64,000 bases of DNA from contig JANWWA010000008.1 in the NCBI GenBank assembly GCA_025056565.1, positions 1 through 64,000 on the forward strand, read 5' to 3'. Below are positions 1-64,000 of the stretch, piece after piece. Below the pieces are notes generated by a model. It was not told the origin of the DNA. It saw nothing but the letters and a program-made list of their open reading frames with translations, and made no database searches. The translations under genes and the position numbers were made by a program. Position 1 is the first letter of the stretch; each line of letters begins with the position of its first letter. Origin of the DNA: Chloroherpetonaceae bacterium. Lineage in GTDB: Bacteria; Bacteroidota; Chlorobiia; Chlorobiales; Thermochlorobacteraceae.

Positions 1-590
1 ATAACCCGCTGCCCGTAGAGCTGGTAAGTTTCTCCATTGCAGCAGTGGATGAGGGCGTCAAACTGAAGTGGCAAACCGCATCCGAAGTGGATAACGCGGG
101 CTTCATTCTCTCGCGCTCCCGCTTCAGAGACGGTGGCTTTGAAGAAATTGCCTCCTACCGCACACACGACGCACTCGTGGGTAAAGGCACATCCAGCACA
201 GGGGGCACTTATGAATTCATTGACCGCGCACGCCTTGTGCCCGGCGAAACCTACTTCTACAAGCTCGAAGATGTCGACTACAACGGCGTCATTTACACCA
301 CCGAAATCAAGGAATTCACGATGCCCAAGGAGTATAGCCTAAGCCAGAACTATCCGAATCCATTTAATCCTACCACAACGATTGAATTCAACCTGCGCTT
401 CCCAGGGCGGACGGTGCTGGAAATCTACAACTTACTTGGGCAAAAGGTGATGACGGTGGTGGATGCAGATTTGGCGGCGGGCAGTTACCGCTATCAAGTG
501 AATCTGAGCAATCTGGCAAGTGGAATGTATCTTTATCGCTTACGCAGCCGTGATTTCGTGGCTACAAAGAAGATGCTACTGATGAAATAA
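1..590 (+). CDS. T9SS C-terminal sorting domain protein (5' partial)
   Basis: The reading frame is open from base 3, so the gene starts outside the window; only about 195 C-terminal residues are seen. It begins with the LPVELVSF segment and an FN3-like strand set (LKWQTASEVDNAGF) that commonly precedes a type IX sorting domain. The end has the NYPNPFNPTTTI motif, a beta-sandwich with LEIYNLLGQKV, and a basic tail ending KKMLLMK. This arrangement is known in Bacteroidetes/Ignavibacteria/Chlorobi proteins that cross the outer membrane by T9SS and are anchored or released outside. The catalytic or binding part lies upstream and its role cannot be inferred. The amylase at 17892 carries the same tail. 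A strong terminator follows. Confidence 0.88.
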   Translation, partial: NPLPVELVSFSIAAVDEGVKLKWQTASEVDNAGFILSRSRFRDGGFEEIASYRTHDALVGKGTSSTGGTYEFIDRARLVPGETYFYKLEDVDYNGVIYTTEIKEFTMPKEYSLSQNYPNPFNPTTTIEFNLRFPGRTVLEIYNLLGQKVMTVVDADLAAGSYRYQVNLSNLASGMYLYRLRSRDFVATKKMLLMK

Positions 591-614
591 CCCAAAAAAG
601 AGTTCGTGGCAAAG

Positions 615-640
615 GGCGTTCCAAGTAGGAACGCCTTTTT
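615..640 (+). terminator. Rho-independent terminator after the T9SS gene
   Basis: Perfect 8-bp stem GGCGTTCC/GGAACGCC with a 5-nt loop AAGTA, directly followed by TTTTT. It lies 25 bases after the stop codon of the upstream gene. Confidence 0.85.
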
Positions 641-711
641 GCTTTGCGTTGCTGAAACGCTCCAAGAGATGGTGTGAAGAAGAGCTGTAGCAGAGGCACC
701 TATTCATCTGC

Positions 712-744
712 TTGCAGAAGCATCAGGAAAAATCTGTAACTTTG
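712..744 (+). promoter_or_regulatory. Possible Bacteroidetes-type promoter for the HD-GYP gene
   Basis: TAACTTTG (737-744) matches the -7 box TAnnTTTG of Bacteroidetes sigma-A promoters exactly. A CTTG at 711-714 could be the -33 box, but the 22-nt spacer is longer than the usual 19-21. The site is 33 bases upstream of the ATG at 777. Confidence 0.45.
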
Positions 745-776
745 CATTTCTTGCAGACGCACACAAACCTCGAACG

Positions 777-2816
777 ATGGATACGAGAAAAATTTTGATT
801 TTTGACCAAGTTGGGTTGCCCGCTGAAATCACACAGGAAGGACTCAAGCGAATGCAATATGCGTTTGAGTATTGCTCACCGCAGCAGACGGAACAGTATC
901 TAAGAACATTTGGCGCATCGTTTCACCTAACGCCTGTGTTGCTGCTGGTGGATGCGACCACTTTGCACCGCTTAAAGAAAGAATTGCCGCCTAGTCTAGC
1001 TAAAGTGGTGGCTATTGTGGCAGTTGGACTGCCTGAAGAACTTGAGTCGCTAGGCGGGTTTGAGTCATGGATTTACACGCAACAGCTCATTGATTTTCTG
1101 GAAATTCCAATCAGCTCAACACGCTTCAAGCTCCTTTTGCAACGCGTGCAGGCGCATTTTCATCAGCGTGAGCGCCAGCAGCTTTTGCAGCGAGAGATTT
1201 CTGAGCAGCGAGAAGAGCTTGAGAAACTAACCGAAATCGGTATTGCTCTCTCCAGCGAGCAAGACATCAACAAGCTCCTCGAGATGATTCTGTCCATCAG
1301 TATGGAAATTGCAGGAGCAGATGCAGGGAGTCTCTACATTGTCGAGGAGCGCCCGGGCGTGGAATTTGACCGCAGCAACTACCTTGCGAATAAACAACTG
1401 CGCTTTAAACTGGCGCAAAACATTAGCCGTGAAGTGCCCTTCAAAGAGTGGGTGATGCCCATCTCTCCAAACAGCATTGTGGGCTACGCTGCCTTGTCTC
1501 GTGAGCCACTTAACATTCCTGATGTGTATCACCTACCTGAGCATGTGCCATATAGCTTCGGTGGGCGGGTGTTCGATCAGTCAATTAACTATCGCACCAA
1601 GTCAATGCTCACTGTGCCGATGCTGAATCGTGATAAGGAAACCATCGGCGTGATTCAGCTCATTAACAAAAAGCACGACTTTCGCATTGTGCTGCCCGAC
1701 CCCGAAGAAGCCGTGCATCACATCATTCCCTTCACGAAAAAAGATGAGGCGTTTATTTACGCACTGGCATCGCAAGCGGCGGTGGCTTACGAAAACAGAA
1801 TGCTGTATGACAACATTCGCAATCTCTTCGAAGGCTTCATCAAAGCCTCTGTCACTGCCATTGAAGCCCGAGACCCTACGACTTCTGGACACTCTGAGCG
1901 CGTAGCAATTCTCACCGTCGGTATAGCTGAAGCAGTGGACCGACTGACTACAGGACCCTTTAAGTCTGTTCAATTTTCAAAGCGCGACTTAGAAGAAATT
2001 CGCTATGCGTCGCTATTGCACGACTTTGGCAAAATTGGCGTGCGTGAGCGCGTGCTAGTGAAAGCCAAAAAGCTCTATGATTACGAGCTGCGCTCTATTC
2101 GTGAGCGTTACGCGCTGATTAAAAAAGCAATTGAGCTGAAATACACAAAGCAGAAGCTATTCTACCTGATGGAACGCACGCGTGAAGAGGTCGAGCCAAT
2201 CCTTCAAAAGCTAGACGCCGAAATGTCGCAAAAACTTGGGGAGCTGGAAGACTATCTAAAGTTTATTGTTCAAGCTAATGAACCCACTGTGATGCGCTCA
2301 GAGGGCTTTGGCAAGCTAAGAGAAATTCAGTCAAAGGTGTTCATCTACAGTGAAGATGAGGTGTATCCCTACCTTCTGGAATCTGAAGCGATGCGCCTAT
2401 CGATTCCCAAGGGCAGCCTTGATGAAGAGGAACGCCGTGAGATTGAGTCGCATGTAACGCATACGTTCAACTTCCTTAGGAAAATTCCTTGGACAAATGA
2501 CCTGAGGCGTGTGCCAGAGATTGCCTTTGCGCATCACGAAAAGCTCGATGGCTCGGGCTACCCACGCAAGCTGGCTGCTGAGGCAATCCCTATTCAGGCA
2601 CGAATGATGACCATTTCTGACATTTACGATGCACTGACGGCACAAGACCGCCCGTACAAGCCCGCCGTGCCTGTTGAACGAGCCTTAGACATTCTGCACT
2701 ATGAAGTAAAGAGTGGCAAAGTCGACAAAGACTTGTTCGAAGTCTTTGTAGAAGCACGCATTTATGAGAAGGTGAGCAGTGCTAATTTGGCGATTAGTGA
2801 AAACGGTCGGGCTTAG
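777..2816 (+). CDS. GAF and HD-GYP domain cyclic-di-GMP phosphodiesterase
   Basis: 679 residues. An N-terminal region of about 125 residues resembles a receiver fold without clear phospho-acceptor motifs, followed by a short coiled coil (about 128-160) and a GAF domain (about 150-350). The HD-GYP domain has the metal-binding HD in LLHDFGKIGV (about residue 414) and the HHExxDGxGYP motif near residue 585, so it should hydrolyse c-di-GMP. These two motifs are some 170 residues apart, much more than usual. The extra stretch (about 425-540) is charged and helical, with many Lys/Glu heptad-like segments. ATG start with a TAACTTTG box upstream. The stop is 3 bases from the stop of the convergent TPR gene. 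Confidence 0.88.
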   Translation: MDTRKILIFDQVGLPAEITQEGLKRMQYAFEYCSPQQTEQYLRTFGASFHLTPVLLLVDATTLHRLKKELPPSLAKVVAIVAVGLPEELESLGGFESWIYTQQLIDFLEIPISSTRFKLLLQRVQAHFHQRERQQLLQREISEQREELEKLTEIGIALSSEQDINKLLEMILSISMEIAGADAGSLYIVEERPGVEFDRSNYLANKQLRFKLAQNISREVPFKEWVMPISPNSIVGYAALSREPLNIPDVYHLPEHVPYSFGGRVFDQSINYRTKSMLTVPMLNRDKETIGVIQLINKKHDFRIVLPDPEEAVHHIIPFTKKDEAFIYALASQAAVAYENRMLYDNIRNLFEGFIKASVTAIEARDPTTSGHSERVAILTVGIAEAVDRLTTGPFKSVQFSKRDLEEIRYASLLHDFGKIGVRERVLVKAKKLYDYELRSIRERYALIKKAIELKYTKQKLFYLMERTREEVEPILQKLDAEMSQKLGELEDYLKFIVQANEPTVMRSEGFGKLREIQSKVFIYSEDEVYPYLLESEAMRLSIPKGSLDEEERREIESHVTHTFNFLRKIPWTNDLRRVPEIAFAHHEKLDGSGYPRKLAAEAIPIQARMMTISDIYDALTAQDRPYKPAVPVERALDILHYEVKSGKVDKDLFEVFVEARIYEKVSSANLAISENGRA

Positions 2817-2819
2817 ACA

Positions 2820-3761
2820 CTATGGCTTAGTGAGAGGGAAGCGGTCCATCAGTTCTTGCGCCTTTCGGCCTGCTTCACTTTTGGGGTCTAACGCCAACGC
2901 ACGTCGCCAGAGTCGGTGCGCTTCTTCGACTTTGCCAATTTGCATATAGAGAATGCCAAGGTTGACAGTTGCTTTCTGGTGTGTGGAGTCATCTTCGACG
3001 GCGCGGCGCATCTCTGAGACGGCTTGTTGCGACAAAGCGGGGTTGCCTTGTTCGCCAAGTTTCAGAAGCACGATGGCATAGTCGACGCGTGCATCCACAT
3101 TTTTGGGTTGAATAGAGAGAAATTTTTCGTAAAGCGGTTTGGCAAGCTCGTACTCTTCAGCGTCATCGTAAAGATTGGCAGCGCGTAACCAGAGCTGAGG
3201 CACACGTGCGCCAGCAATTTCAGCCGCGGCTTTAACATAGAAACCAGCACGGCTAAGTTGCTGAAGGTCAATGTATTCTTTTGAGAGGCGTAGCGCTAGT
3301 TCAACCTTTGCCGCTGAATCGGTCTCCGTTACAAAGCGCTGGTGCAAGGCTTCCAGCCGATTTAGGGTGGCGGTGTCAACTATCACAGGCAAACGCGAGG
3401 CTTCATTAGGACTGGCTGACAGGCGTTCCTCCGTGAGCGGCTTAGCACCTTCACCTGCTGCACCTGACTTCTTAAATGCCACACGAGCGGTCATACCTTG
3501 GTAGCCAAAAGCCGCAAGCACGACTAGCATAAAAAGAGCAAAAGAGAGCCATATGGATTGCTCCGCACGCACCGCTTTCAAAGAAGCTGATGACGAAGCA
3601 GTCGCTGCAGAACCTACGCTATCTGCCACGGCATCTGCCAAAGGTGGTGATTCAATTTTCAAATCACTGCCGCATTGGTGGCAAACGGTTGCATCAGGCA
3701 AGACGAGCGCACCGCAGTTTGGACAAGTGGCTTTGTCTTGCACATTGGGGCGATGGATCAT
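2820..3761 (-). CDS. Zinc-ribbon, membrane-anchored TPR protein
   Basis: 313 residues. An N-terminal zinc ribbon has two CxxC pairs (CPNC at about 14-17, CHQC at about 28-31). A low-complexity Ala/Ser linker and one membrane helix (about 70-90, FALFMLVVLAAFGY) follow. From about residue 130 come tetratricopeptide-like helices, the last being AHRLWRRALALDPKSEAGRK. This predicts a cytoplasmic zinc ribbon with the TPR part across the membrane, probably a scaffold for an envelope complex; the partner is unknown. Its ATG overlaps the HU gene stop by four bases (ATGA), so the two are translationally coupled, and it is the last gene of the minus-strand ftsH cluster. Confidence 0.75.
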   Translation of the reverse strand: MIHRPNVQDKATCPNCGALVLPDATVCHQCGSDLKIESPPLADAVADSVGSAATASSSASLKAVRAEQSIWLSFALFMLVVLAAFGYQGMTARVAFKKSGAAGEGAKPLTEERLSASPNEASRLPVIVDTATLNRLEALHQRFVTETDSAAKVELALRLSKEYIDLQQLSRAGFYVKAAAEIAGARVPQLWLRAANLYDDAEEYELAKPLYEKFLSIQPKNVDARVDYAIVLLKLGEQGNPALSQQAVSEMRRAVEDDSTHQKATVNLGILYMQIGKVEEAHRLWRRALALDPKSEAGRKAQELMDRFPLTKP

Positions 3762-4063
3762 TCTTTCTCTTTCGGCAGTTTCTTGAGCTTCTCACTGACT
3801 GCGGTTTTGAACTCTCGTGAGATTTTAAAGGTTGGCACATACTTTTCCTCAATGAGGACTTTTTCACCTGTGCGCGGATTATGGGCAATGCGTTTGTTCT
3901 TCTTGCGCACGTTGAACGTGCCAAACCCGCGAATCTCAATGCGTTCACCAGACTTTAGCGACTCAATGACGGTTTCAATAAACCCATCTACCACAGTTTC
4001 GGTCTCCTGCTTTGAGAGACCCGTACGACTGGCAATAATGCTAACAATATCTGCTTTTGTCAC
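3758..4063 (-). CDS. HU/IHF-family DNA-binding protein
   Basis: 101 residues, with a GTG start. The full HU/IHF fold is visible: two N-terminal helices (KADIVSIIASRTGLSKQETE), then the beta-arm region with the IEIRGFGTF signature and the DNA-intercalating arm tip RIAHNPRTGE, in which Pro is conserved. The C-terminal extension is Lys-rich (KLKKLPKEKE). Such proteins bend DNA in the nucleoid as dimers. Whether it acts like HU (nonspecific) or IHF (site-specific) cannot be decided. It sits 38 bases after the TSUP gene and overlaps the next gene by ATGA, so it probably shares their transcript. Confidence 0.93.
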   Translation of the reverse strand: MTKADIVSIIASRTGLSKQETETVVDGFIETVIESLKSGERIEIRGFGTFNVRKKNKRIAHNPRTGEKVLIEEKYVPTFKISREFKTAVSEKLKKLPKEKE

Positions 4064-4101
4064 GGTTACGACAATAAGGTTGATGAGTTAGGGAAAAATC
4101 T

Positions 4102-4473
4102 CTACGATGCCTTAAACCAAAGACGAGCTGCAACGATGACTAAAAGCAATGCAAACCCTTTGCGCACCCACTCTTCAGAGAGCGACAGGGCGAGCCGAGA
4201 CCCAAACAGCGAGCCGAAAAATAGGCTCAATGCGATGACGGCAGCGTATCTAAGATGTTCCACTGAGATTTTCCCAGCTTTGTAGTATTCCAGTGCGCCC
4301 AAGATACCGACGGGCAACAGAAATACAAGAAGCGAAGTGCCAGTTGCGGTGTATTGCGAAAATCCAAGCAAAAACACCAACAGCGGCACAATTACAACGC
4401 CGCCGCCAATGCCAAACATTCCCGAGAGCATTCCTGCTATGAAGCCAATGAGCAAAAGCAGTAGCCAAATCAT
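4102..4473 (-). CDS. Half-length TSUP (TauE/SafE) membrane transporter
   Basis: 123 residues, strongly hydrophobic, with about four membrane helices. The N terminus GMLSGMFGIGGGVVIVPLL is the glycine-rich signature that opens each half of TauE/SafE-type exporters, which usually have two such halves in about 250 residues. Only one half is present, with no frameshift or second half nearby, so it may work as a dimer. The family exports sulfite, sulfoacetate or related sulfur or organic anions; the substrate here is unknown. Its ATG shares one base with the ftsH stop (TAATG), implying coupled translation. Confidence 0.85.
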   Translation of the reverse strand: MIWLLLLLIGFIAGMLSGMFGIGGGVVIVPLLVFLLGFSQYTATGTSLLVFLLPVGILGALEYYKAGKISVEHLRYAAVIALSLFFGSLFGSRLALSLSEEWVRKGFALLLVIVAARLWFKAS

Positions 4474-6473
4474 TACTGAACAGGCGCAAGAGTTTCACCA
4501 GCAATGACACGGTCGATTTCACTGGCGCTGAGTGTTTCGCGCTCAATGAGCGCTTTTGCAAGACGATGCAAAATGTCTATATGCTCAGTGAGAATGCGCC
4601 GCGCATTTGCCATGCACTCGGAGACAATGTGCCGCACTTCGCTGTCAATTGCGACGGCTGTCTCTTCGCTGTAGTCTCGCACGCGTCCAAAGTCACGGCC
4701 TAGGAAAACTTCTTGATGCTTCGTGCCGTAGTTCAAAGGACCGAGCCGCTCACTCATGCCCCACTCGCAGACCATCTTGCGTGCAAGCTCGGTGGCGCGC
4801 TCAATGTCGTTACCTGCACCAGTGCTAATTTCGCTGAAAACAATTTCCTCAGCGGCACGCCCACCAAGCGCGTAAGTAATCATTGCCAAGATATACTGGC
4901 GGGAATACGTATGCTTGTCTTCCAAAGGCAGGTAAGAGGTCAGCCCCAAAGCGCGACCGCGCGGAATGATGGTAACCTTGTGCACAGGGTCAGCGCCTTC
5001 AGTGAATTTGGCGACCAGAACATGACCGCTTTCGTGATAGCTGGTAATTTCTTTTTCTCGCGGCGAAATGTAAATGCTCTTGCGCTCAGGTCCCATCAAG
5101 ACCTTGTCGCGAGCATCTTCTAAATCTTGCATCGTAACAACGTTGCGGTTGGCGCGAGCAGCGAAAAGTGAGGCTTCATTGACAAGGTTAGCAAGGTCGG
5201 CGCCGGCAAAGCCGGGGGTGCCTTGCGCAATAACTTGCAGATTCACATCAGGAGCAAGTGGCACTTTGCGTGTGTGAATGCGCAAAATCGCTTCTCGGCC
5301 GCGCACATCGGGCTTGTCGACCACAATTTGTCGATCGAAGCGTCCAGGGCGGAGCAGCGCAGTATCCAGCACATCAGGACGGTTAGTAGCCGCAATCAAA
5401 ATCACATTGTCATTGGTGCCAAAGCCATCCATCTCGACGAGGAGTTGGTTTAAGGTTTGCTCACGTTCATCGTGTCCGCCGCCCAAACCTGCGCCCCGTG
5501 AGCGACCGACGGCATCAATTTCATCAATGAAGACAATGCAAGGGGCATGTTGCTTAGCTTGTTCAAAAAGATCACGCACGCGTGAAGCACCAACGCCGAC
5601 AAACATCTCGACAAAATCTGCGCCAGACATTGAAAAGAAAGGCACACCCGCCTCTCCAGCTACGGCTTTAGCCAGCAGTGTCTTCCCAGTGCCCGGCGGA
5701 CCTAAGAGCAACACGCCTTTGGGAATTTTGGCACCCAGCCGCTGGAATTTCTCAGGTTCTCTTAGGAACTCCACAATTTCACGAAGTTCGGCTTTGGCTT
5801 CATCGCAGCCAGCAACATCGGCAAATGTAACTTTGGTATCGAACTCGGTAATCATTTTAGCGCGGCTTTTGCCAAAGTTGAACACATTGCGTGTGAGACC
5901 GTTTTGTGCCGTAAGCCGCCGAATGATGACGAAGTAAATCACGCCAAGCAAAATCCATGGTCCAAACACCATGAGAAACTGCAGCAGCGAGCCGTCTTCA
6001 CGCTGCTCAAATTTTATCTTGATATGCTTTTCAACCAGCTCATCAGCCATCGCACGGTCGAACTCAGGCAACTTCACGATGAAGCGGTCAATCTTTTTCT
6101 CGCCACGATTGTCAGCCAGTTCAACCGTTTCATACTTGCTAAGAATGCCTGTAAGCACAGCACCGCCGTCGCGTTTTTCTACGATGGCTTCCTTAATGAG
6201 CGATAGCCCCAGAAGTCGGCGGAATTCATTGTAGGAGATTTCGGGCGCTGTAGGTTCGCTGGAAGTAAAAAGTCGCTGCAGGAAAAAGAAAAGGAAAATC
6301 ATTGCAAACGCATAGAGCAAGACGCGAAAGGTGCGTTTGAAGTTTTCATCAGGGTCGCCGTTGCTATTGAGATTTGCGAAGGGGGATTCATCGCCACGCA
6401 CGGGCTTGAAACGTTCGCGAATGTTCTTCGGTCGCCCGCTCTCCCGATTCTTCACAAAAGGATTCTCTGCCAT
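4473..6473 (-). CDS. ftsH: ATP-dependent zinc metalloprotease FtsH
   Basis: 666 residues, normal for the family. A cytoplasmic N-terminal tail of about 50 residues precedes membrane helix 1 (about 50-68); a periplasmic domain and helix 2 (about 168-185) follow. The AAA+ domain has Walker A GPPGTGKT (258-265), Walker B IDEID (316-320) and the second region of homology with [10 protein letters not shown]. The protease zinc site HESGH is at 480-484. FtsH forms a membrane hexamer that degrades misassembled membrane proteins and some regulators. It overlaps the TSUP gene by one base; hpt is 100 bases upstream on the same strand. Confidence 0.97.
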
Positions 6474-6573
6474 AAGTCAATACTGCTTTGTTGCTTCAAT
6501 ACTGCAAGCAATGAAGTTTATAGGTTGGTGCTACGCGCACCAAGCCCAAGACAATTGAGAATATGCAGAATCT

Positions 6574-7164
6574 CTACGGCTCTCGCAACTTATAGACGGC
6601 TCTCAGGTTGCGTTTCTTCTGAGCAATATCCAAACCGTAGCCGACCACGAATTGCTTCGGTATACGAAAGCCGATATAGTCGACTGCAAATTCCAACTGT
6701 GCAGTTTCTTCTTTGAGAAACAGTGCGCAGAAGCGCAGGCTACCCGGACGCAATTTAAGAATCTCGCTACGGATATATGAGAGCGAAAGACCTGAGTCCA
6801 CAATGTCTTCAACGACAATCACATCACGCCCTTCTAATACGGCATCAATCGACTTGAGGTTCCTCACCTGACCAGAAGAAATTTTTTGGTTGCCGTAGCT
6901 GGAGAGCTTGTAGAAGTCCACTTCTACATCAATCGCTTGTACGGCGCGCACAAGGTCGGCAAGGAAGATAAATGCGCCGTTGAGAATGCCAATGAAAATG
7001 GGGGTTTTGCCAGCGTAATCACGTTCAATTTCTTTGCCCAACTCTGCCACGCGTTGAGCAATGGCATCTTCGGAGATAAAAAGCTCGAAAGTATCGTCGC
7101 CGACTGTAACGGTGAGCGGCGCTGATGATGCCTGCAGCGATGAGTGATTCACGGTGAAAGACAA
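6574..7164 (-). CDS. hpt: Hypoxanthine phosphoribosyltransferase
   Basis: About 196 residues. The phosphoribosyltransferase PRPP-binding motif VIVVEDIVDSGLSL is present, as are the N-terminal GILNGAFIFLADLVR loop and a C-terminal DYIGFRIPKQFVVGYGLD segment typical of HPRT. The enzyme salvages hypoxanthine or guanine to IMP or GMP with PRPP in the cytoplasm. The start is uncertain: TTG at 7164 gives the length stated, and an in-frame GTG at 7152 is an alternative; there is no ATG near. It is the first gene of the minus-strand group leading into ftsH, and lies head to head with the DUF262 gene. Confidence 0.93.
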   Translation of the reverse strand: MSFTVNHSSLQASSAPLTVTVGDDTFELFISEDAIAQRVAELGKEIERDYAGKTPIFIGILNGAFIFLADLVRAVQAIDVEVDFYKLSSYGNQKISSGQVRNLKSIDAVLEGRDVIVVEDIVDSGLSLSYIRSEILKLRPGSLRFCALFLKEETAQLEFAVDYIGFRIPKQFVVGYGLDIAQKKRNLRAVYKLREP

Positions 7165-7343
7165 GTTGCGCGTGAAAATTAACTAACTGCCGAATATAAC
7201 AGAACAAGGCGGAAAAATGAACGAAGCCGCAAAGGGCAAAAGCCGTAACATAGAGGGAAAGAGTAACCATTTCTTTGGAAGAGCAGAAAGCCTTTCCTAT
7301 AATTCTGCCAAAACCTTGTAGTGAAAACGTGGTGCCCTCGAAA

Positions 7344-9410
7344 ATGGAAGCCTCGGTTATTCGACTGGTAGAGCTTTTAGGTGATGCAAAACAGTATCTT
7401 GTGCCACTTTTTCAGCGCCCATATAGCTGGGAGCGCAAAGAATGGCAAACTCTTTGGGACGACCTTGTAGAGCTTTGTGAAGCCGAAAATCCTCGCCCCC
7501 ACTTCTTTGGGGCAATTGTGCTCATTCCAGCTCGCTCTATTCCCGAAGGAGTTACAAAGTATAGTCTGATTGATGGGCAGCAGCGATACACTACAATCTC
7601 CGTTTTCTTTGCAGCGCTTCGCCGCATTGCAAAAGAGCGGGGCGAAATGAGACTGGCAGATGAACTCTATGAGAGATTTCTCATCAACAAGTTTGCAGAA
7701 GGTAATGATTTTTTCAAGCTACTGCCGACACAAGGCGATAGGAAAGTTTACAGACGCATCATTTTAGGCGAGCCACTCAATGCAGATAATGCAGGTAATG
7801 CAGATAATCCAGGTAATTCTCGCTTGGCGAAAGCCTATTGCTTCTTTGAGAAAAAAATTCGGAGTAGTCAAATCTCTCTGCAAAAGCTTAAAGATGTTGC
7901 CGAGAGATGGCTGACTGTCGTACGCGTGTTGCTTCATGAGAACGAAGACCCCTACCTTGTCTTTGAGAGTCTCAATGCAAAGGGGCGACCACTCTCTCAG
8001 GCGGACTTAATTCGAAACTACTTCCTGATGTGCCTTCATACGAATCATCAGGAGAAAATTCACAAGCAATACTGGCAGCCAATGGAGGATAGACTTGGCG
8101 AAGCGCATTTAGCCGAGTTTATTCGTCATTACTTGATAATGCGAAGAGGCGATTTTGTTAAGGCATCAGAGGTTTACTTTGTGCTGAAAGAGTATGCCAG
8201 CGGCAAAGACGCCCTGGAGGAACTTCAAACCTTGCACACTTTCTCAAGCTACTATGCCAGAATCATAAGCTTAGAAAGTGAGACGAATGAAGAGATTAGG
8301 CGAGCGATGCATCGCCTGAATCGACTGCAGGTGACTACAGCATATCCCTTCTTGTTGGCTTGCTATGACGATTACGAAAGTCAGCGTCTCTCGGCTGAAG
8401 ACTTCTTGGAAGTTTTGAGAACACTTGAAAATTTCATTATTCGTCGCTTCGTTTGTGGTGTGCCAACAAATCAGCTGAGCAAAATCTTTGCTCCTCTTTC
8501 CCAACAGGCAAGAGAGTTGCCAGTTCCTTTCACGGAAGCCGTCAAAGACATTTTAGAGAAACGAAACTATCCTAAAGACTTTGAGTTCAAGCGCGAACTT
8601 GTCGAGGCTGAACTCTATGGTGCAGGTGATAGAGGAGAGAAAACAAAGTTCATTCTGGAAACGCTGGAAGAGTCATTTGGACACAAAGAGCAGGTTGCAT
8701 TTGACAATTTGCAAGTTGAGCACGTGATGCCGCAAACACTCACAGATTGGTGGCGGTCGAACTTGGGGGAAAACTGGAAGTTCACTCACGAGACAATGTG
8801 TAACACACTTGGCAATTTAACGCTCACTGCATACAACTCAGAACTGTCGAATGCTGATTTCGAAAGCAAAAAACGCATCTATGCAGGGAGCCATCTCGAA
8901 CTCAACCGATACTTCTCCGAAGTTGAAACTTGGCGTGAAAAAGACATTCGCCAGCGTGGTGAAATCTTAGCTGAGAAGTGTTTGAAAATCTGGTCATACT
9001 TCGGCAAGCAAAACATTACAAATCTCGACAGGCAAGCAGAAGATGAACAGGTAAATACTTTTGAGACAATGAACAATGGAGATTTTCTTGTTGGTGAAGT
9101 GCTCGAGCTGTTTGAGGCTTTGCAAGACGAAGTGATGCGATTCAATAGGGCAGAGGAGAAAATTTTGAAGCAGTGCGTTACCTACCGTGTCGGGAACAAA
9201 ACTTTTCTCTCCGTTGTGCCACAAAAATCAGGCTTAAAACTCTATCTTAATCTGCCGTATGAGGAAGTGCGGAACTACACATTTTGTCGTGATGTAACAG
9301 GCATAGGGCATTGGGGCGTGGGTGATGTGGAAGTGAAAATTCAAGAGATGCAGCACATCAAAGAAGTAATGCCAATTGTGCGGAAAGCATATGAGAGGCA
9401 ATTGCTGTAA
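7344..9410 (+). CDS. DUF262-DUF1524-DUF5655 protein, GmrSD-like defence nuclease
   Basis: About 688 residues from the ATG at 7344. An in-frame TTG at 7275 would add 23, but the family homology begins right after the ATG (MEASVIRLVELL). The N-terminal DUF262 domain has the FQRPYSW motif and the LIDGQQR nucleotide-binding motif (DGQQR). The C-terminal DUF1524 part carries an HNH-like QVEHVMPQTL and the NTLGNLTLT segment. The last about 110 residues match DUF5655 (LYLNLPYEEV, GIGHWGVGDVEV). This fusion is known from GmrSD type IV restriction enzymes, which cut modified phage DNA. It stands alone between housekeeping genes, with no methylase or other partner, suggesting a stand-alone defence gene acquired by transfer. 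Confidence 0.87.
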   Translation: MEASVIRLVELLGDAKQYLVPLFQRPYSWERKEWQTLWDDLVELCEAENPRPHFFGAIVLIPARSIPEGVTKYSLIDGQQRYTTISVFFAALRRIAKERGEMRLADELYERFLINKFAEGNDFFKLLPTQGDRKVYRRIILGEPLNADNAGNADNPGNSRLAKAYCFFEKKIRSSQISLQKLKDVAERWLTVVRVLLHENEDPYLVFESLNAKGRPLSQADLIRNYFLMCLHTNHQEKIHKQYWQPMEDRLGEAHLAEFIRHYLIMRRGDFVKASEVYFVLKEYASGKDALEELQTLHTFSSYYARIISLESETNEEIRRAMHRLNRLQVTTAYPFLLACYDDYESQRLSAEDFLEVLRTLENFIIRRFVCGVPTNQLSKIFAPLSQQARELPVPFTEAVKDILEKRNYPKDFEFKRELVEAELYGAGDRGEKTKFILETLEESFGHKEQVAFDNLQVEHVMPQTLTDWWRSNLGENWKFTHETMCNTLGNLTLTAYNSELSNADFESKKRIYAGSHLELNRYFSEVETWREKDIRQRGEILAEKCLKIWSYFGKQNITNLDRQAEDEQVNTFETMNNGDFLVGEVLELFEALQDEVMRFNRAEEKILKQCVTYRVGNKTFLSVVPQKSGLKLYLNLPYEEVRNYTFCRDVTGIGHWGVGDVEVKIQEMQHIKEVMPIVRKAYERQLL
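7779..7814 (+). repeat. Four 9-nt tandem repeats inside the DUF262 gene
   Basis: Four head-to-tail copies of AAT(G/C)CAG(A/G)T encode NADNAGNADNPG. Nine bases is a multiple of three, so copy-number change would lengthen the loop without breaking the frame. Confidence 0.85.
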
Positions 9411-9428
9411 TGCATTTTTTTGCTGGCA

Positions 9429-10808
9429 TCAAAGTCCCAGAATAAGTTTTGCGATAGTAAAGTAGATAATCAGACCGGTAGCATCGACAAGTGTGGTAAT
9501 AAGCGGGGCAGAGAGCACCGTCGGATCGACGCCGAAGCGCTCGGCAGTAACGGGAATGAGTGCGCCGATGATGTTAGCCCAAGTGCAAATGGCTATCACG
9601 CTAAGTCCTACTGTCAGTGCCAAAGCCCAATCGCCCACGCGGAAAATCGCAAACCCACACGCAATCAGGCACAAAAGTGCCCCCAAAGCAAGACCCGTAG
9701 AAAGCTCCTTGAAAAGCACCTTGAACCAATCCGTTGGCTTGATTTCACCAATTGTAAGGCTGCGAATCACCGTAGAAACGGTCTGCGAGCCTGCATTGCC
9801 TCCTGTGCCAATTAGCAGCGGAATGAAAATGGTCAGCACGACCACCTTTTCAATTTCACTTTTGAAGCCCTCAAGTACATTCGCCGTCAGAGTGCCCCCA
9901 ACGAAAAGCAAAAGTAGCCACACAAGACGCTTGCGTACATTTGTCCAAATTGGAGTCTCAAAGTAAGGTTTGTCAGTAGCGCTGGTCTGCACACCACCCA
10001 GTTTGAGATAGTCCTGCGTTTCTTCTTGCACAATCACGTCAATAATATCATCGACCGTTACGATACCTAACATTCGGTTATCGTGCGTGACGACAGGCAA
10101 AGAGAGAAGGTTATACTTGGAGACCAGCACGGCTGCGTCCCAACGCTCTTCGGTGGGTAAAATGCTAATCGGGTCTCGTTGCATAATGTCTTCCACTGTA
10201 TCTTGGTCATCTGCCAAAAGCAAGTCACGCAGGCTGACAACGCCCACAAGACGCTTTTCGCCATCGTCGCGCTCGAGCACATAGACATCGTAAATTTCTC
10301 GCTTGCGCCCGAACTTTTGCTGCCGCAAAACCAGCTTTTTTGCCATCTCAACGGTCATATCGGCGAAGACTGCCGTAAATTCCGTTGTCATCATAGAGGC
10401 AACGCTGGTGAGCGGGTAGCGAAGAAAGTTTTGCAGCTCCAGCTGCATATCGGCAGGCAGTTGCGAGAAAAGTTTTTGATTTAGCTGCTCAGCTTTCTCG
10501 CCTTTGGCAAGGTGGAGTTGGCGAAAAAGATAGACGCGCTCATCAGTGCGCAAATTGCGAATGATTTCGACCGCGCGCTCATTCGGAAGAGCTAAAAACA
10601 AATCTGGCAGGTGCGGGAAAAGTCGGGTCGCAACAGTCTCTTGTGCCACATCAATAGGTAAATCGGTCAGCACCTTTGCCGCTTTCTCGAGCGGAAGCGC
10701 ATTGAGGTATTCGGCAATATCCACAGGTTGTAATTCTGCCAGTTCCTCAATCGAGATATCATCGGCAAAGCTATCGACGGCGACTTCAGGTTGCTTAAGC
10801 TCGGTCAT
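9429..10808 (-). CDS. mgtE: Magnesium transporter MgtE
   Basis: 459 residues from the ATG at 10808; a TTG nine codons upstream is possible but less likely. The N domain is a superhelix of acidic helices (to about 125). A tandem CBS pair follows (about 130-255; MMTTEFTAVF, MQRDPISILPTEE and HDNRMLGIVTVDDIIDVI). Five membrane helices lie in the C-terminal part, including the pore motif PLLIGTGGNAGSQTV. The family forms a Mg2+-gated dimeric channel in the inner membrane. It converges on the DUF262 gene, with 18 bases between the stops. The CBS region is a Mg2+ sensor in characterised members. Confidence 0.95.
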   Translation of the reverse strand: MTELKQPEVAVDSFADDISIEELAELQPVDIAEYLNALPLEKAAKVLTDLPIDVAQETVATRLFPHLPDLFLALPNERAVEIIRNLRTDERVYLFRQLHLAKGEKAEQLNQKLFSQLPADMQLELQNFLRYPLTSVASMMTTEFTAVFADMTVEMAKKLVLRQQKFGRKREIYDVYVLERDDGEKRLVGVVSLRDLLLADDQDTVEDIMQRDPISILPTEERWDAAVLVSKYNLLSLPVVTHDNRMLGIVTVDDIIDVIVQEETQDYLKLGGVQTSATDKPYFETPIWTNVRKRLVWLLLLFVGGTLTANVLEGFKSEIEKVVVLTIFIPLLIGTGGNAGSQTVSTVIRSLTIGEIKPTDWFKVLFKELSTGLALGALLCLIACGFAIFRVGDWALALTVGLSVIAICTWANIIGALIPVTAERFGVDPTVLSAPLITTLVDATGLIIYFTIAKLILGL

Positions 10809-11378
10809 AGCACTTGGTTGAGACAAGTGACACAAAGCTGTAAATAGAGACGATGTTCAAACTACCAAATGTGCTGACAGAAACCTGCACGTAACTCAAA
10901 CCAGCGGTTACACTGCAACGTTGTGCTGAAGGCGAGAAAGTGCCTTCCTCGGACTTCTATCCAGAGAGCAAGCCCGCTGCCCCCATGAAAGAGTTGGGTC
11001 AAAGGGCAAAATCAGAACAAGCATGCTCCGTAAGCCGTGCCCCGAATTTCCGTGCCGCACAGCTTTCATCATATCGTTAGAAGATGAAAACGCTACGGAG
11101 GCAAAATACACTGCTCAAAGCTCTACTCTTGCCTAAGATGCGCGCTGCCGCAAGTTAAGGATTTTTTCTGTAGCCTTTTAGCAACGAAAATAGCTGTATG
11201 CCAAAGCAGTATAAAATGTAGCAGCTAAAGGATGGTAGGAGGCATGCGAAGCAGCATTGCGCGTAGCATGACTATAAAAGCAAGCGAAAATTGAGACTGT
11301 GGGTGAAAGAGGAATCTTTGCGCCGTGATAGCAAAGACTCCTCACCCTTGTTGCAATGAAGACGCCGCTGCAAAACAA
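10809..11378. other. 570-base intergenic stretch without a recognised gene
   Basis: No convincing protein-coding frame: the short open frames here have no family features, no plausible start context and unusual composition. A foldable segment is seen at 11026-11100. CTCCGTA (11026-11032) pairs with TACGGAG (11094-11100) and encloses TTTCATC (11064-11070) with GATGAAA (11083-11089). An inverted repeat lies at 11309-11343. It may carry the mgtE 5' leader or an unrecognised RNA; I see no known riboswitch or RNA family. Confidence 0.45.
11309..11343 (-). terminator. Inverted repeat, possible terminator of dps
   Basis: 13-bp stem GAGGAATCTTTGC/GCAAAGACTCCTC with one mismatch and a 9-nt loop, 35 bases past the dps stop codon. 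On the minus strand it is followed only by TTTC, so termination is plausible but not certain. Confidence 0.5.
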
Positions 11379-11861
11379 TTAGACCAGATTCTTGCGGGCT
11401 TTGGTTTCCGCCAGATACCATGCTTGCTTTTGGTAAATCTGAACAATTTCTGTGAAGATGTCGGCTGTGCCGGGGTCATGATGGTTGGTGGCAAGCTCAA
11501 TGTGCTGGTGCAGCGAATCAATGATGGTATCGGTATCCTCGTAGAGAATTTCTACCATTTCTTGGGGCGTGTAATTCAAGTTGGGAGATTCATCAATTTC
11601 AGCCGTTTCAAGGAACTCTTTCATCGTCGCAATCGGGTAGCCACCGATAGAGCGAGAGCGCTCAGCAAGGTCATCAATGATTTTGCTAAGTTGCCGATAG
11701 TGTTCATCGAAGAGCTCATGTAGCGTCTTGAAGAATGGACCTGAAACATACCAGTGGAATTTCTTGTATTTGACAGAGAGCACGAAGGCGTTAGCAAGCT
11801 GCAAGTTTAGAGCCGAAAGTACTTCGGTAGAAGTGTGCTTGATTTTGACTTCAATCGACAT
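11379..11861 (-). CDS. dps: Dps-family DNA-protecting ferritin
   Basis: 160 residues, typical for Dps. The intersubunit ferroxidase site is visible: KFHWYVSGPFF supplies the His, and LHELFDEHY supplies Asp and Glu about 15 residues later. The rest is the four-helix bundle with the family's AERSRSIGGYP loop. The protein forms a 12-mer shell that oxidises Fe2+ with H2O2 and shields DNA. A Shine-Dalgarno AAAGGAGC sits about 6 bases before the ATG. A near-match to the -7 box (TAACTTTC) lies in the 39-base gap to the upstream oxidoreductase gene, so it may have its own promoter. Confidence 0.94.
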   Translation of the reverse strand: MSIEVKIKHTSTEVLSALNLQLANAFVLSVKYKKFHWYVSGPFFKTLHELFDEHYRQLSKIIDDLAERSRSIGGYPIATMKEFLETAEIDESPNLNYTPQEMVEILYEDTDTIIDSLHQHIELATNHHDPGTADIFTEIVQIYQKQAWYLAETKARKNLV

Positions 11862-11900
11862 AGCAAGCTCCTTTCTGAAAGTTTAAGTTGGCAGCGAAAG

Positions 11901-12884
11901 TTAAGAAATTTCAAGAGCGATTTTGCCAAATTGTTTGGCGCTGTCTAAGTAACGCAGGGCAGTTTCTGCTTCGGCAAGAGGAAAGGTGCAGTCTACAATA
12001 GGGTGGATTTGATGCGTGGTGACAAAAGTGATCATTGAAGCAAAATCGGCTGGAGAACCCATTGTGGAGCCCAAAAGTGAGAGCTGTTTCCAAAAAATTT
12101 TTTGGAGCACAAGCTCTTTGACGGGGCCGCGTGTGGCGCCAACGAAAACAATACGTGCGCCCGGCGCAGCAAGGTCAATGAGCTTGGAGAAGCCCTCGCC
12201 ACCTGCACTATCCAGAATAACATCAAAGCCAACTGATTTGAGAGGAGTGTCCCAGTCAGGAGTTTGGTAGTTTGCACCGCCTTTTGCGCCCATGGCTAAT
12301 GCTCTGGACAGTTTGCGGTCGCTGCCTGATGTAACCCACACCTCAGCACCAATTGCGAGGGCAAATTGCAGCGCAAAAAGAGCGACGCCGCCGCCAATGC
12401 CCGTAATCAAGACCTTCTCGTTTGGCTGCAGTGCTGCACGCGAGAAGAGCGCACGATAGGCGGTCAGTCCTGCAAGCGGCAATGCTGCAGCCTCCTGCCA
12501 AGAAAGGTGGGCCGGCTTTTCACAGAGATTCTGGATAGGGATTTTGAGGAATTCGGCAAATGTGCCGTTATCAGGCAAGCCCAAGATGCGAAACGACTTT
12601 TGCTGCGCTTTTTCATTAGGGCCCCAATCCAAGCTGGGATTGATGATCACTTCTTTGCCGAGCCAAGCAGAATGGCGGCACTCAACCACAGTGCCTGCAC
12701 CATCGGAGCCGAGAATAATCGGAAACTTTAAGCCAGCATACAGACCCTTTTGAATCCAAACATCACGATGATTGAGAGCCGCATAGCGCAGCGCTACCAA
12801 TGCTTCACCGTCAGAGGGTGAGGGTTTTTCTACCTCCTGCAAGACTAACGGAGCGGAAACAGCAGTTAAGACAGCCGCTTTCAT
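11901..12884 (-). CDS. MDR-family zinc-type alcohol dehydrogenase/quinone oxidoreductase
   Basis: 327 residues with the medium-chain dehydrogenase layout: an N-terminal GroES-like fold (ALNHRDVWIQKG, then ILGSDGAGTVVE) and a Rossmann domain from about residue 150 with the NAD(P)H motif ITGIGGGVALFALQ. The structural four-Cys zinc lobe is absent and the catalytic Cys is not obvious, so a quinone-reductase-like, zinc-independent enzyme is more likely than a true alcohol dehydrogenase. Cytoplasmic; substrate unknown. Neighbouring dps and universal stress genes suggest, only by context, an oxidative or general stress role. Confidence 0.85.
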   Translation of the reverse strand: MKAAVLTAVSAPLVLQEVEKPSPSDGEALVALRYAALNHRDVWIQKGLYAGLKFPIILGSDGAGTVVECRHSAWLGKEVIINPSLDWGPNEKAQQKSFRILGLPDNGTFAEFLKIPIQNLCEKPAHLSWQEAAALPLAGLTAYRALFSRAALQPNEKVLITGIGGGVALFALQFALAIGAEVWVTSGSDRKLSRALAMGAKGGANYQTPDWDTPLKSVGFDVILDSAGGEGFSKLIDLAAPGARIVFVGATRGPVKELVLQKIFWKQLSLLGSTMGSPADFASMITFVTTHQIHPIVDCTFPLAEAETALRYLDSAKQFGKIALEIS

Positions 12885-12920
12885 AACTCAGTGGTTACGC
12901 AGTGATTAAACAGTGCAGGC

Positions 12921-13367
12921 TTACCGAACAAACTCCTTTTCTTCTTGCTTAACCACCAAGATAGGTAATTTGGCGCGTCGCATCACAGCTTCAGTGACGC
13001 TGCCGAGCAGCAGGCGCGATAAACCGCTACGCCCATGGGAGCCCATAATCAGCAAATCCACGTCTTCTTCCTCAGCAACTCGGATAATGGTATCAGGAGC
13101 AAGACCAATTTTAACAAGTTGCCTCACCGTGAGGGTGCTGGGGCATTCTTTTTGAACCAGCATACTGAGCTCCTCTTTGGCATTGCGCTCTAATTCTACT
13201 TCGGACACATATGGGACGGTCTCTGCGGTCATTGTAACGGGCTCAACCACATGGAGCAAAATAAGCTCTGCACCCATTGCACAGGCGAATTCCTTGCCGT
13301 AGAGAATAGCGTTGTGAGATACTTCAGAAAAGTCAATTGGGCAGAGGATTTTTTTGATGGCAATCAT
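12921..13367 (-). CDS. Universal stress protein (UspA family)
   Basis: 148 residues, the size of a single Usp domain. It opens with KKILCPIDFSEVSHNAI and ends with the ATP-binding motif G-xx-G-x9-G-S (MGSHGRSGLSRLLLGSVTEA), followed by PILVVK. That motif marks the ATP-binding Usp subgroup. Such cytoplasmic proteins are induced by stress or growth arrest; their biochemical output is rarely known. It lies 36 bases upstream of the MDR oxidoreductase on the same strand and diverges from the porin gene across a 494-base gap. Confidence 0.92.
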   Translation of the reverse strand: MIAIKKILCPIDFSEVSHNAILYGKEFACAMGAELILLHVVEPVTMTAETVPYVSEVELERNAKEELSMLVQKECPSTLTVRQLVKIGLAPDTIIRVAEEEDVDLLIMGSHGRSGLSRLLLGSVTEAVMRRAKLPILVVKQEEKEFVR

Positions 13368-13861
13368 ACTGCGTACTGTTTTGCGCTTGAGTTGCCTAAG
13401 CAGGCAAGGGAATATGCAACAAATTCCCCTCTCTGCAAAGAATCGAAGAGATGGCTAAAAATTGTTGCAAGGCGTTGAATCTCAAAGAGCTGTAAAGAAA
13501 AACCGACTTGTATTTGCTTTTTTCTTTTTTTTCACCCAAATTTGCGCAAGTCTTGCGCAGAAAGCGCACACACAAGTGCAGTACCTCAAATTCAGGAGTA
13601 GTAATAAGGGTTCAATAAGAATTGGCAGCTGATACGATCACTGCCCCCTATATCGTCTTGCCCTATTTCGTGTTCTCGTAGTTCAATTGTAGTTCAAGTT
13701 TATTGTATTTCACACAGACACCTGCAAAGTACAGAGGTGCTGGGTAACCGCATATCACGCAAAGCGGCTTTGTGATATGCACAAGGCAATGCGGCGACAT
13801 TGCGTGGGCTTTACTCTATCGACAAATAGACATCTTTTCCAACAAAAACAAGGGAGGATAA
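13368..13861. other. Divergent intergenic region between usp and porin genes
   Basis: 494 bases with no coding frame that looks real. It should hold the promoters of both divergent genes, but I could not place a convincing -33/-7 pair. It contains a T-rich tract near 13516-13532 and a long dyad at 13750-13780 close to the porin start. Confidence 0.5.
13750..13780. promoter_or_regulatory. Long hairpin/dyad upstream of the porin gene
   Basis: GCATATCAC (13750-13758) and GTGATATGC (13772-13780) are perfect inverted copies. Inside them AAAG and CTTT extend the stem around a CGG loop, with a 2-nt bulge. It is 81 bases before the porin ATG and has no T-run, so it is more likely an operator or a leader structure than a terminator. 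Confidence 0.5.
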
Positions 13862-15604
13862 ATGACAATGAGAAAACTGCTGACAGCGATGCTTTGTACG
13901 CTCATCTTACTTTGTGCGCGCAGCTCTATTTTGCAAGCACAAGGGTTAGAGGGCTACGGAGGTGGATTCAAAATCTACCTTAGTAAAGACAGCACTACAT
14001 TTGTTCGTCTGCTCTTTTGGAATCAAATCTGGATTCGCTGGATGCAGCAAAATCCAGGCACAAGCGTCAGCAACAACCCTGAGACTCGCGAAACCTTCGA
14101 CATCGGCATTCGTCGCTCGCGTATGCTGGTGCATGGGCAACTGACCCCACGTATTCTGCTGTTCTGGATTATTGGTGTCAACAATCAAACTTTTAACTCA
14201 GGTGGTCTAGGCATTGCTTCAGGCTTCGACCCTACGTCTGATGGAAAGCGTCAGCAGGTCTTTGTTCACGATGCATGGTGCGAGTTTAAGTGGAGCCGTG
14301 AGCTCTTCATTGGCGCAGGGCTGCTGACTTGGAGCGGTCTGTCGCGCCAAACCAACTGGGCGACATTGAACTACAATATGCTCGATGCGTCAAACTTGGG
14401 GTGGATCAATCTTGATGCGACGGACCAGTTTGCTCGTATGTTTGGCATCTATGCGAAAGGTGAAATTGGACACTTCAACTACCGTGCCGTGCTAAGCAAA
14501 CCCTTCACAATTCCAAATCCTGGACTTGCAACACCAATTGGCGGTACGACCAACCAACCACCAAGCTGGGCAGCAGCACTGACGACTTTACCACCAGCCT
14601 ACAATATCTCACAATGGGCAGGTAACAACAATGAGCTGCTCTACCACGCATATGTCAACTACGACTTTTTCGAGCAAGAAAGCTCAGTCCTGCCGTTTAT
14701 GGTTGGTTCATACTTAGGCACGAAGAAAGTTTTTAACATCGGCGTCGGGTTCAATTTGCATCCACGTGGTATGTGGCATCGTATCCGTCCTGCAAATCCT
14801 GCTATTCCAGAAGCGGTGGCTCGCACCATTCCGGCGGCAGACCTGAACACACTTAACGATGCGCTAAGACGTGGTATCTATCCTGCTGGACGTGGTCCAG
14901 GCCCGAGCTCAGCACCTGGCATCAGCAGTCCTGAAGGTAGCCCACTGAACATTACAGATTCAGCGTTCTACAATGCTTGGGGACGCCTCAACCCTACGCA
15001 GCAAGCCGCAATTACGGATGCCTTTGTAGACACTGCTTGGACAGATACATTTCACTGGGCGGTTGACTTTTTCTTAGATCTGCCTTTGCGCTACAAAGAA
15101 GATGGGACGCCTGACCCAACCGGCCCGGCAATTACGGCACACGGTGCATTCTATAACTACAACTTTGGACCGAACTACGTGCGCAATATTGGCGTAATGT
15201 CAATCGGGCAACCGAATCCGACTGCAGTTGGAGGTCAATTAGTGTCACAGCCTGAGTTTAATGGGCCTGGCAATGCATATCCCTTGCATGGCACAGGTCA
15301 AGCCTACTACCTACAAGCCTCATACCTGACGCCACGAGAATGGACAGAAGGATGGGGCAGATTCCAATTCTTCGGTGCAATTACATACCTTAACTATCAG
15401 CGTCTGCGTGAGCCAACCCTTATGCCAGAGTTTGGGTTCAACTGGATTTTAGCAGGGCAGAATGCAAAAATCAGTATGCAGTTCCGTCCTCGTGCGATTT
15501 ATGGTCGTGCAATCAGCTCAGAGCCTGGACGCGAGCTGTTAGATGGAATGCGTCGTGTCGGTACGCGCTGGGAAGCTATTACGCAGTTCCACATCTATCT
15601 CTAA
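13862..15604 (+). CDS. Porin-like outer-membrane beta-barrel protein
   Basis: 580 residues with a signal peptide (about 1-27; MRKLLTAMLCTLILL then QAQG). The mature part has many alternating aromatic/polar strands (FVRLLFWNQIWIRWM, FDIGIRRSRMLVHGQL, FNYRAVLSKPF), long Pro/Gly/Asn-rich loops, and ends in an aromatic-rich strand (AITQFHIYL) as expected for BAM recognition. It resembles porins of Bacteroidetes in layout, but I cannot fix the family or solute. A GGGAGG ribosome site precedes two close ATGs (13862 and 13868); the second has the better spacing. It is followed 122 bases later by a small lipoprotein gene. Confidence 0.75.
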   Translation: MTMRKLLTAMLCTLILLCARSSILQAQGLEGYGGGFKIYLSKDSTTFVRLLFWNQIWIRWMQQNPGTSVSNNPETRETFDIGIRRSRMLVHGQLTPRILLFWIIGVNNQTFNSGGLGIASGFDPTSDGKRQQVFVHDAWCEFKWSRELFIGAGLLTWSGLSRQTNWATLNYNMLDASNLGWINLDATDQFARMFGIYAKGEIGHFNYRAVLSKPFTIPNPGLATPIGGTTNQPPSWAAALTTLPPAYNISQWAGNNNELLYHAYVNYDFFEQESSVLPFMVGSYLGTKKVFNIGVGFNLHPRGMWHRIRPANPAIPEAVARTIPAADLNTLNDALRRGIYPAGRGPGPSSAPGISSPEGSPLNITDSAFYNAWGRLNPTQQAAITDAFVDTAWTDTFHWAVDFFLDLPLRYKEDGTPDPTGPAITAHGAFYNYNFGPNYVRNIGVMSIGQPNPTAVGGQLVSQPEFNGPGNAYPLHGTGQAYYLQASYLTPREWTEGWGRFQFFGAITYLNYQRLREPTLMPEFGFNWILAGQNAKISMQFRPRAIYGRAISSEPGRELLDGMRRVGTRWEAITQFHIYL

Positions 15605-15726
15605 TTGTGCAACTTTATTGCATATCTTTGCGCAGTGCAGCAGCTTTGCATGTTGCGTAAAGACTGACTGAAAGGCCATAAAGGCCGGATTGTTAAACTT
15701 TCTTTAATTAATCGGGAGAGTAAGAA

Positions 15727-16149
15727 ATGAAAACATTCATTCAAATTGGACTTGTTTTCCTGTTTGCAGCGCTCACTACCAGCGCCTGCGTTACACCGAT
15801 TGCTACACCGAAGCCTATCAAGATTCCTTGCACAAGGCTCACTAAGAAGGAGTTTATTGAGAAAGCGTCGCAACTGCTGCGCGCAAACAACTACGTAGTC
15901 GTTGAAGCCAACGAAGAGACAGGGGAAGTCGAAGGTAACCGCGTGCCAGTCTATGTTGGCATTGGTGAAAATATCATCGTGAGTGGGCCGTATATCTTTG
16001 ACGCAGTCTATGATGGCACCACAATTACGGTGAACATTCAGACGGTGTCGGAAGGGCGTCCAGTGAAAAGCCACGATGAGAATTCATCTGTCTATGATAA
16101 GCGCAACTTTATGCCTGTTCTTAATGGCTTGCGTGAGCTGTGTAAGTGA
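15727..16149 (+). CDS. Small lipoprotein, paralogue of the 16377 gene
   Basis: 140 residues of no named family. The signal peptide ends in a lipobox-like TSAC with the lipidated Cys21. The rest resembles the gene at 16377: both have a PxPI(K/R)Ixx motif with a second Cys (Cys35), a helix beginning with KKEFIEKASQLL, a predicted beta region, and a late SSVYDKRNF...LRELC with a terminal Cys139. Cys35 and Cys139 could form a disulfide. GGAGAG lies 6 bases before the ATG. A terminator follows, so the two paralogues are probably transcribed separately. Location is likely the periplasmic face of a membrane; function unknown. Confidence 0.75.
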   Translation: MKTFIQIGLVFLFAALTTSACVTPIATPKPIKIPCTRLTKKEFIEKASQLLRANNYVVVEANEETGEVEGNRVPVYVGIGENIIVSGPYIFDAVYDGTTITVNIQTVSEGRPVKSHDENSSVYDKRNFMPVLNGLRELCK

Positions 16150-16210
16150 AGTTGAGTAGGTGTGCGCACGGCGGCAGAATCAAAGTCGCTGTGCGTTTAT
16201 CGGAAACAGT

Positions 16211-16239
16211 AGCGGCAACTTTTAGGTTGCCGCTTTTTT
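16211..16239 (+). terminator. Rho-independent terminator after the first lipoprotein gene
   Basis: Perfect 9-bp stem AGCGGCAAC/GTTGCCGCT with loop TTTTAG, followed by a run of five T. Confidence 0.9.
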
Positions 16240-16376
16240 CTGCTATGCTAGCGTAGTAAAATTGTGTAATGCCAGCTAAGGAAAGGCAAGGCAGGGGAGA
16301 AAAGCAGGTTCTATCAGTGCAATGAGGCAAGACAAGTCATATCAAGCCGAGGCTATAAACCTAACACACGTTTAGT

Positions 16377-16832
16377 ATGTCAATGTGTCGCAATTTGTCG
16401 TGGTTCATATTTGTCATTACTTTGCTATCGGGCTGTGTGCTTGCAGATTCAGTGCGCCAACCACGCCCAATCCGCATTGCTTGTGAGGGGTCGCGACTTG
16501 ACCTGTACCAGAAAGCAAAAGAGGTCTTAGAGAGACAGCAGTATAAGATTCGTGTCGACAATCGTCTTGATGGTATTCTCAAAGCATACCGTCGTCCAGA
16601 GCAGGTGAATTTTGGTGACCAGATTATGTTTAATGGGGCGCTATATGTGATGGCCACGATTGATAGTGCGGTCATTACGCTTTACATCTATCGTATTTTG
16701 GATATTCCAGCCGAAGAGCAAGAGCCAGTGATTGAAGTAAGCTACGATGAGCGTAATGCGAGCGTCTTTACGCGCTCACTCTATCAGCCCTTGATTGATG
16801 AGATGCGCCGCAGCTGTGCTCAGCCCAAATGA
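16377..16832 (+). CDS. Small lipoprotein, paralogue of the 15727 gene
   Basis: 151 residues, start ATG at 16377 (another ATG two codons later). A clean lipobox LLSGC gives a lipidated Cys20. The downstream order matches the neighbour: RPIRIAC (Cys36), a helix DLYQKAKEVLERQQYKI, a central beta-rich region, then NASVFTRSLYQPLIDEMRRSC (Cys147). Identity to the 140-residue paralogue looks low but co-linear. No known domain recognised. The ABC permease gene follows 61 bases later, so a shared transcript is possible. Confidence 0.75.
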   Translation: MSMCRNLSWFIFVITLLSGCVLADSVRQPRPIRIACEGSRLDLYQKAKEVLERQQYKIRVDNRLDGILKAYRRPEQVNFGDQIMFNGALYVMATIDSAVITLYIYRILDIPAEEQEPVIEVSYDERNASVFTRSLYQPLIDEMRRSCAQPK

Positions 16833-16893
16833 AAGGCAAAGTTCGTATTTTTACGGCTTATAGAGTTGCCATAAACAAAAACCACAATCTCAA

Positions 16894-17778
16894 ATGGAGC
16901 TTTGGCTTGGCGCAGCAGTTTTAGGGCTGTGCTATGGATTTCTCGCCATCGGAGTCTACATCACCATGCGCATCTATAACTTCCCCGACATTACCGCTGA
17001 CGGTAGCTTGACCTTAGGCGCAAGCATTACGGCAGCTTTGCTCACGATTGGAGTCAGCCCGATTTTTGCCACATTCGTTGCAATTGTATTCGGATTTTTA
17101 GCAGGTGCAACGACAGGTGTGATTCATACCAAACTGAAAGTTAATGGTCTGCTATCTGGTATTTTGGTTACCACAGCACTCTACTCCATCAACTTGCGCA
17201 TTATGGGACGCTCCAACATTCCCTTGCTAACGGTGCAAACACTGCTCACGCCGTTTGAAAATACTTTCTCTCAACTGCCACGCTGGGCAGTCGATTTTGC
17301 CGTATTCTTCGTGATTAGTGCTGTTGCCCTAATCCTCTTAGGACTGCTCTTCAAGACCGATTTTGGCTTAGCGATGCGGGCAACAGGCGATAACGAAGTG
17401 ATGATTGCAGCACAAGGTGTCAATACCGACACGATGAAAATCATCGGAATTGGATTGTCAAATGCAATGATTGCTCTGTCAGGCTCGCTGGTGTGCCAGT
17501 ATCAAGGTTTTGCCGACATCAGTATGGGCATTGGCATTATCGTGTTTGGCTTAGCCAGCGTGATTATCGGTGAGTCTTTCTTAGGGATTTTTCGGCAACG
17601 TTTCTCAGTCGGCACGCAATTAGTCAGTGTCGTGTTTGGAGCGATTGTCTTTCGCGTGCTGGTCGGCATTGCGCTGTCACTGGGACTGGCGCCGACAGAT
17701 TTCAAAATTGTAACCGCATTTTTCGTGCTTCTCGCTGTAGCACTGCCACAGCTGCGCCACCTTGTCTTTAAGCGTTGA
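16894..17778 (+). CDS. ABC transporter permease, TrpXYZ/YtrP-like (COG4120) family
   Basis: 294 residues with about eight or nine hydrophobic segments. The N-terminal LGLCYGFLAIGVYITMRIYNFPDITADGS resembles permeases of the LivH/LivM superfamily, most closely the small-solute group represented by tryptophan/tyrosine or nucleoside-type importers. It contains the conserved MRATGDNEVMIAAQGVNTDTMK coupling segment. A complete importer would also need a substrate-binding lipoprotein and an ATPase, and neither is adjacent. The two lipoprotein genes upstream do not resemble the usual binding proteins. Substrate unknown. Confidence 0.83.
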   Translation: MELWLGAAVLGLCYGFLAIGVYITMRIYNFPDITADGSLTLGASITAALLTIGVSPIFATFVAIVFGFLAGATTGVIHTKLKVNGLLSGILVTTALYSINLRIMGRSNIPLLTVQTLLTPFENTFSQLPRWAVDFAVFFVISAVALILLGLLFKTDFGLAMRATGDNEVMIAAQGVNTDTMKIIGIGLSNAMIALSGSLVCQYQGFADISMGIGIIVFGLASVIIGESFLGIFRQRFSVGTQLVSVVFGAIVFRVLVGIALSLGLAPTDFKIVTAFFVLLAVALPQLRHLVFKR

Positions 17779-17800
17779 GCCGTGTTGCCAGATCCCAAAA

Positions 17801-17844
17801 GAAAAAACCCGCTGCCCTGTTTGCTTCCTGAACAGGGCAGCGGG
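17801..17844 (-). terminator. Strong terminator of the amylase gene
   Basis: Perfect 14-bp stem CCCGCTGCCCTGTT/AACAGGGCAGCGGG (17808-17821 and 17831-17844). On the minus strand it is followed by TTTTTT (17802-17807). It lies 48 bases beyond the amylase stop and may also block plus-strand transcription from the permease gene. Confidence 0.92.
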
Positions 17845-17891
17845 TGACCCCTGTGCGGCACAATCTACCACAGCAAGCAAGAAGCAAGCAC

Positions 17892-20800
17892 CTACTTTCT
17901 CAACAGCATTTTCTTGGTCTCTACAAATTTGCCCGCTACAAGGCGGTAGAAATAGACACCGCTGGAAAGACCATACTGTGCAGCATTGAACTGGATAGCA
18001 TAGCGACCCGCTTCCTGCCAGCTATTAACCAATGTGGCAACCTTTCTACCGAGCACGTCAAACACCTCGAGCTTGACATCGCCGCTTTCCGCCAATTCGT
18101 AGCGCAAAGTGGTTTCAGGGTTAAATGGATTTGGATAATTCTGCATCAAGCTATATCTGTCTGGGACATCAAGCAGTATCTCAACGGTGTAAGCGTAGTC
18201 GTGCACAGTGCCGTCGTAGTCCACGCTACGCAGCGCATAGCGATGCGTTTGATTGGGCGCAGCGGTCTCATCAATGAACTTATACTCTTTGCCGACAGGT
18301 GCAGTGCCTAAGCCACGCAGCTCGCTGCGCTCACGATAGTCAGCAATCGGCTCACCATTGCGCAGGAGCACAAATCCAGCATTGTTCAGTTCGCTTTCTG
18401 TGCGCCAACTAAGTTCCACTCTGCGACCCAGCGGCTTTGCCACAAAGGCTGAAAGCGAGACGGGCAAAGGGTTATCCGATGCGTTTTCCGTGCCAAGTGC
18501 AACAAAGAAATTCTCGCTGGCGGCTAATGTTGTATTGAAAATGAGGGAATTAAACCCAGTCAGCACGGGAAGCGGGTCAGTATCTACAGCAAGCGGCCCT
18601 TGCGATTGCCAATTGCCTGTGGTGCGCGTTGCAATCTTGAGCGTTGCGTTGTTGTCGCTAACCTGCACGGCATCATCGCTGTTGATGGCCATATCCAAGA
18701 CTTGCGAGAGCACAAGACTGCCTGAACCTGTGTTTTGAAATTCATAATAGCGCAGGTCAGAGACTTTCACGAGCGGAAAGGTGGATAGCGCAAGCGAATT
18801 GCCAGAGCCTGTGATAAGCGCGCCGCGCAGTATTGTGCCGCTCGCAGATTGTCCGAGCAACGAAATCGGGCGGTATGTGGTCGCATCGCCTAAGGGATAG
18901 AGGCGCGAGACGATGGCAGAGTTGTCAAACGCACGTGCGAGCCGATTGTTGATAAAACCATTAGTGCGCTGCACAGCAGCAGGCAGCGGGTTGGTAACAG
19001 ACGCTAAGAAAACGCCTGTGTTCAACACGCCGCTGCTAAGTTGCAACGTGTTAAGAATGGTTGGGCTGCCTGTGAGCGTGGCGCCATCAGCGTCATTAAG
19101 GTCAAAGTTCGTAAAGGTCGCACCGCTCACTTGCACCGTAGCAGGCGCATTTTGAACGAGGATTTTACCAGTTGAAGCTAATGCCGAGCCAGTGCCCGTG
19201 ATGTTGCCACGCACCTCAACAGTGAGTGTGCCAATGTCCAGTGTAGTACTGGCACCCAGCGACAGCGCTGGTTGCGAGGCGCTTGCTGTGAGCGTTATTG
19301 CAGTCGCATCAAGCGTCTTTGTGCCAGAGCCAGCCGTAGCCAGACGGTTTGCTGTTGTAATCGCAGGCAATGTGCTTTGTGCAAGAAAACCCGTAATCTG
19401 ATTGCCCAAGCGATTAAACACATAGCTAGCGCCTGCATTGTAGGTTACTGTGCCGTTGGCGCGAATCGAGCCATTCAGTGTGCTCGAGTTGTCGCCATTG
19501 ACGCCTTTTTCATGTGCCGTGATAAGCGTTGCACCCGAGTTCAGTGTGAAATTTGCTGTGCCAGCGTAGCTTGTAAGAAAGCGTGTTTCGCCAAATTCAA
19601 TCGTGCCATTCACTGTAATCGTGCCTGTATTGCCTGTGCGCAGATTAGCATTGATGACGCGCAGCGTCCCGCCTGAGCTGACCGTGAGATTCCATACATC
19701 AACATGACCAGTTGAGCCTGAAAGTGTCGTAGTGCCGTCAATAACAAAATTCATTGTGTTACCAAAGCTGGGGTTGGCGTTCATAAAGCCGTTGTTGACA
19801 ATGGAGCCGTCTGCGCCTGTCATCGTAACGGTTCGGTTGCCTGAGACTGTAAGCTGGCAGCCGCCTTCGGTGCGCAAACTGTGTTGAATGGTGAGGTTAT
19901 TTGTAATCGTGGTGGTTTGGTTGTCAGCAGTGGTCGCGTCGAAGAAAGTCGTGCCGTAGTCCGCGATGTTGTCGCTGACGCGCTGATTGATGTAGCAGAA
20001 GCGCGAGAAAGGCGGTGTGCTGGAGCCGCTGTTGGTGTTCGCAATATCAAAGTAAAGCCGTCCCGTAAGGTCAAGTTTGTTGGAAAAATCATTATCCAGC
20101 GCAAAGCGAGAAAGACCGCCGTAAGGGTCGCCACCGTTGAGGTAGAAAAAGACGCGAAACGAGGTCGGCCTGCCGCCCATTAGCGACCACGCAATCGCAA
20201 TTTCTTGCACATTGCCCGACGTGGTTTTCTGAATGCTGGAGCTGTTGTCGACATTAGCGTTCCAGCCGCCAGAGCCATCGTGCGTGCGGTGTTGATGGTA
20301 GCCATTGCGAATGAAGGCGGCGAAATTGGCGCGGAAAGGCAAGCGACCGTAGTTATTGCCATCAAAGTTGCCGATGCCACCCAGTGCGCCGTTGGCATTT
20401 GTGCCACCGTTAGCGGGCGTTTGTGGGTCGGTGTCAATGTAAAGCACAAGTTCGTCGGTGTTAGCGTTGCCGTTTGCGTTAACGGCGATGTAGAGGTTGT
20501 TATCGTCCCACGCCATATACCAATCGCGCGCACCATCGTTCCATCGGTTTGCACCGTTGGTATGGTCGCCGTATTCGCCGGGCGAAATTACGCCATCGCG
20601 CGTAGGCGGCGTAGAGAGAAACGAGAAAGTCGAGAAGTCACCGCCAATCGCAAACTCGGAAAAAGAGGTCAGCCCAGAGACACGCAGCACGTTTTCGCGC
20701 GGGTAAGAAATCGTAACACTCGTGCCGTTAGCGGCGCTCGTCCAAGGCTCGGAGCTATTGTTTCGCTTTAGCACGACAAGACTGCGTGGGTCAGAGATAC

Positions 20801-23648
20801 CCGGCAGACCGCTAATGTCAAGTTCAATGTCATATTGATAGCCGTTCAAGCCTGAGGGCGTGATTTGCCAGTATCTTGGAGCGATGTTCTTGACGACCAC
20901 AGTGCCTTTCGGCGAAATGCCACTCAGTGGCAAGCCGCTATTAGGATTTGGTGGCAAACTGTTTTGCATATTGAAAAGCAGATTGCCTGCGTCGTTTGAG
21001 GGTTGCGTAAAGATGACCGTAGCTTGCCGATTGTTTGATGCAGCAGCGACAAAAGCACCTGTGGTGTTTGCAGGAATCGGCACGGTGGCGCTACCTGTTG
21101 CAGGCACAAGTTGAATCGCAACGGTGGCGCTGTCAAGCGAAAATTGGCTGCTGGTCTTACCCCATGCAGAGATGTAGTTCAGAGAAAGCGGCGTAACTGT
21201 GACCGTGTTCGGTGAGTTAGGTGAGAGGTTGTCGAAAATCGTGCCGTCGGTAGGCGAAGAGGGTGCGGAGTTTTGCTTGACGACCGCACGATTGAGCGTT
21301 GCCGCACCTTCTACGATGAATTCAAACTGATTATCGCTGAGGCGTTTGACCGCAACGCGCCCAGGCGAGTAGGGCATGGGGTTAGCCATCGTGTTGACGA
21401 CTTGCGGAGCGCGGTAAGTGGCGCGCACATAGACGCGCTGCCCGATGGCATTCACCGACGTATTGCGAATGCGAATGGTGTGCCAGTCCGTAACCGTCGG
21501 CGTGAAATTGACATTGAGGTTGCTTGCACCATTTGCGCTGAAGACAAGCGTTTGATTGCGAAAAACGGCAATCGTGATGTCCTGCGGCGTCGAACTGGTT
21601 TGAAAAACGCGCAGGTTAATTGGCTGACCAGCTTCAGGGTAGATATTGCCGACCGTGCGCCAAGCAGTGGAGTTGGTAGGCAATGCACCGCCTTGCATCA
21701 GAGAACGTGGGTGGCTATCGCCTAAGTCGTCTGCCATTTCCCACTCTTGCGCGATATTTTTGGGCGTGGGCGAAAAGGGCGCATCGAAGTTCGCTTGTTC
21801 GCTCACTGGCGCCCAAACGGCGTAACCACGTCGTCGCGTCGGACCAACTGGTCCAGTGATAGGCGCTGTAAGGTCGCATGGTGGAATGTGAATTAGCACA
21901 CGGTTGTATAAGCCACCACTAGGCGGTTGCACCGTAACTGTGAAGCCGTAGGTGCCACCGTAATCTTTTAGCACTGTCCCAACCGGGAAAGAAGTGGCGA
22001 CCCAGACGCGCTGCTCGACATTCCAACTATCGGTTGCACCAATCAGTGCACGACCGCCGCGCTCAAAGACAATACCGTCTTGCAAGTTGCCTTGCAAAAA
22101 AGAAGGAGCGTCGTTGCCGGTTTCAGCAGTGCGCACAAAGTATGGGCCGCTTTTGAACTGCAGTTTCTGGTGGCAACGAATGAGGTTTGCAATGTCATCG
22201 CGCACGGGTAGCGATGATGGATTGTTCGGAAAATGCGTGTAGCGAATACCGCCTGAGCCAATGTCAAAGAGATCTTCAAAGAAAACTTGCGGCGAGCCAT
22301 CAACGGCGAAAATGATGGCGTAAGCGGGCGCAAGGCGCGGCTCTCGCGGATCAATGTTGCGCCCAAGTTCGCTGCTACTGGTCCAGTTTCCAGAGGGGTA
22401 ATCGCCATTAGGTTGCAGGGGTGGTCGGAACGTATCGTGATTGTTGACGAACGGCACGGTGCGACCGCGATTGTCTTGCTGCAGGCTGGGAATCGTGCTC
22501 ATATCAAATGCGCCCAGCGCATAGACCATACCAACCAAGCCATCCGTGCTGAAACCACGCAAACTGAAATCGAAGGTGCCCGCGCGGTTATCGACGCCGC
22601 CTAAGTTGCGGCTTGTGCCTGACAGTCCGCCTTCCAAGACGCTTTCGGGTGCAGGCGGTGCGCCAGCCCATGCGTCCAGTTCCGACTTGCCGCCCACCCA
22701 TTCGCCAATCGAGAGAATGTCCCAACCAAGCGGCGAACTGCCGTTCACGCCTTGCGTAATGTCGCCACTTGGACTAGCGACATGCCAAACGAAATCGTGC
22801 ACCACATGCGGCTCAAAGTGCTTGACCGCATCGAAGCGATAGCCATCAATACCGATTTGCTTTGTGTGCCAGATAAACCAACGGCGCAGTTCGTTACGCA
22901 TATAGTTCGAGGACTGCGGCGGATTAAACACCAGCGGATTGCCTATTGGCAGCGACGATTGTCCGTAAGCACGTGGGTCATAGCAGATGTCAGGGCCAAA
23001 GAAAGCGGAGGTTACGTCATTGAGAGAGCTGCCCGGGTTGCCGCCAAAGCCTCGCCAAGGATTGGGGTGAAAGTTTATCCAGTTTTTGGGAAACCGCCCG
23101 CGCCGACCAATGTAGTCCACTGAATCGCCTGCAAACTGTGGGGTGGCAAATGAGGTGTAACGGAAAATCTTGTATTGGTCGTCTTGCGCTTGTGGGTCTC
23201 GCACTTGCGCACCAATGATGTGGTTAAGAACAATATCCTGCACAACTTCAATACCGTTGGCATGGAGCACAGCAGCCATACGCAATAGTTCATCCTTCGT
23301 GCCCATTCGGGTGCGCACATTGCCCTTCTGAAACTTATCGCCGAGGTCGTAGTGGTCAAAAGGAGCGTAACCGACAGAAGTTGGGCCCCCTTCATTTTTA
23401 ATGGTCGGTGGAATCCAAACCGCATCAATACCAAGCTCACGCAGGCGTGGGGCAAGGTCAGCAAGGTAATTTGCCCATGCGAAAGGATAATTGTTGTTCC
23501 AATAATCCCACCAAAAACCTTGAAGCACCACACGCTTGGTGGTCTGAGACCAAAGAATTGAAGGAAGTGTGAAGAGGCAGGCAAGCATCACAAGGAACAG
23601 GGTAATACACTTGCCAGCACGGTGCTGACGTGGTAAGACTATTGTCAT
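17892..23648 (-). CDS. Giant secreted alpha-amylase-family (GH13) protein with T9SS tail
   Basis: 1918 residues from the ATG at 23648. An upstream in-frame start at 23738 would lie at or before the predicted transcription start and lacks a ribosome site, whereas AAAGGAGG precedes 23648. A signal peptide (about 1-35) is followed by a GH13 barrel. Its four conserved regions are DIVLNH, GYRFDAVKHF (nucleophile Asp near 273), IGEWVGG (acid Glu near 314) and NNHDTF (near 402). Further on are an FN3/CBM9-like beta domain (about 1010-1195, TPPTRDGVISPGEY), a long Thr/Asn/Gly-rich repeat region (about 1200-1620), an FN3 segment, and a T9SS sorting domain (NYPNPFNPETTL, end KKMLLRK). It should digest starch-like glucans outside the cell. 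Confidence 0.92.
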   Translation of the reverse strand: MTIVLPRQHRAGKCITLFLVMLACLFTLPSILWSQTTKRVVLQGFWWDYWNNNYPFAWANYLADLAPRLRELGIDAVWIPPTIKNEGGPTSVGYAPFDHYDLGDKFQKGNVRTRMGTKDELLRMAAVLHANGIEVVQDIVLNHIIGAQVRDPQAQDDQYKIFRYTSFATPQFAGDSVDYIGRRGRFPKNWINFHPNPWRGFGGNPGSSLNDVTSAFFGPDICYDPRAYGQSSLPIGNPLVFNPPQSSNYMRNELRRWFIWHTKQIGIDGYRFDAVKHFEPHVVHDFVWHVASPSGDITQGVNGSSPLGWDILSIGEWVGGKSELDAWAGAPPAPESVLEGGLSGTSRNLGGVDNRAGTFDFSLRGFSTDGLVGMVYALGAFDMSTIPSLQQDNRGRTVPFVNNHDTFRPPLQPNGDYPSGNWTSSSELGRNIDPREPRLAPAYAIIFAVDGSPQVFFEDLFDIGSGGIRYTHFPNNPSSLPVRDDIANLIRCHQKLQFKSGPYFVRTAETGNDAPSFLQGNLQDGIVFERGGRALIGATDSWNVEQRVWVATSFPVGTVLKDYGGTYGFTVTVQPPSGGLYNRVLIHIPPCDLTAPITGPVGPTRRRGYAVWAPVSEQANFDAPFSPTPKNIAQEWEMADDLGDSHPRSLMQGGALPTNSTAWRTVGNIYPEAGQPINLRVFQTSSTPQDITIAVFRNQTLVFSANGASNLNVNFTPTVTDWHTIRIRNTSVNAIGQRVYVRATYRAPQVVNTMANPMPYSPGRVAVKRLSDNQFEFIVEGAATLNRAVVKQNSAPSSPTDGTIFDNLSPNSPNTVTVTPLSLNYISAWGKTSSQFSLDSATVAIQLVPATGSATVPIPANTTGAFVAAASNNRQATVIFTQPSNDAGNLLFNMQNSLPPNPNSGLPLSGISPKGTVVVKNIAPRYWQITPSGLNGYQYDIELDISGLPGISDPRSLVVLKRNNSSEPWTSAANGTSVTISYPRENVLRVSGLTSFSEFAIGGDFSTFSFLSTPPTRDGVISPGEYGDHTNGANRWNDGARDWYMAWDDNNLYIAVNANGNANTDELVLYIDTDPQTPANGGTNANGALGGIGNFDGNNYGRLPFRANFAAFIRNGYHQHRTHDGSGGWNANVDNSSSIQKTTSGNVQEIAIAWSLMGGRPTSFRVFFYLNGGDPYGGLSRFALDNDFSNKLDLTGRLYFDIANTNSGSSTPPFSRFCYINQRVSDNIADYGTTFFDATTADNQTTTITNNLTIQHSLRTEGGCQLTVSGNRTVTMTGADGSIVNNGFMNANPSFGNTMNFVIDGTTTLSGSTGHVDVWNLTVSSGGTLRVINANLRTGNTGTITVNGTIEFGETRFLTSYAGTANFTLNSGATLITAHEKGVNGDNSSTLNGSIRANGTVTYNAGASYVFNRLGNQITGFLAQSTLPAITTANRLATAGSGTKTLDATAITLTASASQPALSLGASTTLDIGTLTVEVRGNITGTGSALASTGKILVQNAPATVQVSGATFTNFDLNDADGATLTGSPTILNTLQLSSGVLNTGVFLASVTNPLPAAVQRTNGFINNRLARAFDNSAIVSRLYPLGDATTYRPISLLGQSASGTILRGALITGSGNSLALSTFPLVKVSDLRYYEFQNTGSGSLVLSQVLDMAINSDDAVQVSDNNATLKIATRTTGNWQSQGPLAVDTDPLPVLTGFNSLIFNTTLAASENFFVALGTENASDNPLPVSLSAFVAKPLGRRVELSWRTESELNNAGFVLLRNGEPIADYRERSELRGLGTAPVGKEYKFIDETAAPNQTHRYALRSVDYDGTVHDYAYTVEILLDVPDRYSLMQNYPNPFNPETTLRYELAESGDVKLEVFDVLGRKVATLVNSWQEAGRYAIQFNAAQYGLSSGVYFYRLVAGKFVETKKMLLRK

Positions 23649-23735
23649 AGTTTTTTGTGTCCTCCTTTGTGTCAGAGTGGCTACTTTCTTCGATTGGCAG
23701 CAGTGAATGTACTTAGCGGCGTAAAGTAAGCTGCT

Positions 23736-23766
23736 CAAATTTAAGCAGTTAGCAGATTATTTCAAT
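23736..23766 (-). promoter_or_regulatory. Bacteroidetes-type promoter of the amylase gene
   Basis: On the minus strand ATTG (23763-23766), a spacer of exactly 19 bases and TAAATTTG (23736-23743) match the -33/-7 consensus TTTG-N19-TAnnTTTG. Transcription would start near 23730, about 80 bases upstream of the ATG at 23648. Confidence 0.6.
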
Positions 23767-23838
23767 GTGAGCAGCATAGCAAATCAGGCTGCCTAAGAAG
23801 CTCAGCAAAAAGCTGCAGGCGCTCTTAGCATCTTTCGC

Positions 23839-23846
23839 TAAATTTG
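23839..23846 (+). promoter_or_regulatory. Possible -7 box for the lycopene cyclase-family gene
   Basis: TAAATTTG matches TAnnTTTG exactly, 32 bases before the ATG at 23879, but no good -33 box is seen at 19-21 bases upstream. Confidence 0.35.
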
Positions 23847-23878
23847 CGCAGTGCAACACAAGGTTTATTCCCATTACA

Positions 23879-25429
23879 ATGCGGACACTTGCAGAGCTGA
23901 AAGACACACACCCACTCGTTTATCAGTACTTCTCAAGCCTTGAACAAGGCGAGTTTTGGATTCGTCGCATCCAAGAAATCGATGCGTATTGGTCACAGAT
24001 TGGTCATGCCGATGTGCCAGAAGTGATTTTTGATGGCGCAAAGTTGCCGAAAGACATTGAGATAGCAGGTGAATATGAAATCATCTATGCAGGTGCCACA
24101 TTAGGGCTACTCCATGCGGCAGCTATGGCATATTTACACAATCGCTCTGTGCTGGTGATAGATAAATACACGCCCGCTAAAACGCATCGTGATTGGAACA
24201 TTTCTTTGCGCGAGCTGCTGCGCCTCGATAAAATGGGACTGATTTCACAAGCTGAAGCGGAGCGTGCAATTACTGCGCACTACAGAACAGGCTTTGTTGA
24301 ATTTGCTGCTCGTCAAGACCGAAAGCGCCTGTATATGACAGGTGTGCTCGATTGCGCGGTTGAATCCGACGTCATTTTAGACTTGGCGCTCAAACGAGTG
24401 CTAAGCCACCCAAAAAGCGGCGTCTTGGGGCACACGCGTTTCAAGCGCGTCTTTAAGCTCGAGGAGGGAGTCGTGGTAGAAGTCGAGCGGGAGGGACAGC
24501 GTGCGTATTTCAAGGCAAAGATGCTGGTCGATACAATGGGGATTCTCTCGCCGATTGCAATGCAACTGAACCACGGCCTGCCACAGACGCACTGTTGCCC
24601 CACCGTTGGCACGCTCTCCAGTGGCTTAGAAAATATTGACTACGACGTAGGCGAAATTTTAGTCTCAACGGAGCCAGCCGATTTTTCACACGGCAGCGGT
24701 CGCCAACTCATTTGGGAGGGGTTTCCTGCCAGCCGCACTGAATTTACTTCCTACCTTTTTTTCTACGACCGTATTGATTCCGATAACGATAAGTCGCTCC
24801 TTAACCTCTTCGAAGTGTATTTTGAAAAACTGCCAAGCTACAAACCGATTGGCAGGAATTTCAAAATTCATAAGCCCGTTTTCGGTATTATTCCAGCCTA
24901 CCACCACCATGGCTTTGGCAAAACGCGAGTGACAGCCGATGACCGCATTGTGCTCTTTGGCGATGCGGCGTCACTGTCGTCACCTTTGACCTTCTGTGGG
25001 TTTGGCTCAATGGTGCGCAACTTGGAACGCACCACTGTGGCACTGGCTGCAGCCTTAGAACGCAATGCTCTCAGTCGCAACGACTTAGAGCCTATCAATG
25101 CCTTTGAGCCAAATGTGGCAATTATGTCGAACCTAATGAAGTTTATGTGCTTTGATGCGCGCACCGACGAACCGAACTTTGTCAATGAACTGATGAATGA
25201 AATTATGAAAGTGCTGGACGCACTGCCAGAGCGCTACCGCGAATCACTCTTTCGTGATGAAATGACACTGTCAGATTTCACCACGCTGATTTTGACAGTG
25301 GGAGTGAAGTATCCGAAAATCTTTCCTATCACTTACCAGAAACTCGGCATTTCGGGAAGTCTGTCGTGGCTGCAGAACTGGGCAGGGTGGGCATTTTCAG
25401 CGCTGAAAAAAGCAGAACCTGTTCGGTAA
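23879..25429 (+). CDS. CruA/CruP-family lycopene cyclase (FAD-dependent)
   Basis: 516 residues. The FAD-binding region is IIYAGATLGLLHAAAMAYL, a GGTLGI-type variant of the Rossmann motif seen in CruA/CruP cyclases. It is followed by RSVLVIDKY and the family's R/D-W-N-I-S motif (HRDWNISLRELLRLDKMGLI). A later FAD segment is IVLFGDAASLSSPLTFCGFG. CruA cyclises lycopene in green sulfur bacteria; CruP is a related cyanobacterial protein with debated activity, so the reaction here (gamma- or beta-carotene formation) is inferred. No other carotenoid genes are in the window. The stop overlaps the next ATG by one base (TAATG). Confidence 0.8.
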   Translation: MRTLAELKDTHPLVYQYFSSLEQGEFWIRRIQEIDAYWSQIGHADVPEVIFDGAKLPKDIEIAGEYEIIYAGATLGLLHAAAMAYLHNRSVLVIDKYTPAKTHRDWNISLRELLRLDKMGLISQAEAERAITAHYRTGFVEFAARQDRKRLYMTGVLDCAVESDVILDLALKRVLSHPKSGVLGHTRFKRVFKLEEGVVVEVEREGQRAYFKAKMLVDTMGILSPIAMQLNHGLPQTHCCPTVGTLSSGLENIDYDVGEILVSTEPADFSHGSGRQLIWEGFPASRTEFTSYLFFYDRIDSDNDKSLLNLFEVYFEKLPSYKPIGRNFKIHKPVFGIIPAYHHHGFGKTRVTADDRIVLFGDAASLSSPLTFCGFGSMVRNLERTTVALAAALERNALSRNDLEPINAFEPNVAIMSNLMKFMCFDARTDEPNFVNELMNEIMKVLDALPERYRESLFRDEMTLSDFTTLILTVGVKYPKIFPITYQKLGISGSLSWLQNWAGWAFSALKKAEPVR

Positions 25430-26691
25430 TGCCAGCGCAGTGCAAAGTGCTGTGGTGGACAGGCGTGCTGGCGGTAGCGGTCATCGGTTGCCGCACCACA
25501 AGCGACACCCATGCGCCAAAGACAACGTCGCCTGAAGTCAAGCTATCACACACACTCGACTCGATTTGCAAAGCCTATCAGGTGGTGGGAATGAGTGTCG
25601 CACTGGTCAGCGATACGGCGTTCCTCTATGCCCACAGCTGGGGACAAGCGCAATTAGGCGCCGCTCGACCGATGACCGATAGCACCTTTGCCCGCGTGGC
25701 ATCGGTCTCCAAAGTGCTCACTGCACTGGCTGTGATGCAACTCTACGAGCAAGGCAAGTTTTCACTCGAGGACGACATTTCACCTGCACTTGGATTTCAG
25801 TTGCGTAACCCCAACTTTCCTGATAAGCCGATTACTTACCGACAGCTATTGCAACACACATCCAGCTTGGAAAGCGATGAAGCAATGCCAGCGCCGTATT
25901 ATGTGCTCTGGCGCGACCCTACACTGCGTCTGAGTGATGTACTTTCTTCGCACGGAGCGCGATACAACGATTCCGTCTATCGGTCGCTCTGGTCAAAACA
26001 CCCACCAGGCACACGCTTTGCCTACTCCAACTTGGGCTATGCACTGCTTGGCACATTGGTCGAGCGCCATTCAGGCAAGCGCTTTGACCAATACTGCACA
26101 GAGCACATCTTTGCCCCGCTGGGGCTGAAAGCGAGTTTCAATGTGATGGATATTCCAACTGAGCAACTTGCCTATCCCTACCGTGAAGTGCAGGGTAGAT
26201 GGATGGCACAAGCCGATAGTGTGCGTCCCATCTTCCCGCTTGAACGGTATGAAGTGGGGTCAAATGCATTGCTCTTTTCTCCCCAAGGTGGTTTGCGCAT
26301 CAGCATAAAAGAACTGGGGCGGTTGGTTCAGTTATTCCTGAACAGCGGTCAGTTAGGCAAGGTGCGCCTTGTGTCTGAGCAGGCACTGCGCATAATGGAG
26401 CAAAATCCACTGAGCACAAGCGATGCACTATTCGGAAAATATGCCCTCGGTTTGTGCTATGCAGATAGCCTTTGGAAAGGTGTAGAACTCATCGGGCACT
26501 CGGGACAAGCCTACGGACTTCTAAGCGGCTTTTACTACAATCGCCCGCAGCGCCTTGGTGTGACGATGCTCATCACTGGCTCACGCTATCGTGCTACAGG
26601 GAGCGCATTCTACGATGTGGAACTGGCGATTTACGACGCGCTCTATCACTACCTCATAGAAAAAGGCAAAATCGCCCCACTACATCGCTAA
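25429..26691 (+). CDS. Beta-lactamase-fold serine hydrolase lipoprotein
   Basis: 420 residues from the ATG that overlaps the cyclase stop; an upstream frame extension runs inside the cyclase gene and is rejected. The signal peptide ends in VIGC (lipidated Cys21). The class C beta-lactamase/DD-peptidase/esterase catalytic motifs are present: SxxK (SVSK, Ser92), the YSN motif (FAYSNLGYALL) and a HSG triad (IGHSGQAYGL). It is predicted to be membrane-anchored and face the periplasm or surface. Substrates of this superfamily range from peptidoglycan peptides to esters; the enzyme's translational coupling to a carotenoid gene is unusual and may hint at a carotenoid-ester or lipid role. Confidence 0.9.
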   Translation: MPAQCKVLWWTGVLAVAVIGCRTTSDTHAPKTTSPEVKLSHTLDSICKAYQVVGMSVALVSDTAFLYAHSWGQAQLGAARPMTDSTFARVASVSKVLTALAVMQLYEQGKFSLEDDISPALGFQLRNPNFPDKPITYRQLLQHTSSLESDEAMPAPYYVLWRDPTLRLSDVLSSHGARYNDSVYRSLWSKHPPGTRFAYSNLGYALLGTLVERHSGKRFDQYCTEHIFAPLGLKASFNVMDIPTEQLAYPYREVQGRWMAQADSVRPIFPLERYEVGSNALLFSPQGGLRISIKELGRLVQLFLNSGQLGKVRLVSEQALRIMEQNPLSTSDALFGKYALGLCYADSLWKGVELIGHSGQAYGLLSGFYYNRPQRLGVTMLITGSRYRATGSAFYDVELAIYDALYHYLIEKGKIAPLHR

Positions 26692-26815
26692 GAGAGCAAA
26701 AGAAACAGCACACGAGGAGCTTGAGCTTAGACCTCACTTTCGACTTTGACTCAGGTCAGAATCGTTCCGCTCGCCTTCACAGAGAGAGGTTAGGGGTATA
26801 AAATGCCAGCATAAC

Positions 26816-27415
26816 TTAGTGGCTATCGGGTGAGTTCAGGGCATCTAAGGCGCGCTTGTCGTCAGGTGTGTCAATATCTGCAGGGCTTTGCGGGCAAGGA
26901 ATACGGCGATGTGGGTAGCGGAAGATAAGTGGACGAGCACCAGTATCACCACGCAGGCGGAGCAGCTCGGGAAAAAGTGAGCGCGAAAAAAGTGCAGGCA
27001 CGCCCACCGTGTCACCATAGCTGGTAGCCACAATTGGCTCAGTAGAAGATTGCCACATCGTCATAAGCTCACGAAGAACGGCACGGTCAATAAAGGGCTG
27101 GTCACATAGCATTAAGATAGCCGCGTCTGCATCAGTGAGTTGCAGCGCCGCAATCCCTGCACGAATGGAGGAAGCAATGCCTTCTGGCCACTCACGGTTT
27201 TCCACAATGCGCACAGGCATTCCAGCCAGTTCAGGTTTAATCTGCTCTGCAAAGGCGCCAAGCACGCAAAGCACCTCCTTAGGCGACACGGCAAGTGCTT
27301 CCGTAGCTGCCCGCTGAATAAGAGATTTGCCTAAAAATCGCAGTAATTGTTTTGGCTGACCCAGCCGGCGCGATGCACCAGCCGCCAGAATGATGATGCT
27401 GACTTTGCTAAGCAT
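26816..27415 (-). CDS. MobA-like molybdenum cofactor nucleotidyltransferase (MocA type)
   Basis: 199 residues from the ATG at 27415, preceded by GGAG; longer upstream readings lack a ribosome site. The nucleotidyltransferase signature is ILAAGASRRLGQPKQLLRF (N-terminal), and ILMLCDQPF holds the metal Asp. MocA-type enzymes attach CMP to molybdopterin, giving the cofactor form used by xanthine-dehydrogenase-family enzymes. The XdhC gene lies 117 bases upstream on the same strand, consistent with one pathway. No xanthine dehydrogenase structural genes are visible. Confidence 0.85.
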   Translation of the reverse strand: MLSKVSIIILAAGASRRLGQPKQLLRFLGKSLIQRAATEALAVSPKEVLCVLGAFAEQIKPELAGMPVRIVENREWPEGIASSIRAGIAALQLTDADAAILMLCDQPFIDRAVLRELMTMWQSSTEPIVATSYGDTVGVPALFSRSLFPELLRLRGDTGARPLIFRYPHRRIPCPQSPADIDTPDDKRALDALNSPDSH

Positions 27416-27531
27416 CTTTTCTCCGACACCTAAAGTTTCAGATTTATGAGCGCTGCGCTTGATGCAAAAGCCAGAACAGAGTGACCGATACGGCAAAATG
27501 CCATTGATGCAAGGTTTCCAGTAACCAATTG

Positions 27532-28668
27532 TTAGAGATGAACACTCTCGCTATGAATGGGTGTAGGACGATTGCGCAAAAATGAGCCAGTGCGTCCAGA
27601 CAGCACAGCGCGAATTTCGGCTAAAATAGACAAGGCGATTTCCTCTGGAAGTTCTGCGCCAATGTCTAATCCAACTGGCGCATAGAGCTTATTCAGCATT
27701 GTCTCGGTAGGCACTAACCCACGCGCACGGATTGCTGCCAGTAATTTCTCAGTGCGGCGCTTTGGTCCGAGCACGCCCAAATAAGCCAAGTGCATCGGCA
27801 AGAGCTGAAAAAGAAATTCTACATCTAACTCAAAATTGTGAGTCATTACAACCGCAGCAGTGCGAGCAGGGTTGGACACGACGGAGGCAATGTCTGCACC
27901 GACTTTGAGCAACCGCCGTGCATCGGCAATACCGAAGCCTTCTCGTGAAAGATAAGATGGACGCCTATCCACTACACTAACTTGCCAGCCCAAACGCTTA
28001 GCCAGTTCAGCAAGTGGCACAGCGTCATACCCAGCGCCAATAATCAAGAAATGAACAGGTGGCAGAAGTACATCAATGAAAACCTCAGCGGCACCATCGC
28101 TGCATTCATACCGCTGGCTCGCAGCAAGCTGCCGATGCAGGTGCTTAGCAACATCATGCGCAAGCATAAGACGCAAGTGATGAGAAGAGATGTTGCTAAA
28201 AGGCGCATCGTTTTCACGAAGCGAAAGAAAGCGACCGACTTCACGCTGTAAGCTGCCTTCTGCCCCATAGACAGTAGCAAGCCCCGTAGGTTTTGGGGCA
28301 CGAAGAAAGTCTTGATACTGCTGCAAGCGAGCTTGAAGCGTAGCCAGCTCACTGGATTCAATGAGCACAAAAATTTTCCCATGGCAGCCCAAGCCGTAAC
28401 CCAGCGAAGCGTCTTCATCCATTGAGTCGTAAGCGACAAGAAGTGAGCGTTGCGTCTGAATCGCAAACAGCGCCTTCTGTCTTACATCACCTTCAAGGCA
28501 ACCGCCTGAAATAGCACCAACGCTCTTACCTGATTCAGTAATAAGCATTTTAGCGCCTGCACGGCGATACGACGACCCTTGCACTTTGACCAGTGTAGCC
28601 AGTGCAAACCGTTCCCCACTGTCAGATGCAGCCTGTGCGGCACAAAGAATGTCGCTCAGTTCTTTCAT
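27532..28668 (-). CDS. XdhC/CoxI-family molybdoenzyme maturation protein
   Basis: 378 residues. The N-terminal XdhC/CoxI domain has the characteristic SSYRRAGAKMLITESG and ISGGCLEGDV motifs. The C-terminal Rossmann-type half begins LIIGAGYDAVPLAELAKRLGWQVSVVD. XdhC delivers sulfurated Moco to xanthine dehydrogenase or related hydroxylases and protects the cofactor in the cytoplasm. With the MocA-like gene just downstream it forms a small Moco maturation module; the client enzyme is not in the window. Confidence 0.88.
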   Translation of the reverse strand: MKELSDILCAAQAASDSGERFALATLVKVQGSSYRRAGAKMLITESGKSVGAISGGCLEGDVRQKALFAIQTQRSLLVAYDSMDEDASLGYGLGCHGKIFVLIESSELATLQARLQQYQDFLRAPKPTGLATVYGAEGSLQREVGRFLSLRENDAPFSNISSHHLRLMLAHDVAKHLHRQLAASQRYECSDGAAEVFIDVLLPPVHFLIIGAGYDAVPLAELAKRLGWQVSVVDRRPSYLSREGFGIADARRLLKVGADIASVVSNPARTAAVVMTHNFELDVEFLFQLLPMHLAYLGVLGPKRRTEKLLAAIRARGLVPTETMLNKLYAPVGLDIGAELPEEIALSILAEIRAVLSGRTGSFLRNRPTPIHSESVHL

Positions 28669-28810
28669 TCCAGTTCAGCTTGACTCGTTTCAAGAAAACA
28701 TTTGAAGGCAACACAACATAAAGCATGCAGAAACACGGCAACTGATTATGCAACCGTTTCTCGCAAAGAGCGCAAGCGAAAGATAAAAATTGTTGTGTGG
28801 AGATGATGCT

Positions 28811-29569
28811 TCAGAACGCTTGAATGAACTCCAAGCGAACGCTACGGTCAAGTGCTGAGAGAGAACGGAAATTGTTGTTGAGGTTGCTAAGGTTAAACTC
28901 CAGCGTGAAACCAGCGCCGAGCGACCAGCGCAATCCGATATCGAGAAACCCGCTGCCGCGACCGAACGTCTCGCTGCGGTCGTCGTTCAAGGCAAAGTCG
29001 TATTGCACATAAAATGTGAAGTCAGTTCCGATGGTTTTTTCCAGTCCGATGTAAAAGTTGGCGTTGCCGTCGTCGCTGGCTTCCAAGATGCTGTAGTTTA
29101 AGCCACTGTGCAAGGTGAGGTAGCCGAGAAACTCAAAATTTTTTGAGGCGGCAAGGAAAAAGCCGGGCGACTTGCGCTCGTAGCGACTCAGGCTGTCAAT
29201 AAAGCGGCCGCGCCCTTGCGACTCGAAGCCAACAGTGAGGGCAGGCAGAGTGAGTTCTTCGTCTAAGATACGATAGCGCACCATTGCACCGGGCAAGCGA
29301 TTCCAGCTTGGCGACCCAGAGCCAATAAGGTTTCCAGCTCCGTAAGAAAGTCCTAACGAAAATCGGTCGCTAATGCCGACGCTTGCCCCAATCATTGCAC
29401 CGCCGCCGGCATAGAACCAGCCTTCAATAGCAAACGTGCCGCGCTTCAAAGTACCAGCGGTCGGAAGGTTAAAAAGGTAGCGAGCTTCTTGTGTGGCATT
29501 GCTGCCTGCAGAGCCTTGTGCAAAAAGCAGAGCAGGCGTGCTGAGAAGCAGAAAGCAGATGAGTTTCAT
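28811..29569 (-). CDS. Outer-membrane beta-barrel-like protein
   Basis: 252 residues from the ATG at 29569; a TTG two codons earlier is possible. The N-terminal signal peptide is MKLICFLLLSTPALLFAQG. The mature chain has alternating strands (FAIEGWFYAGGGAMIGASVGI, FSLGLSYGAGNLIG, ANFYIGLEKTIGTDFTFYVQYDFAL) and ends in RLEFIQAF with a terminal Phe, as outer-membrane barrels do. No named family recognised; a channel or structural role is possible. It stands 85 bases from the phosphoesterase gene on the same strand. Confidence 0.7.
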   Translation of the reverse strand: MKLICFLLLSTPALLFAQGSAGSNATQEARYLFNLPTAGTLKRGTFAIEGWFYAGGGAMIGASVGISDRFSLGLSYGAGNLIGSGSPSWNRLPGAMVRYRILDEELTLPALTVGFESQGRGRFIDSLSRYERKSPGFFLAASKNFEFLGYLTLHSGLNYSILEASDDGNANFYIGLEKTIGTDFTFYVQYDFALNDDRSETFGRGSGFLDIGLRWSLGAGFTLEFNLSNLNNNFRSLSALDRSVRLEFIQAF

Positions 29570-29654
29570 TGGCAATAGTGATGCAGTTTATTGTGCTGCG
29601 GTGTGAAAGCAAAAAATGTAATGCTGAGAAAACTGAGGCGGCAAAGCTCGAGTG

Positions 29655-30512
29655 TCAAAGGCGGATAAAACGATTTTCGTAGCTGCCATCGTCATAGATG
29701 GTAATTGCGTTAAACTTACTTCCACTGCGGCGCACGGAGCCAGAATTAATAAAGTGAATGCCATCAATGCGATACTCTTCAGCTTTGTGGTAGTGTCCGT
29801 GCAGAGCAAGTCGCACGCCAATGTTCTTTAGCGTTTTGAGAAATGCCTCACGCTCAATGAGTTCCATTGACCAGATGAAGGCTTTATCGGCTGCATTTTG
29901 CGGTTCATAGATTTTGTAGGCATGGTGAAAGAGGGCAATCGTGAATTTGTCTTTGAGTGCAGCGCGCACTTCCGCTTGCTCAATTGCGCATCGCTCTTCG
30001 GCGTGAATGTAGCCGCGTGAGCCAGAGGGATTGATTTTAAGCGACCACTCCAGCACACTGTTGAAAGCAACCAGCGCAACACCATGCGGCCGATTTTGGA
30101 AAATTTTCACAAATGGAAATGAAAGTGACTCATCAGGCTTATCTGTGATGGTTTCTCGAAAAATTTCGCAGAATTCGTGCAGTTTCTGGTGGTAGCGGAT
30201 ACCAGTGGATTCAAGCGCGCGCAGGGCTGTATCACGCAGCCCGATGATACCATTCATTTCATATTTGCCAAAAATGTCATGATTGCCCGGTATGATGGTG
30301 ACATGTTCCCAACTCAGCACGCCATTTTTTTCCAAAATCTCACGCAAGTGCCATAAATCTTGAAAATTGACGACATCGACAATATCGCCTGTCATGACCA
30401 AGTGGTCAAAGCCGCTGTCAAAGATTTTCTTTATCAAGCTATCAATTTCAGACAGGCAATCTGGGTTCGTATCGCTATCGAGGTGAAGGTCTGAGATATG
30501 AGCAATTTTCAT
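29655..30512 (-). CDS. Calcineurin-like metallophosphoesterase
   Basis: 285 residues from the ATG at 30512, where the metallophosphoesterase motif MKIAHISDLHLDSD begins at once; any further upstream extension is not family-like. The metal-ligand motifs follow: MTGDIVD (GDxxD), IPGNHD (GNHD), HHAYK and LHGHYHK (GHxH). These coordinate a di-metal centre that hydrolyses phosphate esters or cyclic nucleotides; the substrate is not predictable. Cytoplasmic, no signal. It diverges from the glucan phosphorylase gene. Confidence 0.9.
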   Translation of the reverse strand: MKIAHISDLHLDSDTNPDCLSEIDSLIKKIFDSGFDHLVMTGDIVDVVNFQDLWHLREILEKNGVLSWEHVTIIPGNHDIFGKYEMNGIIGLRDTALRALESTGIRYHQKLHEFCEIFRETITDKPDESLSFPFVKIFQNRPHGVALVAFNSVLEWSLKINPSGSRGYIHAEERCAIEQAEVRAALKDKFTIALFHHAYKIYEPQNAADKAFIWSMELIEREAFLKTLKNIGVRLALHGHYHKAEEYRIDGIHFINSGSVRRSGSKFNAITIYDDGSYENRFIRL

Positions 30513-30661
30513 TAGTGCCGAAACAAGGTTTGCACACAAATTTCGGACTTTGAAAAGTGATAAAAAAATCTCTCTTTTGTGAAAAAAGAAAAAGGCACAC
30601 TCAGCCAGTTTGCTGGATTCTGCGAATGTGCCGCACCAACCAAAAATGAACCACTCGCAGT

Positions 30662-32797
30662 ATGTCCAACACATCTGCTCTGCTCAACGAAGCATCGGTT
30701 TTATCAACATCTGAACTTGCTGAGAAGCTAAAAGCGCTCTCACGCAATCTTTGGTGGTCGTGGAACTTGGAGGCGCAGCATATCTTTGAGCGACTGTCGC
30801 CGCGTCTCTGGTCAAAGTATAACCACAACCCCGCCGAAGTGATGATGAATGTCTCGGAACAGGAGCTAAAGGCGCGTTTAGGCGATGCGGTGTTTCGGGC
30901 TGAAGTAACTAATGTGCTCTCGCAGTTTGAAAGCTACCTAAATGACCCCAACACTTGGGCAGCTGCAAATGCGCCCGAATTTGCCAAACAACCTGTGGCG
31001 TATTTCAGCGCCGAGTTTGGCTTGCATGAAAGCCTGCCGATTTACTCAGGTGGCTTAGGCGTGTTAGCTGGCGACCACATCAAATCAGCAAGCGACTTAG
31101 GCTTGAACTTTGTCGGGGTCAGCCTTTTCTACCGTGAAGGCTACTTCCAGCAGCGGCTTTCACCCGACGGATGGCAGCAGGAAAACTATCCGCTCTACCG
31201 CCCTGAATACCTGCCGATGGAGCTGGTGCGCGACGATAAGGGAGAGCCAATTGTGATATCAGTAGAATTAGGACATAGCTTGGTCTATGTGCAAGGCTGG
31301 GCGGTGAAGGTAGGACGCGCCACGCTGTATCTTCTGGACACAAACTTGGAAAAAAACGACTCGCATTATCGTGACATCACCAGCCGTGTCTATGGCGGCG
31401 ATGCCACCACACGCATCAATCAAGAAATCATTTTGGGCATCGGCGGTGTGCGCTTTCTGCATCGGCTTGGTCTAATGCCGCGTGTCTATCATATGAATGA
31501 AGGGCATTCTGCGTTTCTGACGCTGGAGCTATTGCGTCTGGAGCTGGCAGCAGGTAAGTCGCTGCAAAATGCCATAGAGGCAGTGCGCGCACAGTGCGTC
31601 TTTACCACCCATACACCTGTGCCAGCTGGACACGACCGCTTCTCAGCCGACCTAATGGATTATGCGCTGGGCAAATTCCTTAAAACAATGCCGCTTTCAC
31701 TGGACGAACTGATGACACTCGGACGCGAGCAGGCAGATGAGCCAAATGCACCCTTCACCATGACCGTGCTTTGCCTTAGAATGTCGCGTGCAGCAAATGG
31801 AGTCTCTGAGCTACACGGAGAAGTCTCGCGCAAGATGTGGAAAGCGCTCTACGGAGGTAAGCCTGAACAAGTCCCAATTGGACATATCACCAATGGCATT
31901 CACACGCATAGCTGGCTCAATCATACCACCTATTCGTTTTGGGCGCGTTTCCACAACGGCGACCGAGAGTTCTACACCGACCCTGTGAAACTGGCTGAGA
32001 TAGTCGACCGCATTCCAGATGAGGAGCTTTGGGCACTACGCTACTTGCTTCGCCGAGAAATGATTGAGTTTGTCCGCCAGCGCTTAGAAGAGCAAAACCT
32101 GCGGCACGGCTTTGAAATGGGAATTATGTATTTGCATCTTCTCTCTGCCGATGTGCTCACCATTGGCTTTGCTCGACGATTTGCAACTTACAAACGTGCC
32201 CCGCTAATTTTCAGTAATCTTGAGCGAATTGCGCGCCTGATTAACGACCCCAAACGGCCGCTGCAAATTATCTTTGCTGGCAAAGCTCACCCACGCGACA
32301 ATGGCGGCAAAAAGTTCATTCAAGAAATTTATCACATTACCCGAATGCCACAGTTCATTGGCAAGGTCATTTTCCTCGAGAACTACGATATGAACATCAC
32401 GCGCCACCTAATTTCAGGCTCAGATATCTGGCTCAATACCCCGCTCCGTCCGCTCGAAGCCAGCGGCACCTCAGGGCAAAAAATCGTCGGACATGGCGGC
32501 ATTAATTTCAGCATCCTCGATGGCTGGTGGCGTGAAGCCTACAACGGCAAAAACGGCTTTGCAATCGGCAAAGATGAATCCAAGCTCCCACAAGAGGAGC
32601 AAGACAAATTTGATGCAGAGTCACTGTATGATGTGCTGGAACATCAAATTGTGCCCGAGTTTTACGATGAGCGCACAAACGGCATTCCAACAAAGTGGAT
32701 TGCGCGCATTCGTGAATCAATCAAAACGCTGATGCCCGTCTACAACACCCACCGAATGGTGCGCGAGTATATTGAGAAGTATTACAAGACGGACTGA
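30662..32797 (+). CDS. glgP: Alpha-glucan (glycogen/maltodextrin) phosphorylase
   Basis: 711 residues, the short bacterial/archaeal form. The N-terminal NLWWSWNLEAQHIFERL and the AYFSAEFGLHESLPIYSGGLG motif are diagnostic. The pyridoxal-phosphate Lys is in EASGTSGQKIVGHGG, followed by LDGWWREAYNGKNGFAIG. The enzyme phosphorolyses alpha-1,4-glucans to glucose-1-phosphate in the cytoplasm. This is the intracellular counterpart to the exported amylase at 17892, although the genes are 7 kb apart and separately transcribed. Confidence 0.95.
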   Translation: MSNTSALLNEASVLSTSELAEKLKALSRNLWWSWNLEAQHIFERLSPRLWSKYNHNPAEVMMNVSEQELKARLGDAVFRAEVTNVLSQFESYLNDPNTWAAANAPEFAKQPVAYFSAEFGLHESLPIYSGGLGVLAGDHIKSASDLGLNFVGVSLFYREGYFQQRLSPDGWQQENYPLYRPEYLPMELVRDDKGEPIVISVELGHSLVYVQGWAVKVGRATLYLLDTNLEKNDSHYRDITSRVYGGDATTRINQEIILGIGGVRFLHRLGLMPRVYHMNEGHSAFLTLELLRLELAAGKSLQNAIEAVRAQCVFTTHTPVPAGHDRFSADLMDYALGKFLKTMPLSLDELMTLGREQADEPNAPFTMTVLCLRMSRAANGVSELHGEVSRKMWKALYGGKPEQVPIGHITNGIHTHSWLNHTTYSFWARFHNGDREFYTDPVKLAEIVDRIPDEELWALRYLLRREMIEFVRQRLEEQNLRHGFEMGIMYLHLLSADVLTIGFARRFATYKRAPLIFSNLERIARLINDPKRPLQIIFAGKAHPRDNGGKKFIQEIYHITRMPQFIGKVIFLENYDMNITRHLISGSDIWLNTPLRPLEASGTSGQKIVGHGGINFSILDGWWREAYNGKNGFAIGKDESKLPQEEQDKFDAESLYDVLEHQIVPEFYDERTNGIPTKWIARIRESIKTLMPVYNTHRMVREYIEKYYKTD

Positions 32798-32907
32798 GAA
32801 TAGCTTCAATGTCCACTGGCTCCCCTAGGAAAGGTTTTTGATACGCACGAAAGGCGTTGAGCGGTTTTAAGTGTTGCGTGGCGGCAATCGGCCGCGCCTG
32901 TAGCCCT

Positions 32908-32929
32908 GCTCCTCTTCAAAGAGAGGAGC
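32908..32929. terminator. Hairpin between glgP and cysM, possible terminator
   Basis: 8-bp perfect stem GCTCCTCT/AGAGGAGC with a 6-nt loop TCAAAG in the convergent gap. No T-run follows on either strand, so it may be a Rho-type or non-terminating structure. Confidence 0.4.
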
Positions 32930-32957
32930 ACAGTTCTGATAAAATTGAGAAAGGGGG

Positions 32958-33926
32958 CTATGACACAGGCATTTCCCAAAAGTGTTCGGAGAGATACTTC
33001 ATTCCGCCATCGCAGAGAATGCAGACAATCGTAGCAGGCTCACCTTGCTCTGAGAGTTGCTTGGCGACTTTCAGTGAAGCATAGACATTTGCAGCAGCGG
33101 AAATACCAACCAGTAAGCCTTCAGTTGCCGCTAAGCGCTTAGCGAATTCGTAAGCCGTCTCTGTTGAGACTTCCATAAATCTGTCAGGCACAGAGGGGTC
33201 ATAAATTTTCGGCACCATTGCTGATTCCAGATGCTTAATGCCTTCAATGCCGTGCACCGCCACATCGGGCTGAACTGCGATGCACTCAATTGCAGGATTA
33301 TATGCCTTGAGTCGGCGCGATGTACCAATAAAGCTGCCACTTGTGCCAATCGCTGCAATAAAGTGCGTGATGCGGCCACTGGTTTGTTCCCAAATCTCCA
33401 CGCCTGTGCCGTGATAGTGCGAAAGCCAGTTGGCGTCGTTGCCGTATTGGTCTGCGTAGAAATACCGCTCGGGGTGCTTGGCATACAGCTCACGGGCTTT
33501 AAGAATGGCACCGTCGGACGACTCAGAAGCAGGGGTGTAGATAATATCAGCCCCATATGCTTGCAAAATGCGCTTGCGTTCAGGTGAAGCTGACTCGGGC
33601 ACACACAGTTGAACCTTGTAGCCCTTAATGGCGCAAATCATTGCATAGGCGATACCTGTGTTGCCACTGGTGGCATCGAGCAAAATTTTGTCTTTGGTCA
33701 GAAGCCCTTGTGCTTCAGCCGTCTCAATAATGTTCAGAGCAGGGCGGTCTTTGACACTGCCGCCCGGGTTCATAAACTCACACTTGCCGTAAATCTCTAC
33801 ACTGTCGGGAATGCCCCACTGAGCGGGTAGTTTTTGCAGTCGCACAAGCGGCGTGTTGCCAATCAGTGACAGCACACTTTGGCGCGCCTTGCTAAGGTCA
33901 AACGAAAGGTCAAAGGAAGCTGGCAT
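32958..33926 (-). CDS. cysM: PLP-dependent cysteine synthase, CysM-like
   Basis: 322 residues of the fold-type II PLP family. The PLP Lys is in NPGGSVKDRPA; the phosphate loop is GTSGSFIGT and the substrate motif SGNTGIA. Several segments (HYHGTGVEIWE, YDPSVPDRF, EGLLVGIS, DGGMKYLS) look closer to mycobacterial-type CysM, which uses O-phosphoserine and a thiocarboxylated carrier protein, than to classic CysK. That donor specificity is inference. It would make L-cysteine in the cytoplasm. The gene converges on glgP. Confidence 0.88.
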   Translation of the reverse strand: MPASFDLSFDLSKARQSVLSLIGNTPLVRLQKLPAQWGIPDSVEIYGKCEFMNPGGSVKDRPALNIIETAEAQGLLTKDKILLDATSGNTGIAYAMICAIKGYKVQLCVPESASPERKRILQAYGADIIYTPASESSDGAILKARELYAKHPERYFYADQYGNDANWLSHYHGTGVEIWEQTSGRITHFIAAIGTSGSFIGTSRRLKAYNPAIECIAVQPDVAVHGIEGIKHLESAMVPKIYDPSVPDRFMEVSTETAYEFAKRLAATEGLLVGISAAANVYASLKVAKQLSEQGEPATIVCILCDGGMKYLSEHFWEMPVS

Positions 33927-34115
33927 ATCCGAGAAAAGTTTGAACTATTAGACTTTTTTGCAAAAACGACAATCCTTCTAATTCAGTTCAGAAAAGGGGA
34001 CAGTGCGTGCGCTAACAGGGAAGTGCTGCAAAAGACGCTGTGGCATCGCACGACATAATTGCTTCATTTATACTTTGGCATTCACTAAATTTTGAGCTGA
34101 ACTATTGCAGCGTCT

Positions 34116-35690
34116 ATGACGGCAACGCTTCAACCCGCATCGCCCATTCGCATCGCCGCAATTGACTTAGGCACCAATTCTTTCCATATGATTATCGTGG
34201 AACTTTTGCCCGATATGAGTTTCACGATGATTGACCGCGCAAAAGAGATGATTCGCATTGGCTCAGGCAGCCTCGCAACCAGACAACTGAGCGAAGCAGC
34301 CATGGAACAAGGAATTGAAACGCTGCTACGCTTTCGGAAGCTGGCTGAGCAGCGCGGAGTGGATACCGACCACATTCTTGCCTTCGCAACCAGTGCCATC
34401 AGAGAAGCCAAAAATGGTCAAGAATTTATGGAGCGGGTGGCGACGCAGGTTGGGATTCGCACGCGCATCATTTCAGGCGAAGAAGAGGGGCGGCTAATTT
34501 ACCTTGCAATTCGACGCGCCATCAACATTGGCAAGCGCAAAGCCTTGATGATAGATGTTGGGGGCGGCTCAGTAGAATTTATGGTGGGCGACGCGCAGCA
34601 GCTATACTTTGTAGAAAGCAAAAAATTAGGCGTCGCGCGCTTGCAGGAACGATTTGTAACCACCGACCCAATTAGCGACCGAGAGTTCAATGCACTGGAA
34701 GGCTACTTGGTAGAGGAGATTCGTCCCGTCGCCAAAGCAGCTAAAGCAATTGGATATGAGTTTGCAATTGCTTCGAGTGGCACCGCAGAAAATATCGCTG
34801 CAATGATTTTGCTCGAAGAGCAAGGTCTGGAGTTTGAAGCACTAAACGGCAGCCGATTTTCACGACGCGGTTTCCTAAAGCTCTATGAAAAATTGCTGGC
34901 AATGCGCTCAGTCGAGCGGCGAGATGTGCCAGGCTTAGACCCTCAACGGGCTGACCTCATTGTTCCCGGCTTGGTGCTCTTCGATGTCGTGATGCGCCTC
35001 TTTGACCTGAAAGAGATTATGATTTCCGAGTATGCATTGCGGGAAGGAATTGTCTTGGATTACTTAGCGCGCCGCTTTGAGCCGCAGCAGACCGAACTGG
35101 AAAGTCCTCGCTTGCGTAGTGTCTTAGAACTAGCACGCCGCTGCCAATGGGACGAAGCACGCTCACGCCATATTGCAAATCTGTCGCTTCAGCTCTTCGA
35201 TCAGCTCCAACCGCTGCATGAGCTTGGCAAAACCGAGCGCGAGCTACTGGAGTATGCAGCGTATTTGCATAACATTGGCTACTTTATTTCCCCATCTGCG
35301 CACCACAAACACAGTCAGTATATCATTCAAAACGCAGGTCTGAAGGGCTTTACGCCCGAAGAAATTCAAGTAATGGCAAATGTGGCGCGCTACCACCGTA
35401 AGTCACCACCCAAAGCAGAGCATACAGCATTTCAGACGCTCTCACCTCGCAACAAGCACATCGTGCGCGTCTTAGCCAGTCTGTTGCGCGTAGCCAATGC
35501 ACTTGACAGAGGGCATCGCCAAAATGTGAAGCAAGTCAAGGTAAAGATAGGTGCCAAAAAAATTGAGCTGCGTCTCCTTGCAACTGCAGACCCTGAGATT
35601 GAAATCTGGGCAGCAACGCAAATGGGCGATATGTTTGAAGCTGTCTTCAATCGCAAGCTGGTCATTACAGTAGATACAGAAATAGACTGA
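34116..35690 (+). CDS. Exopolyphosphatase/GppA phosphatase
   Basis: 524 residues. The actin-like ATPase fold is clear: AAIDLGTNSFHMIIVEL (phosphate 1), AFATSAIREAKN, ISGEEEGRLIYLAI, and the phosphate 2 segment MIDVGGGSVEFM. A C-terminal helical HD-like domain follows (YAAYLHNIGYFISPSAHHKHSQYII), which in GppA/Ppx relatives affects dimerisation and activity. Substrate may be polyphosphate or pppGpp; the sequence does not decide. Cytoplasmic. A hairpin with GC-rich arms follows directly after the stop. Confidence 0.92.
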   Translation: MTATLQPASPIRIAAIDLGTNSFHMIIVELLPDMSFTMIDRAKEMIRIGSGSLATRQLSEAAMEQGIETLLRFRKLAEQRGVDTDHILAFATSAIREAKNGQEFMERVATQVGIRTRIISGEEEGRLIYLAIRRAINIGKRKALMIDVGGGSVEFMVGDAQQLYFVESKKLGVARLQERFVTTDPISDREFNALEGYLVEEIRPVAKAAKAIGYEFAIASSGTAENIAAMILLEEQGLEFEALNGSRFSRRGFLKLYEKLLAMRSVERRDVPGLDPQRADLIVPGLVLFDVVMRLFDLKEIMISEYALREGIVLDYLARRFEPQQTELESPRLRSVLELARRCQWDEARSRHIANLSLQLFDQLQPLHELGKTERELLEYAAYLHNIGYFISPSAHHKHSQYIIQNAGLKGFTPEEIQVMANVARYHRKSPPKAEHTAFQTLSPRNKHIVRVLASLLRVANALDRGHRQNVKQVKVKIGAKKIELRLLATADPEIEIWAATQMGDMFEAVFNRKLVITVDTEID

Positions 35691-35692
35691 AT

Positions 35693-35719
35693 GAGGCGGG
35701 TGGCAACAGCCATAGCCTC
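35693..35719 (+). terminator. Hairpin after ppx/gppA
   Basis: GAGGC/GCCTC outer and TGGC/GCCA inner stems around AACA, with a 3-nt and 2-nt bulge. No T-run. Plausible weak terminator. Confidence 0.4.
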
Positions 35720-35810
35720 CTAACCTATTCAGATGCAGCCTTGGCTTGTAGCCTGATTTCTGCGATATAATTTTTGCTAACTTGCGCCGCCAACGCTAAC
35801 CACGCACGCT

Positions 35811-36986
35811 ATGAAAATCCTCATCGTCGATGACGAAGCTGATTTTGAGACGCTAATGCGAGAGCGCTTTCGCAAGGAACTGGAAGCGGGAGAGTATGAA
35901 TTTCTCTTTGCGCAAAATGGACTGCAAGCCTTACAAAAGTTGCGTGAGCACCCCGATATACGCATTGTCCTAACTGACATTAATATGCCTGAAATGGATG
36001 GACTAACGCTTCTGTCGAAAATTGCGCCCCACAATCCCCTGCTGCGGGTCATCGTCATTTCCGCTTACGGCGATATGAAAAACATTCGCACGGCCATGAA
36101 TCAAGGCGCTGTGGACTTTATCACCAAGCCAGTGGATTTCCGAGACCTCAAGGCAACGGTGGAAAAAGTCGCCTTGCAGGTCAATGCAATGCTGGAAGCG
36201 TGGAATAAAAATGCAGAGCTGGCGGAAGCCAATCGTGTGCTCAGTGAAGCCAATAAGCTCAAAACTGAACTACTGGGAATTGCAGCGCATGACCTGCGCA
36301 ACCCTGTCCAATCTATTCTGGGATTTGCAGAACTCATCAAGGAAATGGCAAAGCAAAATGCAGGTCTGGTGCAAGCGGCCGATTTGCAGAAAATTGAACA
36401 TTGGTCGCAGCGGATTATTCAGTCTTCTCAGCGAATGCTGGGCTTAATTAAAGACTTGTTGGACATGGCTGCCTTAGAAGAAGGACAGATGCGCTTGCGG
36501 TTAGCAACACACGATGTCAGTCAAATTGTCTCGTCAGTAGTGGCGCAAAATCAACCGCTGGCAAGGCAGAAGGCACAAACGATTGAGCTGTCGCTTCAGG
36601 CAGACTGCTACGTGAAGGCCGATTCGATGCGCCTCTATGAGGTTGTAGATAACCTACTCTCCAATGCGATAAAATACTCCCCAAAGGGCAAAACAATTTG
36701 GGTCAGCGTGAAGCAGCATCTGAGAACTGATAGCACTGTGCCTAATTGTGTGCGGATTTCTGTTCGAGATGAAGGACAGGGCTTAACGGAGGACGACAAA
36801 AAGCGACTCTTTGGCAAGTTTCAACGACTGTCTGCGGTGCCAACAAACGGCGAGTGCTCAACAGGGCTGGGACTTGCAATCGTCAAGCGAGTGGTTGAAC
36901 TGCATGGCGGTAAGGTTTGGGCAGAGTCGGAAGGAAAAAATAAAGGCTCGACGTTTTTTGTCGAACTACCCGCATGCGCCTCATAG
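35811..36986 (+). CDS. Receiver-histidine kinase hybrid protein
   Basis: 391 residues. An N-terminal receiver has the acidic pair in LIVDDEAD, phospho-acceptor Asp in VLTDINMPEMDG, and Lys in FITKPVD. A HisKA domain follows with the phosphoacceptor His in GIAAHDLRNPVQSIL, then a HATPase with N box (VVDNLLSNAIKYS), and G1/G2 boxes (RDEGQGL; STGLGLAIVKRVVELHGG). No membrane segment, so a cytoplasmic kinase whose own output may be modulated by its receiver. The partner response regulator is not fixed; the convergent receiver-GGDEF gene is only 48 bases away. Confidence 0.94.
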   Translation: MKILIVDDEADFETLMRERFRKELEAGEYEFLFAQNGLQALQKLREHPDIRIVLTDINMPEMDGLTLLSKIAPHNPLLRVIVISAYGDMKNIRTAMNQGAVDFITKPVDFRDLKATVEKVALQVNAMLEAWNKNAELAEANRVLSEANKLKTELLGIAAHDLRNPVQSILGFAELIKEMAKQNAGLVQAADLQKIEHWSQRIIQSSQRMLGLIKDLLDMAALEEGQMRLRLATHDVSQIVSSVVAQNQPLARQKAQTIELSLQADCYVKADSMRLYEVVDNLLSNAIKYSPKGKTIWVSVKQHLRTDSTVPNCVRISVRDEGQGLTEDDKKRLFGKFQRLSAVPTNGECSTGLGLAIVKRVVELHGGKVWAESEGKNKGSTFFVELPACAS

Positions 36987-37034
36987 TGCTTGCCGGTGCT
37001 GAAGGTGTCATGTTGTGCTCAAAGCAGTATGCAC

Positions 37035-38021
37035 TTAGCTATTGTCGCCACGTGAAGAATCTGCAATCGGGAGGGCAAGGCCACGTTTCTTTGCTTGCTT
37101 ATTGCGATACATGGCCGCATCAGCCAGCTCAATGAGATTGTCGTATCCGCTTTCAGAGCTACTGCTCACGCCAATGGAGAGAGAAAGCTCACATGGGAAT
37201 TGACCTTTTTTGTTAAACGATTCCAGCGCTTGCTGAATGCGCTCAAAAGTAGCCTGAGCTTGGCCCTTGTCTGTCTCTGGCATCACTACAATAAATTCAT
37301 CGCCCCCGTAGCGACCGATAATGTCGGAGGCTCGCAACTGCTGCTTGAGTAAGTCGCTAATGCAAACCAGCGCGAAGTCACCCATTTTGTGTCCATATCG
37401 GTCATTGATGTCTTTGAATTTATCTAAGTCAATCATTGCGACAGAGATGGGGCGCTTGTAGCGCTTAGCGCTGTGAATTTCGTGCTCGAAAAGTTCCGTA
37501 AATCGATGCCGATTGTAGACACCTGTAAGAAAGTCCTTGTTAGCGCGCTCTTCCAATTGTTGCTGAAGCTGGAGATTAAGCATCTCAAACTTATGCTTCT
37601 CCATAACTTGGTCGAGCGTAATATGCAAGGCTTTGTAGTATTCACCCGTCTTGATGACGTAATCTTTTGCACCAGCTTTCATGAGTTCCACCGCAACCGC
37701 TTCTGAGCCTAAGCCAGTGATGACCACAACAGGAATAAAGCGGCTAATGCTCTGAATCCGTCGCAAAATATCTAGTCCCGTCTGGTCAGGCAGGTTGTAG
37801 TCCAGTAAGACGATATCAAAGCGAGAGGGATTTTCCCGAATCCACTCTACACCTTGCTCCCCTGATGCAGCAATTTCAACTTGATAGCGACCCTTGGCTT
37901 GCAGATGACTTTTGACCAAGAAACTGTGGTCAGGGTTATCTTCAATGAGGAGGACTTTGTAGGTCTCCGAGTTCATCATCATAATGAAATTGCGAATGGA
38001 TTCATATCGAGATAACGCCAT
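37035..38021 (-). CDS. Receiver-GGDEF diguanylate cyclase
   Basis: 328 residues from the ATG at 38021 (GGGAG five bases upstream); a TTG at 38033 is a weaker alternative. The N-terminal receiver has LLIEDNPDH, the phospho-Asp in VLLDYNLPDQTG and Lys in YVIKTGE. A short coiled coil precedes the GGDEF domain, with DFLTGVYNRHRF, DLDKFKDINDRYGH and the active loop GRYGGDEF intact, so c-di-GMP synthesis is expected. The inhibitory RxxD motif is not evident. It makes the signal that the HD-GYP enzyme at 777 would degrade. Confidence 0.94.
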   Translation of the reverse strand: MALSRYESIRNFIMMMNSETYKVLLIEDNPDHSFLVKSHLQAKGRYQVEIAASGEQGVEWIRENPSRFDIVLLDYNLPDQTGLDILRRIQSISRFIPVVVITGLGSEAVAVELMKAGAKDYVIKTGEYYKALHITLDQVMEKHKFEMLNLQLQQQLEERANKDFLTGVYNRHRFTELFEHEIHSAKRYKRPISVAMIDLDKFKDINDRYGHKMGDFALVCISDLLKQQLRASDIIGRYGGDEFIVVMPETDKGQAQATFERIQQALESFNKKGQFPCELSLSIGVSSSSESGYDNLIELADAAMYRNKQAKKRGLALPIADSSRGDNS

Positions 38022-38279
38022 AACAACTCCCAAAGCTGCCTAAATAGGCTTGGAGATTCTAAGAAAAATCACAAAGATTACCTAAGCGACCAAGCACACG
38101 GTGAAAGGAACGCTGCCAGCCTCTTAGCCGCTAGCTCAACGAATTGAGTGATGTTAGGGTTATCTCTTTGGGGTGAAGTTAAGAAGTTTTTTGAGAAATA
38201 AAGAAAGCCTGCGCAGGCGCTGGGCAAGTCAATTTTTGACACAATCTTTTGTAGATTTTTTGCATAAACCTGAAAGGCT

Positions 38280-39056
38280 ATGAGCGAACTGGTGATTGCG
38301 GGCAAGTCGTTCCGCTCGCGTTTGCTAGTCGGAACGGCAAGGTATCCGAACCCGCAGACAATGTTAGCCGCAATTGAAGCAAGCGGCGCAGAAGTTGTTA
38401 CGGTCGCCGTGCGTCGTGTGAATGTGCACGACACAGCAGGTGAAAACATTTTGCGATACCTTGAAGAAAAAAATCTTTTTTTCTTGCCCAATACCGCAGG
38501 CTGTTACACTGCCAAAGATGCAGTGCTAACGGCAAAACTGGCACGCGAGGCACTGGGCACCAACTGGATTAAGCTTGAGGTGATTGGTGATGATGAAACG
38601 CTTTTTCCCGATGTGGTGGAGTTGCTGAAAGCTGCAGAGCAGTTGCTAAACGATGGCTTTATCGTAATGGCATACACGAATGATGACCCCGTGACATGCA
38701 AAAAGCTCTACAACTTGGGCTGCCATGCGATTATGCCCTTAGCCTCGCCAATTGGGTCAGGAATGGGCATACGCAATCCATACAACCTGCAAATTATTCG
38801 TGAGCTTTTGCCCGATGTGCCGCTAATCATTGATGCAGGAATTGGCACGGCGTCTGATGCCGCCATCGCAATGGAACTGGGCTACGACGGCGTCTTGCTG
38901 AATACGGCGATTTCACAAGCTCAGCACCCTGTTCAAATGGCAGAAGCCATGAAGTTAGCCGTTCAAGCTGGACGACTAGCGTTTGAAGCAGGGCGAATTC
39001 CAAGAAAGCTCTATGCGACAGCGTCAAGTCCACTGGAAGGCGTAATTGGGCAATGA
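38280..39056 (+). CDS. thiG: Thiazole synthase ThiG
   Basis: 258 residues, normal size. It begins [23 protein letters not shown], and the region [19 protein letters not shown] is a ThiG hallmark. Conserved later segments are [20 protein letters not shown] and [19 protein letters not shown], a phosphate-binding loop. The enzyme builds the thiazole phosphate of thiamine from deoxyxylulose phosphate, ThiS-thiocarboxylate and iminoglycine. AAAGG precedes the ATG; no TPP riboswitch was seen in the 258-base leader. It overlaps tenI by ATGA. Confidence 0.95.
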
Positions 39057-39697
39057 AAGCTGTAGGCGGGATGCTACCCAAGCTGCTGTGTATTACTGAC
39101 CGCAGGGTTACACCAAAGCCCTTAGCCGAACAAATTGAGGTGCTTTGCGCAGCGGGGGTGCAGCTTGTGCAAGTGCGGGAAAAAGAGCTGAGGGACCGAG
39201 CACTCTACCACCTTGCTACCACACTACGCACCACCACAGCACGCTACGGCGCAAAGCTGCTCATCAATGACCGTGTAGACATTGCGCTTGCGGTTGAAGC
39301 CGATGGAGTTGTGCTGCCCGAATTAGGACTGCCCGTGCAAGTCGCAAGAAAAATCAAGCCTGAGTGGATAATCGGCCGCAGCGTGCATACCGTAAGGGGA
39401 GCAAAAGAAGCAGAAGACAGCGGTGTAGATTTTATCATCTTCGGTCACATCTTTGAGACGCACTCTAAGCCACTGGCGGCACCCAAAGGGTTAGATGCAC
39501 TGAGAGAAGTGGTCGAAAGTGTCTCTGTGCCTGTGTTTGCAGTGGGCGGTATAACGCCAGAGCGAGCAAAGTTATGTTGGCAAGCAGGGGCGTTTGGCGT
39601 GGCGACGATTTCAAGCTTGATGCAAGCGCAGTGTCCGCAGGCCGTCATGCAAGCCTTTTGGACGGCAATGAAGACCGCAAACAGGCAAACGAATTGA
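39053..39697 (+). CDS. tenI: TenI-type thiazole tautomerase
   Basis: 214 residues of the ThiE/TenI superfamily, translationally coupled to thiG (ATGA). The middle part reads [35 protein letters not shown], where FGHIFET and the SVH segment resemble TenI more than ThiE. The ThiE pyrophosphate-binding GVHLGQ loop is replaced by [11 protein letters not shown]. TenI aromatises the ThiG thiazole tautomer and does not make thiamine phosphate. A true ThiE-like gene follows at once, which supports the assignment. Could still be a divergent ThiE. Confidence 0.72.
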
Positions 39698-39711
39698 TAC
39701 AACACTCGAGA

Positions 39712-40398
39712 ATGAACCAAACCGAAAAACACCCAATTTCGGGCGTATGTGTCATTACCGACACAGTGGTGCAATCGTGCTGGACACATTTGCAGTTAGC
39801 AGAGCTGGCTATGCGTGGAGGCGCACGCTTGATTCAACTGCGCGACAAAACACTGCCAACAAGAGAGCTGTTTGCGATTGCCGTTGCGTTACGCACACTA
39901 ACGCTAGCGTTTGGTGCACGCTTGATTATCAACGACCGAGTGGATATTGCGTTGGCAGCTGATGCCGATGGCGTGCATCTTGGACAAACAGATTTGCCAA
40001 TTCCAGCCGCACGCAAAATTTTGGGTGAGGGCAAGCTCATTGGCGGCACTGCTTCTACACTGGAAGAGGCTGTAGCCGTCGAAAAAGACGGCGCAGATTA
40101 CATCGGGTTTGGGCATATTTTCCCAACAACCAGCAAAGAGAAGCCATCGCCACCCAAGGGCTTAGAGATGCTGCGTCAAGTTGTAAGGGCAGTGCGAATT
40201 CCTGTCATTGCGATTGGGGGCATTACAGCAGAGAACGCAAGAGAGGTGATAAAAGCAGGAGCAGCTGGTATTGCCGTAATTTCAGCCGTAGCCAAAGCCG
40301 CTTCACCCGAAGCAGCAACAAAAGAACTGGTCAGGCTGTTTGAGCTAAACCAAGAGCAAAACGCTTTGAAGATAGCAGAGCTACCTCAAAAGCGCTGA
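39712..40398 (+). CDS. thiE: Thiamine-phosphate synthase ThiE
   Basis: 228 residues from the ATG at 39712; a longer reading runs back inside tenI and is rejected. It shows the LIQLRDKTL start, the pyrophosphate-binding ADGVHLGQTDLPIPAAR loop, and a VIAIGGITAENAREVIKAGAAGIAVIS end. The phosphate site segment GADYIGFGHIFPTTSK is family-typical. It couples thiazole phosphate with HMP pyrophosphate to thiamine phosphate. It is 14 bases after tenI in the thiG-tenI-thiE operon. Confidence 0.9.
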   Translation: MNQTEKHPISGVCVITDTVVQSCWTHLQLAELAMRGGARLIQLRDKTLPTRELFAIAVALRTLTLAFGARLIINDRVDIALAADADGVHLGQTDLPIPAARKILGEGKLIGGTASTLEEAVAVEKDGADYIGFGHIFPTTSKEKPSPPKGLEMLRQVVRAVRIPVIAIGGITAENAREVIKAGAAGIAVISAVAKAASPEAATKELVRLFELNQEQNALKIAELPQKR

Positions 40399-40491
40399 AC
40401 AATAATGTGAGCGGTTTAGCCCTCGTGTTCTTCAAGGTTAGACTCCATTCAGTCGAGAGAAACTGCAAGTTTGGCAAAAGCTCGTGCAGCC

Positions 40492-40522
40492 TTTGTGTTC
40501 TTTGGAGGGAGGCGTAACTTTG
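40492..40522 (+). promoter_or_regulatory. Bacteroidetes-type promoter of the PASTA gene
   Basis: TTTG (40492-40495), 19 bases, then TAACTTTG (40515-40522): an exact match to TTTG-N19-TAnnTTTG. Start would be near 40530, about 90 bases upstream of the ATG at 40621. Confidence 0.7.
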
Positions 40523-40620
40523 CGCCAGTATGGTATCACAAAATAGCTTGTAGAGCAATGAAACTTTCTTGAGTGGAAAAGCCCGAAAAAATTGATTCTG
40601 AATTTGGGTAACACTGTGTA

Positions 40621-41454
40621 ATGAACCTAATCGTTGAAAAAACGCTCTCTGCGTTTCGTTCCCCTTTTGCAATCAAGCTCTCTATTCTCCTTGCATCGCT
40701 GGTGGCAGCAATTGTGCTACTTGACAAGGTAATTATGCCGCTCTATGTCAAGGGAGGAGAGATTGTGTCCGTGCCGAATGTTGCAGGTAAGTCGTTTGAA
40801 GAAGCAGAGCGTATTCTAAGAGAAGCAGGACTGGTGGCCAAACAAGGCTATGAGCTGTATGACCCCAAGAAAAAACTGGGCACAGTGCTGTCGCAAAATC
40901 CATTGCCTAATTCCAAAGTCAAAGCGGGGCGGAGCGTATATCTCTCCATTAACACAGCGCGACGAGAAAATATCCCAATGCCCGACTTCAAAGGCAGAAC
41001 GCTGACCGATGCAAAACTGACCTTAGAGCGCTTGAACCTAAGGTTAGGCAGAGTAGAGACCGTGCCTGTTACAAAAAAAGAAGAAGATGGGGTCATTTTA
41101 TCGCAGAGCATTGCACCGGGTACCAGCGTGAGCGGCGAAAGTGTCATTAGCTTCAAAGTAGGGCAATTACCAGCAGAAAACGGTGTGCAGCACAGCGTAG
41201 TGCCTGACGTAGTGCAGAAAACCCTAAGTGAAGCCGAAGCAATGATTGTAACAGCAGGCTTTACAATCGGCACCATTCGATACCGTTACTCAGTCTCGCT
41301 TGTGCCAAATACAGTCATCTCGCAATCACCAAAAGCGAGTGAGCTGGCACCATTAGGCAAGCCAGTAGATTTGCTGGTTACGACCAACGACAAAGAGAAG
41401 GAAAAAGAGAATGTGCCTGTAGAAGCAGATGAAGATACAAGCGGTGCACCATAA
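40621..41454 (+). CDS. Membrane-anchored PASTA-domain protein
   Basis: 277 residues. A short cytoplasmic tail and one membrane helix (about 18-40) are followed by three PASTA repeats (about 48-115, 118-185 and 192-258). Each has a VPNVAGKSFEEAERILREAGL-like start and an SQxPxxxxxVxxG pattern. The charged tail is Lys/Glu-rich. In Ser/Thr kinases and penicillin-binding proteins PASTA repeats bind cell-wall muropeptides, but here no kinase or transpeptidase domain is attached. It probably faces the periplasm and may be a wall sensor or scaffold. No partner lies adjacent. Confidence 0.85.
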   Translation: MNLIVEKTLSAFRSPFAIKLSILLASLVAAIVLLDKVIMPLYVKGGEIVSVPNVAGKSFEEAERILREAGLVAKQGYELYDPKKKLGTVLSQNPLPNSKVKAGRSVYLSINTARRENIPMPDFKGRTLTDAKLTLERLNLRLGRVETVPVTKKEEDGVILSQSIAPGTSVSGESVISFKVGQLPAENGVQHSVVPDVVQKTLSEAEAMIVTAGFTIGTIRYRYSVSLVPNTVISQSPKASELAPLGKPVDLLVTTNDKEKEKENVPVEADEDTSGAP

Positions 41455-41498
41455 TCCATCAAATAGCTGAGAGTCCCCAAACTTTGCAAAGCGAATAC

Positions 41499-41534
41499 GA
41501 GCAGAGGACGCCGTAGGGCGTCCTCCACTTGCTC
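41499..41534. terminator. Hairpin between convergent PASTA and DUF4397 genes
   Basis: Perfect 9-bp stem GAGGACGCC/GGCGTCCTC around GTAG (41504-41525), extended by GAGCA/TGCTC outside. No T-run, but the position 45 bases after one stop and 37 before the other fits a bidirectional terminator. Confidence 0.5.
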
Positions 41535-41570
41535 AAGAAGTTTGTCTTCAATGCAACAAAGCCCCGCTGA

Positions 41571-42386
41571 TTATCTATCCGTCAGAAGTGTCAAGCCGAA
41601 TGCGGCAGGTGAGCCGACACGGGTGCTGTCAACTGTGCCGCGTGCCATCACTGTAAAGACGCGCCGGCTACCAATCGCCACATTGGTCAAGCGACCCAGT
41701 GTATCAGCGGCACCAGCACGCAGCACGAAAATGTTGTAAGTGCCCGCATCAACTTGTGCAATGTCGGAGACGGTGCGTGGTGCGATATTAGAAAAGAGCG
41801 TGGTAGCAGCTGCACCAACCCGTTGCGCCACAACATTGACGCTAACAGGGGTAGCAGAAAGCGACATATGTGCTACACGTAGCCCAGCACGACCCGCACG
41901 AATAGCGTTAGCAAAGTTCACCGTGTCCAAAATGTCGGTCAAAATTTTGTCATCGCTAATCACTACGGAAAGCGGAGCAGCATTGCCAACCACAAAGTAA
42001 GTCTTTGCGCCGTCTCTGGGAAATTCATCTGTCGCATCAATGACAGGCTGCACATTGTTGGTAGGGGTCGCACGCGGCGTCGCAGGAAAGATGCGAATGC
42101 GCGTCGGACCGGCACTGACAGGAAAGAAGGCAGAAGCACTCGGAAATGAAATCGTCGCAGGCGTAGCTGTAGGAGAGGTCGCACCCAAGAGCGCAAAGGT
42201 CGTATCGTTGAAGCGATTATTGTTTAAGAGTACATTGACGGCAGGAGCATTCGGTGCAGCATGCACAAACCGCACGGCTGTAAGGGGTGGCAGCTCGTAT
42301 TCGGTAGCCTTGATTCGGCAAGCAGCCGACCACAGTGCGAGACTCGCTATGGTAAGGAACGCTATGAAGATGTTTTTTCTATGCAT
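41571..42386 (-). CDS. DUF4397-type lipoprotein
   Basis: 271 residues. The signal ends in a lipobox-like SAAC (Cys near 23). The mature part has two DUF4397-type beta repeats: VRFVHAAPNAPAVNVLLNN and LRVAHMSLSATPVSVNVVA are the repeated RxxHxxPxAPxV signature. DUF4397 proteins are exported, beta-rich and of unknown role. It is the third gene after susC and susD on the minus strand, 42 bases past susD, so it is probably a surface lipoprotein accompanying the outer-membrane transporter. Confidence 0.85.
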   Translation of the reverse strand: MHRKNIFIAFLTIASLALWSAACRIKATEYELPPLTAVRFVHAAPNAPAVNVLLNNNRFNDTTFALLGATSPTATPATISFPSASAFFPVSAGPTRIRIFPATPRATPTNNVQPVIDATDEFPRDGAKTYFVVGNAAPLSVVISDDKILTDILDTVNFANAIRAGRAGLRVAHMSLSATPVSVNVVAQRVGAAATTLFSNIAPRTVSDIAQVDAGTYNIFVLRAGAADTLGRLTNVAIGSRRVFTVMARGTVDSTRVGSPAAFGLTLLTDR

Positions 42387-42427
42387 TTGTATGTATCAAA
42401 TCGTTTGGGTTAGCGAAAGCCGCTCGC

Positions 42428-44044
42428 TTAGAAGCCCGAGAACGGAGAGATGCGAGCGATGTTTCTTGCAATCACCTCATTCATATCGGTTTGAATGGTC
42501 ACAATCGTAAAGGTGCCAGAAGTCGTTACTGTATAAGTGTTAAGCGCAGCATTGCCCGGTGGAATCCACTCTGGCACAGTAACCAGTGTGCCCGGTGAGC
42601 CAAGCGGCATATTCGGATTGGTTTGTGTCTGTCGCTCTGGCACAGGGAAGCGAATGCCAAGATCGCTCATTCGCCGTGATTCCAAAAAGAAGATTTCTTG
42701 ACGCAGAAGGTAAAGCGTGCGCACCATGGCTTGTCGGTCATTCGGCAAGGCATTGATGTCCGCCTCTGTGAGACTGGTGCCAGAGATAAGCGGAATAGGC
42801 ACAGGCGGTGCACCTGAGCCGCGACGCAACACGAGCGAAGCCGCATAGACGGAGTCCGCATTTGTGGTAAGCCTTGCGCTGGGGCTTGGCAGCACCAGCA
42901 CACGAGAAGGTAGGTTTCCAGGACCTGGGAAAGTTGCGGCTTGTGTTAGCACTGTCAAAGCAGGACCAGCTGGGCTTGCAATTCGACGTTCGTTCTGGTC
43001 AGCAAACAGTGTAGTAGGTCGGCTTCTGGCTAAGCGCACGGCTTCTCGCATCTGGCTGCGAGCTTCGGCAAGATTGTTGTCAGAGAGCGCAATCTCTGCC
43101 AAAATCAAGTGACATTCTTCGGTTTTTAGCACGGGCAGAAAGTCTTCACCTTGGAGGCTGGCAGACTTGGGGTCAAGAAACTCCAAGCGTGGAAGGGGCT
43201 GAAAATTGTTGTCTGTGCGCCGAAGGGTATGAGCCGTGATGTCTGGCACAGGACCATTGGTGACATCGGGACGGATGTAATAGACGTAATTCGGACGGCG
43301 TGCCAGTGCCAGTTCAGCATTGCGGCGGGCTTCGGCCTTGTTGCCCAGCATTCGATGCACACGTGCCAAAGCCAGCAGGATATTCATTCGAATATCACCC
43401 AAGCCATCGCTGCGGTTATCGACAGCAGTAGAGGGCGGTGCACTTGCGGCAAAATTTTGTGCCTCTTGCAGCTTTTGTAGCGCAAATTGAAAAACTTCGC
43501 GTGAGGATTTCGGCTGCCCTCTGTCTTCAATTGGGAAGTGACTCCAGTTTTCAGCTAAGAGAATGAGTGCCATCGCTTGCAGGAAGCGAATTTCAGCGCG
43601 CTGAAGGTCAGTCGCTTGCTTGTCGTTAGGCAAAATGTCACGGAAAGCAAACTCAGCTATGGCATTGACACGCAGGAGATTAAAGTAGGCTGCACCGCCG
43701 CTCAGCGTAAGGTCAGTGCCAGTAATCAGAGACGGGGTATCCAGAAGTTGCGAAACAAACGAAGTGGCATTGGTATAGTTATCCGATGCCAGCTCCGTTA
43801 GCGTGCCTAATGCACCATAGCCAATAGTAAAGGTTCGGCGCAAGCCTGTAAGAATACCCCGTGCCGAGTTGTCAGGGTTGGCTTTGAGGTTGTCTTCCGT
43901 GACGTTGTAGTTCTGCACCCGAGTAGGGTCAAAAAGGTTGCCCGGGCGGCAGGATAAGGTCGCTGCCGACAGACCTACGACGAGCACAAAAGAGTAAGCC
44001 GTCCATTTTGAGAGATGCCTAAAAAGATGCAGTATAGCTTTCAT
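42428..44044 (-). CDS. SusD/RagB-family surface substrate-binding lipoprotein
   Basis: 538 residues from the ATG at 44044 (AAAGAGA upstream). Lipobox TLSC is seen near residue 32, and the mature start PGNLFDPT is typical. The chain is TPR-like and helical (AEIRFLQAMALILLAENW, LALARVHRMLGNKAEARRNAELAL), and an outer-membrane-binding C-terminal part ends with the LRQEIFFLESRRMSDLGIRFPV motif shared by SusD proteins. It would lie on the cell surface over the SusC barrel and bring an unknown polymer or peptide to it. The pair is 65 bases downstream of susC. Confidence 0.9.
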   Translation of the reverse strand: MKAILHLFRHLSKWTAYSFVLVVGLSAATLSCRPGNLFDPTRVQNYNVTEDNLKANPDNSARGILTGLRRTFTIGYGALGTLTELASDNYTNATSFVSQLLDTPSLITGTDLTLSGGAAYFNLLRVNAIAEFAFRDILPNDKQATDLQRAEIRFLQAMALILLAENWSHFPIEDRGQPKSSREVFQFALQKLQEAQNFAASAPPSTAVDNRSDGLGDIRMNILLALARVHRMLGNKAEARRNAELALARRPNYVYYIRPDVTNGPVPDITAHTLRRTDNNFQPLPRLEFLDPKSASLQGEDFLPVLKTEECHLILAEIALSDNNLAEARSQMREAVRLARSRPTTLFADQNERRIASPAGPALTVLTQAATFPGPGNLPSRVLVLPSPSARLTTNADSVYAASLVLRRGSGAPPVPIPLISGTSLTEADINALPNDRQAMVRTLYLLRQEIFFLESRRMSDLGIRFPVPERQTQTNPNMPLGSPGTLVTVPEWIPPGNAALNTYTVTTSGTFTIVTIQTDMNEVIARNIARISPFSGF

Positions 44045-44109
44045 GTCTCTTTTGCAAGTTAAAGTTTTGGGTTGCATTCATTCCAAGTGCGCGTAGCCAA
44101 GCGCCTTGC

Positions 44110-47049
44110 TTAGAGATTGACATCAATGCCAATTCGGAATTGGCGTGGGTTGCTGATTGTGCCGCCCACAATACCGCCTACATTAAGCCCACGTCCCTCA
44201 CGGATAAATTGCGTCTCTGGGTCAACTTCAGGGTGTGCCATAATGACCAGCGGATTTCGCACCGACGCCGAAAGCGTGATGCCTGAGAAGAGATTACCAA
44301 AGAGTGCGCGAGGCACACGGTAACGAATGCTGATTTCTCGGAACTTGACCCAGCTACCATCAACCAGAAGGCTCACAGATTGTGGGTCGCGTGGGTAGAT
44401 CGCATTGTTGGTAAGTGGGTTGCGGATGAGTGATTCGCCAATTTCAGGATAAACTGGATAGGTCGTTTCGCCAGAGCCAGCCTCGACCACGCGGAAGCCA
44501 AAGGCGTTCACTTGGCGACGAGCACGCCATTGATTGAGCAGCTGCGCACCTAAGGCATACTCAACCAGCGCACTGACACTCAGGTCACGGAAAATGGTCA
44601 TATCAAGACCAAACGCACCAAAGCTGGAAGGCACCGGCGAGCCACGCAAATCCAAATCGAAGCTACCGCGCCAAACGCCATCTGGGTCAGGACGAGGCAC
44701 ATTGACGCGAAGCACTCCGATTGGGTAGCCTTGTTCAGCACGCGTCTGCGCATATGCGAACCCACCAACCGCAAATGGTGCAGAGCCACCAAGGTCAGTA
44801 AGACGGTTGTAAAGGGTGGCGTAAGATGCACGCACACTGAGGTCAAAGTTCTGCTCACGAATCACATTGGCTTTGACAGAGAGTTCAATGCCAGCGTTTT
44901 CAATTTTGCCGACATTGGTCTGCTGTGCAGCAATAAAACCAGATGCAGGGTCTTGGAAGACCGAGAAGAATGAATTGGTGGTCTCTTGGCGATACCAGTT
45001 GAACTCAACGGACACGCGGTCTTGCAGAAGCGACAGCTCCGTGCCAAACTCAAGCGAAGTGGTAATCGCAGGCTTCAGCTCACGGTTGCCAAAATTTGCA
45101 TATGTGATGGTAACATCGCCCAGATATGGGTTAATGGCAAAGGTGCGGTCACGTAGAAAAGGTGGTGGAAATTCGCCCGCGCTGCCGAAAGAGCCTCTGA
45201 GCTTGACGCTCGTGAGAAATTCCCGCAGCACATCAGGATAGAAGGCTTCTTCTGAGACATTCCACGCAATGCCGATTTTCGGATAAGGCAAGTAAGTGAT
45301 GTCTTGACCAAAGGCAGTGCTTCCATCAATGCGCAAGCCTAAGTCAATGAAGATGCGATCGTTTATGCCAATGATAGGGTTGATAAACACGCCACCCGTA
45401 AATAGCTCAGAGATAATTTCGCTAGCAGTGATAACTGCGGCGTTGTCAAAATCGCGTGTGCCCGGCGCAATTTGAGAACCTTGCGCCGACACCTCGCGCG
45501 TCTCTTGCCTAAAGCCCTGAAAACCAAATGCAACTTGTGCACTAATCGGTCCTAATTCAGGTAGCTTGTAGTTGCCTGTGTATGCCAGCGTGATTTGCGT
45601 AAAGTCGCGTGAGCTGCGACTAATAGAGCCGAGTGGGCCGAAAGCCTCACCGGGATTGACAGGGATAATGTCGCGTGCTTCATTGTAGCGGTAATCTACG
45701 CCAACTGTGAAGCGATTTGTAAACTCCCTAAAAGGAGCATAGTTAAAGTTCAGCGTGGTGATAGAGCGTGTAACTTGCTCGGAGAAGTCTGGAATGAGCC
45801 ACTGCTGAAAGAGACTATCTTGCACAAAGCGTAAGCGTTGCGGGGTGCTCACATCTAAGCCACGCACAACGCCGAGCACATATGGATCCAAGCGCGCTTC
45901 GGTTTCAATGGAGTTGTAAGCATTGAAGGCGTTGTTAAGCAAGAGGCTGCCAAATTGTGTGCGAGTGAGGCTTGTAGAAATCTCCACATCTGCCTTGTCA
46001 GAGGCAATCGCTTTCAAGCCAGCGGCAACATTGAAAGCTCGGTCAGGCACGCGGTCGCCAGTCACAATGCCACGTGAGTCTTGCAACTTCCCATTGATGT
46101 TGTAGCTGAGGGCTTCACTGCCACCAGTGACACCCAAGCGATACTGCTGGAAGAAGGCATTTTGGTAATAAGCCTCCCGCAGGTAATCAGTGTAGAGCCA
46201 ACGCAACTCAGGCGTATCAGCGCCTGCGACAATACCTACGTTCCACTTGGCTTCGCCCGCAGCGCCTTTCTTGGTGAAGATTTGAATGACACCGTTTGCC
46301 CCATCGGAGCCATAGAGAGTAGAAGCGGCACCGCCTTTGATGATTTCAATACGCTCAATGTTGTCACCGACAAGCAAGTCTGCCAAGGCAGAGCTAACCT
46401 GTCCGCCCCGACCAAATGCACCAGCAAAGTTGTCCCCGTTGTCAACGCGCACGCCATCGACATAAATCACAGGGTTAGTGCTGTTCAAGGCACTCTTCAC
46501 GCCGCGTGTCTGGATGCGTGCACCGACGCCCGGCACGCCCGAAGGCAGCTGAGCCGTCAGTCCTGGCACATTGCCTTGAAGAAGCTGGTCAATAGACTTG
46601 GTCGGCGAGCCAGTGATTCTGTCTGAGCTGATAAATTCGACAGCGGTTGTTAGCTTTCGCTTCTCTGTGGCAACGCCTTGTCCTGTAACCACAAGCTCGT
46701 CAGCTTGCACCGCAGAGGGAACAAGCTCGAAGTCCACTTGGGCACTTGCACCAGCCGACACAGTTACATTCTTTGAGACACTGCGATATCCGACATAGCG
46801 TGCAACCAGCACATATTCGCCGGGCTGCAGACGGCGTAAGGTGTATTGACCGTCAATGTTTGTGGCGGCGCCAATTTTGGTATCACGTATAAAAACCTGC
46901 GCGCCGACAAGCGGCTCTTTGGTAAATGCATCAATGACTTTACCTTTAATTTCGCCAGTTGTCGTTTGCGCTGACGCCATCTGTGCAAACATCAAGGTAA
47001 GTAAGCTTGTCAAAAAGAGACTTGCTATTCGTAAGGCGGCGTGCTTCAT
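44110..47049 (-). CDS. SusC/RagA-family TonB-dependent outer-membrane transporter
   Basis: 979 residues. The signal peptide (about 1-28) is followed by a carboxypeptidase-regulatory-like domain (GEIKGKVIDAFTKEPLVGAQVFI), the plug with VIYVDGVRVDNGD and the ERIEIIKGGAASTLYGSDGANGVIQI motif, and a 22-strand barrel ending in aromatic-rich RQFRIGIDVNL. It imports large substrates with energy from TonB. AAAGGAGC lies about 6 bases before the ATG. No glycosidase, sulfatase or protease gene is next to it, so the substrate cannot be told. A palindrome lies 57 bases upstream. Confidence 0.94.
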   Translation of the reverse strand: MKHAALRIASLFLTSLLTLMFAQMASAQTTTGEIKGKVIDAFTKEPLVGAQVFIRDTKIGAATNIDGQYTLRRLQPGEYVLVARYVGYRSVSKNVTVSAGASAQVDFELVPSAVQADELVVTGQGVATEKRKLTTAVEFISSDRITGSPTKSIDQLLQGNVPGLTAQLPSGVPGVGARIQTRGVKSALNSTNPVIYVDGVRVDNGDNFAGAFGRGGQVSSALADLLVGDNIERIEIIKGGAASTLYGSDGANGVIQIFTKKGAAGEAKWNVGIVAGADTPELRWLYTDYLREAYYQNAFFQQYRLGVTGGSEALSYNINGKLQDSRGIVTGDRVPDRAFNVAAGLKAIASDKADVEISTSLTRTQFGSLLLNNAFNAYNSIETEARLDPYVLGVVRGLDVSTPQRLRFVQDSLFQQWLIPDFSEQVTRSITTLNFNYAPFREFTNRFTVGVDYRYNEARDIIPVNPGEAFGPLGSISRSSRDFTQITLAYTGNYKLPELGPISAQVAFGFQGFRQETREVSAQGSQIAPGTRDFDNAAVITASEIISELFTGGVFINPIIGINDRIFIDLGLRIDGSTAFGQDITYLPYPKIGIAWNVSEEAFYPDVLREFLTSVKLRGSFGSAGEFPPPFLRDRTFAINPYLGDVTITYANFGNRELKPAITTSLEFGTELSLLQDRVSVEFNWYRQETTNSFFSVFQDPASGFIAAQQTNVGKIENAGIELSVKANVIREQNFDLSVRASYATLYNRLTDLGGSAPFAVGGFAYAQTRAEQGYPIGVLRVNVPRPDPDGVWRGSFDLDLRGSPVPSSFGAFGLDMTIFRDLSVSALVEYALGAQLLNQWRARRQVNAFGFRVVEAGSGETTYPVYPEIGESLIRNPLTNNAIYPRDPQSVSLLVDGSWVKFREISIRYRVPRALFGNLFSGITLSASVRNPLVIMAHPEVDPETQFIREGRGLNVGGIVGGTISNPRQFRIGIDVNL

Positions 47050-47319
47050 TGGTTTTGCTCCTTTGCTGCTTAAAGTTGATTAAAGTTTAGCGCCCGTTGC
47101 AACCTAAGCCAAACCTTAAGGCGCCTTAAAAATTTAGGCTTGGCAAAACATCTCTGAATTTTAACCACAGGCTTTGAAAAAAGCAAGTGCGCTGCTCAAA
47201 GTGTTGAGCCTTCTTAGCAGTGTGAGCAAAAAAGAAGGACTGACACGACACAAGCCAAGCGCGAGGTAAAAGCCTATGCTGCTAGTTGCTTGAAGAGGTG
47301 AAAAAAGTGTGGTAAAGTA
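47050..47319. other. susC leader region without coding sequence
   Basis: 270 bases upstream of susC, which also include the tail end of the region after the gene at 47366. A/T-rich with a dyad at 47106-47141. No open frame with gene-like features and no known RNA motif. Confidence 0.45.
47106..47141 (-). promoter_or_regulatory. Palindrome/dyad upstream of susC
   Basis: TTAAGGCGCCTTAA (47116-47129) is a perfect 14-bp palindrome. AAGCC (47106-47110) and GGCTT (47137-47141) form near-symmetric outer arms. It is 57 to 92 bases before the susC ATG. An operator or leader hairpin is possible; a near -7 box (TAAATTTT) overlaps its downstream flank. Confidence 0.45.
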
Positions 47320-47354
47320 AAAAGTGCCCCTCTTCGAGTGTGAAAGAGGGGCAC
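47320..47354 (-). terminator. Terminator of the 138-residue secreted protein gene
   Basis: Perfect 11-bp stem GTGCCCCTCTT/AAGAGGGGCAC (47324-47334 and 47344-47354), followed on the minus strand by TTTTAC (short T-run). It lies 12 bases past the stop of the gene at 47366. Confidence 0.85.
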
Positions 47355-47365
47355 AATGGGTGGCG

Positions 47366-47782
47366 CTAATCTAACGAGACGACATTGTAGCCCCACATAA
47401 TATCGTTGTAGTCGACATACAGTTGAAGGCGACCGCCTTGAGAATGCAATTGAACAAGGCGAACTCGACAATTCAAGCCTTTTTTGTCAACACAGTATAG
47501 TGACAAGGTCTCATCACCATCACTGTCGTGGCTGGTACCTTCGTTACGCGCAATGTTATACACTTGCGTATCCTTCGAGAAGATGGTGATTCTGGCTTTG
47601 TCAAGGTCAATTGTGATTAGGAGACCAGAGTCTTCCCAATCGCTCCATCGACTCCAAGTGTCCCCATTTTTAACCTTATAGGAAAAGCCCGTTGATTTTA
47701 GCTTGTAGACTTGTGCAACGGAAGGGGTGCTAAATGCAAAAAGGGCGAAGGCAACAAAGAGAGCGATAGTGGCGGTTTTCAT
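47366..47782 (-). CDS. Small exported protein with WSDWED motif, function unknown
   Basis: 138 residues with a signal peptide (about 1-23, VAQ cut). The mature chain has KNGDTWSRWSDWEDSG, a beta-strand KARITIFSKDTQVYNI, and SDGDETLSLYCVDKKGLNCRVRL, which contains two Cys that could pair. I recall similarly built small exported proteins from Bacteroidetes, of unknown role, but I cannot verify the match. A Ca2+-like SDSDGDE stretch is present. It has its own terminator and probably is not part of the susCD operon. Confidence 0.7.
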   Translation of the reverse strand: MKTATIALFVAFALFAFSTPSVAQVYKLKSTGFSYKVKNGDTWSRWSDWEDSGLLITIDLDKARITIFSKDTQVYNIARNEGTSHDSDGDETLSLYCVDKKGLNCRVRLVQLHSQGGRLQLYVDYNDIMWGYNVVSLD

Positions 47783-48231
47783 AGTGGTTTCTCCATCATT
47801 GTTTAGAGTTGCAGAAGCAGTGTTTTACGGTATAAGCGTTAAGTGGCAGTGCGTCCGTCCTGAGCGTTGAGAGAGGTTTTGCGGTGCAAGCGACAGAGTT
47901 AAGCAGTATCAGGTGATGGAGCGCCTAAAAACGCTGAGAACACGGTGTGCCACATAGAGGCTTGCACTTGCAAGGGTGAAAGAGAAGTATGCGGCCATAG
48001 CAATGCAGGTTTTAAGTTATGTAAATTGAAGCACGCCAGCTTTTCAAAGAGGAGAGCCAAAAGCGCAGGACACTGGAGAACGAAGAAGTTGCGGCAGTGC
48101 TCCTGAGTAGGTTCTCAACACAAATGTAGTCAAGAAGGAGAAATTTCCAAAAGTCGAGCAGAGGTGGGACCAAAGCGTGAGCAAAGCAGGCAATAGAGAA
48201 AACAGGCCTAACTTGATGCAATTTAAGAGGT
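47783..48231. other. 449-base intergenic region between divergent genes
   Basis: No gene-like frame and no known RNA motif. It must carry the promoters of the small exported protein (minus) and the ATPase (plus). I could not place exact -33/-7 pairs. Short G-rich segments occur near 47850-47900 without clear symmetry. Confidence 0.45.
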
Positions 48232-48912
48232 ATGATTTCACTGCGAGAGGTGTCGCTGCAACTAGCAGGCAAGCAAATTTTTGAGCGTCTGTCGCTGGAT
48301 GTAGGGCGTGGGGAGTTTCTTTACATCTTAGGGCCTAGCGGCGCAGGCAAAAGTTCACTGCTACGCTTGCTCTATATGGATATTTTCCCAAGCAGCGGCG
48401 AAGTCAAAGTCGGTGAGTTTTCCTCGCGCACCATTCGCAAGCGAGAGATTCCTTTTCTGAGGCGCAACTTGGGGATTGTGTTTCAGGAATTTCGGTTGCT
48501 AGAAGACCGTACGGTATATGAAAACGTAGCCTTCGTGCTGGAAGTAACAGGTGTTCGACCAAAAGAGATTCCAAAGAAGGTCAGTGATGCACTGGCAGAA
48601 GTCGGACTGAGTCAGAAGCGTCATGAAATGCCCCAAAATCTGTCGGGTGGCGAGCAGCAGCGCGTCGCCATTGCGCGCGCCATCGTGCGCGAACCATTTG
48701 TGCTCTTAGCCGATGAGCCGACTGGCAATTTAGACCCCGAAGTCTCGCTGGAAATTATGCAACTTCTTCGGCGCATTAGCTTCAAAGGAATTACAACCAT
48801 TGTCGTAACGCATGACTATCACATCGCTGAAAAACTGCCAGCCAGAACGCTGTTTGTCAAAGACGGCAAAATTGAGGAAATCCATACTTTTCCGAAGGCA
48901 GCGCCGAAATAA
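48232..48912 (+). CDS. ftsE: FtsE-type ABC transporter ATP-binding protein
   Basis: 226 residues, typical of FtsE. Walker A is GPSGAGKSS (about 35-43), the Q loop is in [17 protein letters not shown] (a FtsE-like sequence), the signature is [16 protein letters not shown], Walker B is LLADEPTG, and the switch His is in VVTHD. FtsE pairs with the membrane protein FtsX to regulate wall hydrolases at division. FtsX is not adjacent here, so either it is elsewhere or this ATPase serves another permease. AAGAGG precedes the ATG. Confidence 0.87.
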
Positions 48913-49023
48913 ACTGAGAACAACCTCGCCTGTGGAACTGCCCCGAATTCTCTGCTGAGAATTAAACCGCGCAGAAAGCAAGCGTGTCAATAGCGCTGAT
49001 AGTGAACAAATTCGTGAGAGTCG

Positions 49024-51033
49024 ATGCACACTAAAAAAGTAATAAGCAGGTTGGCACTGCTTGTGCTCAGTGCCGTTACGCTATGCTGCACTGCGCTGCC
49101 GACGGTATCTGAACGCAGTTCGTCTGGTGCACTGAGCGTTTCGCCGTATTACCGCACGACTCTAAAACTGCCATACCGAGAAGCTGGGCTTTCAGACCGA
49201 GAAGCGGCTGCCCATCTCTTAGATCGCTTTGCATTTGGTGCACGCCCAGGTGAAGTCGATGCAGTCGTACAAATGGGCGTGGAAAAGTGGTTGGAGCAGC
49301 AATTAGAGGCAAGGCAGAAAAGCACAAAGTTAGACGAAAAATTAGCCCAATTTCCTGCGCTCGCAATGAGCAATGCTGAGATTCTGAACACTTATCCTAA
49401 CCCGGGGCTGCTCCTTGCCCAAGCTTACCGTGAAGGCTTGATTTCTCAAAGGGATACGGCAAATCGAGCTGAGCTGCGCCGAAAGATATTAGGGCTGTAT
49501 CGCAAAGAGGGCGTGCGCCCGCAGCGAGAACTCTTGGACATATTGCGCACGCAAAAGATTCTGCGCGCCGTCTACAGCGAAAATCAGCTCGAGGAAGTGC
49601 TCACAGACTTTTGGTTCAATCACTTCAATGTGTCCATCACAGATAACAGAGCAAGGGCATTTGTGCTGAGCTACGAGCGTGATGCGATTCGACCCAATGC
49701 CTTAGGAAAGTTTCGCACACTCTTAGGCGCGACGGCTAAACACCCTGCTATGCTGCTCTACTTGGATAACGCGCAGTCAACTGCTGCAGAAGGCGCGTCC
49801 ACGACACTTTCACAACAGATGCGGCAAAGCCCACTCTTTGCACATCGGCGGCAACGAGCGATGGTAGAACGAAAAGCAGAAATGAAAGCCATGCAAGACA
49901 AGCTGCCAGATGCTGTGCAGAGACGCTTCCCAAAACGTGGCATCAATGAAAACTATGCACGAGAGCTGATGGAACTCCACACGCTTGGTGTGGAAGGAGG
50001 GTACACGCAAAAAGACGTGGTGGAAGTGGCGCGTGCTTTTACGGGCTGGACAGTTGCGCCACGAGGTAAGCGTGCTGAACCGTTTCACACGCGTATTGAG
50101 CAAGCAAAAGCACTGGGTTTCCTCGAAGAAGGTGACTTCCTTTTCCGACCTGATATGCACGATGCGGGCGAAAAAGTGATTTTAGGCACAGTCTTCCCAG
50201 CAGGTGGTGGCAAAGAAGAAGGCGAAAGAGTGCTTGATATACTGGCGTCGCATCCCTCAACTGCTCGCTTTATCTCAACTAAGCTGGCAAGGCGGTTCGT
50301 TTCAGACTCGCCGCCCAAGTCGCTCATTGAGAAACTGACAAAGGCTTTTCTTGAAACTGATGGTGATATACGGGCAATGGTGCGCACGATGGCTGAATCA
50401 CCAGAGTTTTGGAGCAAAGAAGCGCGCCGTGCAAAAATCAAATCCCCCTTTGAGCTGACGGTCAGTGCTTTGCGCGCAATCGGCGCAGAAGTCGAACACA
50501 CACGCGACCTTGCACGGTGGATTGAACGGCAAGGACAACCTCTTTATGCCTGCCAAGCCCCAACAGGCTACCCCGACAGTGCAGCCGCATGGGTCAATGC
50601 AGGGGCACTGCTAAATCGAATGAATTTTGGCTTGCAATTAGCGTTAGGCAGAATTCAGGGCATCTCATTCGACCTCTTAGCACTCAATGGCTACCATGAG
50701 CCAGAATCGCTGGAGGACGCACTGCGGGCTTACGCTGCACGGCTTCTGCCAGAACGCGACCATAGTGAGACGATTCGGCGGCTTCTACCACTTTTGCAGC
50801 AGCCCGACTTTGCGGAACAACTCTCCAAGGTAGTGCCTAATATGCCCATGCCGCGCTTTGAGCGAAACGGTATGAAGTGGCGCGATGAAACCGTAGTTCA
50901 GGACTGGATAAGTGAGGAAACCGATGAGAGCCAGATCGCACCAGCGGAAAGCGGCGAAAACCGTCCAACAGCCAGTGCAGTAGCAAAAGTAGTGGGGCTC
51001 ATCTTAGGCTCGCCTGAATTTCAACGGCGGTAG
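49024..51033 (+). CDS. DUF1800 domain-containing exported protein
   Basis: 669 residues. A signal-like start (LALLVLSAVTLCC) carries Cys residues that could be lipidated. The DUF1800 body begins EAAAHLLDRFAFGARPGEVDAVVQMGVEKWL and contains LTDFWFNHFNV, RGINENYARELMELHTLGV and YTQKDVVEVARAFTGWTV, all family hallmarks. The end (QDWISEETDE..., SPEFQRR) completes it. DUF1800 genes are nearly always followed by DUF1501 genes, as here (next start 27 bases later). Function of the pair is unknown; export is expected. Confidence 0.92.
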   Translation: MHTKKVISRLALLVLSAVTLCCTALPTVSERSSSGALSVSPYYRTTLKLPYREAGLSDREAAAHLLDRFAFGARPGEVDAVVQMGVEKWLEQQLEARQKSTKLDEKLAQFPALAMSNAEILNTYPNPGLLLAQAYREGLISQRDTANRAELRRKILGLYRKEGVRPQRELLDILRTQKILRAVYSENQLEEVLTDFWFNHFNVSITDNRARAFVLSYERDAIRPNALGKFRTLLGATAKHPAMLLYLDNAQSTAAEGASTTLSQQMRQSPLFAHRRQRAMVERKAEMKAMQDKLPDAVQRRFPKRGINENYARELMELHTLGVEGGYTQKDVVEVARAFTGWTVAPRGKRAEPFHTRIEQAKALGFLEEGDFLFRPDMHDAGEKVILGTVFPAGGGKEEGERVLDILASHPSTARFISTKLARRFVSDSPPKSLIEKLTKAFLETDGDIRAMVRTMAESPEFWSKEARRAKIKSPFELTVSALRAIGAEVEHTRDLARWIERQGQPLYACQAPTGYPDSAAAWVNAGALLNRMNFGLQLALGRIQGISFDLLALNGYHEPESLEDALRAYAARLLPERDHSETIRRLLPLLQQPDFAEQLSKVVPNMPMPRFERNGMKWRDETVVQDWISEETDESQIAPAESGENRPTASAVAKVVGLILGSPEFQRR

Positions 51034-51059
51034 TTTGGGGAACAGCAAACTTGAGGGAT

Positions 51060-52313
51060 ATGCTGACACGAAGGGCATTTCTAAAAACGACAGGACTTGC
51101 CTTGCTATCAATTGGGTGGGATAGCACCCCGCTTTTTTTGAAGCGAGCTGTAGCAGCTGTCTCAAGCAGTATGCCGCGCAGGGTGCTGGTGACTATTTTC
51201 CAGCGCGGCGGAATGGATGGCGTGATGGCCGTGACACCCTACACGGATAGCTATGTGCAGCAACTGCGACCGCATCTGGCACTGGCACTGCCCGACAAGA
51301 GCAGTGATGCACTGCTGGATTTGGACGGGCGCTTCGGACTGCATCCAGCATTTCAACCGCTCTTGCCTTTTTTCAAGGAGCGGCAGTTAGCAATTGTGCA
51401 CGGTGTCGGCTCGCCCAATCCTACTCGCTCACATTTTGACCAGCAAGATTATATGGAATCTGGCACGCCTGAAAGAAAAGGCACACCTGATGGTTGGCTG
51501 AATCGGCTTGCCAGAGAATTAAGCAAAGAAACCACACCATTTCGAGCAGTAGCGCTTACCCGAATACTGCCACGCGCGCTTTATGGTGCGGCACCTGCAC
51601 TGGCAATTCCAAGCCTTGCTGAGTTTGGCTTAAACTTGCCCAGCGCAAAAGAAGTGGCTGCAGCAGCAGAAGTCGGCTTTGAGGCACTCTACGAGCAAAC
51701 TTCTCAGCCACTTCTGCGCAGCACTGGCAAGGAGAGCTTTGAGGCGATGCAAATCCTGCAAAAGCTGGATATAAGGTCATATCGACCAGAATTTGGAGCC
51801 ATCTATCCACGCACGCCGCTCGGCAAGAGCTTAGAGCAAATCGCACAGCTGATTAAAGCCGATGTTGGCGTAGAAATTGCATTTGCTGAATCAACAGGTT
51901 GGGATACGCACACGCAGCAAGGCACAGTGCGAGGACGCTTCGCCCAACAAGCACGCGACCTGTCACAGTCTATTGCAGCATTCTGGACAGACCTTCGGCG
52001 CTATCAAGACCGTATCACGCTGCTCACCATGACGGAGTTTGGGAGAACGCTCGCCGAAAATGGCTCTGGCGGCACAGACCACGGACGCGCTTCCTGCCTA
52101 TTTGTGCTCTCAGCCTTAGCCGATGGCGGAAAAGTGCACGGCACAGTGCCAACACTTGCACCTGAAAACTTAGAAGATGGGCGCGACTTGCCCGTTACCA
52201 CAGACTTTCGCTCTGTTTTTGCCGAAGTAGCAGGCACGGTGTTCGGCATAAAGGACGACACAAAGATTTTTCCAACTTGGACAGGCAAGCGAATACCGCT
52301 GATGAAAAGCTAA
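51060..52313 (+). CDS. DUF1501 domain-containing Tat-exported protein
   Basis: 417 residues from the ATG at 51060 (TTG at 51051 is possible and has a better ribosome site, GGGGA). The Tat signal is TRRAFLKTTGLALLSIG. DUF1501 belongs to the alkaline-phosphatase/sulfatase fold; segments seen are IFQRGGMDGVMAVTPY, VHGVGSPNPTRSHFDQQDYMESG, GWDTHTQQG, MTEFGRT and GGTDHGRASCLFVL. The putative metal ligands (DxH and TDHG) are present. Its substrate is unknown. Twin-arginine export folds it before transport, as expected for a metalloprotein. It pairs with the DUF1800 gene. Confidence 0.92.
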   Translation: MLTRRAFLKTTGLALLSIGWDSTPLFLKRAVAAVSSSMPRRVLVTIFQRGGMDGVMAVTPYTDSYVQQLRPHLALALPDKSSDALLDLDGRFGLHPAFQPLLPFFKERQLAIVHGVGSPNPTRSHFDQQDYMESGTPERKGTPDGWLNRLARELSKETTPFRAVALTRILPRALYGAAPALAIPSLAEFGLNLPSAKEVAAAAEVGFEALYEQTSQPLLRSTGKESFEAMQILQKLDIRSYRPEFGAIYPRTPLGKSLEQIAQLIKADVGVEIAFAESTGWDTHTQQGTVRGRFAQQARDLSQSIAAFWTDLRRYQDRITLLTMTEFGRTLAENGSGGTDHGRASCLFVLSALADGGKVHGTVPTLAPENLEDGRDLPVTTDFRSVFAEVAGTVFGIKDDTKIFPTWTGKRIPLMKS

Positions 52314-52424
52314 ATGAGGCGACAACGGTAAAATATCGTGCAGTAAGGTGCATCAAGCAGCACTGCGCGCTGACTGACGGCAATTAGGAAAGAGAACTTA
52401 AACAACCACCTAAACCGAAAGACA

Positions 52425-52820
52425 ATGAAACACTTAACTTGGAAATCGCTATGGCTGGCAGCCTGCATAGCCCTGAGCGTCGGAATAGAAGCAAAAGCAC
52501 AAGAGCGCGGCAGTGAAAGGCCGTTGCTCCCACTCCTTCCTACACTTGAAGAATTGCGCACGCGCTTAAATCTCTCGCCTGAGCAAGAGGCAAAAATCAA
52601 AGCAATTTTGGAAGAAACCCGAGAAGCAATGCGAAAAGACAGAGAAGAAAGCGCAGGTGACCGCCGCATGGCATTAGGACGAATGCGAGAGAGGATTCAG
52701 ACAATGGATGAGCGTGTGCAAGCAGTGCTAACCGAAGAACAAAAAGCCACATATGCAAAAATGAAAGAGGAGCGGCGCGAGAAAATGCGCGAAGAATGGC
52801 GCCAGCGGCGCAGTGGGTAA
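52425..52820 (+). CDS. Spy/CpxP-like LTxxQ periplasmic protein
   Basis: 131 residues with a signal peptide (about 1-26, AKAQE). The mature part is a long charged helix set with LNLSPEQEAKI and VLTEEQKATY, which are the two LTxxQ-type motifs of Spy/CpxP. Those proteins are periplasmic chaperones or envelope-stress sensors. The C terminus is Glu/Arg-rich. It follows the DUF1800/DUF1501 pair by 112 bases and may be part of the same transcript. Confidence 0.85.
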   Translation: MKHLTWKSLWLAACIALSVGIEAKAQERGSERPLLPLLPTLEELRTRLNLSPEQEAKIKAILEETREAMRKDREESAGDRRMALGRMRERIQTMDERVQAVLTEEQKATYAKMKEERREKMREEWRQRRSG

Positions 52821-53071
52821 GCAGTTTTAAGAAATCATCAAATTTGTTTGGATAGGTAAAAAATTCAGACGGAAATTTTATGTTTGCACCAGTGTCTTCT
52901 CATTGTCATAGGTGTTGTTCTTTCTGCTACGGCGCCTCGAGGCTTGTTATGTCGGCTTTCAAGTCTCTGAGGCGTTTTTATTTTGCAAAAAGCCTGCCTG
53001 AGAACGGTTTTGCGTATTTTTGTGATTGAAAGTGAAAATTCAGAACAAAAACGCAAAATCAGGAGGAAAAA

Positions 53072-53524
53072 ATGTTCAGCATTCTTGAACGCGAGCAAAT
53101 GATTCAAGCAATGCGTGATGAGCTAACGCGGGCAGGTGTGAGAGAACTGCGCACGGCCGAAGAAGTGCGAGCGGCTCTGACAACGGCAAAGGGAGTCTCG
53201 GTGGTCTTCGTCAATTCAGTCTGTGGGTGTGCAGCAGGCAAGGCACGTCCGGGCTTTGTGATGTCGCTGCAGAACGAGATTGTCCCCGATAACCTCTTCA
53301 CTGTCTTTGCGGGGCAAGATAAGGAAGCCACCGAAGAAGCACGCAAGTTCTTTACCAACCAACCACCATCATCGCCTTCCATCGCTTTCCTGAAAGATGG
53401 GCAGTTTATGGGCATCATTCATCGGCATCAGATTGAAGCGCGCTCAGCCGAAATGATTGCAATGGAGCTGAAAAACATCTACAACAAATACTGCACGAAA
53501 AGAAACGAAGCTGCAGCTGTCTGA
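53072..53524 (+). CDS. Bacilliredoxin, BrxA/BrxB (YphP/YqiW) family
   Basis: 150 residues. The family CGC motif is in VFVNSVCGCAAGKARPG, and the thioredoxin-like fold continues with FTVFAGQDKEATEEARKFF and SPSIAFLKDG. Bacilliredoxins remove bacillithiol from S-bacillithiolated proteins. Whether this organism makes bacillithiol cannot be seen, although it is reported in Chlorobi/Bacteroidetes relatives. AGGAGG is 5 bases before the ATG, and TATTTTTG, a -7-like box, lies 50 bases before it. Confidence 0.9.
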   Translation: MFSILEREQMIQAMRDELTRAGVRELRTAEEVRAALTTAKGVSVVFVNSVCGCAAGKARPGFVMSLQNEIVPDNLFTVFAGQDKEATEEARKFFTNQPPSSPSIAFLKDGQFMGIIHRHQIEARSAEMIAMELKNIYNKYCTKRNEAAAV

Positions 53525-53537
53525 AGAGAAGGCGCAA

Positions 53538-53551
53538 CCCCCCAGTGGGGG
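53538..53551 (+). terminator. Short GC hairpin after the bacilliredoxin gene
   Basis: CCCCC/GGGGG with loop AGT, 14 bases past the stop. No T-run; weak. Confidence 0.35.
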
Positions 53552-53613
53552 AAACTAAATGCGAGCGAATCGGCAACATCGTAGCCTCCTGTCTCAGTCC
53601 CGACATAGAGAGC

Positions 53614-54333
53614 TTAGCAAAGTGCGACAATCAGATCTCCATTGTCGTCTTTGCTAAACTCAAAAGCTCTAAGGTCGCTCTGTGCAGGGGGCGCGATCAC
53701 CCTGCCTTGCTGCGTAAACTGTGAGCCATGGCAGCGGCAGGTCCAAATACCCTCTTGAAACACCATATTGCTGCAGCCAGCGTGTGTGCAGAAGCGAGAA
53801 AGCACAATGAATGATTCACCGAAGCGGGTGATACTTAGGTCAGAGCGAAAGTCCGTCGGCTGTGCAACTTGGCCGTCGTAGTTAAGAAACAGTGCTTCAC
53901 CAGTTTGTGGTAGAATAGAGCGAGACACGCGAATAGAAAGGAGAGCAGGCGAGCTTTCTGGCGAAAAGTCAGATTCGTTGCCATTATGGTCAAGCGCTGT
54001 TACTTTGTAATACCAGATGTCGCCGGCACGCACCGTTCTATCTTGCCACATGGTTTGCGAGGCATTCAGATGAGCAATCGGCTCAAAGCCGCGAGCTGGG
54101 GCAGCGCTACGGTAGAGCCTGTATCCTGCCAAGTCCATCAACGGTGTGCCATCGCGATTGGTGGTAACCGCCGGCCACGACACAGTAATTGCAAAAAGTG
54201 ACCCTTTTACCGCAATCGCCGCAGGTGCAGCAGGAGGAAGCGTATCTAAGCTGGTGGTGGGGCTAGGGCAACCGCATAGAGCCATACTAAATGCAAGTGC
54301 CGTAGAGTGCGTCAAAAAGTCACGTCGGTTCAT
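53614..54333 (-). CDS. FN3-Rieske [2Fe-2S] Tat lipoprotein
   Basis: 239 residues. The start MNRRDFL is a Tat-like twin-Arg signal ending in a lipobox LCGC (Cys22). Residues about 35-130 form a fibronectin type III domain (ITVSWPAVTT, YRLYRSA, WYYKVTALDHNGNESDFS). The C-terminal Rieske domain has ligands Cys182-Thr-His184 and Cys199-x-x-His202 (CTHAGC, CRCHGS), and Cys187 and Cys201 match the disulfide pair of bc1/b6f-type Rieske proteins. A membrane-anchored electron carrier outside the cytoplasm is predicted. It is not the Rieske subunit of a quinol oxidase complex in standard layout (no N-terminal helix of that type, no cytochrome b gene nearby). Confidence 0.88.
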   Translation of the reverse strand: MNRRDFLTHSTALAFSMALCGCPSPTTSLDTLPPAAPAAIAVKGSLFAITVSWPAVTTNRDGTPLMDLAGYRLYRSAAPARGFEPIAHLNASQTMWQDRTVRAGDIWYYKVTALDHNGNESDFSPESSPALLSIRVSRSILPQTGEALFLNYDGQVAQPTDFRSDLSITRFGESFIVLSRFCTHAGCSNMVFQEGIWTCRCHGSQFTQQGRVIAPPAQSDLRAFEFSKDDNGDLIVALC

Positions 54334-54471
54334 CAGGTTGCGCTTGAGAAAAGGAATGAAGTAAAGCCTGCTGCGTAAAAACCCATTTCAGCACTTAGAA
54401 AATCCATACCGAACCAATGTAGTATCGGTATATTTCCTGCAGCGGTAATTTAACTCAAACCTGCTTATTCC

Positions 54472-55458
54472 TTGTCAAACGGCGCAATTGACACGCAAGA
54501 CTGGCAGCATTTAAACAAGTTGCGCGAGTGCTTCTTAGAAGGCAGAGCGGGTGAGCAAGATTACTGGTCAACTCGGCGTCTGCTGGAGCTGTATGACCAA
54601 ACCTTTGCGCAGCGCATAGCTTGGAAGTGGCAGTATGTGTTAGCAGAGCTAATGCGGCTGGGCTGGAAGTTACCAGATGCGCCGCTTCTCGATTGGGGGT
54701 GTGGCACAGGTATCGCCGCACGGGTGGTGTTGCGCACCTTCAGCATACCTCAACCGAAGCTATGGCTGTATGACCGTTCCCCACTTGCAGTAGAAGTCGC
54801 AACCAACAAAATCCGCCAAGAATATCCCAATGTGTCGATTCTACCGTTTGAAGCCCATAAGTCATATCAAGGCACCGTATTGCTCAGCCACATCATCACG
54901 GAGCTAAGTGAAGAGGCGCAGCAAGCACTGCTAACGAAGTTGCGTGAGGCGACTGCGGTGCTTTGGGTGGAGTCAGGAGATTATCGCGCCAGCCGCAAGT
55001 TGATTGATGTGCGGGAATCTTTGCGAGCAGCATTTCAAGTCGTAGCGCCCTGTACGCATCAAAGCAAGTGCGGCTTGCTTGCAGAGAAAAACAAGGTGCA
55101 TTGGTGTCATCATTTTGCAAAGCCGCCAGCCGAAGCCTTTACCGATGAGCGCTGGGCTGTGTTCAAACAGAAGTTAGGCATTGACTTATCTGATTTACCG
55201 CTGTCTTATCTGGTGTTGGATAAGCGCTCACTTTCACTACCAGCATCAGGGGTTTCTCGCATGATTGGCAGAGTGCGGCTCTACAAGGGGTATGCCTTAC
55301 TCCTCGTGTGCTCAGCCGACGGTGTAGCAGAGTATCGTTTGCAGGAACGAGAGTTGAAAGAAGCCTATCGGCAAATTAAGAAAGGGAAACTGGATACGCT
55401 GCTAAGGCTCAGCGTGGCAGAAGGCGAAATTAGGGCATTGCAAGCGATTTCAAAGTAA
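54472..55458 (+). CDS. Rsm22/METTL17-family ribosome assembly protein
   Basis: 328 residues. The methyltransferase-like SAM motif is LLDWGCGTG (about 72-80). The Rsm22 signature is PCTHQSKCGL...WCHHF (Cys194, Cys200, Cys212), and a fourth Cys in LLVCSADG (Cys280) fits the four-Cys Fe-S site reported for this family. In eukaryotes Rsm22/METTL17 is a mitochondrial small-subunit assembly factor; the bacterial role is uncertain. The first codon is a TTG at 54472; no closer ATG fits, so the start is insecure. It lies 38 bases before aroK. Confidence 0.8.
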   Translation: MSNGAIDTQDWQHLNKLRECFLEGRAGEQDYWSTRRLLELYDQTFAQRIAWKWQYVLAELMRLGWKLPDAPLLDWGCGTGIAARVVLRTFSIPQPKLWLYDRSPLAVEVATNKIRQEYPNVSILPFEAHKSYQGTVLLSHIITELSEEAQQALLTKLREATAVLWVESGDYRASRKLIDVRESLRAAFQVVAPCTHQSKCGLLAEKNKVHWCHHFAKPPAEAFTDERWAVFKQKLGIDLSDLPLSYLVLDKRSLSLPASGVSRMIGRVRLYKGYALLLVCSADGVAEYRLQERELKEAYRQIKKGKLDTLLRLSVAEGEIRALQAISK

Positions 55459-55496
55459 TTTGCATAAATTTTAGAAGGCATTTTTGAGCAATCTGA

Positions 55497-56084
55497 ATGG
55501 TGAAAAGTATGCAGAAGAAGCCAAACCTTATTTTTCTGACCGGATTTAGCACGGCAGGAAAATCGACGATTGGGCCGATTCTGGCTAACTCGCTAGGCTA
55601 CGACTTTGTTGATATTGACAAAGCCATCGTGGAGAAAGAAAAAAAGTCAGTGGTAGAGATTTTTCGAGAAAAAGGAGAGGCTTACTTTCGGCAGTTAGAG
55701 TATGAGCTTTTGCAGCGCTATGCACAAGCTGAAAACCTTGTGGTGGCGTTAGGGGGTGGCACGCTGGAGAATGACAAGAGCTTTGACATCGTCAAAGATT
55801 CTGGCACGATTATCTACTTAAAGTCCGAAATTGAGACGCTCACTAAACGACTGGCTAACAAAGACGATAGACCCCTGATGAAAGCTGAAAATGGAGAGCG
55901 GCTCTCACCAGAGGAGTTGCGTCGGCGTGTAGAGCAGCTTTTGCTAAATCGGGAAGACCGCTACCAAAGTCACTCTGTTATCTCCATTTCAACCGACCAG
56001 TATCCAATCGGGAAGACTGTCGAGCTACTGACGCGTCAGATTGAGCGGTATCTGAAAGAGCAAGCACGCCTTGCAGAGGAGTGA
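55497..56084 (+). CDS. aroK: Shikimate kinase
   Basis: 195 residues. Walker A is FLTGFSTAGKSTIG, Walker B/shikimate-binding DIDKAIVE, an EAYFRQLEYELL segment holds the shikimate-binding Arg, and ALGGGT is the family's GGG loop. A second Arg-rich lid is NKDDRPL. It phosphorylates shikimate at C3 in the cytoplasm (aromatic amino-acid pathway). aroB follows 28 bases later. The start is ATG at 55497. Confidence 0.95.
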   Translation: MVKSMQKKPNLIFLTGFSTAGKSTIGPILANSLGYDFVDIDKAIVEKEKKSVVEIFREKGEAYFRQLEYELLQRYAQAENLVVALGGGTLENDKSFDIVKDSGTIIYLKSEIETLTKRLANKDDRPLMKAENGERLSPEELRRRVEQLLLNREDRYQSHSVISISTDQYPIGKTVELLTRQIERYLKEQARLAEE

Positions 56085-56112
56085 AGGGCGCTATGGCGTA
56101 AGCCAATCAAAA

Positions 56113-57198
56113 ATGAGTGAAGTGCTTATCTCACATCGTCTAGCCAGTGACTTGGCAGATATTTGCAATAAGCATCAGAGTGCCAAGCGGCTGGTGTTGT
56201 GTATTGACCAGCATGTTGATACTTACTTTGGCACACCCCTCTGTTTAGAGCTGCGCAAGGAAAATTTTGTGGTGCACAAAACGCTGGTGCCAGCCAGTGA
56301 GCGCAGCAAGTCTCTGGCCATGGCAAATCGGCTGTATGGCGAGTGGGTGCGTGCAGGGGTAGATAGAACCTACACGGTTGTGGCGGTGGGTGGCGGTGTC
56401 GTGGGCGACCTTGCAGGGTTTGTCGCAGCCAGCTACATGCGCGGCTTACCGCTGGTGCATATTCCTACGACGCTCTTGGCAATGGTTGACTCAGCCATTG
56501 GCGGCAAAGTTGCAATTAATCACCCAGCAGGAAAAAATCTGATTGGATTTTTCTACGAAGCCAGTGCAACGCTCATTGACCCAGCTTTTTTGCGCACGCT
56601 CCCACCGCGCGAGATATTTTCAGGGCTGGCAGAAGTGCTAAAGTATGCCCTCATCGGTGATAGGACATTCTTCAGCTTTTTGGAGGAGCAGTTTGAAGCC
56701 ATTGTGGCACAGCGTCCGCCTTTAGTGGAAGCCATCAAGCGCTGCGTAGCAATGAAACAGCGTATTGTAAAGCTGGATTTTAGAGAAACCACTGGACTGC
56801 GTGCAAGACTAAATTTCGGGCATACTTTCGCGCACGCTTTGGAAAAGCTGGCGCACTACAGATTTTTGCGACACGGTGAAGCGGTGCTCTTTGGAATGCT
56901 CTGTGCATCGGCATTATCAATGCAGTTGGGGCTGCTGGCAGAAAACGAAGCAAAGCGAATTGTTCAAATCGCTAAGCGCTTCAATGTCAAGCGCACCGTG
57001 GCAGAGCGATATTTTCTTGAGCGCAGTGAAAAGGAAATTGAGCAAGCGATGCAGAGCGACAAGAAAAAAGCAAATGGCGTGCTACGCTTTGTATTGCTAC
57101 GGCAAATCGGGGAAGCCTTTCTCTCAGAAAGCCCTGTGCAATCACACATCTTGCAGCGTGCCATCAAGGAGGCGAAACAATGGTGGAAGGAAAGGTAA
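56113..57198 (+). CDS. aroB: 3-dehydroquinate synthase
   Basis: 361 residues from the ATG at 56113; a longer upstream reading begins in aroK and has no ribosome site. Conserved sites are VAVGGGVVGDLAGFVAASYMRG (NAD loop), PTTLLAMVDSAIGGKVAINH, and the metal ligands in FGHTFAHALEK and RHGEAVLFGM. It converts DAHP to dehydroquinate, the second step of the shikimate pathway. The last codons overlap the start of a 51-residue membrane protein gene. Confidence 0.96.
   Translation: MSEVLISHRLASDLADICNKHQSAKRLVLCIDQHVDTYFGTPLCLELRKENFVVHKTLVPASERSKSLAMANRLYGEWVRAGVDRTYTVVAVGGGVVGDLAGFVAASYMRGLPLVHIPTTLLAMVDSAIGGKVAINHPAGKNLIGFFYEASATLIDPAFLRTLPPREIFSGLAEVLKYALIGDRTFFSFLEEQFEAIVAQRPPLVEAIKRCVAMKQRIVKLDFRETTGLRARLNFGHTFAHALEKLAHYRFLRHGEAVLFGMLCASALSMQLGLLAENEAKRIVQIAKRFNVKRTVAERYFLERSEKEIEQAMQSDKKKANGVLRFVLLRQIGEAFLSESPVQSHILQRAIKEAKQWWKER
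57166..57172 (+). promoter_or_regulatory. Strong Shine-Dalgarno site of the 51-residue gene
   Basis: AAGGAGG, 7 bases before the ATG at 57180, inside the aroB 3' end. It decides that the small frame is likely translated. Confidence 0.65.
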
Positions 57199-57335
57199 AT
57201 CAACCCTCGTCACCCAAGAAAGAACCGGTGATTAAGGTATTCGGGCGGTGGTTTTATCGAATCGTGCTCACGCTCATTATTGTGCAAATCTTGATAGCGT
57301 TAGGCAAATGGGCAAAGAGTTGCTTTTACTTCTAA
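57180..57335 (+). CDS. 51-residue single-pass membrane protein
   Basis: Short gene overlapping the last 19 bases of aroB in another frame. It begins MVEGKVNQPSSPKKEP, a polar, Lys-rich N terminus. A hydrophobic helix follows (about 26-41; YRIVLTLIIVQILIALG) with a short C-terminal tail KWAKSCFYF. The predicted topology is one membrane helix. It has an excellent AAGGAGG ribosome site and ends inside the following terminator stem. No family recognised. The aroK-aroB position suggests co-transcription, not a function. Confidence 0.6.
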   Translation: MVEGKVNQPSSPKKEPVIKVFGRWFYRIVLTLIIVQILIALGKWAKSCFYF

Positions 57336-57345
57336 CTCTTTGCCC
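57310..57345 (+). terminator. Perfect 12-bp hairpin after aroB and the small gene
   Basis: GGGCAAAGAGTT (57310-57321) pairs with AACTCTTTGCCC (57334-57345) over a 12-nt loop. The left arm, the loop and the start of the right arm include the last codons and the stop of the 51-residue gene. No T-run follows, so it may act through another termination mode or stabilise the transcript end. Confidence 0.65.
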
Positions 57346-57397
57346 GTGTCCTCATGTCGTCCGAAGGGGAAAAGAGGAAGCTATGGCAGCGCGCAAG

Positions 57398-58555
57398 TTA
57401 GGCGGCGCGCAAGAGCGAGCGCGCAATCACAATGCGCTGCACTTCGGAAGTGCCCTCGTAAATCTCTGTGATTTTGGCATCGCGTAGGTAGCGTTCAACT
57501 TCATACTCCTGCACATAACCATATCCGCCATGAATCTGAACCGCTTCCAGTGCCGCTTTCACCGCAACTTTTGAGGCATAGAGCTTTGCCATCGCAGAGT
57601 GCTGTGAATGGGGCAAGTGTTGGTCTTTGCGCCAAGCGGCTTCGTAGGTAAGCATTCGGGCGGCTTCAAGTTCAGTAGCCATATCTGCCAACTTCATCTG
57701 AATCGCTTGATGCTCAATGAGCAATTTACCGAATGACTTGCGCTCTTTGGCGTATTTGAGAGAGCGCTCCAGCGAGGCAGCTGCAATGCCCAAAGCCTGT
57801 GCCGCAATGCCAATGCGTCCGCCGTCCAGCGTCTTCATCGCTATCTTGAAACCTTCGCCTTCAACGCCGAGCAAGTTCTCCAGCGGAATACGGCAATCCG
57901 TAAAGCCAAGCGAGCACGTGTCGGAGGAGCGGATGCCAAGCTTTTTTTCCTTCTTTAAGATTTCAAAGCCGGGTGTATTGCGCTCAACAAGGAAAGCCGA
58001 AATACCGTGCGCGCCTTTGGATTTGTCTGTCATGGCAAATACAAGATACAGCTCAGCCGTTGTGCCATTCGTAATCCAGTTCTTCGTGCCATTGAGCACC
58101 CAGAAGTTGCCATCTCGCACGGCTGTTGTGCTCTGGGCTGTGGCGTCCGAGCCAGCATTTGGCTCAGAGAGACAAAATGCGCCAATGTAGAGCTTGCCAT
58201 CTTTCTGACCTTTGGCAAGCGGGCGCAGATACTTTTCCTTTTGCTCAGGCGTGCCATACTCGCTAAGTGCCCAACAGATGAGCGAATTATTGACCGACAT
58301 AATGACTCCGACGGACGCATCCGCTTTGGAAATTTCTTCCATCGCCAGCACATAGCTGAGCGTATCCATTCCAGCGCCATCGTATTCCGTTGGGGCAAGC
58401 ATACCCAGAAAACCTAACTCACCTAACTTCATTGCAATCTCGTAGGGAAACTCAGACGTCTCATCGCGCGCTATGGCGTCGGTAATTTCAGTGCGCGCAA
58501 AATCTCGCGCAGTTTGCTGAATCATCAGCTGTTCTTCAGAAAAGGCAAATCTCAT
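57398..58555 (-). CDS. Acyl-CoA dehydrogenase
   Basis: 385 residues, standard size. N-terminal helices start FSEEQLMIQQTARDFARTEI; signature segments are GAFCLSEPNAGSDA (FAD/substrate loop) and FWVLNGTKNWITNG. The catalytic Glu is in ITEIYEGTSEVQRIVIAR, in the position of short/medium-chain dehydrogenases. It oxidises acyl-CoA to enoyl-CoA and passes electrons to ETF in the cytoplasm. No ETF or other beta-oxidation gene is adjacent; chain-length preference is not predictable. Confidence 0.95.
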   Translation of the reverse strand: MRFAFSEEQLMIQQTARDFARTEITDAIARDETSEFPYEIAMKLGELGFLGMLAPTEYDGAGMDTLSYVLAMEEISKADASVGVIMSVNNSLICWALSEYGTPEQKEKYLRPLAKGQKDGKLYIGAFCLSEPNAGSDATAQSTTAVRDGNFWVLNGTKNWITNGTTAELYLVFAMTDKSKGAHGISAFLVERNTPGFEILKKEKKLGIRSSDTCSLGFTDCRIPLENLLGVEGEGFKIAMKTLDGGRIGIAAQALGIAAASLERSLKYAKERKSFGKLLIEHQAIQMKLADMATELEAARMLTYEAAWRKDQHLPHSQHSAMAKLYASKVAVKAALEAVQIHGGYGYVQEYEVERYLRDAKITEIYEGTSEVQRIVIARSLLRAA

Positions 58556-58728
58556 TGTCGTTACAGATTAAGTTGCCAGAAGATGTGTGAAATTACGTGT
58601 TTGCAATACACTCTCCCAAGCGCAGGGTGCAGCGGTCACGGCTGCACTCCCGATTCCGACAAAAGTAGAAAGTTCCTCTCTTTTGAAGGAAAGGAAGCAA
58701 AGGAAGTTCATGCTTAGAAAGAAGCTAA

Positions 58729-58743
58729 CGCCTTAGAAAGGCG
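58729..58743 (-). terminator. Hairpin directly after the topA stop
   Basis: On the minus strand CGCCTT/AAGGCG with a TCT loop sits immediately past the topA TAG, followed by a T-containing tract (TTAGCTTCTTTC). A weak terminator is possible. Confidence 0.4.
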
Positions 58744-61197
58744 CTACGATTCTGTGTCGAAAGCTTTTGCAAGTTCAGCTTGTGAGTCAATGATGTCTTC
58801 TATCTTCATGGAGAAGTCAAGCGGTGTGCCGTCCAGCATTTTGAGTTCAACGGGTGGAAACTTTGCTTCGTGGTCTTTGTAGGCTGCTGTCCACCTCGCT
58901 TGTTCAGCTTCGCTGAGTTCCTTTAGGGAGCGAAGACCGCGGCACTTCGGAAAGCGCGTGCAACTAAGCCACAAGCCACGCTTGCTACTGCGCAGATACA
59001 TCGGGGCGCCACACTTTGGACAGGAGACGTCAGTTTGCAAGGGTGGCATCTTAGGAGGTTCCACGCGGCCATACTTATCCAAATTCAAGACACTGTCGCA
59101 GTCAGGATAATTGGTGCAAGCTAAGAAGCGACCAAACTTGCCTTGCCGCACGACCATTCGCCCCGTCTCGCACTTTGGGCACTTGATACCTGTTTCAAGC
59201 GGCGCTGCCTTCTGCACGCTAATGGGTTTCACATTGCGACACTTCGGATAGCGAGAGCAGCCCAAAAACTTGCCTGACTTTGTCCACTTGACAATCATTT
59301 TACCTTCGCCGCAGACATCGCATGTTTCGGCATTGTCGTTTTGCGGCAAAATGGGGGATGCCTGACGCAACTCCAGAGCTTTTTCAAACGGAATGTAGAA
59401 GCGGTCAAGCACGCCTTCGTAGCTGTCTTCGCCTGTGGCCACCTTATCCAAGTCCTCCTCCATCTTGGCTGTAAATTCCACATTGAATAGCTCGGGGAAG
59501 TTGGCGATAAGAATTTTGTTTACATCTTTACCAAGTTCTGTTGGGTAAAGCCGCCTGTCGCGAATTTCAACATAGTTGCGCTCAACTAGCGTGGAAAGAA
59601 TCGTCGCATAGGTGGAGGGGCGACCGATGCCGTAGTTGTCCAGTTCCTTGACCAGACTGGCTTCAGTGTAGCGAGCAGGTGGCTTAGTGAAGTGTTGCTG
59701 CTCTCTGAGGGAGCCTAGCTGGAGCGCATCTTGCTCCTTGATGTGTTTTGGCAAGATGGTTTTTTCCTCACTGCTCTCGCTATCCTCTTTGGTCGATTTG
59801 CGCTCTTCGTAGTCCAGTTCTTGGGCATCACCGTAGAGCCGAAGAAAACCTTCAAAGAGAATGACGCTGCCAGAAGCGCGAAAGAGAAATCGCTCATCAG
59901 AATCAGAGATATCAACGCTGGTTTGTTCCAGCTCCGCCGGTGACATCTGTGAAGCAAGAAAGCGTTTCCAGATCAGCTCATAGAGCCGATACTGGTCGCG
60001 CGTGAGGAATTTCTCAACCGCCTTCGGCGTGCGGTCGACGGAAGTGGGACGAATAGCCTCGTGGGCATCTTGCGCCGATTCAGCGCTTTTGTATTCGACA
60101 GGCGACTCAGGCACAAACGCATGACCAAATTGCTGCGTGATGAATTCACGGGCTTCGGCTTGTGCTTCTTTGCTAATGCGCTTGGAGTCCGTGCGCATAT
60201 AGGTAATCAGCCCCACAGCGCCTTCTGAGCCAAGCTCAATGCCTTCGTAGAGCTGCTGCGCAAGCAGCATCGTCTTCTTTGAACCAAAGCCAAGCTGATT
60301 CGAGGCAGCCTGCTGCAGAAGGGAAGTGGTAAATGGAGCAGGCGGATTGCGCCGGAGTTTACGCCGACGAATTTCACGAATCCGATAAAGCCGCTGCTGA
60401 ATTTCAGCTGCAAGAGCTTTGGCCGCAGTTTCATTTGGAATCTCAAGCTCTTTGCCGTCGACTTTGACAAGCTTGGCGACAATCTTTTCACCGCGCTCCG
60501 TGAGAAACTCTGCGACAATGGACCAGTACTCCTTTGGCTCAAAGGCCTCAATTTCTGCTTCTCGCTCGCAAACCAAACGCAAGGCAACGGATTGAACGCG
60601 TCCAGCAGAAAGCCCACGCAGAACTGTCTCCCAAAGGAAGGGACTGACTTTGTAGCCCACGATTTTATCCATCGCTTGGCGTGCTTGCTGTGAGCGCACC
60701 AGCTTATAGTCAATCTCTTTGGGGTGTTCAATAGCCTCACGGACGGCTTTCGGCGTAATTTCATTGAATAGCACGCGGTGAATAGGCTTGTGCAAATCTT
60801 CGATTTCATTAGAGATATGCCAAGCAATCGCTTCGCCTTCTCGGTCAGGGTCAGTGGCAATAAAGACTTCGCTGGATTCTTTCGCCAGCTTTTTCATTTC
60901 GCGCACGATTTTTTCTTTGCCAGCGATAATTTCGTAGCGCGGTTCGTAGTGATGCTCGAAGTTGATACCGATTTCTTTGCGCGGCAATTCTTTGATATGC
61001 CCCACCGATGCAAACACAGTGAAATCCTTGCCAAGATACTTGTTAATTGTCTTTGCCTTTGCAGGTGATTCGACAATCACAAGGCGCTTGCCTTTAGCGC
61101 GACCATTCTGAGATGAGGCAGTGTCAGCCTGCAAAGGAGCAGATGCTTGCTCCGACACAGAAGTATTATGATAAGCGGTGCGTTTCTTTGCAGCCAT
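58744..61197 (-). CDS. topA: DNA topoisomerase I
   Basis: 817 residues from the ATG at 61197; a TTG 9 codons earlier is unlikely. The TOPRIM domain starts KRLVIVESPAKAKTINKYLG, with DPDREGEAIAWH. The catalytic Tyr is in GLITYMRTDSKRIS. Three C-terminal four-Cys zinc ribbons follow (CDVC/CSRYPKC, CPKC/CTNYPDC, CPKC/CTRFPKC), a count seen in many bacterial TopA enzymes. The protein relaxes negatively supercoiled DNA. A well-formed Bacteroidetes-type promoter lies 80 bases upstream. Confidence 0.97.
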   Translation of the reverse strand: MAAKKRTAYHNTSVSEQASAPLQADTASSQNGRAKGKRLVIVESPAKAKTINKYLGKDFTVFASVGHIKELPRKEIGINFEHHYEPRYEIIAGKEKIVREMKKLAKESSEVFIATDPDREGEAIAWHISNEIEDLHKPIHRVLFNEITPKAVREAIEHPKEIDYKLVRSQQARQAMDKIVGYKVSPFLWETVLRGLSAGRVQSVALRLVCEREAEIEAFEPKEYWSIVAEFLTERGEKIVAKLVKVDGKELEIPNETAAKALAAEIQQRLYRIREIRRRKLRRNPPAPFTTSLLQQAASNQLGFGSKKTMLLAQQLYEGIELGSEGAVGLITYMRTDSKRISKEAQAEAREFITQQFGHAFVPESPVEYKSAESAQDAHEAIRPTSVDRTPKAVEKFLTRDQYRLYELIWKRFLASQMSPAELEQTSVDISDSDERFLFRASGSVILFEGFLRLYGDAQELDYEERKSTKEDSESSEEKTILPKHIKEQDALQLGSLREQQHFTKPPARYTEASLVKELDNYGIGRPSTYATILSTLVERNYVEIRDRRLYPTELGKDVNKILIANFPELFNVEFTAKMEEDLDKVATGEDSYEGVLDRFYIPFEKALELRQASPILPQNDNAETCDVCGEGKMIVKWTKSGKFLGCSRYPKCRNVKPISVQKAAPLETGIKCPKCETGRMVVRQGKFGRFLACTNYPDCDSVLNLDKYGRVEPPKMPPLQTDVSCPKCGAPMYLRSSKRGLWLSCTRFPKCRGLRSLKELSEAEQARWTAAYKDHEAKFPPVELKMLDGTPLDFSMKIEDIIDSQAELAKAFDTES

Positions 61198-61276
61198 ATC
61201 GTCTTTGAAAGGTTTAAGCGGCAAAACCGCTTGAATTCAAACAAAGAGAACAAACATAAGTTCCAAAAAAGTTGGG

Positions 61277-61307
61277 CAAAGATACTTGCTGACTTTGCAA
61301 AAACAAA
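61277..61307 (-). promoter_or_regulatory. Bacteroidetes-type promoter of topA
   Basis: On the minus strand TTTG (61304-61307), exactly 19 bases, then TATCTTTG (61277-61284): a full match to TTTG-N19-TAnnTTTG. Start near 61270, about 73 bases before the ATG. Confidence 0.7.
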
Positions 61308-61449
61308 TGTGGCACTGAAAATGATTGCGTAGCCCGAGAAGCAGTGTTCGCAGCCCACAAGACAACTTTCCGCAGGGAAAGATTGATGTATTACAATGCA
61401 AGCTGGCTGGAGCGGACGATGCCAAGCTGCAGAAAATAAAAACCAGTGC

Positions 61450-61480
61450 CTTGCACAGGCGGGAGATTTGTTTAACTTTG
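61450..61480 (+). promoter_or_regulatory. Bacteroidetes-type promoter of nrnA
   Basis: CTTG (61450-61453), exactly 19 bases, TAACTTTG (61473-61480). One -33 base differs from TTTG. Start near 61488, about 27 bases before the ATG. Confidence 0.62.
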
Positions 61481-61514
61481 CAACTTATACAAAAAACTAA
61501 GAAAGGACGGCTCG

Positions 61515-62591
61515 ATGCGCCAGATAGCCAAGCCCGATGAGACAATCCTGATTGAAGAGCCGCTTTGGCAGTCTGTCGTTGAAATGATTGATTCGGCGAC
61601 GCGAATCGTTGTCTCCACGCATGAGAATTCTGACGGAGATGGCTTGGGCAGTGAAGTGGCGCTGGTCGCTGCGCTGCGCATGCTCGGCAAAAACGTAACG
61701 CTGATCAACCCCACGCTTGTCCCCAGAAACTACCAGTTCTTGCCTTTTATGAAAGAGGTCTGGACCTTCGATGAAAAAAATGAGCAGCATATTCAATGCT
61801 TGCAGGACGCTGACCTCTTTTTCCTGCTCGACACCAACAACATTGGACGCACTCGCGCAATGAAACCGCACGTGTTGGAGCTGCAGCAAGCGGGCAAAGT
61901 CAAAATCATCTGCATTGACCATCACCTCGAGCCGCAAGAGTTCGCAGATGTGATGATCTGTCGCAGTTCGGCAGCGGCAACAGGCGAGCTGATGTATGAA
62001 CTGCTGCGCGAAATGGAACACTACTTTCAGCGCTCACTCTTAGACAAAACTGCTGCCATCGGTCTCTACACCGCAATTATGACCGACACCGCCTCGTTTA
62101 GACTGCCGAAGACAACCGCGCGCATTCATCGAATTACGGCGGAATTGCTGGAAGCAGGCGTCGCCCCGATGGAAATTTATGACCACATTTACAACACACT
62201 AACCATTGGCACGCTGCAGCTCATTAGCCAAAGTATTGCAAACCTGCATTTGGCGGAAGATGGTGCAGTAGCCTACCTTTTCGTTACGCAAGCAACCCTG
62301 CAAGAGACAGGAGTCGGACTGTCTGACACAGAGCGATTGCTGGAGTATCTCTTGGGATTGCCCGACACAAAAATTGCCGTAATGTTTATTGAGATGCCAG
62401 ACGGAAACACAAAAATTAGCTTTCGCTCCCGAGGCGAGCTACCTGTCAACCAAATTGCCAAAAGCTACGGCGGTGGCGGGCACAAAAATGCTGCAGGGTG
62501 CACAGCCCCATTTCCACTGAGGCAGACGATTCAGAAAGTCCTTGCACAATGTGCCAACCTACTTCACACTGCGAACCACACTGGCACATAG
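61515..62591 (+). CDS. nrnA: DHH-DHHA1 oligoribonuclease/pAp phosphatase NrnA
   Basis: 358 residues. The DHH domain has HENSDGDGLGSEVAL, the catalytic DTNNIGR and CIDHHLEP (DHH), which bind two Mn2+. The DHHA1 part ends with SYGGGGHKNAAG, the RNA-binding GGGH motif. It degrades 2-5 nt RNAs and/or 3'-phosphoadenosine-5'-phosphate. The ATG is preceded by AAGAAAGG. The last 28 bases overlap the convergent HupE-like gene, so antisense pairing of the two messages is possible. Confidence 0.92.
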   Translation: MRQIAKPDETILIEEPLWQSVVEMIDSATRIVVSTHENSDGDGLGSEVALVAALRMLGKNVTLINPTLVPRNYQFLPFMKEVWTFDEKNEQHIQCLQDADLFFLLDTNNIGRTRAMKPHVLELQQAGKVKIICIDHHLEPQEFADVMICRSSAAATGELMYELLREMEHYFQRSLLDKTAAIGLYTAIMTDTASFRLPKTTARIHRITAELLEAGVAPMEIYDHIYNTLTIGTLQLISQSIANLHLAEDGAVAYLFVTQATLQETGVGLSDTERLLEYLLGLPDTKIAVMFIEMPDGNTKISFRSRGELPVNQIAKSYGGGGHKNAAGCTAPFPLRQTIQKVLAQCANLLHTANHTGT

Positions 62592-63190
62592 CTCAGAAAG
62601 GAAAAGAGCGGCTCAGCACGCTCAAAGACCAGCGTTAGAGCAATGCCTGAAATAATGCCCGAAAGTGCCAAGTTCCACTCTCGGCGAGAAACATTGAGCG
62701 TGTCCACGACCAAAAACGACACCGTGAGCGCAACAGCGACAATAAAAAGTTGCCCAACTTCCAAGCCGATATTGAAGGCAAGAAGCGGCACAAAGAGACT
62801 TTCCTCAGCGCCGAGTATCTGACGCAGGAAGTTCGAAAAGCCAAGCCCATGAATCAGCCCAAAAAACGCCGCACCGCTGTATCGCCACCACAGACGTGAG
62901 GTTATCACTTCCTCACGCGAAGAAAGCATATTCAGCGTGCAGGTGAAGACAATCGTAACAGGAATGAGAAACTCGATAAGCTCACTGGGTACCTCAAGAA
63001 GCCGTAAGGTCGCCAAAGCCAGCGTCAGGCTGTGCCCTAATGTGAAGGCGGTTACGAGCCACACAAGCTGTTTCCACGCTTGCAAGGGATAGATAGCGGT
63101 AAGCGCCGTCACAAACAAAATGTGGTCATAGCCCTTGAGGTCGGAGATGTGCTCAAAGCCCAAGCGAAGAAAGGTAAAGAAGGTTGTCAT
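62564..63190 (-). CDS. HupE/UreJ-like membrane protein
   Basis: 208 residues with six or seven membrane helices. The family motif LGFEHISDLKGYDHILFVTAL (His-x4-Asp-x3-DHxxF) starts it, followed by FTLGHSLTLALA and FFGLIHGLGFSNFL, which supply the His residues proposed to bind metal. HupE/UreJ proteins are putative nickel or cobalt permeases, but many members stand without hydrogenase or urease genes, and none are seen here. The stop overlaps nrnA by 28 bases. Confidence 0.82.
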   Translation of the reverse strand: MTTFFTFLRLGFEHISDLKGYDHILFVTALTAIYPLQAWKQLVWLVTAFTLGHSLTLALATLRLLEVPSELIEFLIPVTIVFTCTLNMLSSREEVITSRLWWRYSGAAFFGLIHGLGFSNFLRQILGAEESLFVPLLAFNIGLEVGQLFIVAVALTVSFLVVDTLNVSRREWNLALSGIISGIALTLVFERAEPLFSFLSYVPVWFAV

Positions 63191-63244
63191 AGCTTTCAGA
63201 TGCGTTGAACGGTGTTTTCAAAAAAGATAACAAACGCAAAGACG

Positions 63245-63613
63245 ATGATAAGCGACGTCCTAAAAGAGCTGCTGGTCGTATTTGCGATCAGCGCAGCGGT
63301 GGCAGTGGGCAGTGTGCTCCTAACAGTGGGCTACCCAGGAATGTGGCTGACCGAGTTTTATCTCACTCTTTTCAACCGCAAGATACCAAGTGAGCTGGGA
63401 TTAGGAGGATTGTTCATCGCATTAGTGATGAGCTTTCTCTATCCCTTTGGGATATTCTGGGGCTACTTAGTGGGGTTCCGACTTGTGCCATGGCTGCTAA
63501 GGCTGCCCGATGCAGCAAAATGGGGCGTTGGCATAGGGGCATTTGTGCTCTGGACGCTTGGCGTGTTTGAGCTATGCTACCGATGGGCGCTGTGGCAAGC
63601 TAAAAAGCTGTGA
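63245..63613 (+). CDS. Small multi-pass membrane protein, unknown function
   Basis: 122 residues from the ATG at 63245 (a GTG at 63212 would add 11 polar residues). Three or four hydrophobic helices are seen: LLVVFAISAAVAVGSVLL, LFIALVMSFLYPFGIFWGY and WGVGIGAFVLWTLGVFEL. The two Trp-rich turns (YPGMWLTEFYL, LVPWLLRLPDA) are notable. I recognise no family. It diverges from the HupE-like gene across 54 bases and is followed by the tRNA-Leu pair. Confidence 0.6.
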   Translation: MISDVLKELLVVFAISAAVAVGSVLLTVGYPGMWLTEFYLTLFNRKIPSELGLGGLFIALVMSFLYPFGIFWGYLVGFRLVPWLLRLPDAAKWGVGIGAFVLWTLGVFELCYRWALWQAKKL

Positions 63614-63618
63614 GACGG

Positions 63619-63632
63619 TTTCAAATTTGAAA
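63619..63632. promoter_or_regulatory. Perfect AT palindrome before the tRNA promoter
   Basis: TTTCAAATTTGAAA, a 14-bp perfect palindrome directly past the membrane-protein stop and 8 bases before the -33/-35 box of the tRNA promoter. Its TTTT continuation makes a terminator possible; an operator is the alternative. Confidence 0.4.
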
Positions 63633-63639
63633 TTTTGGC

Positions 63640-63668
63640 TTGCAGATTTTTGCAGTGCCGTGTATATT
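63640..63668 (+). promoter_or_regulatory. Promoter of the tRNA-Leu pair
   Basis: TTGCAG (63640-63645), 17 bases, TATATT (63663-63668): a good fit to a sigma-70 layout, and also close to the Bacteroidetes form (CTTG-N20-TATATTGG). Start would be near 63675, about 18 bases before the first tRNA. Confidence 0.6.
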
Positions 63669-63692
63669 GGCAATCCTTTGCAAGATATGCTT

Positions 63693-63774
63693 GCGAGAGT
63701 GGCGGAACTGGCAGACGCGCTGGTCTTAGAAGCCAGTGCCGCAAGGCGTGTGGGTTCAAGTCCCTCCTCTCGCA
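63693..63774 (+). tRNA. tRNA-Leu (anticodon TAG)
   Basis: Type II cloverleaf. Acceptor GCGAGAG pairs with CTCTCGC, anticodon stem CTGGT/GCCAG with loop CTTAGAA (anticodon TAG), a variable arm TGCCGCAAGGC, and T loop TTCAAGT. The T stem GTGGG/CCCTC has one T-T mismatch. CCA is not encoded. Confidence 0.93.
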
Positions 63775-63788
63775 CCGCACAGTGCAAT

Positions 63789-63875
63789 GCCGAAGTGGCG
63801 GAATTGGCAGACGCACCAGACTCAAAATCTGGCGAAGCTTAAAACTTCGTGCGAGTTCGAGTCTCGCCTTCGGCA
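63789..63875 (+). tRNA. tRNA-Leu (anticodon CAA)
   Basis: Acceptor GCCGAAG/CTTCGGC, anticodon stem CCAGA/TCTGG with loop CTCAAAA (anticodon CAA), long variable arm (CGAAGCTT...AACTTCG), and a perfect T stem GCGAG/CTCGC with TTCGAGT. CCA is not encoded. It is 14 bases after the first tRNA, so the two are co-transcribed. Confidence 0.95.
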
Positions 63876-64000
63876 CAAAGTCCCCGTCAAGGCCTGCGTA
63901 GGTAGAACTTCTCACAGTGCCTTCCTCGTTGAAAAATACGCGCGCATTTGTGTAGATTGGCGCATTTCAAAGCAGTGAAAAATTCTTTCTTCGGTCAAAC

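Follow-up and report, generated by a model that had tools for sequence, protein, structure and literature searches.

The 64,000-nucleotide stretch of DNA analysed here (the window) encodes a predicted lipoprotein in which a fibronectin type III (FN3) domain is joined to a Rieske domain. The best explanation overall, to which we give a probability of about 0.38, is that this FN3-Rieske protein is a Tat-exported, lipid-anchored Rieske carrier working in a three-protein extracytoplasmic module, together with a PhoX-like lipoprotein and an imelysin/di-heme fusion protein, by the iron mechanism proposed below. Quinol-oxidising complexes and oxygenases are the main known settings of Rieske proteins, and a Rieske protein reserved for a di-heme/imelysin/phosphatase module would extend their uses; no description of such a module was found in the literature titles and abstracts searched. 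The usual neighbours of FN3-Rieske also hint that phosphatases of this kind may acquire their iron outside the inner membrane.

Domains, signal and distribution of the FN3-Rieske protein

We observed directly both the domain make-up of the protein and its conservation (Table 1). The Rieske domain matches PF00355 with E 5.1e-8 (33.2 bits against a Pfam cut-off of 20.3), its cluster ligands are C182, H184, C199 and H202, and C187 and C201 are the disulfide pair. A preliminary description of the window had reported this fusion with both ligand boxes and the Cys187/Cys201 disulfide; its residue numbers were right, and these features recur in 6/6 orthologues. The N terminus reads N-R-R-D-F-L followed by the lipobox L-C-G-C22, the motif of a Tat lipoprotein, and scores just below the cut-offs of curated Tat models. 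With the two arginines and C22 kept in 6/6 orthologues, the protein is a predicted Tat-exported lipoprotein, and the earlier suggestion of an extracytoplasmic lipoprotein Rieske electron carrier with an unusual FN3 domain is supported.

Pfam's fn3 family does not match the FN3-Rieske protein, and the best orthologue gives E 0.031 (14.9 bits against a gathering threshold of 25), because the FN3 part is too divergent. A profile of the six FN3-Rieske sequences, compared with the PDB, finds titin chains over this region (E 6e-10 and 6e-9). The AlphaFold2 model (mean pLDDT 85, pTM 0.72) has a confident beta sandwich in the same place, which Foldseek matches to titin FN3 domains with target TM-scores of 0.79-0.82; the Rieske part is matched to 9rk4 with a target TM-score of 0.71. 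Judged from these models, the N-terminal region has an FN3 fold.

The pair Ser204/Phe206 is identical in 6/6 orthologues. Kustd1480 has the same pair and a potential measured at +335 mV, as given in a passage of PMC12954380, so a high potential is expected here too; by this analogy, the FN3-Rieske cluster is likely to be suited to exchange with a high-potential c-type haem.

Table 1. Coordinates in the window of the FN3-Rieske gene and its parts
Feature	Position	Strand	Basis
FN3-Rieske lipoprotein gene, 239 aa, ATG start	53614..54333	-	ORF and sequence; orthologues in 6/9 family genomes, its own counted
Tat-type lipoprotein signal (predicted), residues 1-22 (RR3-4, F6, lipobox Cys22)	54268..54333	-	identical in 6/6 orthologues; curated Tat models just under cut-off
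FN3 domain (modelled), about residues 33-137, bounds approximate	53923..54237	-	AlphaFold2 and Foldseek; titin profile match; W53 and Y109 invariant
Rieske [2Fe-2S] domain, about residues 138-239	53617..53922	-	PF00355; structural matches 9rk4, 9rk3, 8hn2
Rieske box I CTHAGC, residues 182-187	53773..53790	-	from sequence; invariant in 6/6
Rieske box II CRCHGS, residues 199-204	53722..53739	-	from sequence; C199, C201, H202, G203 and S204 invariant in 6/6

Our order-level sample comprised 61 genomes, the window's own (G000) and 60 relatives, nine of them in the window's family. Full-length FN3-Rieske relatives occur in six of these nine: G000, G001 (62% identity to the G000 protein), G007 (50%), G005 (40%), G004 (39%) and G003 (34%), identities within the six-sequence alignment running from 33 to 61%; the family genomes G002, G006 and G008 are without the gene. 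All 6/6 orthologues share R3, R4, F6 and C22 of the signal, the disulfide pair and the four ligands, and also Ala185, Ser204 and Phe206; the FN3 part, whose absence from close homologues had been named at the outset as an objection to look for, is likewise present in every one. Across the phylum, 141 of 394 genomes match the FN3-Rieske query at E<=1e-10. Among the matches listed, the full FN3 and Rieske architecture occurs in the same six genomes only, those elsewhere covering the Rieske part alone or the FN3 part alone. In this 394-genome sample the architecture thus appears restricted to one family of hot-spring bacteria.

A scan of named-genome contigs with the single FN3-Rieske protein gave 40 pattern matches and zero relatives; with the alignment, the scan gave six loci, including those of Ca. 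Thermochlorobacter aerophilum and of three assemblies related to it. One of the six, a Lachnospiraceae locus (L118), was set aside, as it matches the short Rieske box only, inside a larger ORF. Genome G001 carries the FN3-Rieske locus twice, inverted (contigs C16 and C65), in an assembly with 13% contamination, and this is probably one locus assembled twice. In G000, a small Tat-type Rieske gene at 81 kb of contig C8 was rejected as a twin of FN3-Rieske because it is without FN3 and has other neighbours. It lies about 27 kb from the FN3-Rieske gene and is followed by a b561-like membrane protein and YceI (L036:17246-19092, that is G000:C8:81246-83092); these genes may possibly form another extracytoplasmic electron path. 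Another Tat-type small Rieske, in G010, adjoins a ferritin-like gene of Tat type (PF13668) and a further Tat-type gene without Pfam match (L109:3308-5782).

The genes beside FN3-Rieske

The adjacency and co-occurrence described here are again direct observations. In five genomes (G001, G003, G004, G005 and G007), a gene for an imelysin/di-heme fusion protein (626-664 aa) lies 3-67 bp from the FN3-Rieske gene, and next to the fusion gene lies a gene for a PhoX-like lipoprotein of about 520-540 aa; we call these two the couple. FN3-Rieske and the couple share one strand in G003 and G004, and the Rieske gene stands tail to tail with the fusion in G001, G005 and G007. The window's genome is the exception, its couple being on another contig (G000:C16:20396-23969), which is why the informative neighbours were not visible to the earlier reader. 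The preliminary description had missed the partners, which adjoin the gene in 5/6 genomes.

The three genes occur as a set in 6/9 family genomes, and the other 3/9 are without any of them, G006 having only a short di-haem gene. The chance of this 6-versus-3 pattern is 1/84 under free shuffling, a value weakened by shared descent in a family sample of nine genomes. Overall, it is well supported by gene order and co-occurrence that FN3-Rieske belongs to a module with the PhoX-like lipoprotein and the imelysin/di-heme fusion. On the other side of FN3-Rieske, G000 (window 54472-55458) and G001 have an Rsm22-like gene in common, and therefore G001 probably shows the older gene arrangement. Elsewhere in the window lie two paired genes, for DUF1800 and DUF1501 proteins, of which the latter has a twin-arginine-like start (49024-52313), and, by eye, a SusD/SusC-looking pair of lipoprotein and TonB-dependent receptor (42428-47049).

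The couple also occurs by itself. G010, from another family, has two copies of it and FN3-Rieske was not detected there; similarly, no Rieske-like gene was flagged by the FN3-Rieske profile over 42 fusion loci of other genera. The Rieske protein is therefore not essential to the couple, and from these sequences it appears as an addition confined to one family. In four genomes, similar response-regulator-type genes stand beside the couple or close to it (L105:6371-7753, L042:9213-10154, L044:9341-10285 and L106:5072-6061; two Pfam-confirmed), and the PhoX-like gene of G000 stands in divergent orientation to a type I phosphodiesterase gene (PF01663).

The PhoX-like lipoproteins of the family gave no Pfam or NCBIfam match of note in the members scanned; the Pfam check used the G001 and G004 orthologues and found no PF05787 match. 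By locus, PF05787 does not match the members of L040, L044, L148, L151 and L107 and matches that of L153 (31.1 against 24 bits, E 1.9e-7). When PhoX-like lipoproteins were aligned with the PhoX neighbours of the fusion by hhalign, the probability was 98.8%, and a Cys invariant in 20/20 PhoX-like lipoproteins fell on the Asn-Cys motif of PhoX, whose cysteine we take to be an Fe ligand. Trp480 is likewise invariant in 20/20. In Foldseek, the two PDB entries closest to the AlphaFold2 model (pLDDT 84.5, pTM 0.87) are both P. fluorescens PhoX (E about 1e-15, the third match being 5e-6); the TM-scores are modest (0.50-0.56), which makes the lipoprotein a remote PhoX relative. Searches of the PDB with alignments were weak, the 7-row alignment giving nothing useful and the 20-row alignment giving PhoX only at E 0.013, so the assignment rests on the L153 Pfam match, hhalign and Foldseek. 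By the model, the lipoprotein has the PhoX fold, and it may be a phosphatase. PhoX itself is exported by Tat and carries two Fe3+ and three Ca2+, according to a passage of PMC4223295.

The fusion protein combines, by its family matches, a CCP/MauG-type di-haem domain with an imelysin-like domain: that of G001 matches PF03150 (E 1e-46, 159.4 against 25.6 bits) and the imelysin family PF09375 (E 2e-5). Both CxxCH haem motifs are invariant in 7/7 fusion proteins. Its closest solved relatives in a PDB search are bacterial di-haem peroxidases, EfeO is among the PDB and NCBIfam matches, and the best NCBIfam models are MbnH-family and MauG, with 214.8 bits against a cut-off of 362.85. A Trp next to the haems has a role in CCP/MauG-type di-haem enzymes, and it is replaced by Tyr in all fusion sequences of the window's family and G010. 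In the imelysin GxHxxE motif, Gln stands for His (GxQxxE) in 40/40 fusion rows; imelysins of GxxxxE types are described in part of PMC3143127, and for EfeM, a protein made of imelysin only, a passage of PMC9174327 gives a binding of about 1.5 Fe per molecule.

Phosphatase partners and export routes across the phylum

In the sample of 394 genomes, the PhoX-like lipoprotein was found in 35 and the fusion (at E<=1e-100) in 59, all 35 lying within the 59. Their coordinates show the fusion as the immediate neighbour of the PhoX-like lipoprotein gene, on the same strand, in 35/35 genomes, and 14 of these couple loci, outside the order, were read gene by gene. A locus was also examined for every one of the other 24 fusion genomes, in which the PhoX-like lipoprotein was not found. 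A PhoX (PF05787) gene adjoins the fusion or lies one gene away in 17 of them, and a calcineurin/purple-acid-type phosphatase gene is adjacent in two (G129 and G258); beside the fusion of three others (G071, G159 and G390) no phosphatase gene was seen, and the remaining two loci (G146 and G382) are cut by contig ends. Altogether, an iron-phosphatase-type gene stands beside the fusion in 54/59 genomes. Twelve of the 17 fusion-linked PhoX were confirmed individually with Pfam, and all 17 genomes are positive in the PF05787 genome scan. Extra fusion copies exist in G077 (PhoX adjoining), G218 (PhoX about 6 kb off), G254 (none) and G336 (masked). Weak PhoX-profile matches at L210 and L213 (4.8e-8 and 4.3e-6) are other kinds of protein and were not counted as PhoX.

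PhoX uses Fe3+ and purple acid phosphatases contain a ferric ion, according to parts of PMC4223295. The purple-acid-type neighbours are a strong hint, at the level of gene content, that the fusion may serve iron phosphatases in general. Two such genes adjoining the fusion lie at L171:1845-5198 and L178:4905-6491 and are outside the PhoX family. In a tree of the fusion (49 rows, 13 open forks; L107, a cut fusion under the 450-aa floor, and L041, a duplicate contig of G001, omitted), partner types are mixed between clades, PhoX-like and PhoX labels each falling in two parts, and the two purple-acid rows have long branches and an unsure placement. The phosphatase partners of the fusion therefore probably changed more than once, with tree support that is uneven. 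A leucine-rich-repeat-like gene of about 300 aa, recognised by eye, accompanies PhoX and the fusion at L163, L172, L174, L175, L176, L177, L214, L215 and L217; its product is possibly a third partner.

The export signals of the two groups of PhoX differ, and this contrast was observed directly. PhoX was found in 43/345 genomes scanned with PF05787, and in 19 of them it lies at the fusion (18 adjoining or one gene away, and G218 at about 6 kb). None of these 19 has a twin-arginine motif, whereas among the 24 PhoX away from the fusion 18 have RR, three have RK in the same place and three have neither (G086, G161 and G308). The PhoX-like lipoproteins have RR in 0/20, and both kinds occur in G127, where the PhoX-like neighbour of the fusion has no RR and a separate PhoX carries it. 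A Fisher test of RR against fusion linkage gives p 2e-9 with RK taken as Tat and 2e-7 with RK not taken as Tat, values that overstate the contrast because the rows are not independent and reflect largely two PhoX clades (read from scores, without a PhoX tree) and tails of the type IX secretion system (T9SS). T9SS-tailed proteins require Sec export; T9SS tails are present in 12/12 fusion-linked PhoX scanned, 10 being over the cut-off of the tail model and the rest under it. A passage of PMC4223295 speculates that ferric phosphatases outside the cytoplasm cannot depend on periplasmic iron, external iron being scarce, and that PhoX and PhoD therefore receive their iron in the cytoplasm before leaving by Tat. 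The couple would mark Sec-exported exceptions to this published idea, and the question becomes testable.

A proposed mechanism, its alternatives and related systems

From these observations we infer the electron-transfer partner of FN3-Rieske and the direction of transfer, the delivery of iron and the phosphatase activity of the module. The Rieske cluster would be made in the cytoplasm, as expected from Rieske biology, and hence the protein would be exported by Tat, with its FN3 domain, placed between lipid anchor and cluster domain, serving for spacing or docking. The PhoX-like partner would be exported unfolded by Sec, so we propose that its ferric site is built outside the inner membrane. 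There, the imelysin part of the fusion may bind iron and the di-heme part may set its redox state, the fusion thus supplying or oxidising the iron of the phosphatase. FN3-Rieske would connect the respiratory chain with the di-heme enzyme by electron transfer, its most likely task being to feed or prime the high-potential haem of that enzyme; that it donates to the di-heme centre, like the donors of bacterial peroxidases, is our guess by analogy.

For the fusion, the best explanation is a redox enzyme that handles iron on behalf of phosphatases exported without metal. It is tempting to go further and to see here an undescribed machinery in which the fusion loads and oxidises the iron of Sec-exported phosphatases outside the inner membrane, its clients being the PhoX-like, PhoX and purple-acid types, and, in relatives of Thermochlorobacter, FN3-Rieske provides the link to respiration; this broader proposal is tentative and must be regarded as rather doubtful. 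Tat-exported PhoX, presumably loaded in the cytoplasm, would not need such a machinery.

Since the closest solved relatives of the fusion are peroxidases and both haem motifs are present, the fusion could instead be a plain peroxide-removing cytochrome c peroxidase, with FN3-Rieske as its donor in place of a c-type cytochrome and the phosphatase linkage incidental or co-regulated. We consider this unlikely, as a linkage in 54/59 genomes that spans three phosphatase types is hard to call incidental, and neither a fused imelysin domain nor the change of the haem-side Trp to Tyr is expected in a plain peroxidase. The MbnH-family and MauG models, together with the invariant Trp480 of the PhoX-like partner, would agree with a di-heme enzyme that oxidises a side chain of that partner in the manner of MauG or MbnH, FN3-Rieske giving the electrons for oxygen activation. 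However, the fusion scores well under the curated cut-off, and its changing partners fit a need for metal better than the modification of a single residue, which makes this reading quite improbable.

A respiratory role, either as a spare bc subunit or as a shuttle from the bc complex to a terminal acceptor or reaction centre, would suit a Rieske domain over its Pfam cut-off with a predicted high potential, yet the protein is far under the bc-type equivalog models (TIGR01416, 46 against 97.4 bits; NF045928, 31 against 250 bits). As the preliminary description had noted, there is no cytochrome b nearby: tblastn with two cytochrome b queries found none in the window or in the loci of the five relatives, the positive controls being found. 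We therefore rejected membership of a bc complex. Moreover, G000 has two other Rieske genes (on C16 and C11), each adjoining a cytochrome b gene, and the lipobox Cys of FN3-Rieske is kept in 6/6, so a respiratory role in either form also has a low probability. The early idea of a quinone link finds no support, cytochrome b being absent from 6/6 loci and Ala185, which follows the first ligand pair in 6/6 orthologues, standing where three aligned PDB Rieske sequences have Leu. Finally, as the cluster is predicted from sequence, one could imagine an FN3-bearing surface protein whose Rieske domain has lost it; this is extremely improbable, because the ligands, the disulfide pair, the potential-tuning Ser and the Tat motif are kept in 6/6 orthologues, down to 33% identity.

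An iron-supplying module with a dedicated Rieske carrier would differ from each of the systems that it resembles. The small Tat-type Rieske proteins of Bacteroidota (about 160-180 aa), which are the best Rieske-only matches of the FN3-Rieske profile, share with FN3-Rieske a twin-arginine-type start, often a lipobox, and the Rieske domain, but they are without the FN3 domain, and 24 of their loci (about 3 kb each) contain no PhoX-like or imelysin/di-heme gene. The closest solved Rieske domains are those of Kuste4569 (9rk4) and Kustd1480 (9rk3), the latter with the Ser/Phe pair of FN3-Rieske; unlike FN3-Rieske, both are described in part of PMC12954380 as subunits of Rieske/cytochrome b complexes. 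The EfeUOB system pairs an imelysin (EfeO) with a haem peroxidase (EfeB), as the fusion does within one protein, and fusions of imelysin-like and EfeB-like domains have already been described as a small group, according to a passage of PMC3143127. In contrast to EfeUOB, the couple has a phosphatase-type gene and no permease gene recognised by eye, and its fusion carries GxQxxE, not GxHxxE. MbnH acts on MbnP, and in MauG and MbnH/MbnP, as in the couple, an enzyme of the di-haem family is coded beside its presumed target; however, the enzyme of the couple has a fused imelysin and a replaced haem-side Trp, and its target would be PhoX-like. PhoX (3zwu, 4a9v) has the same fold as the PhoX-like partner, with the aligned Cys, but the partner is a Sec-type lipoprotein, whereas PhoX is described in part of PMC4223295 as a Tat substrate.
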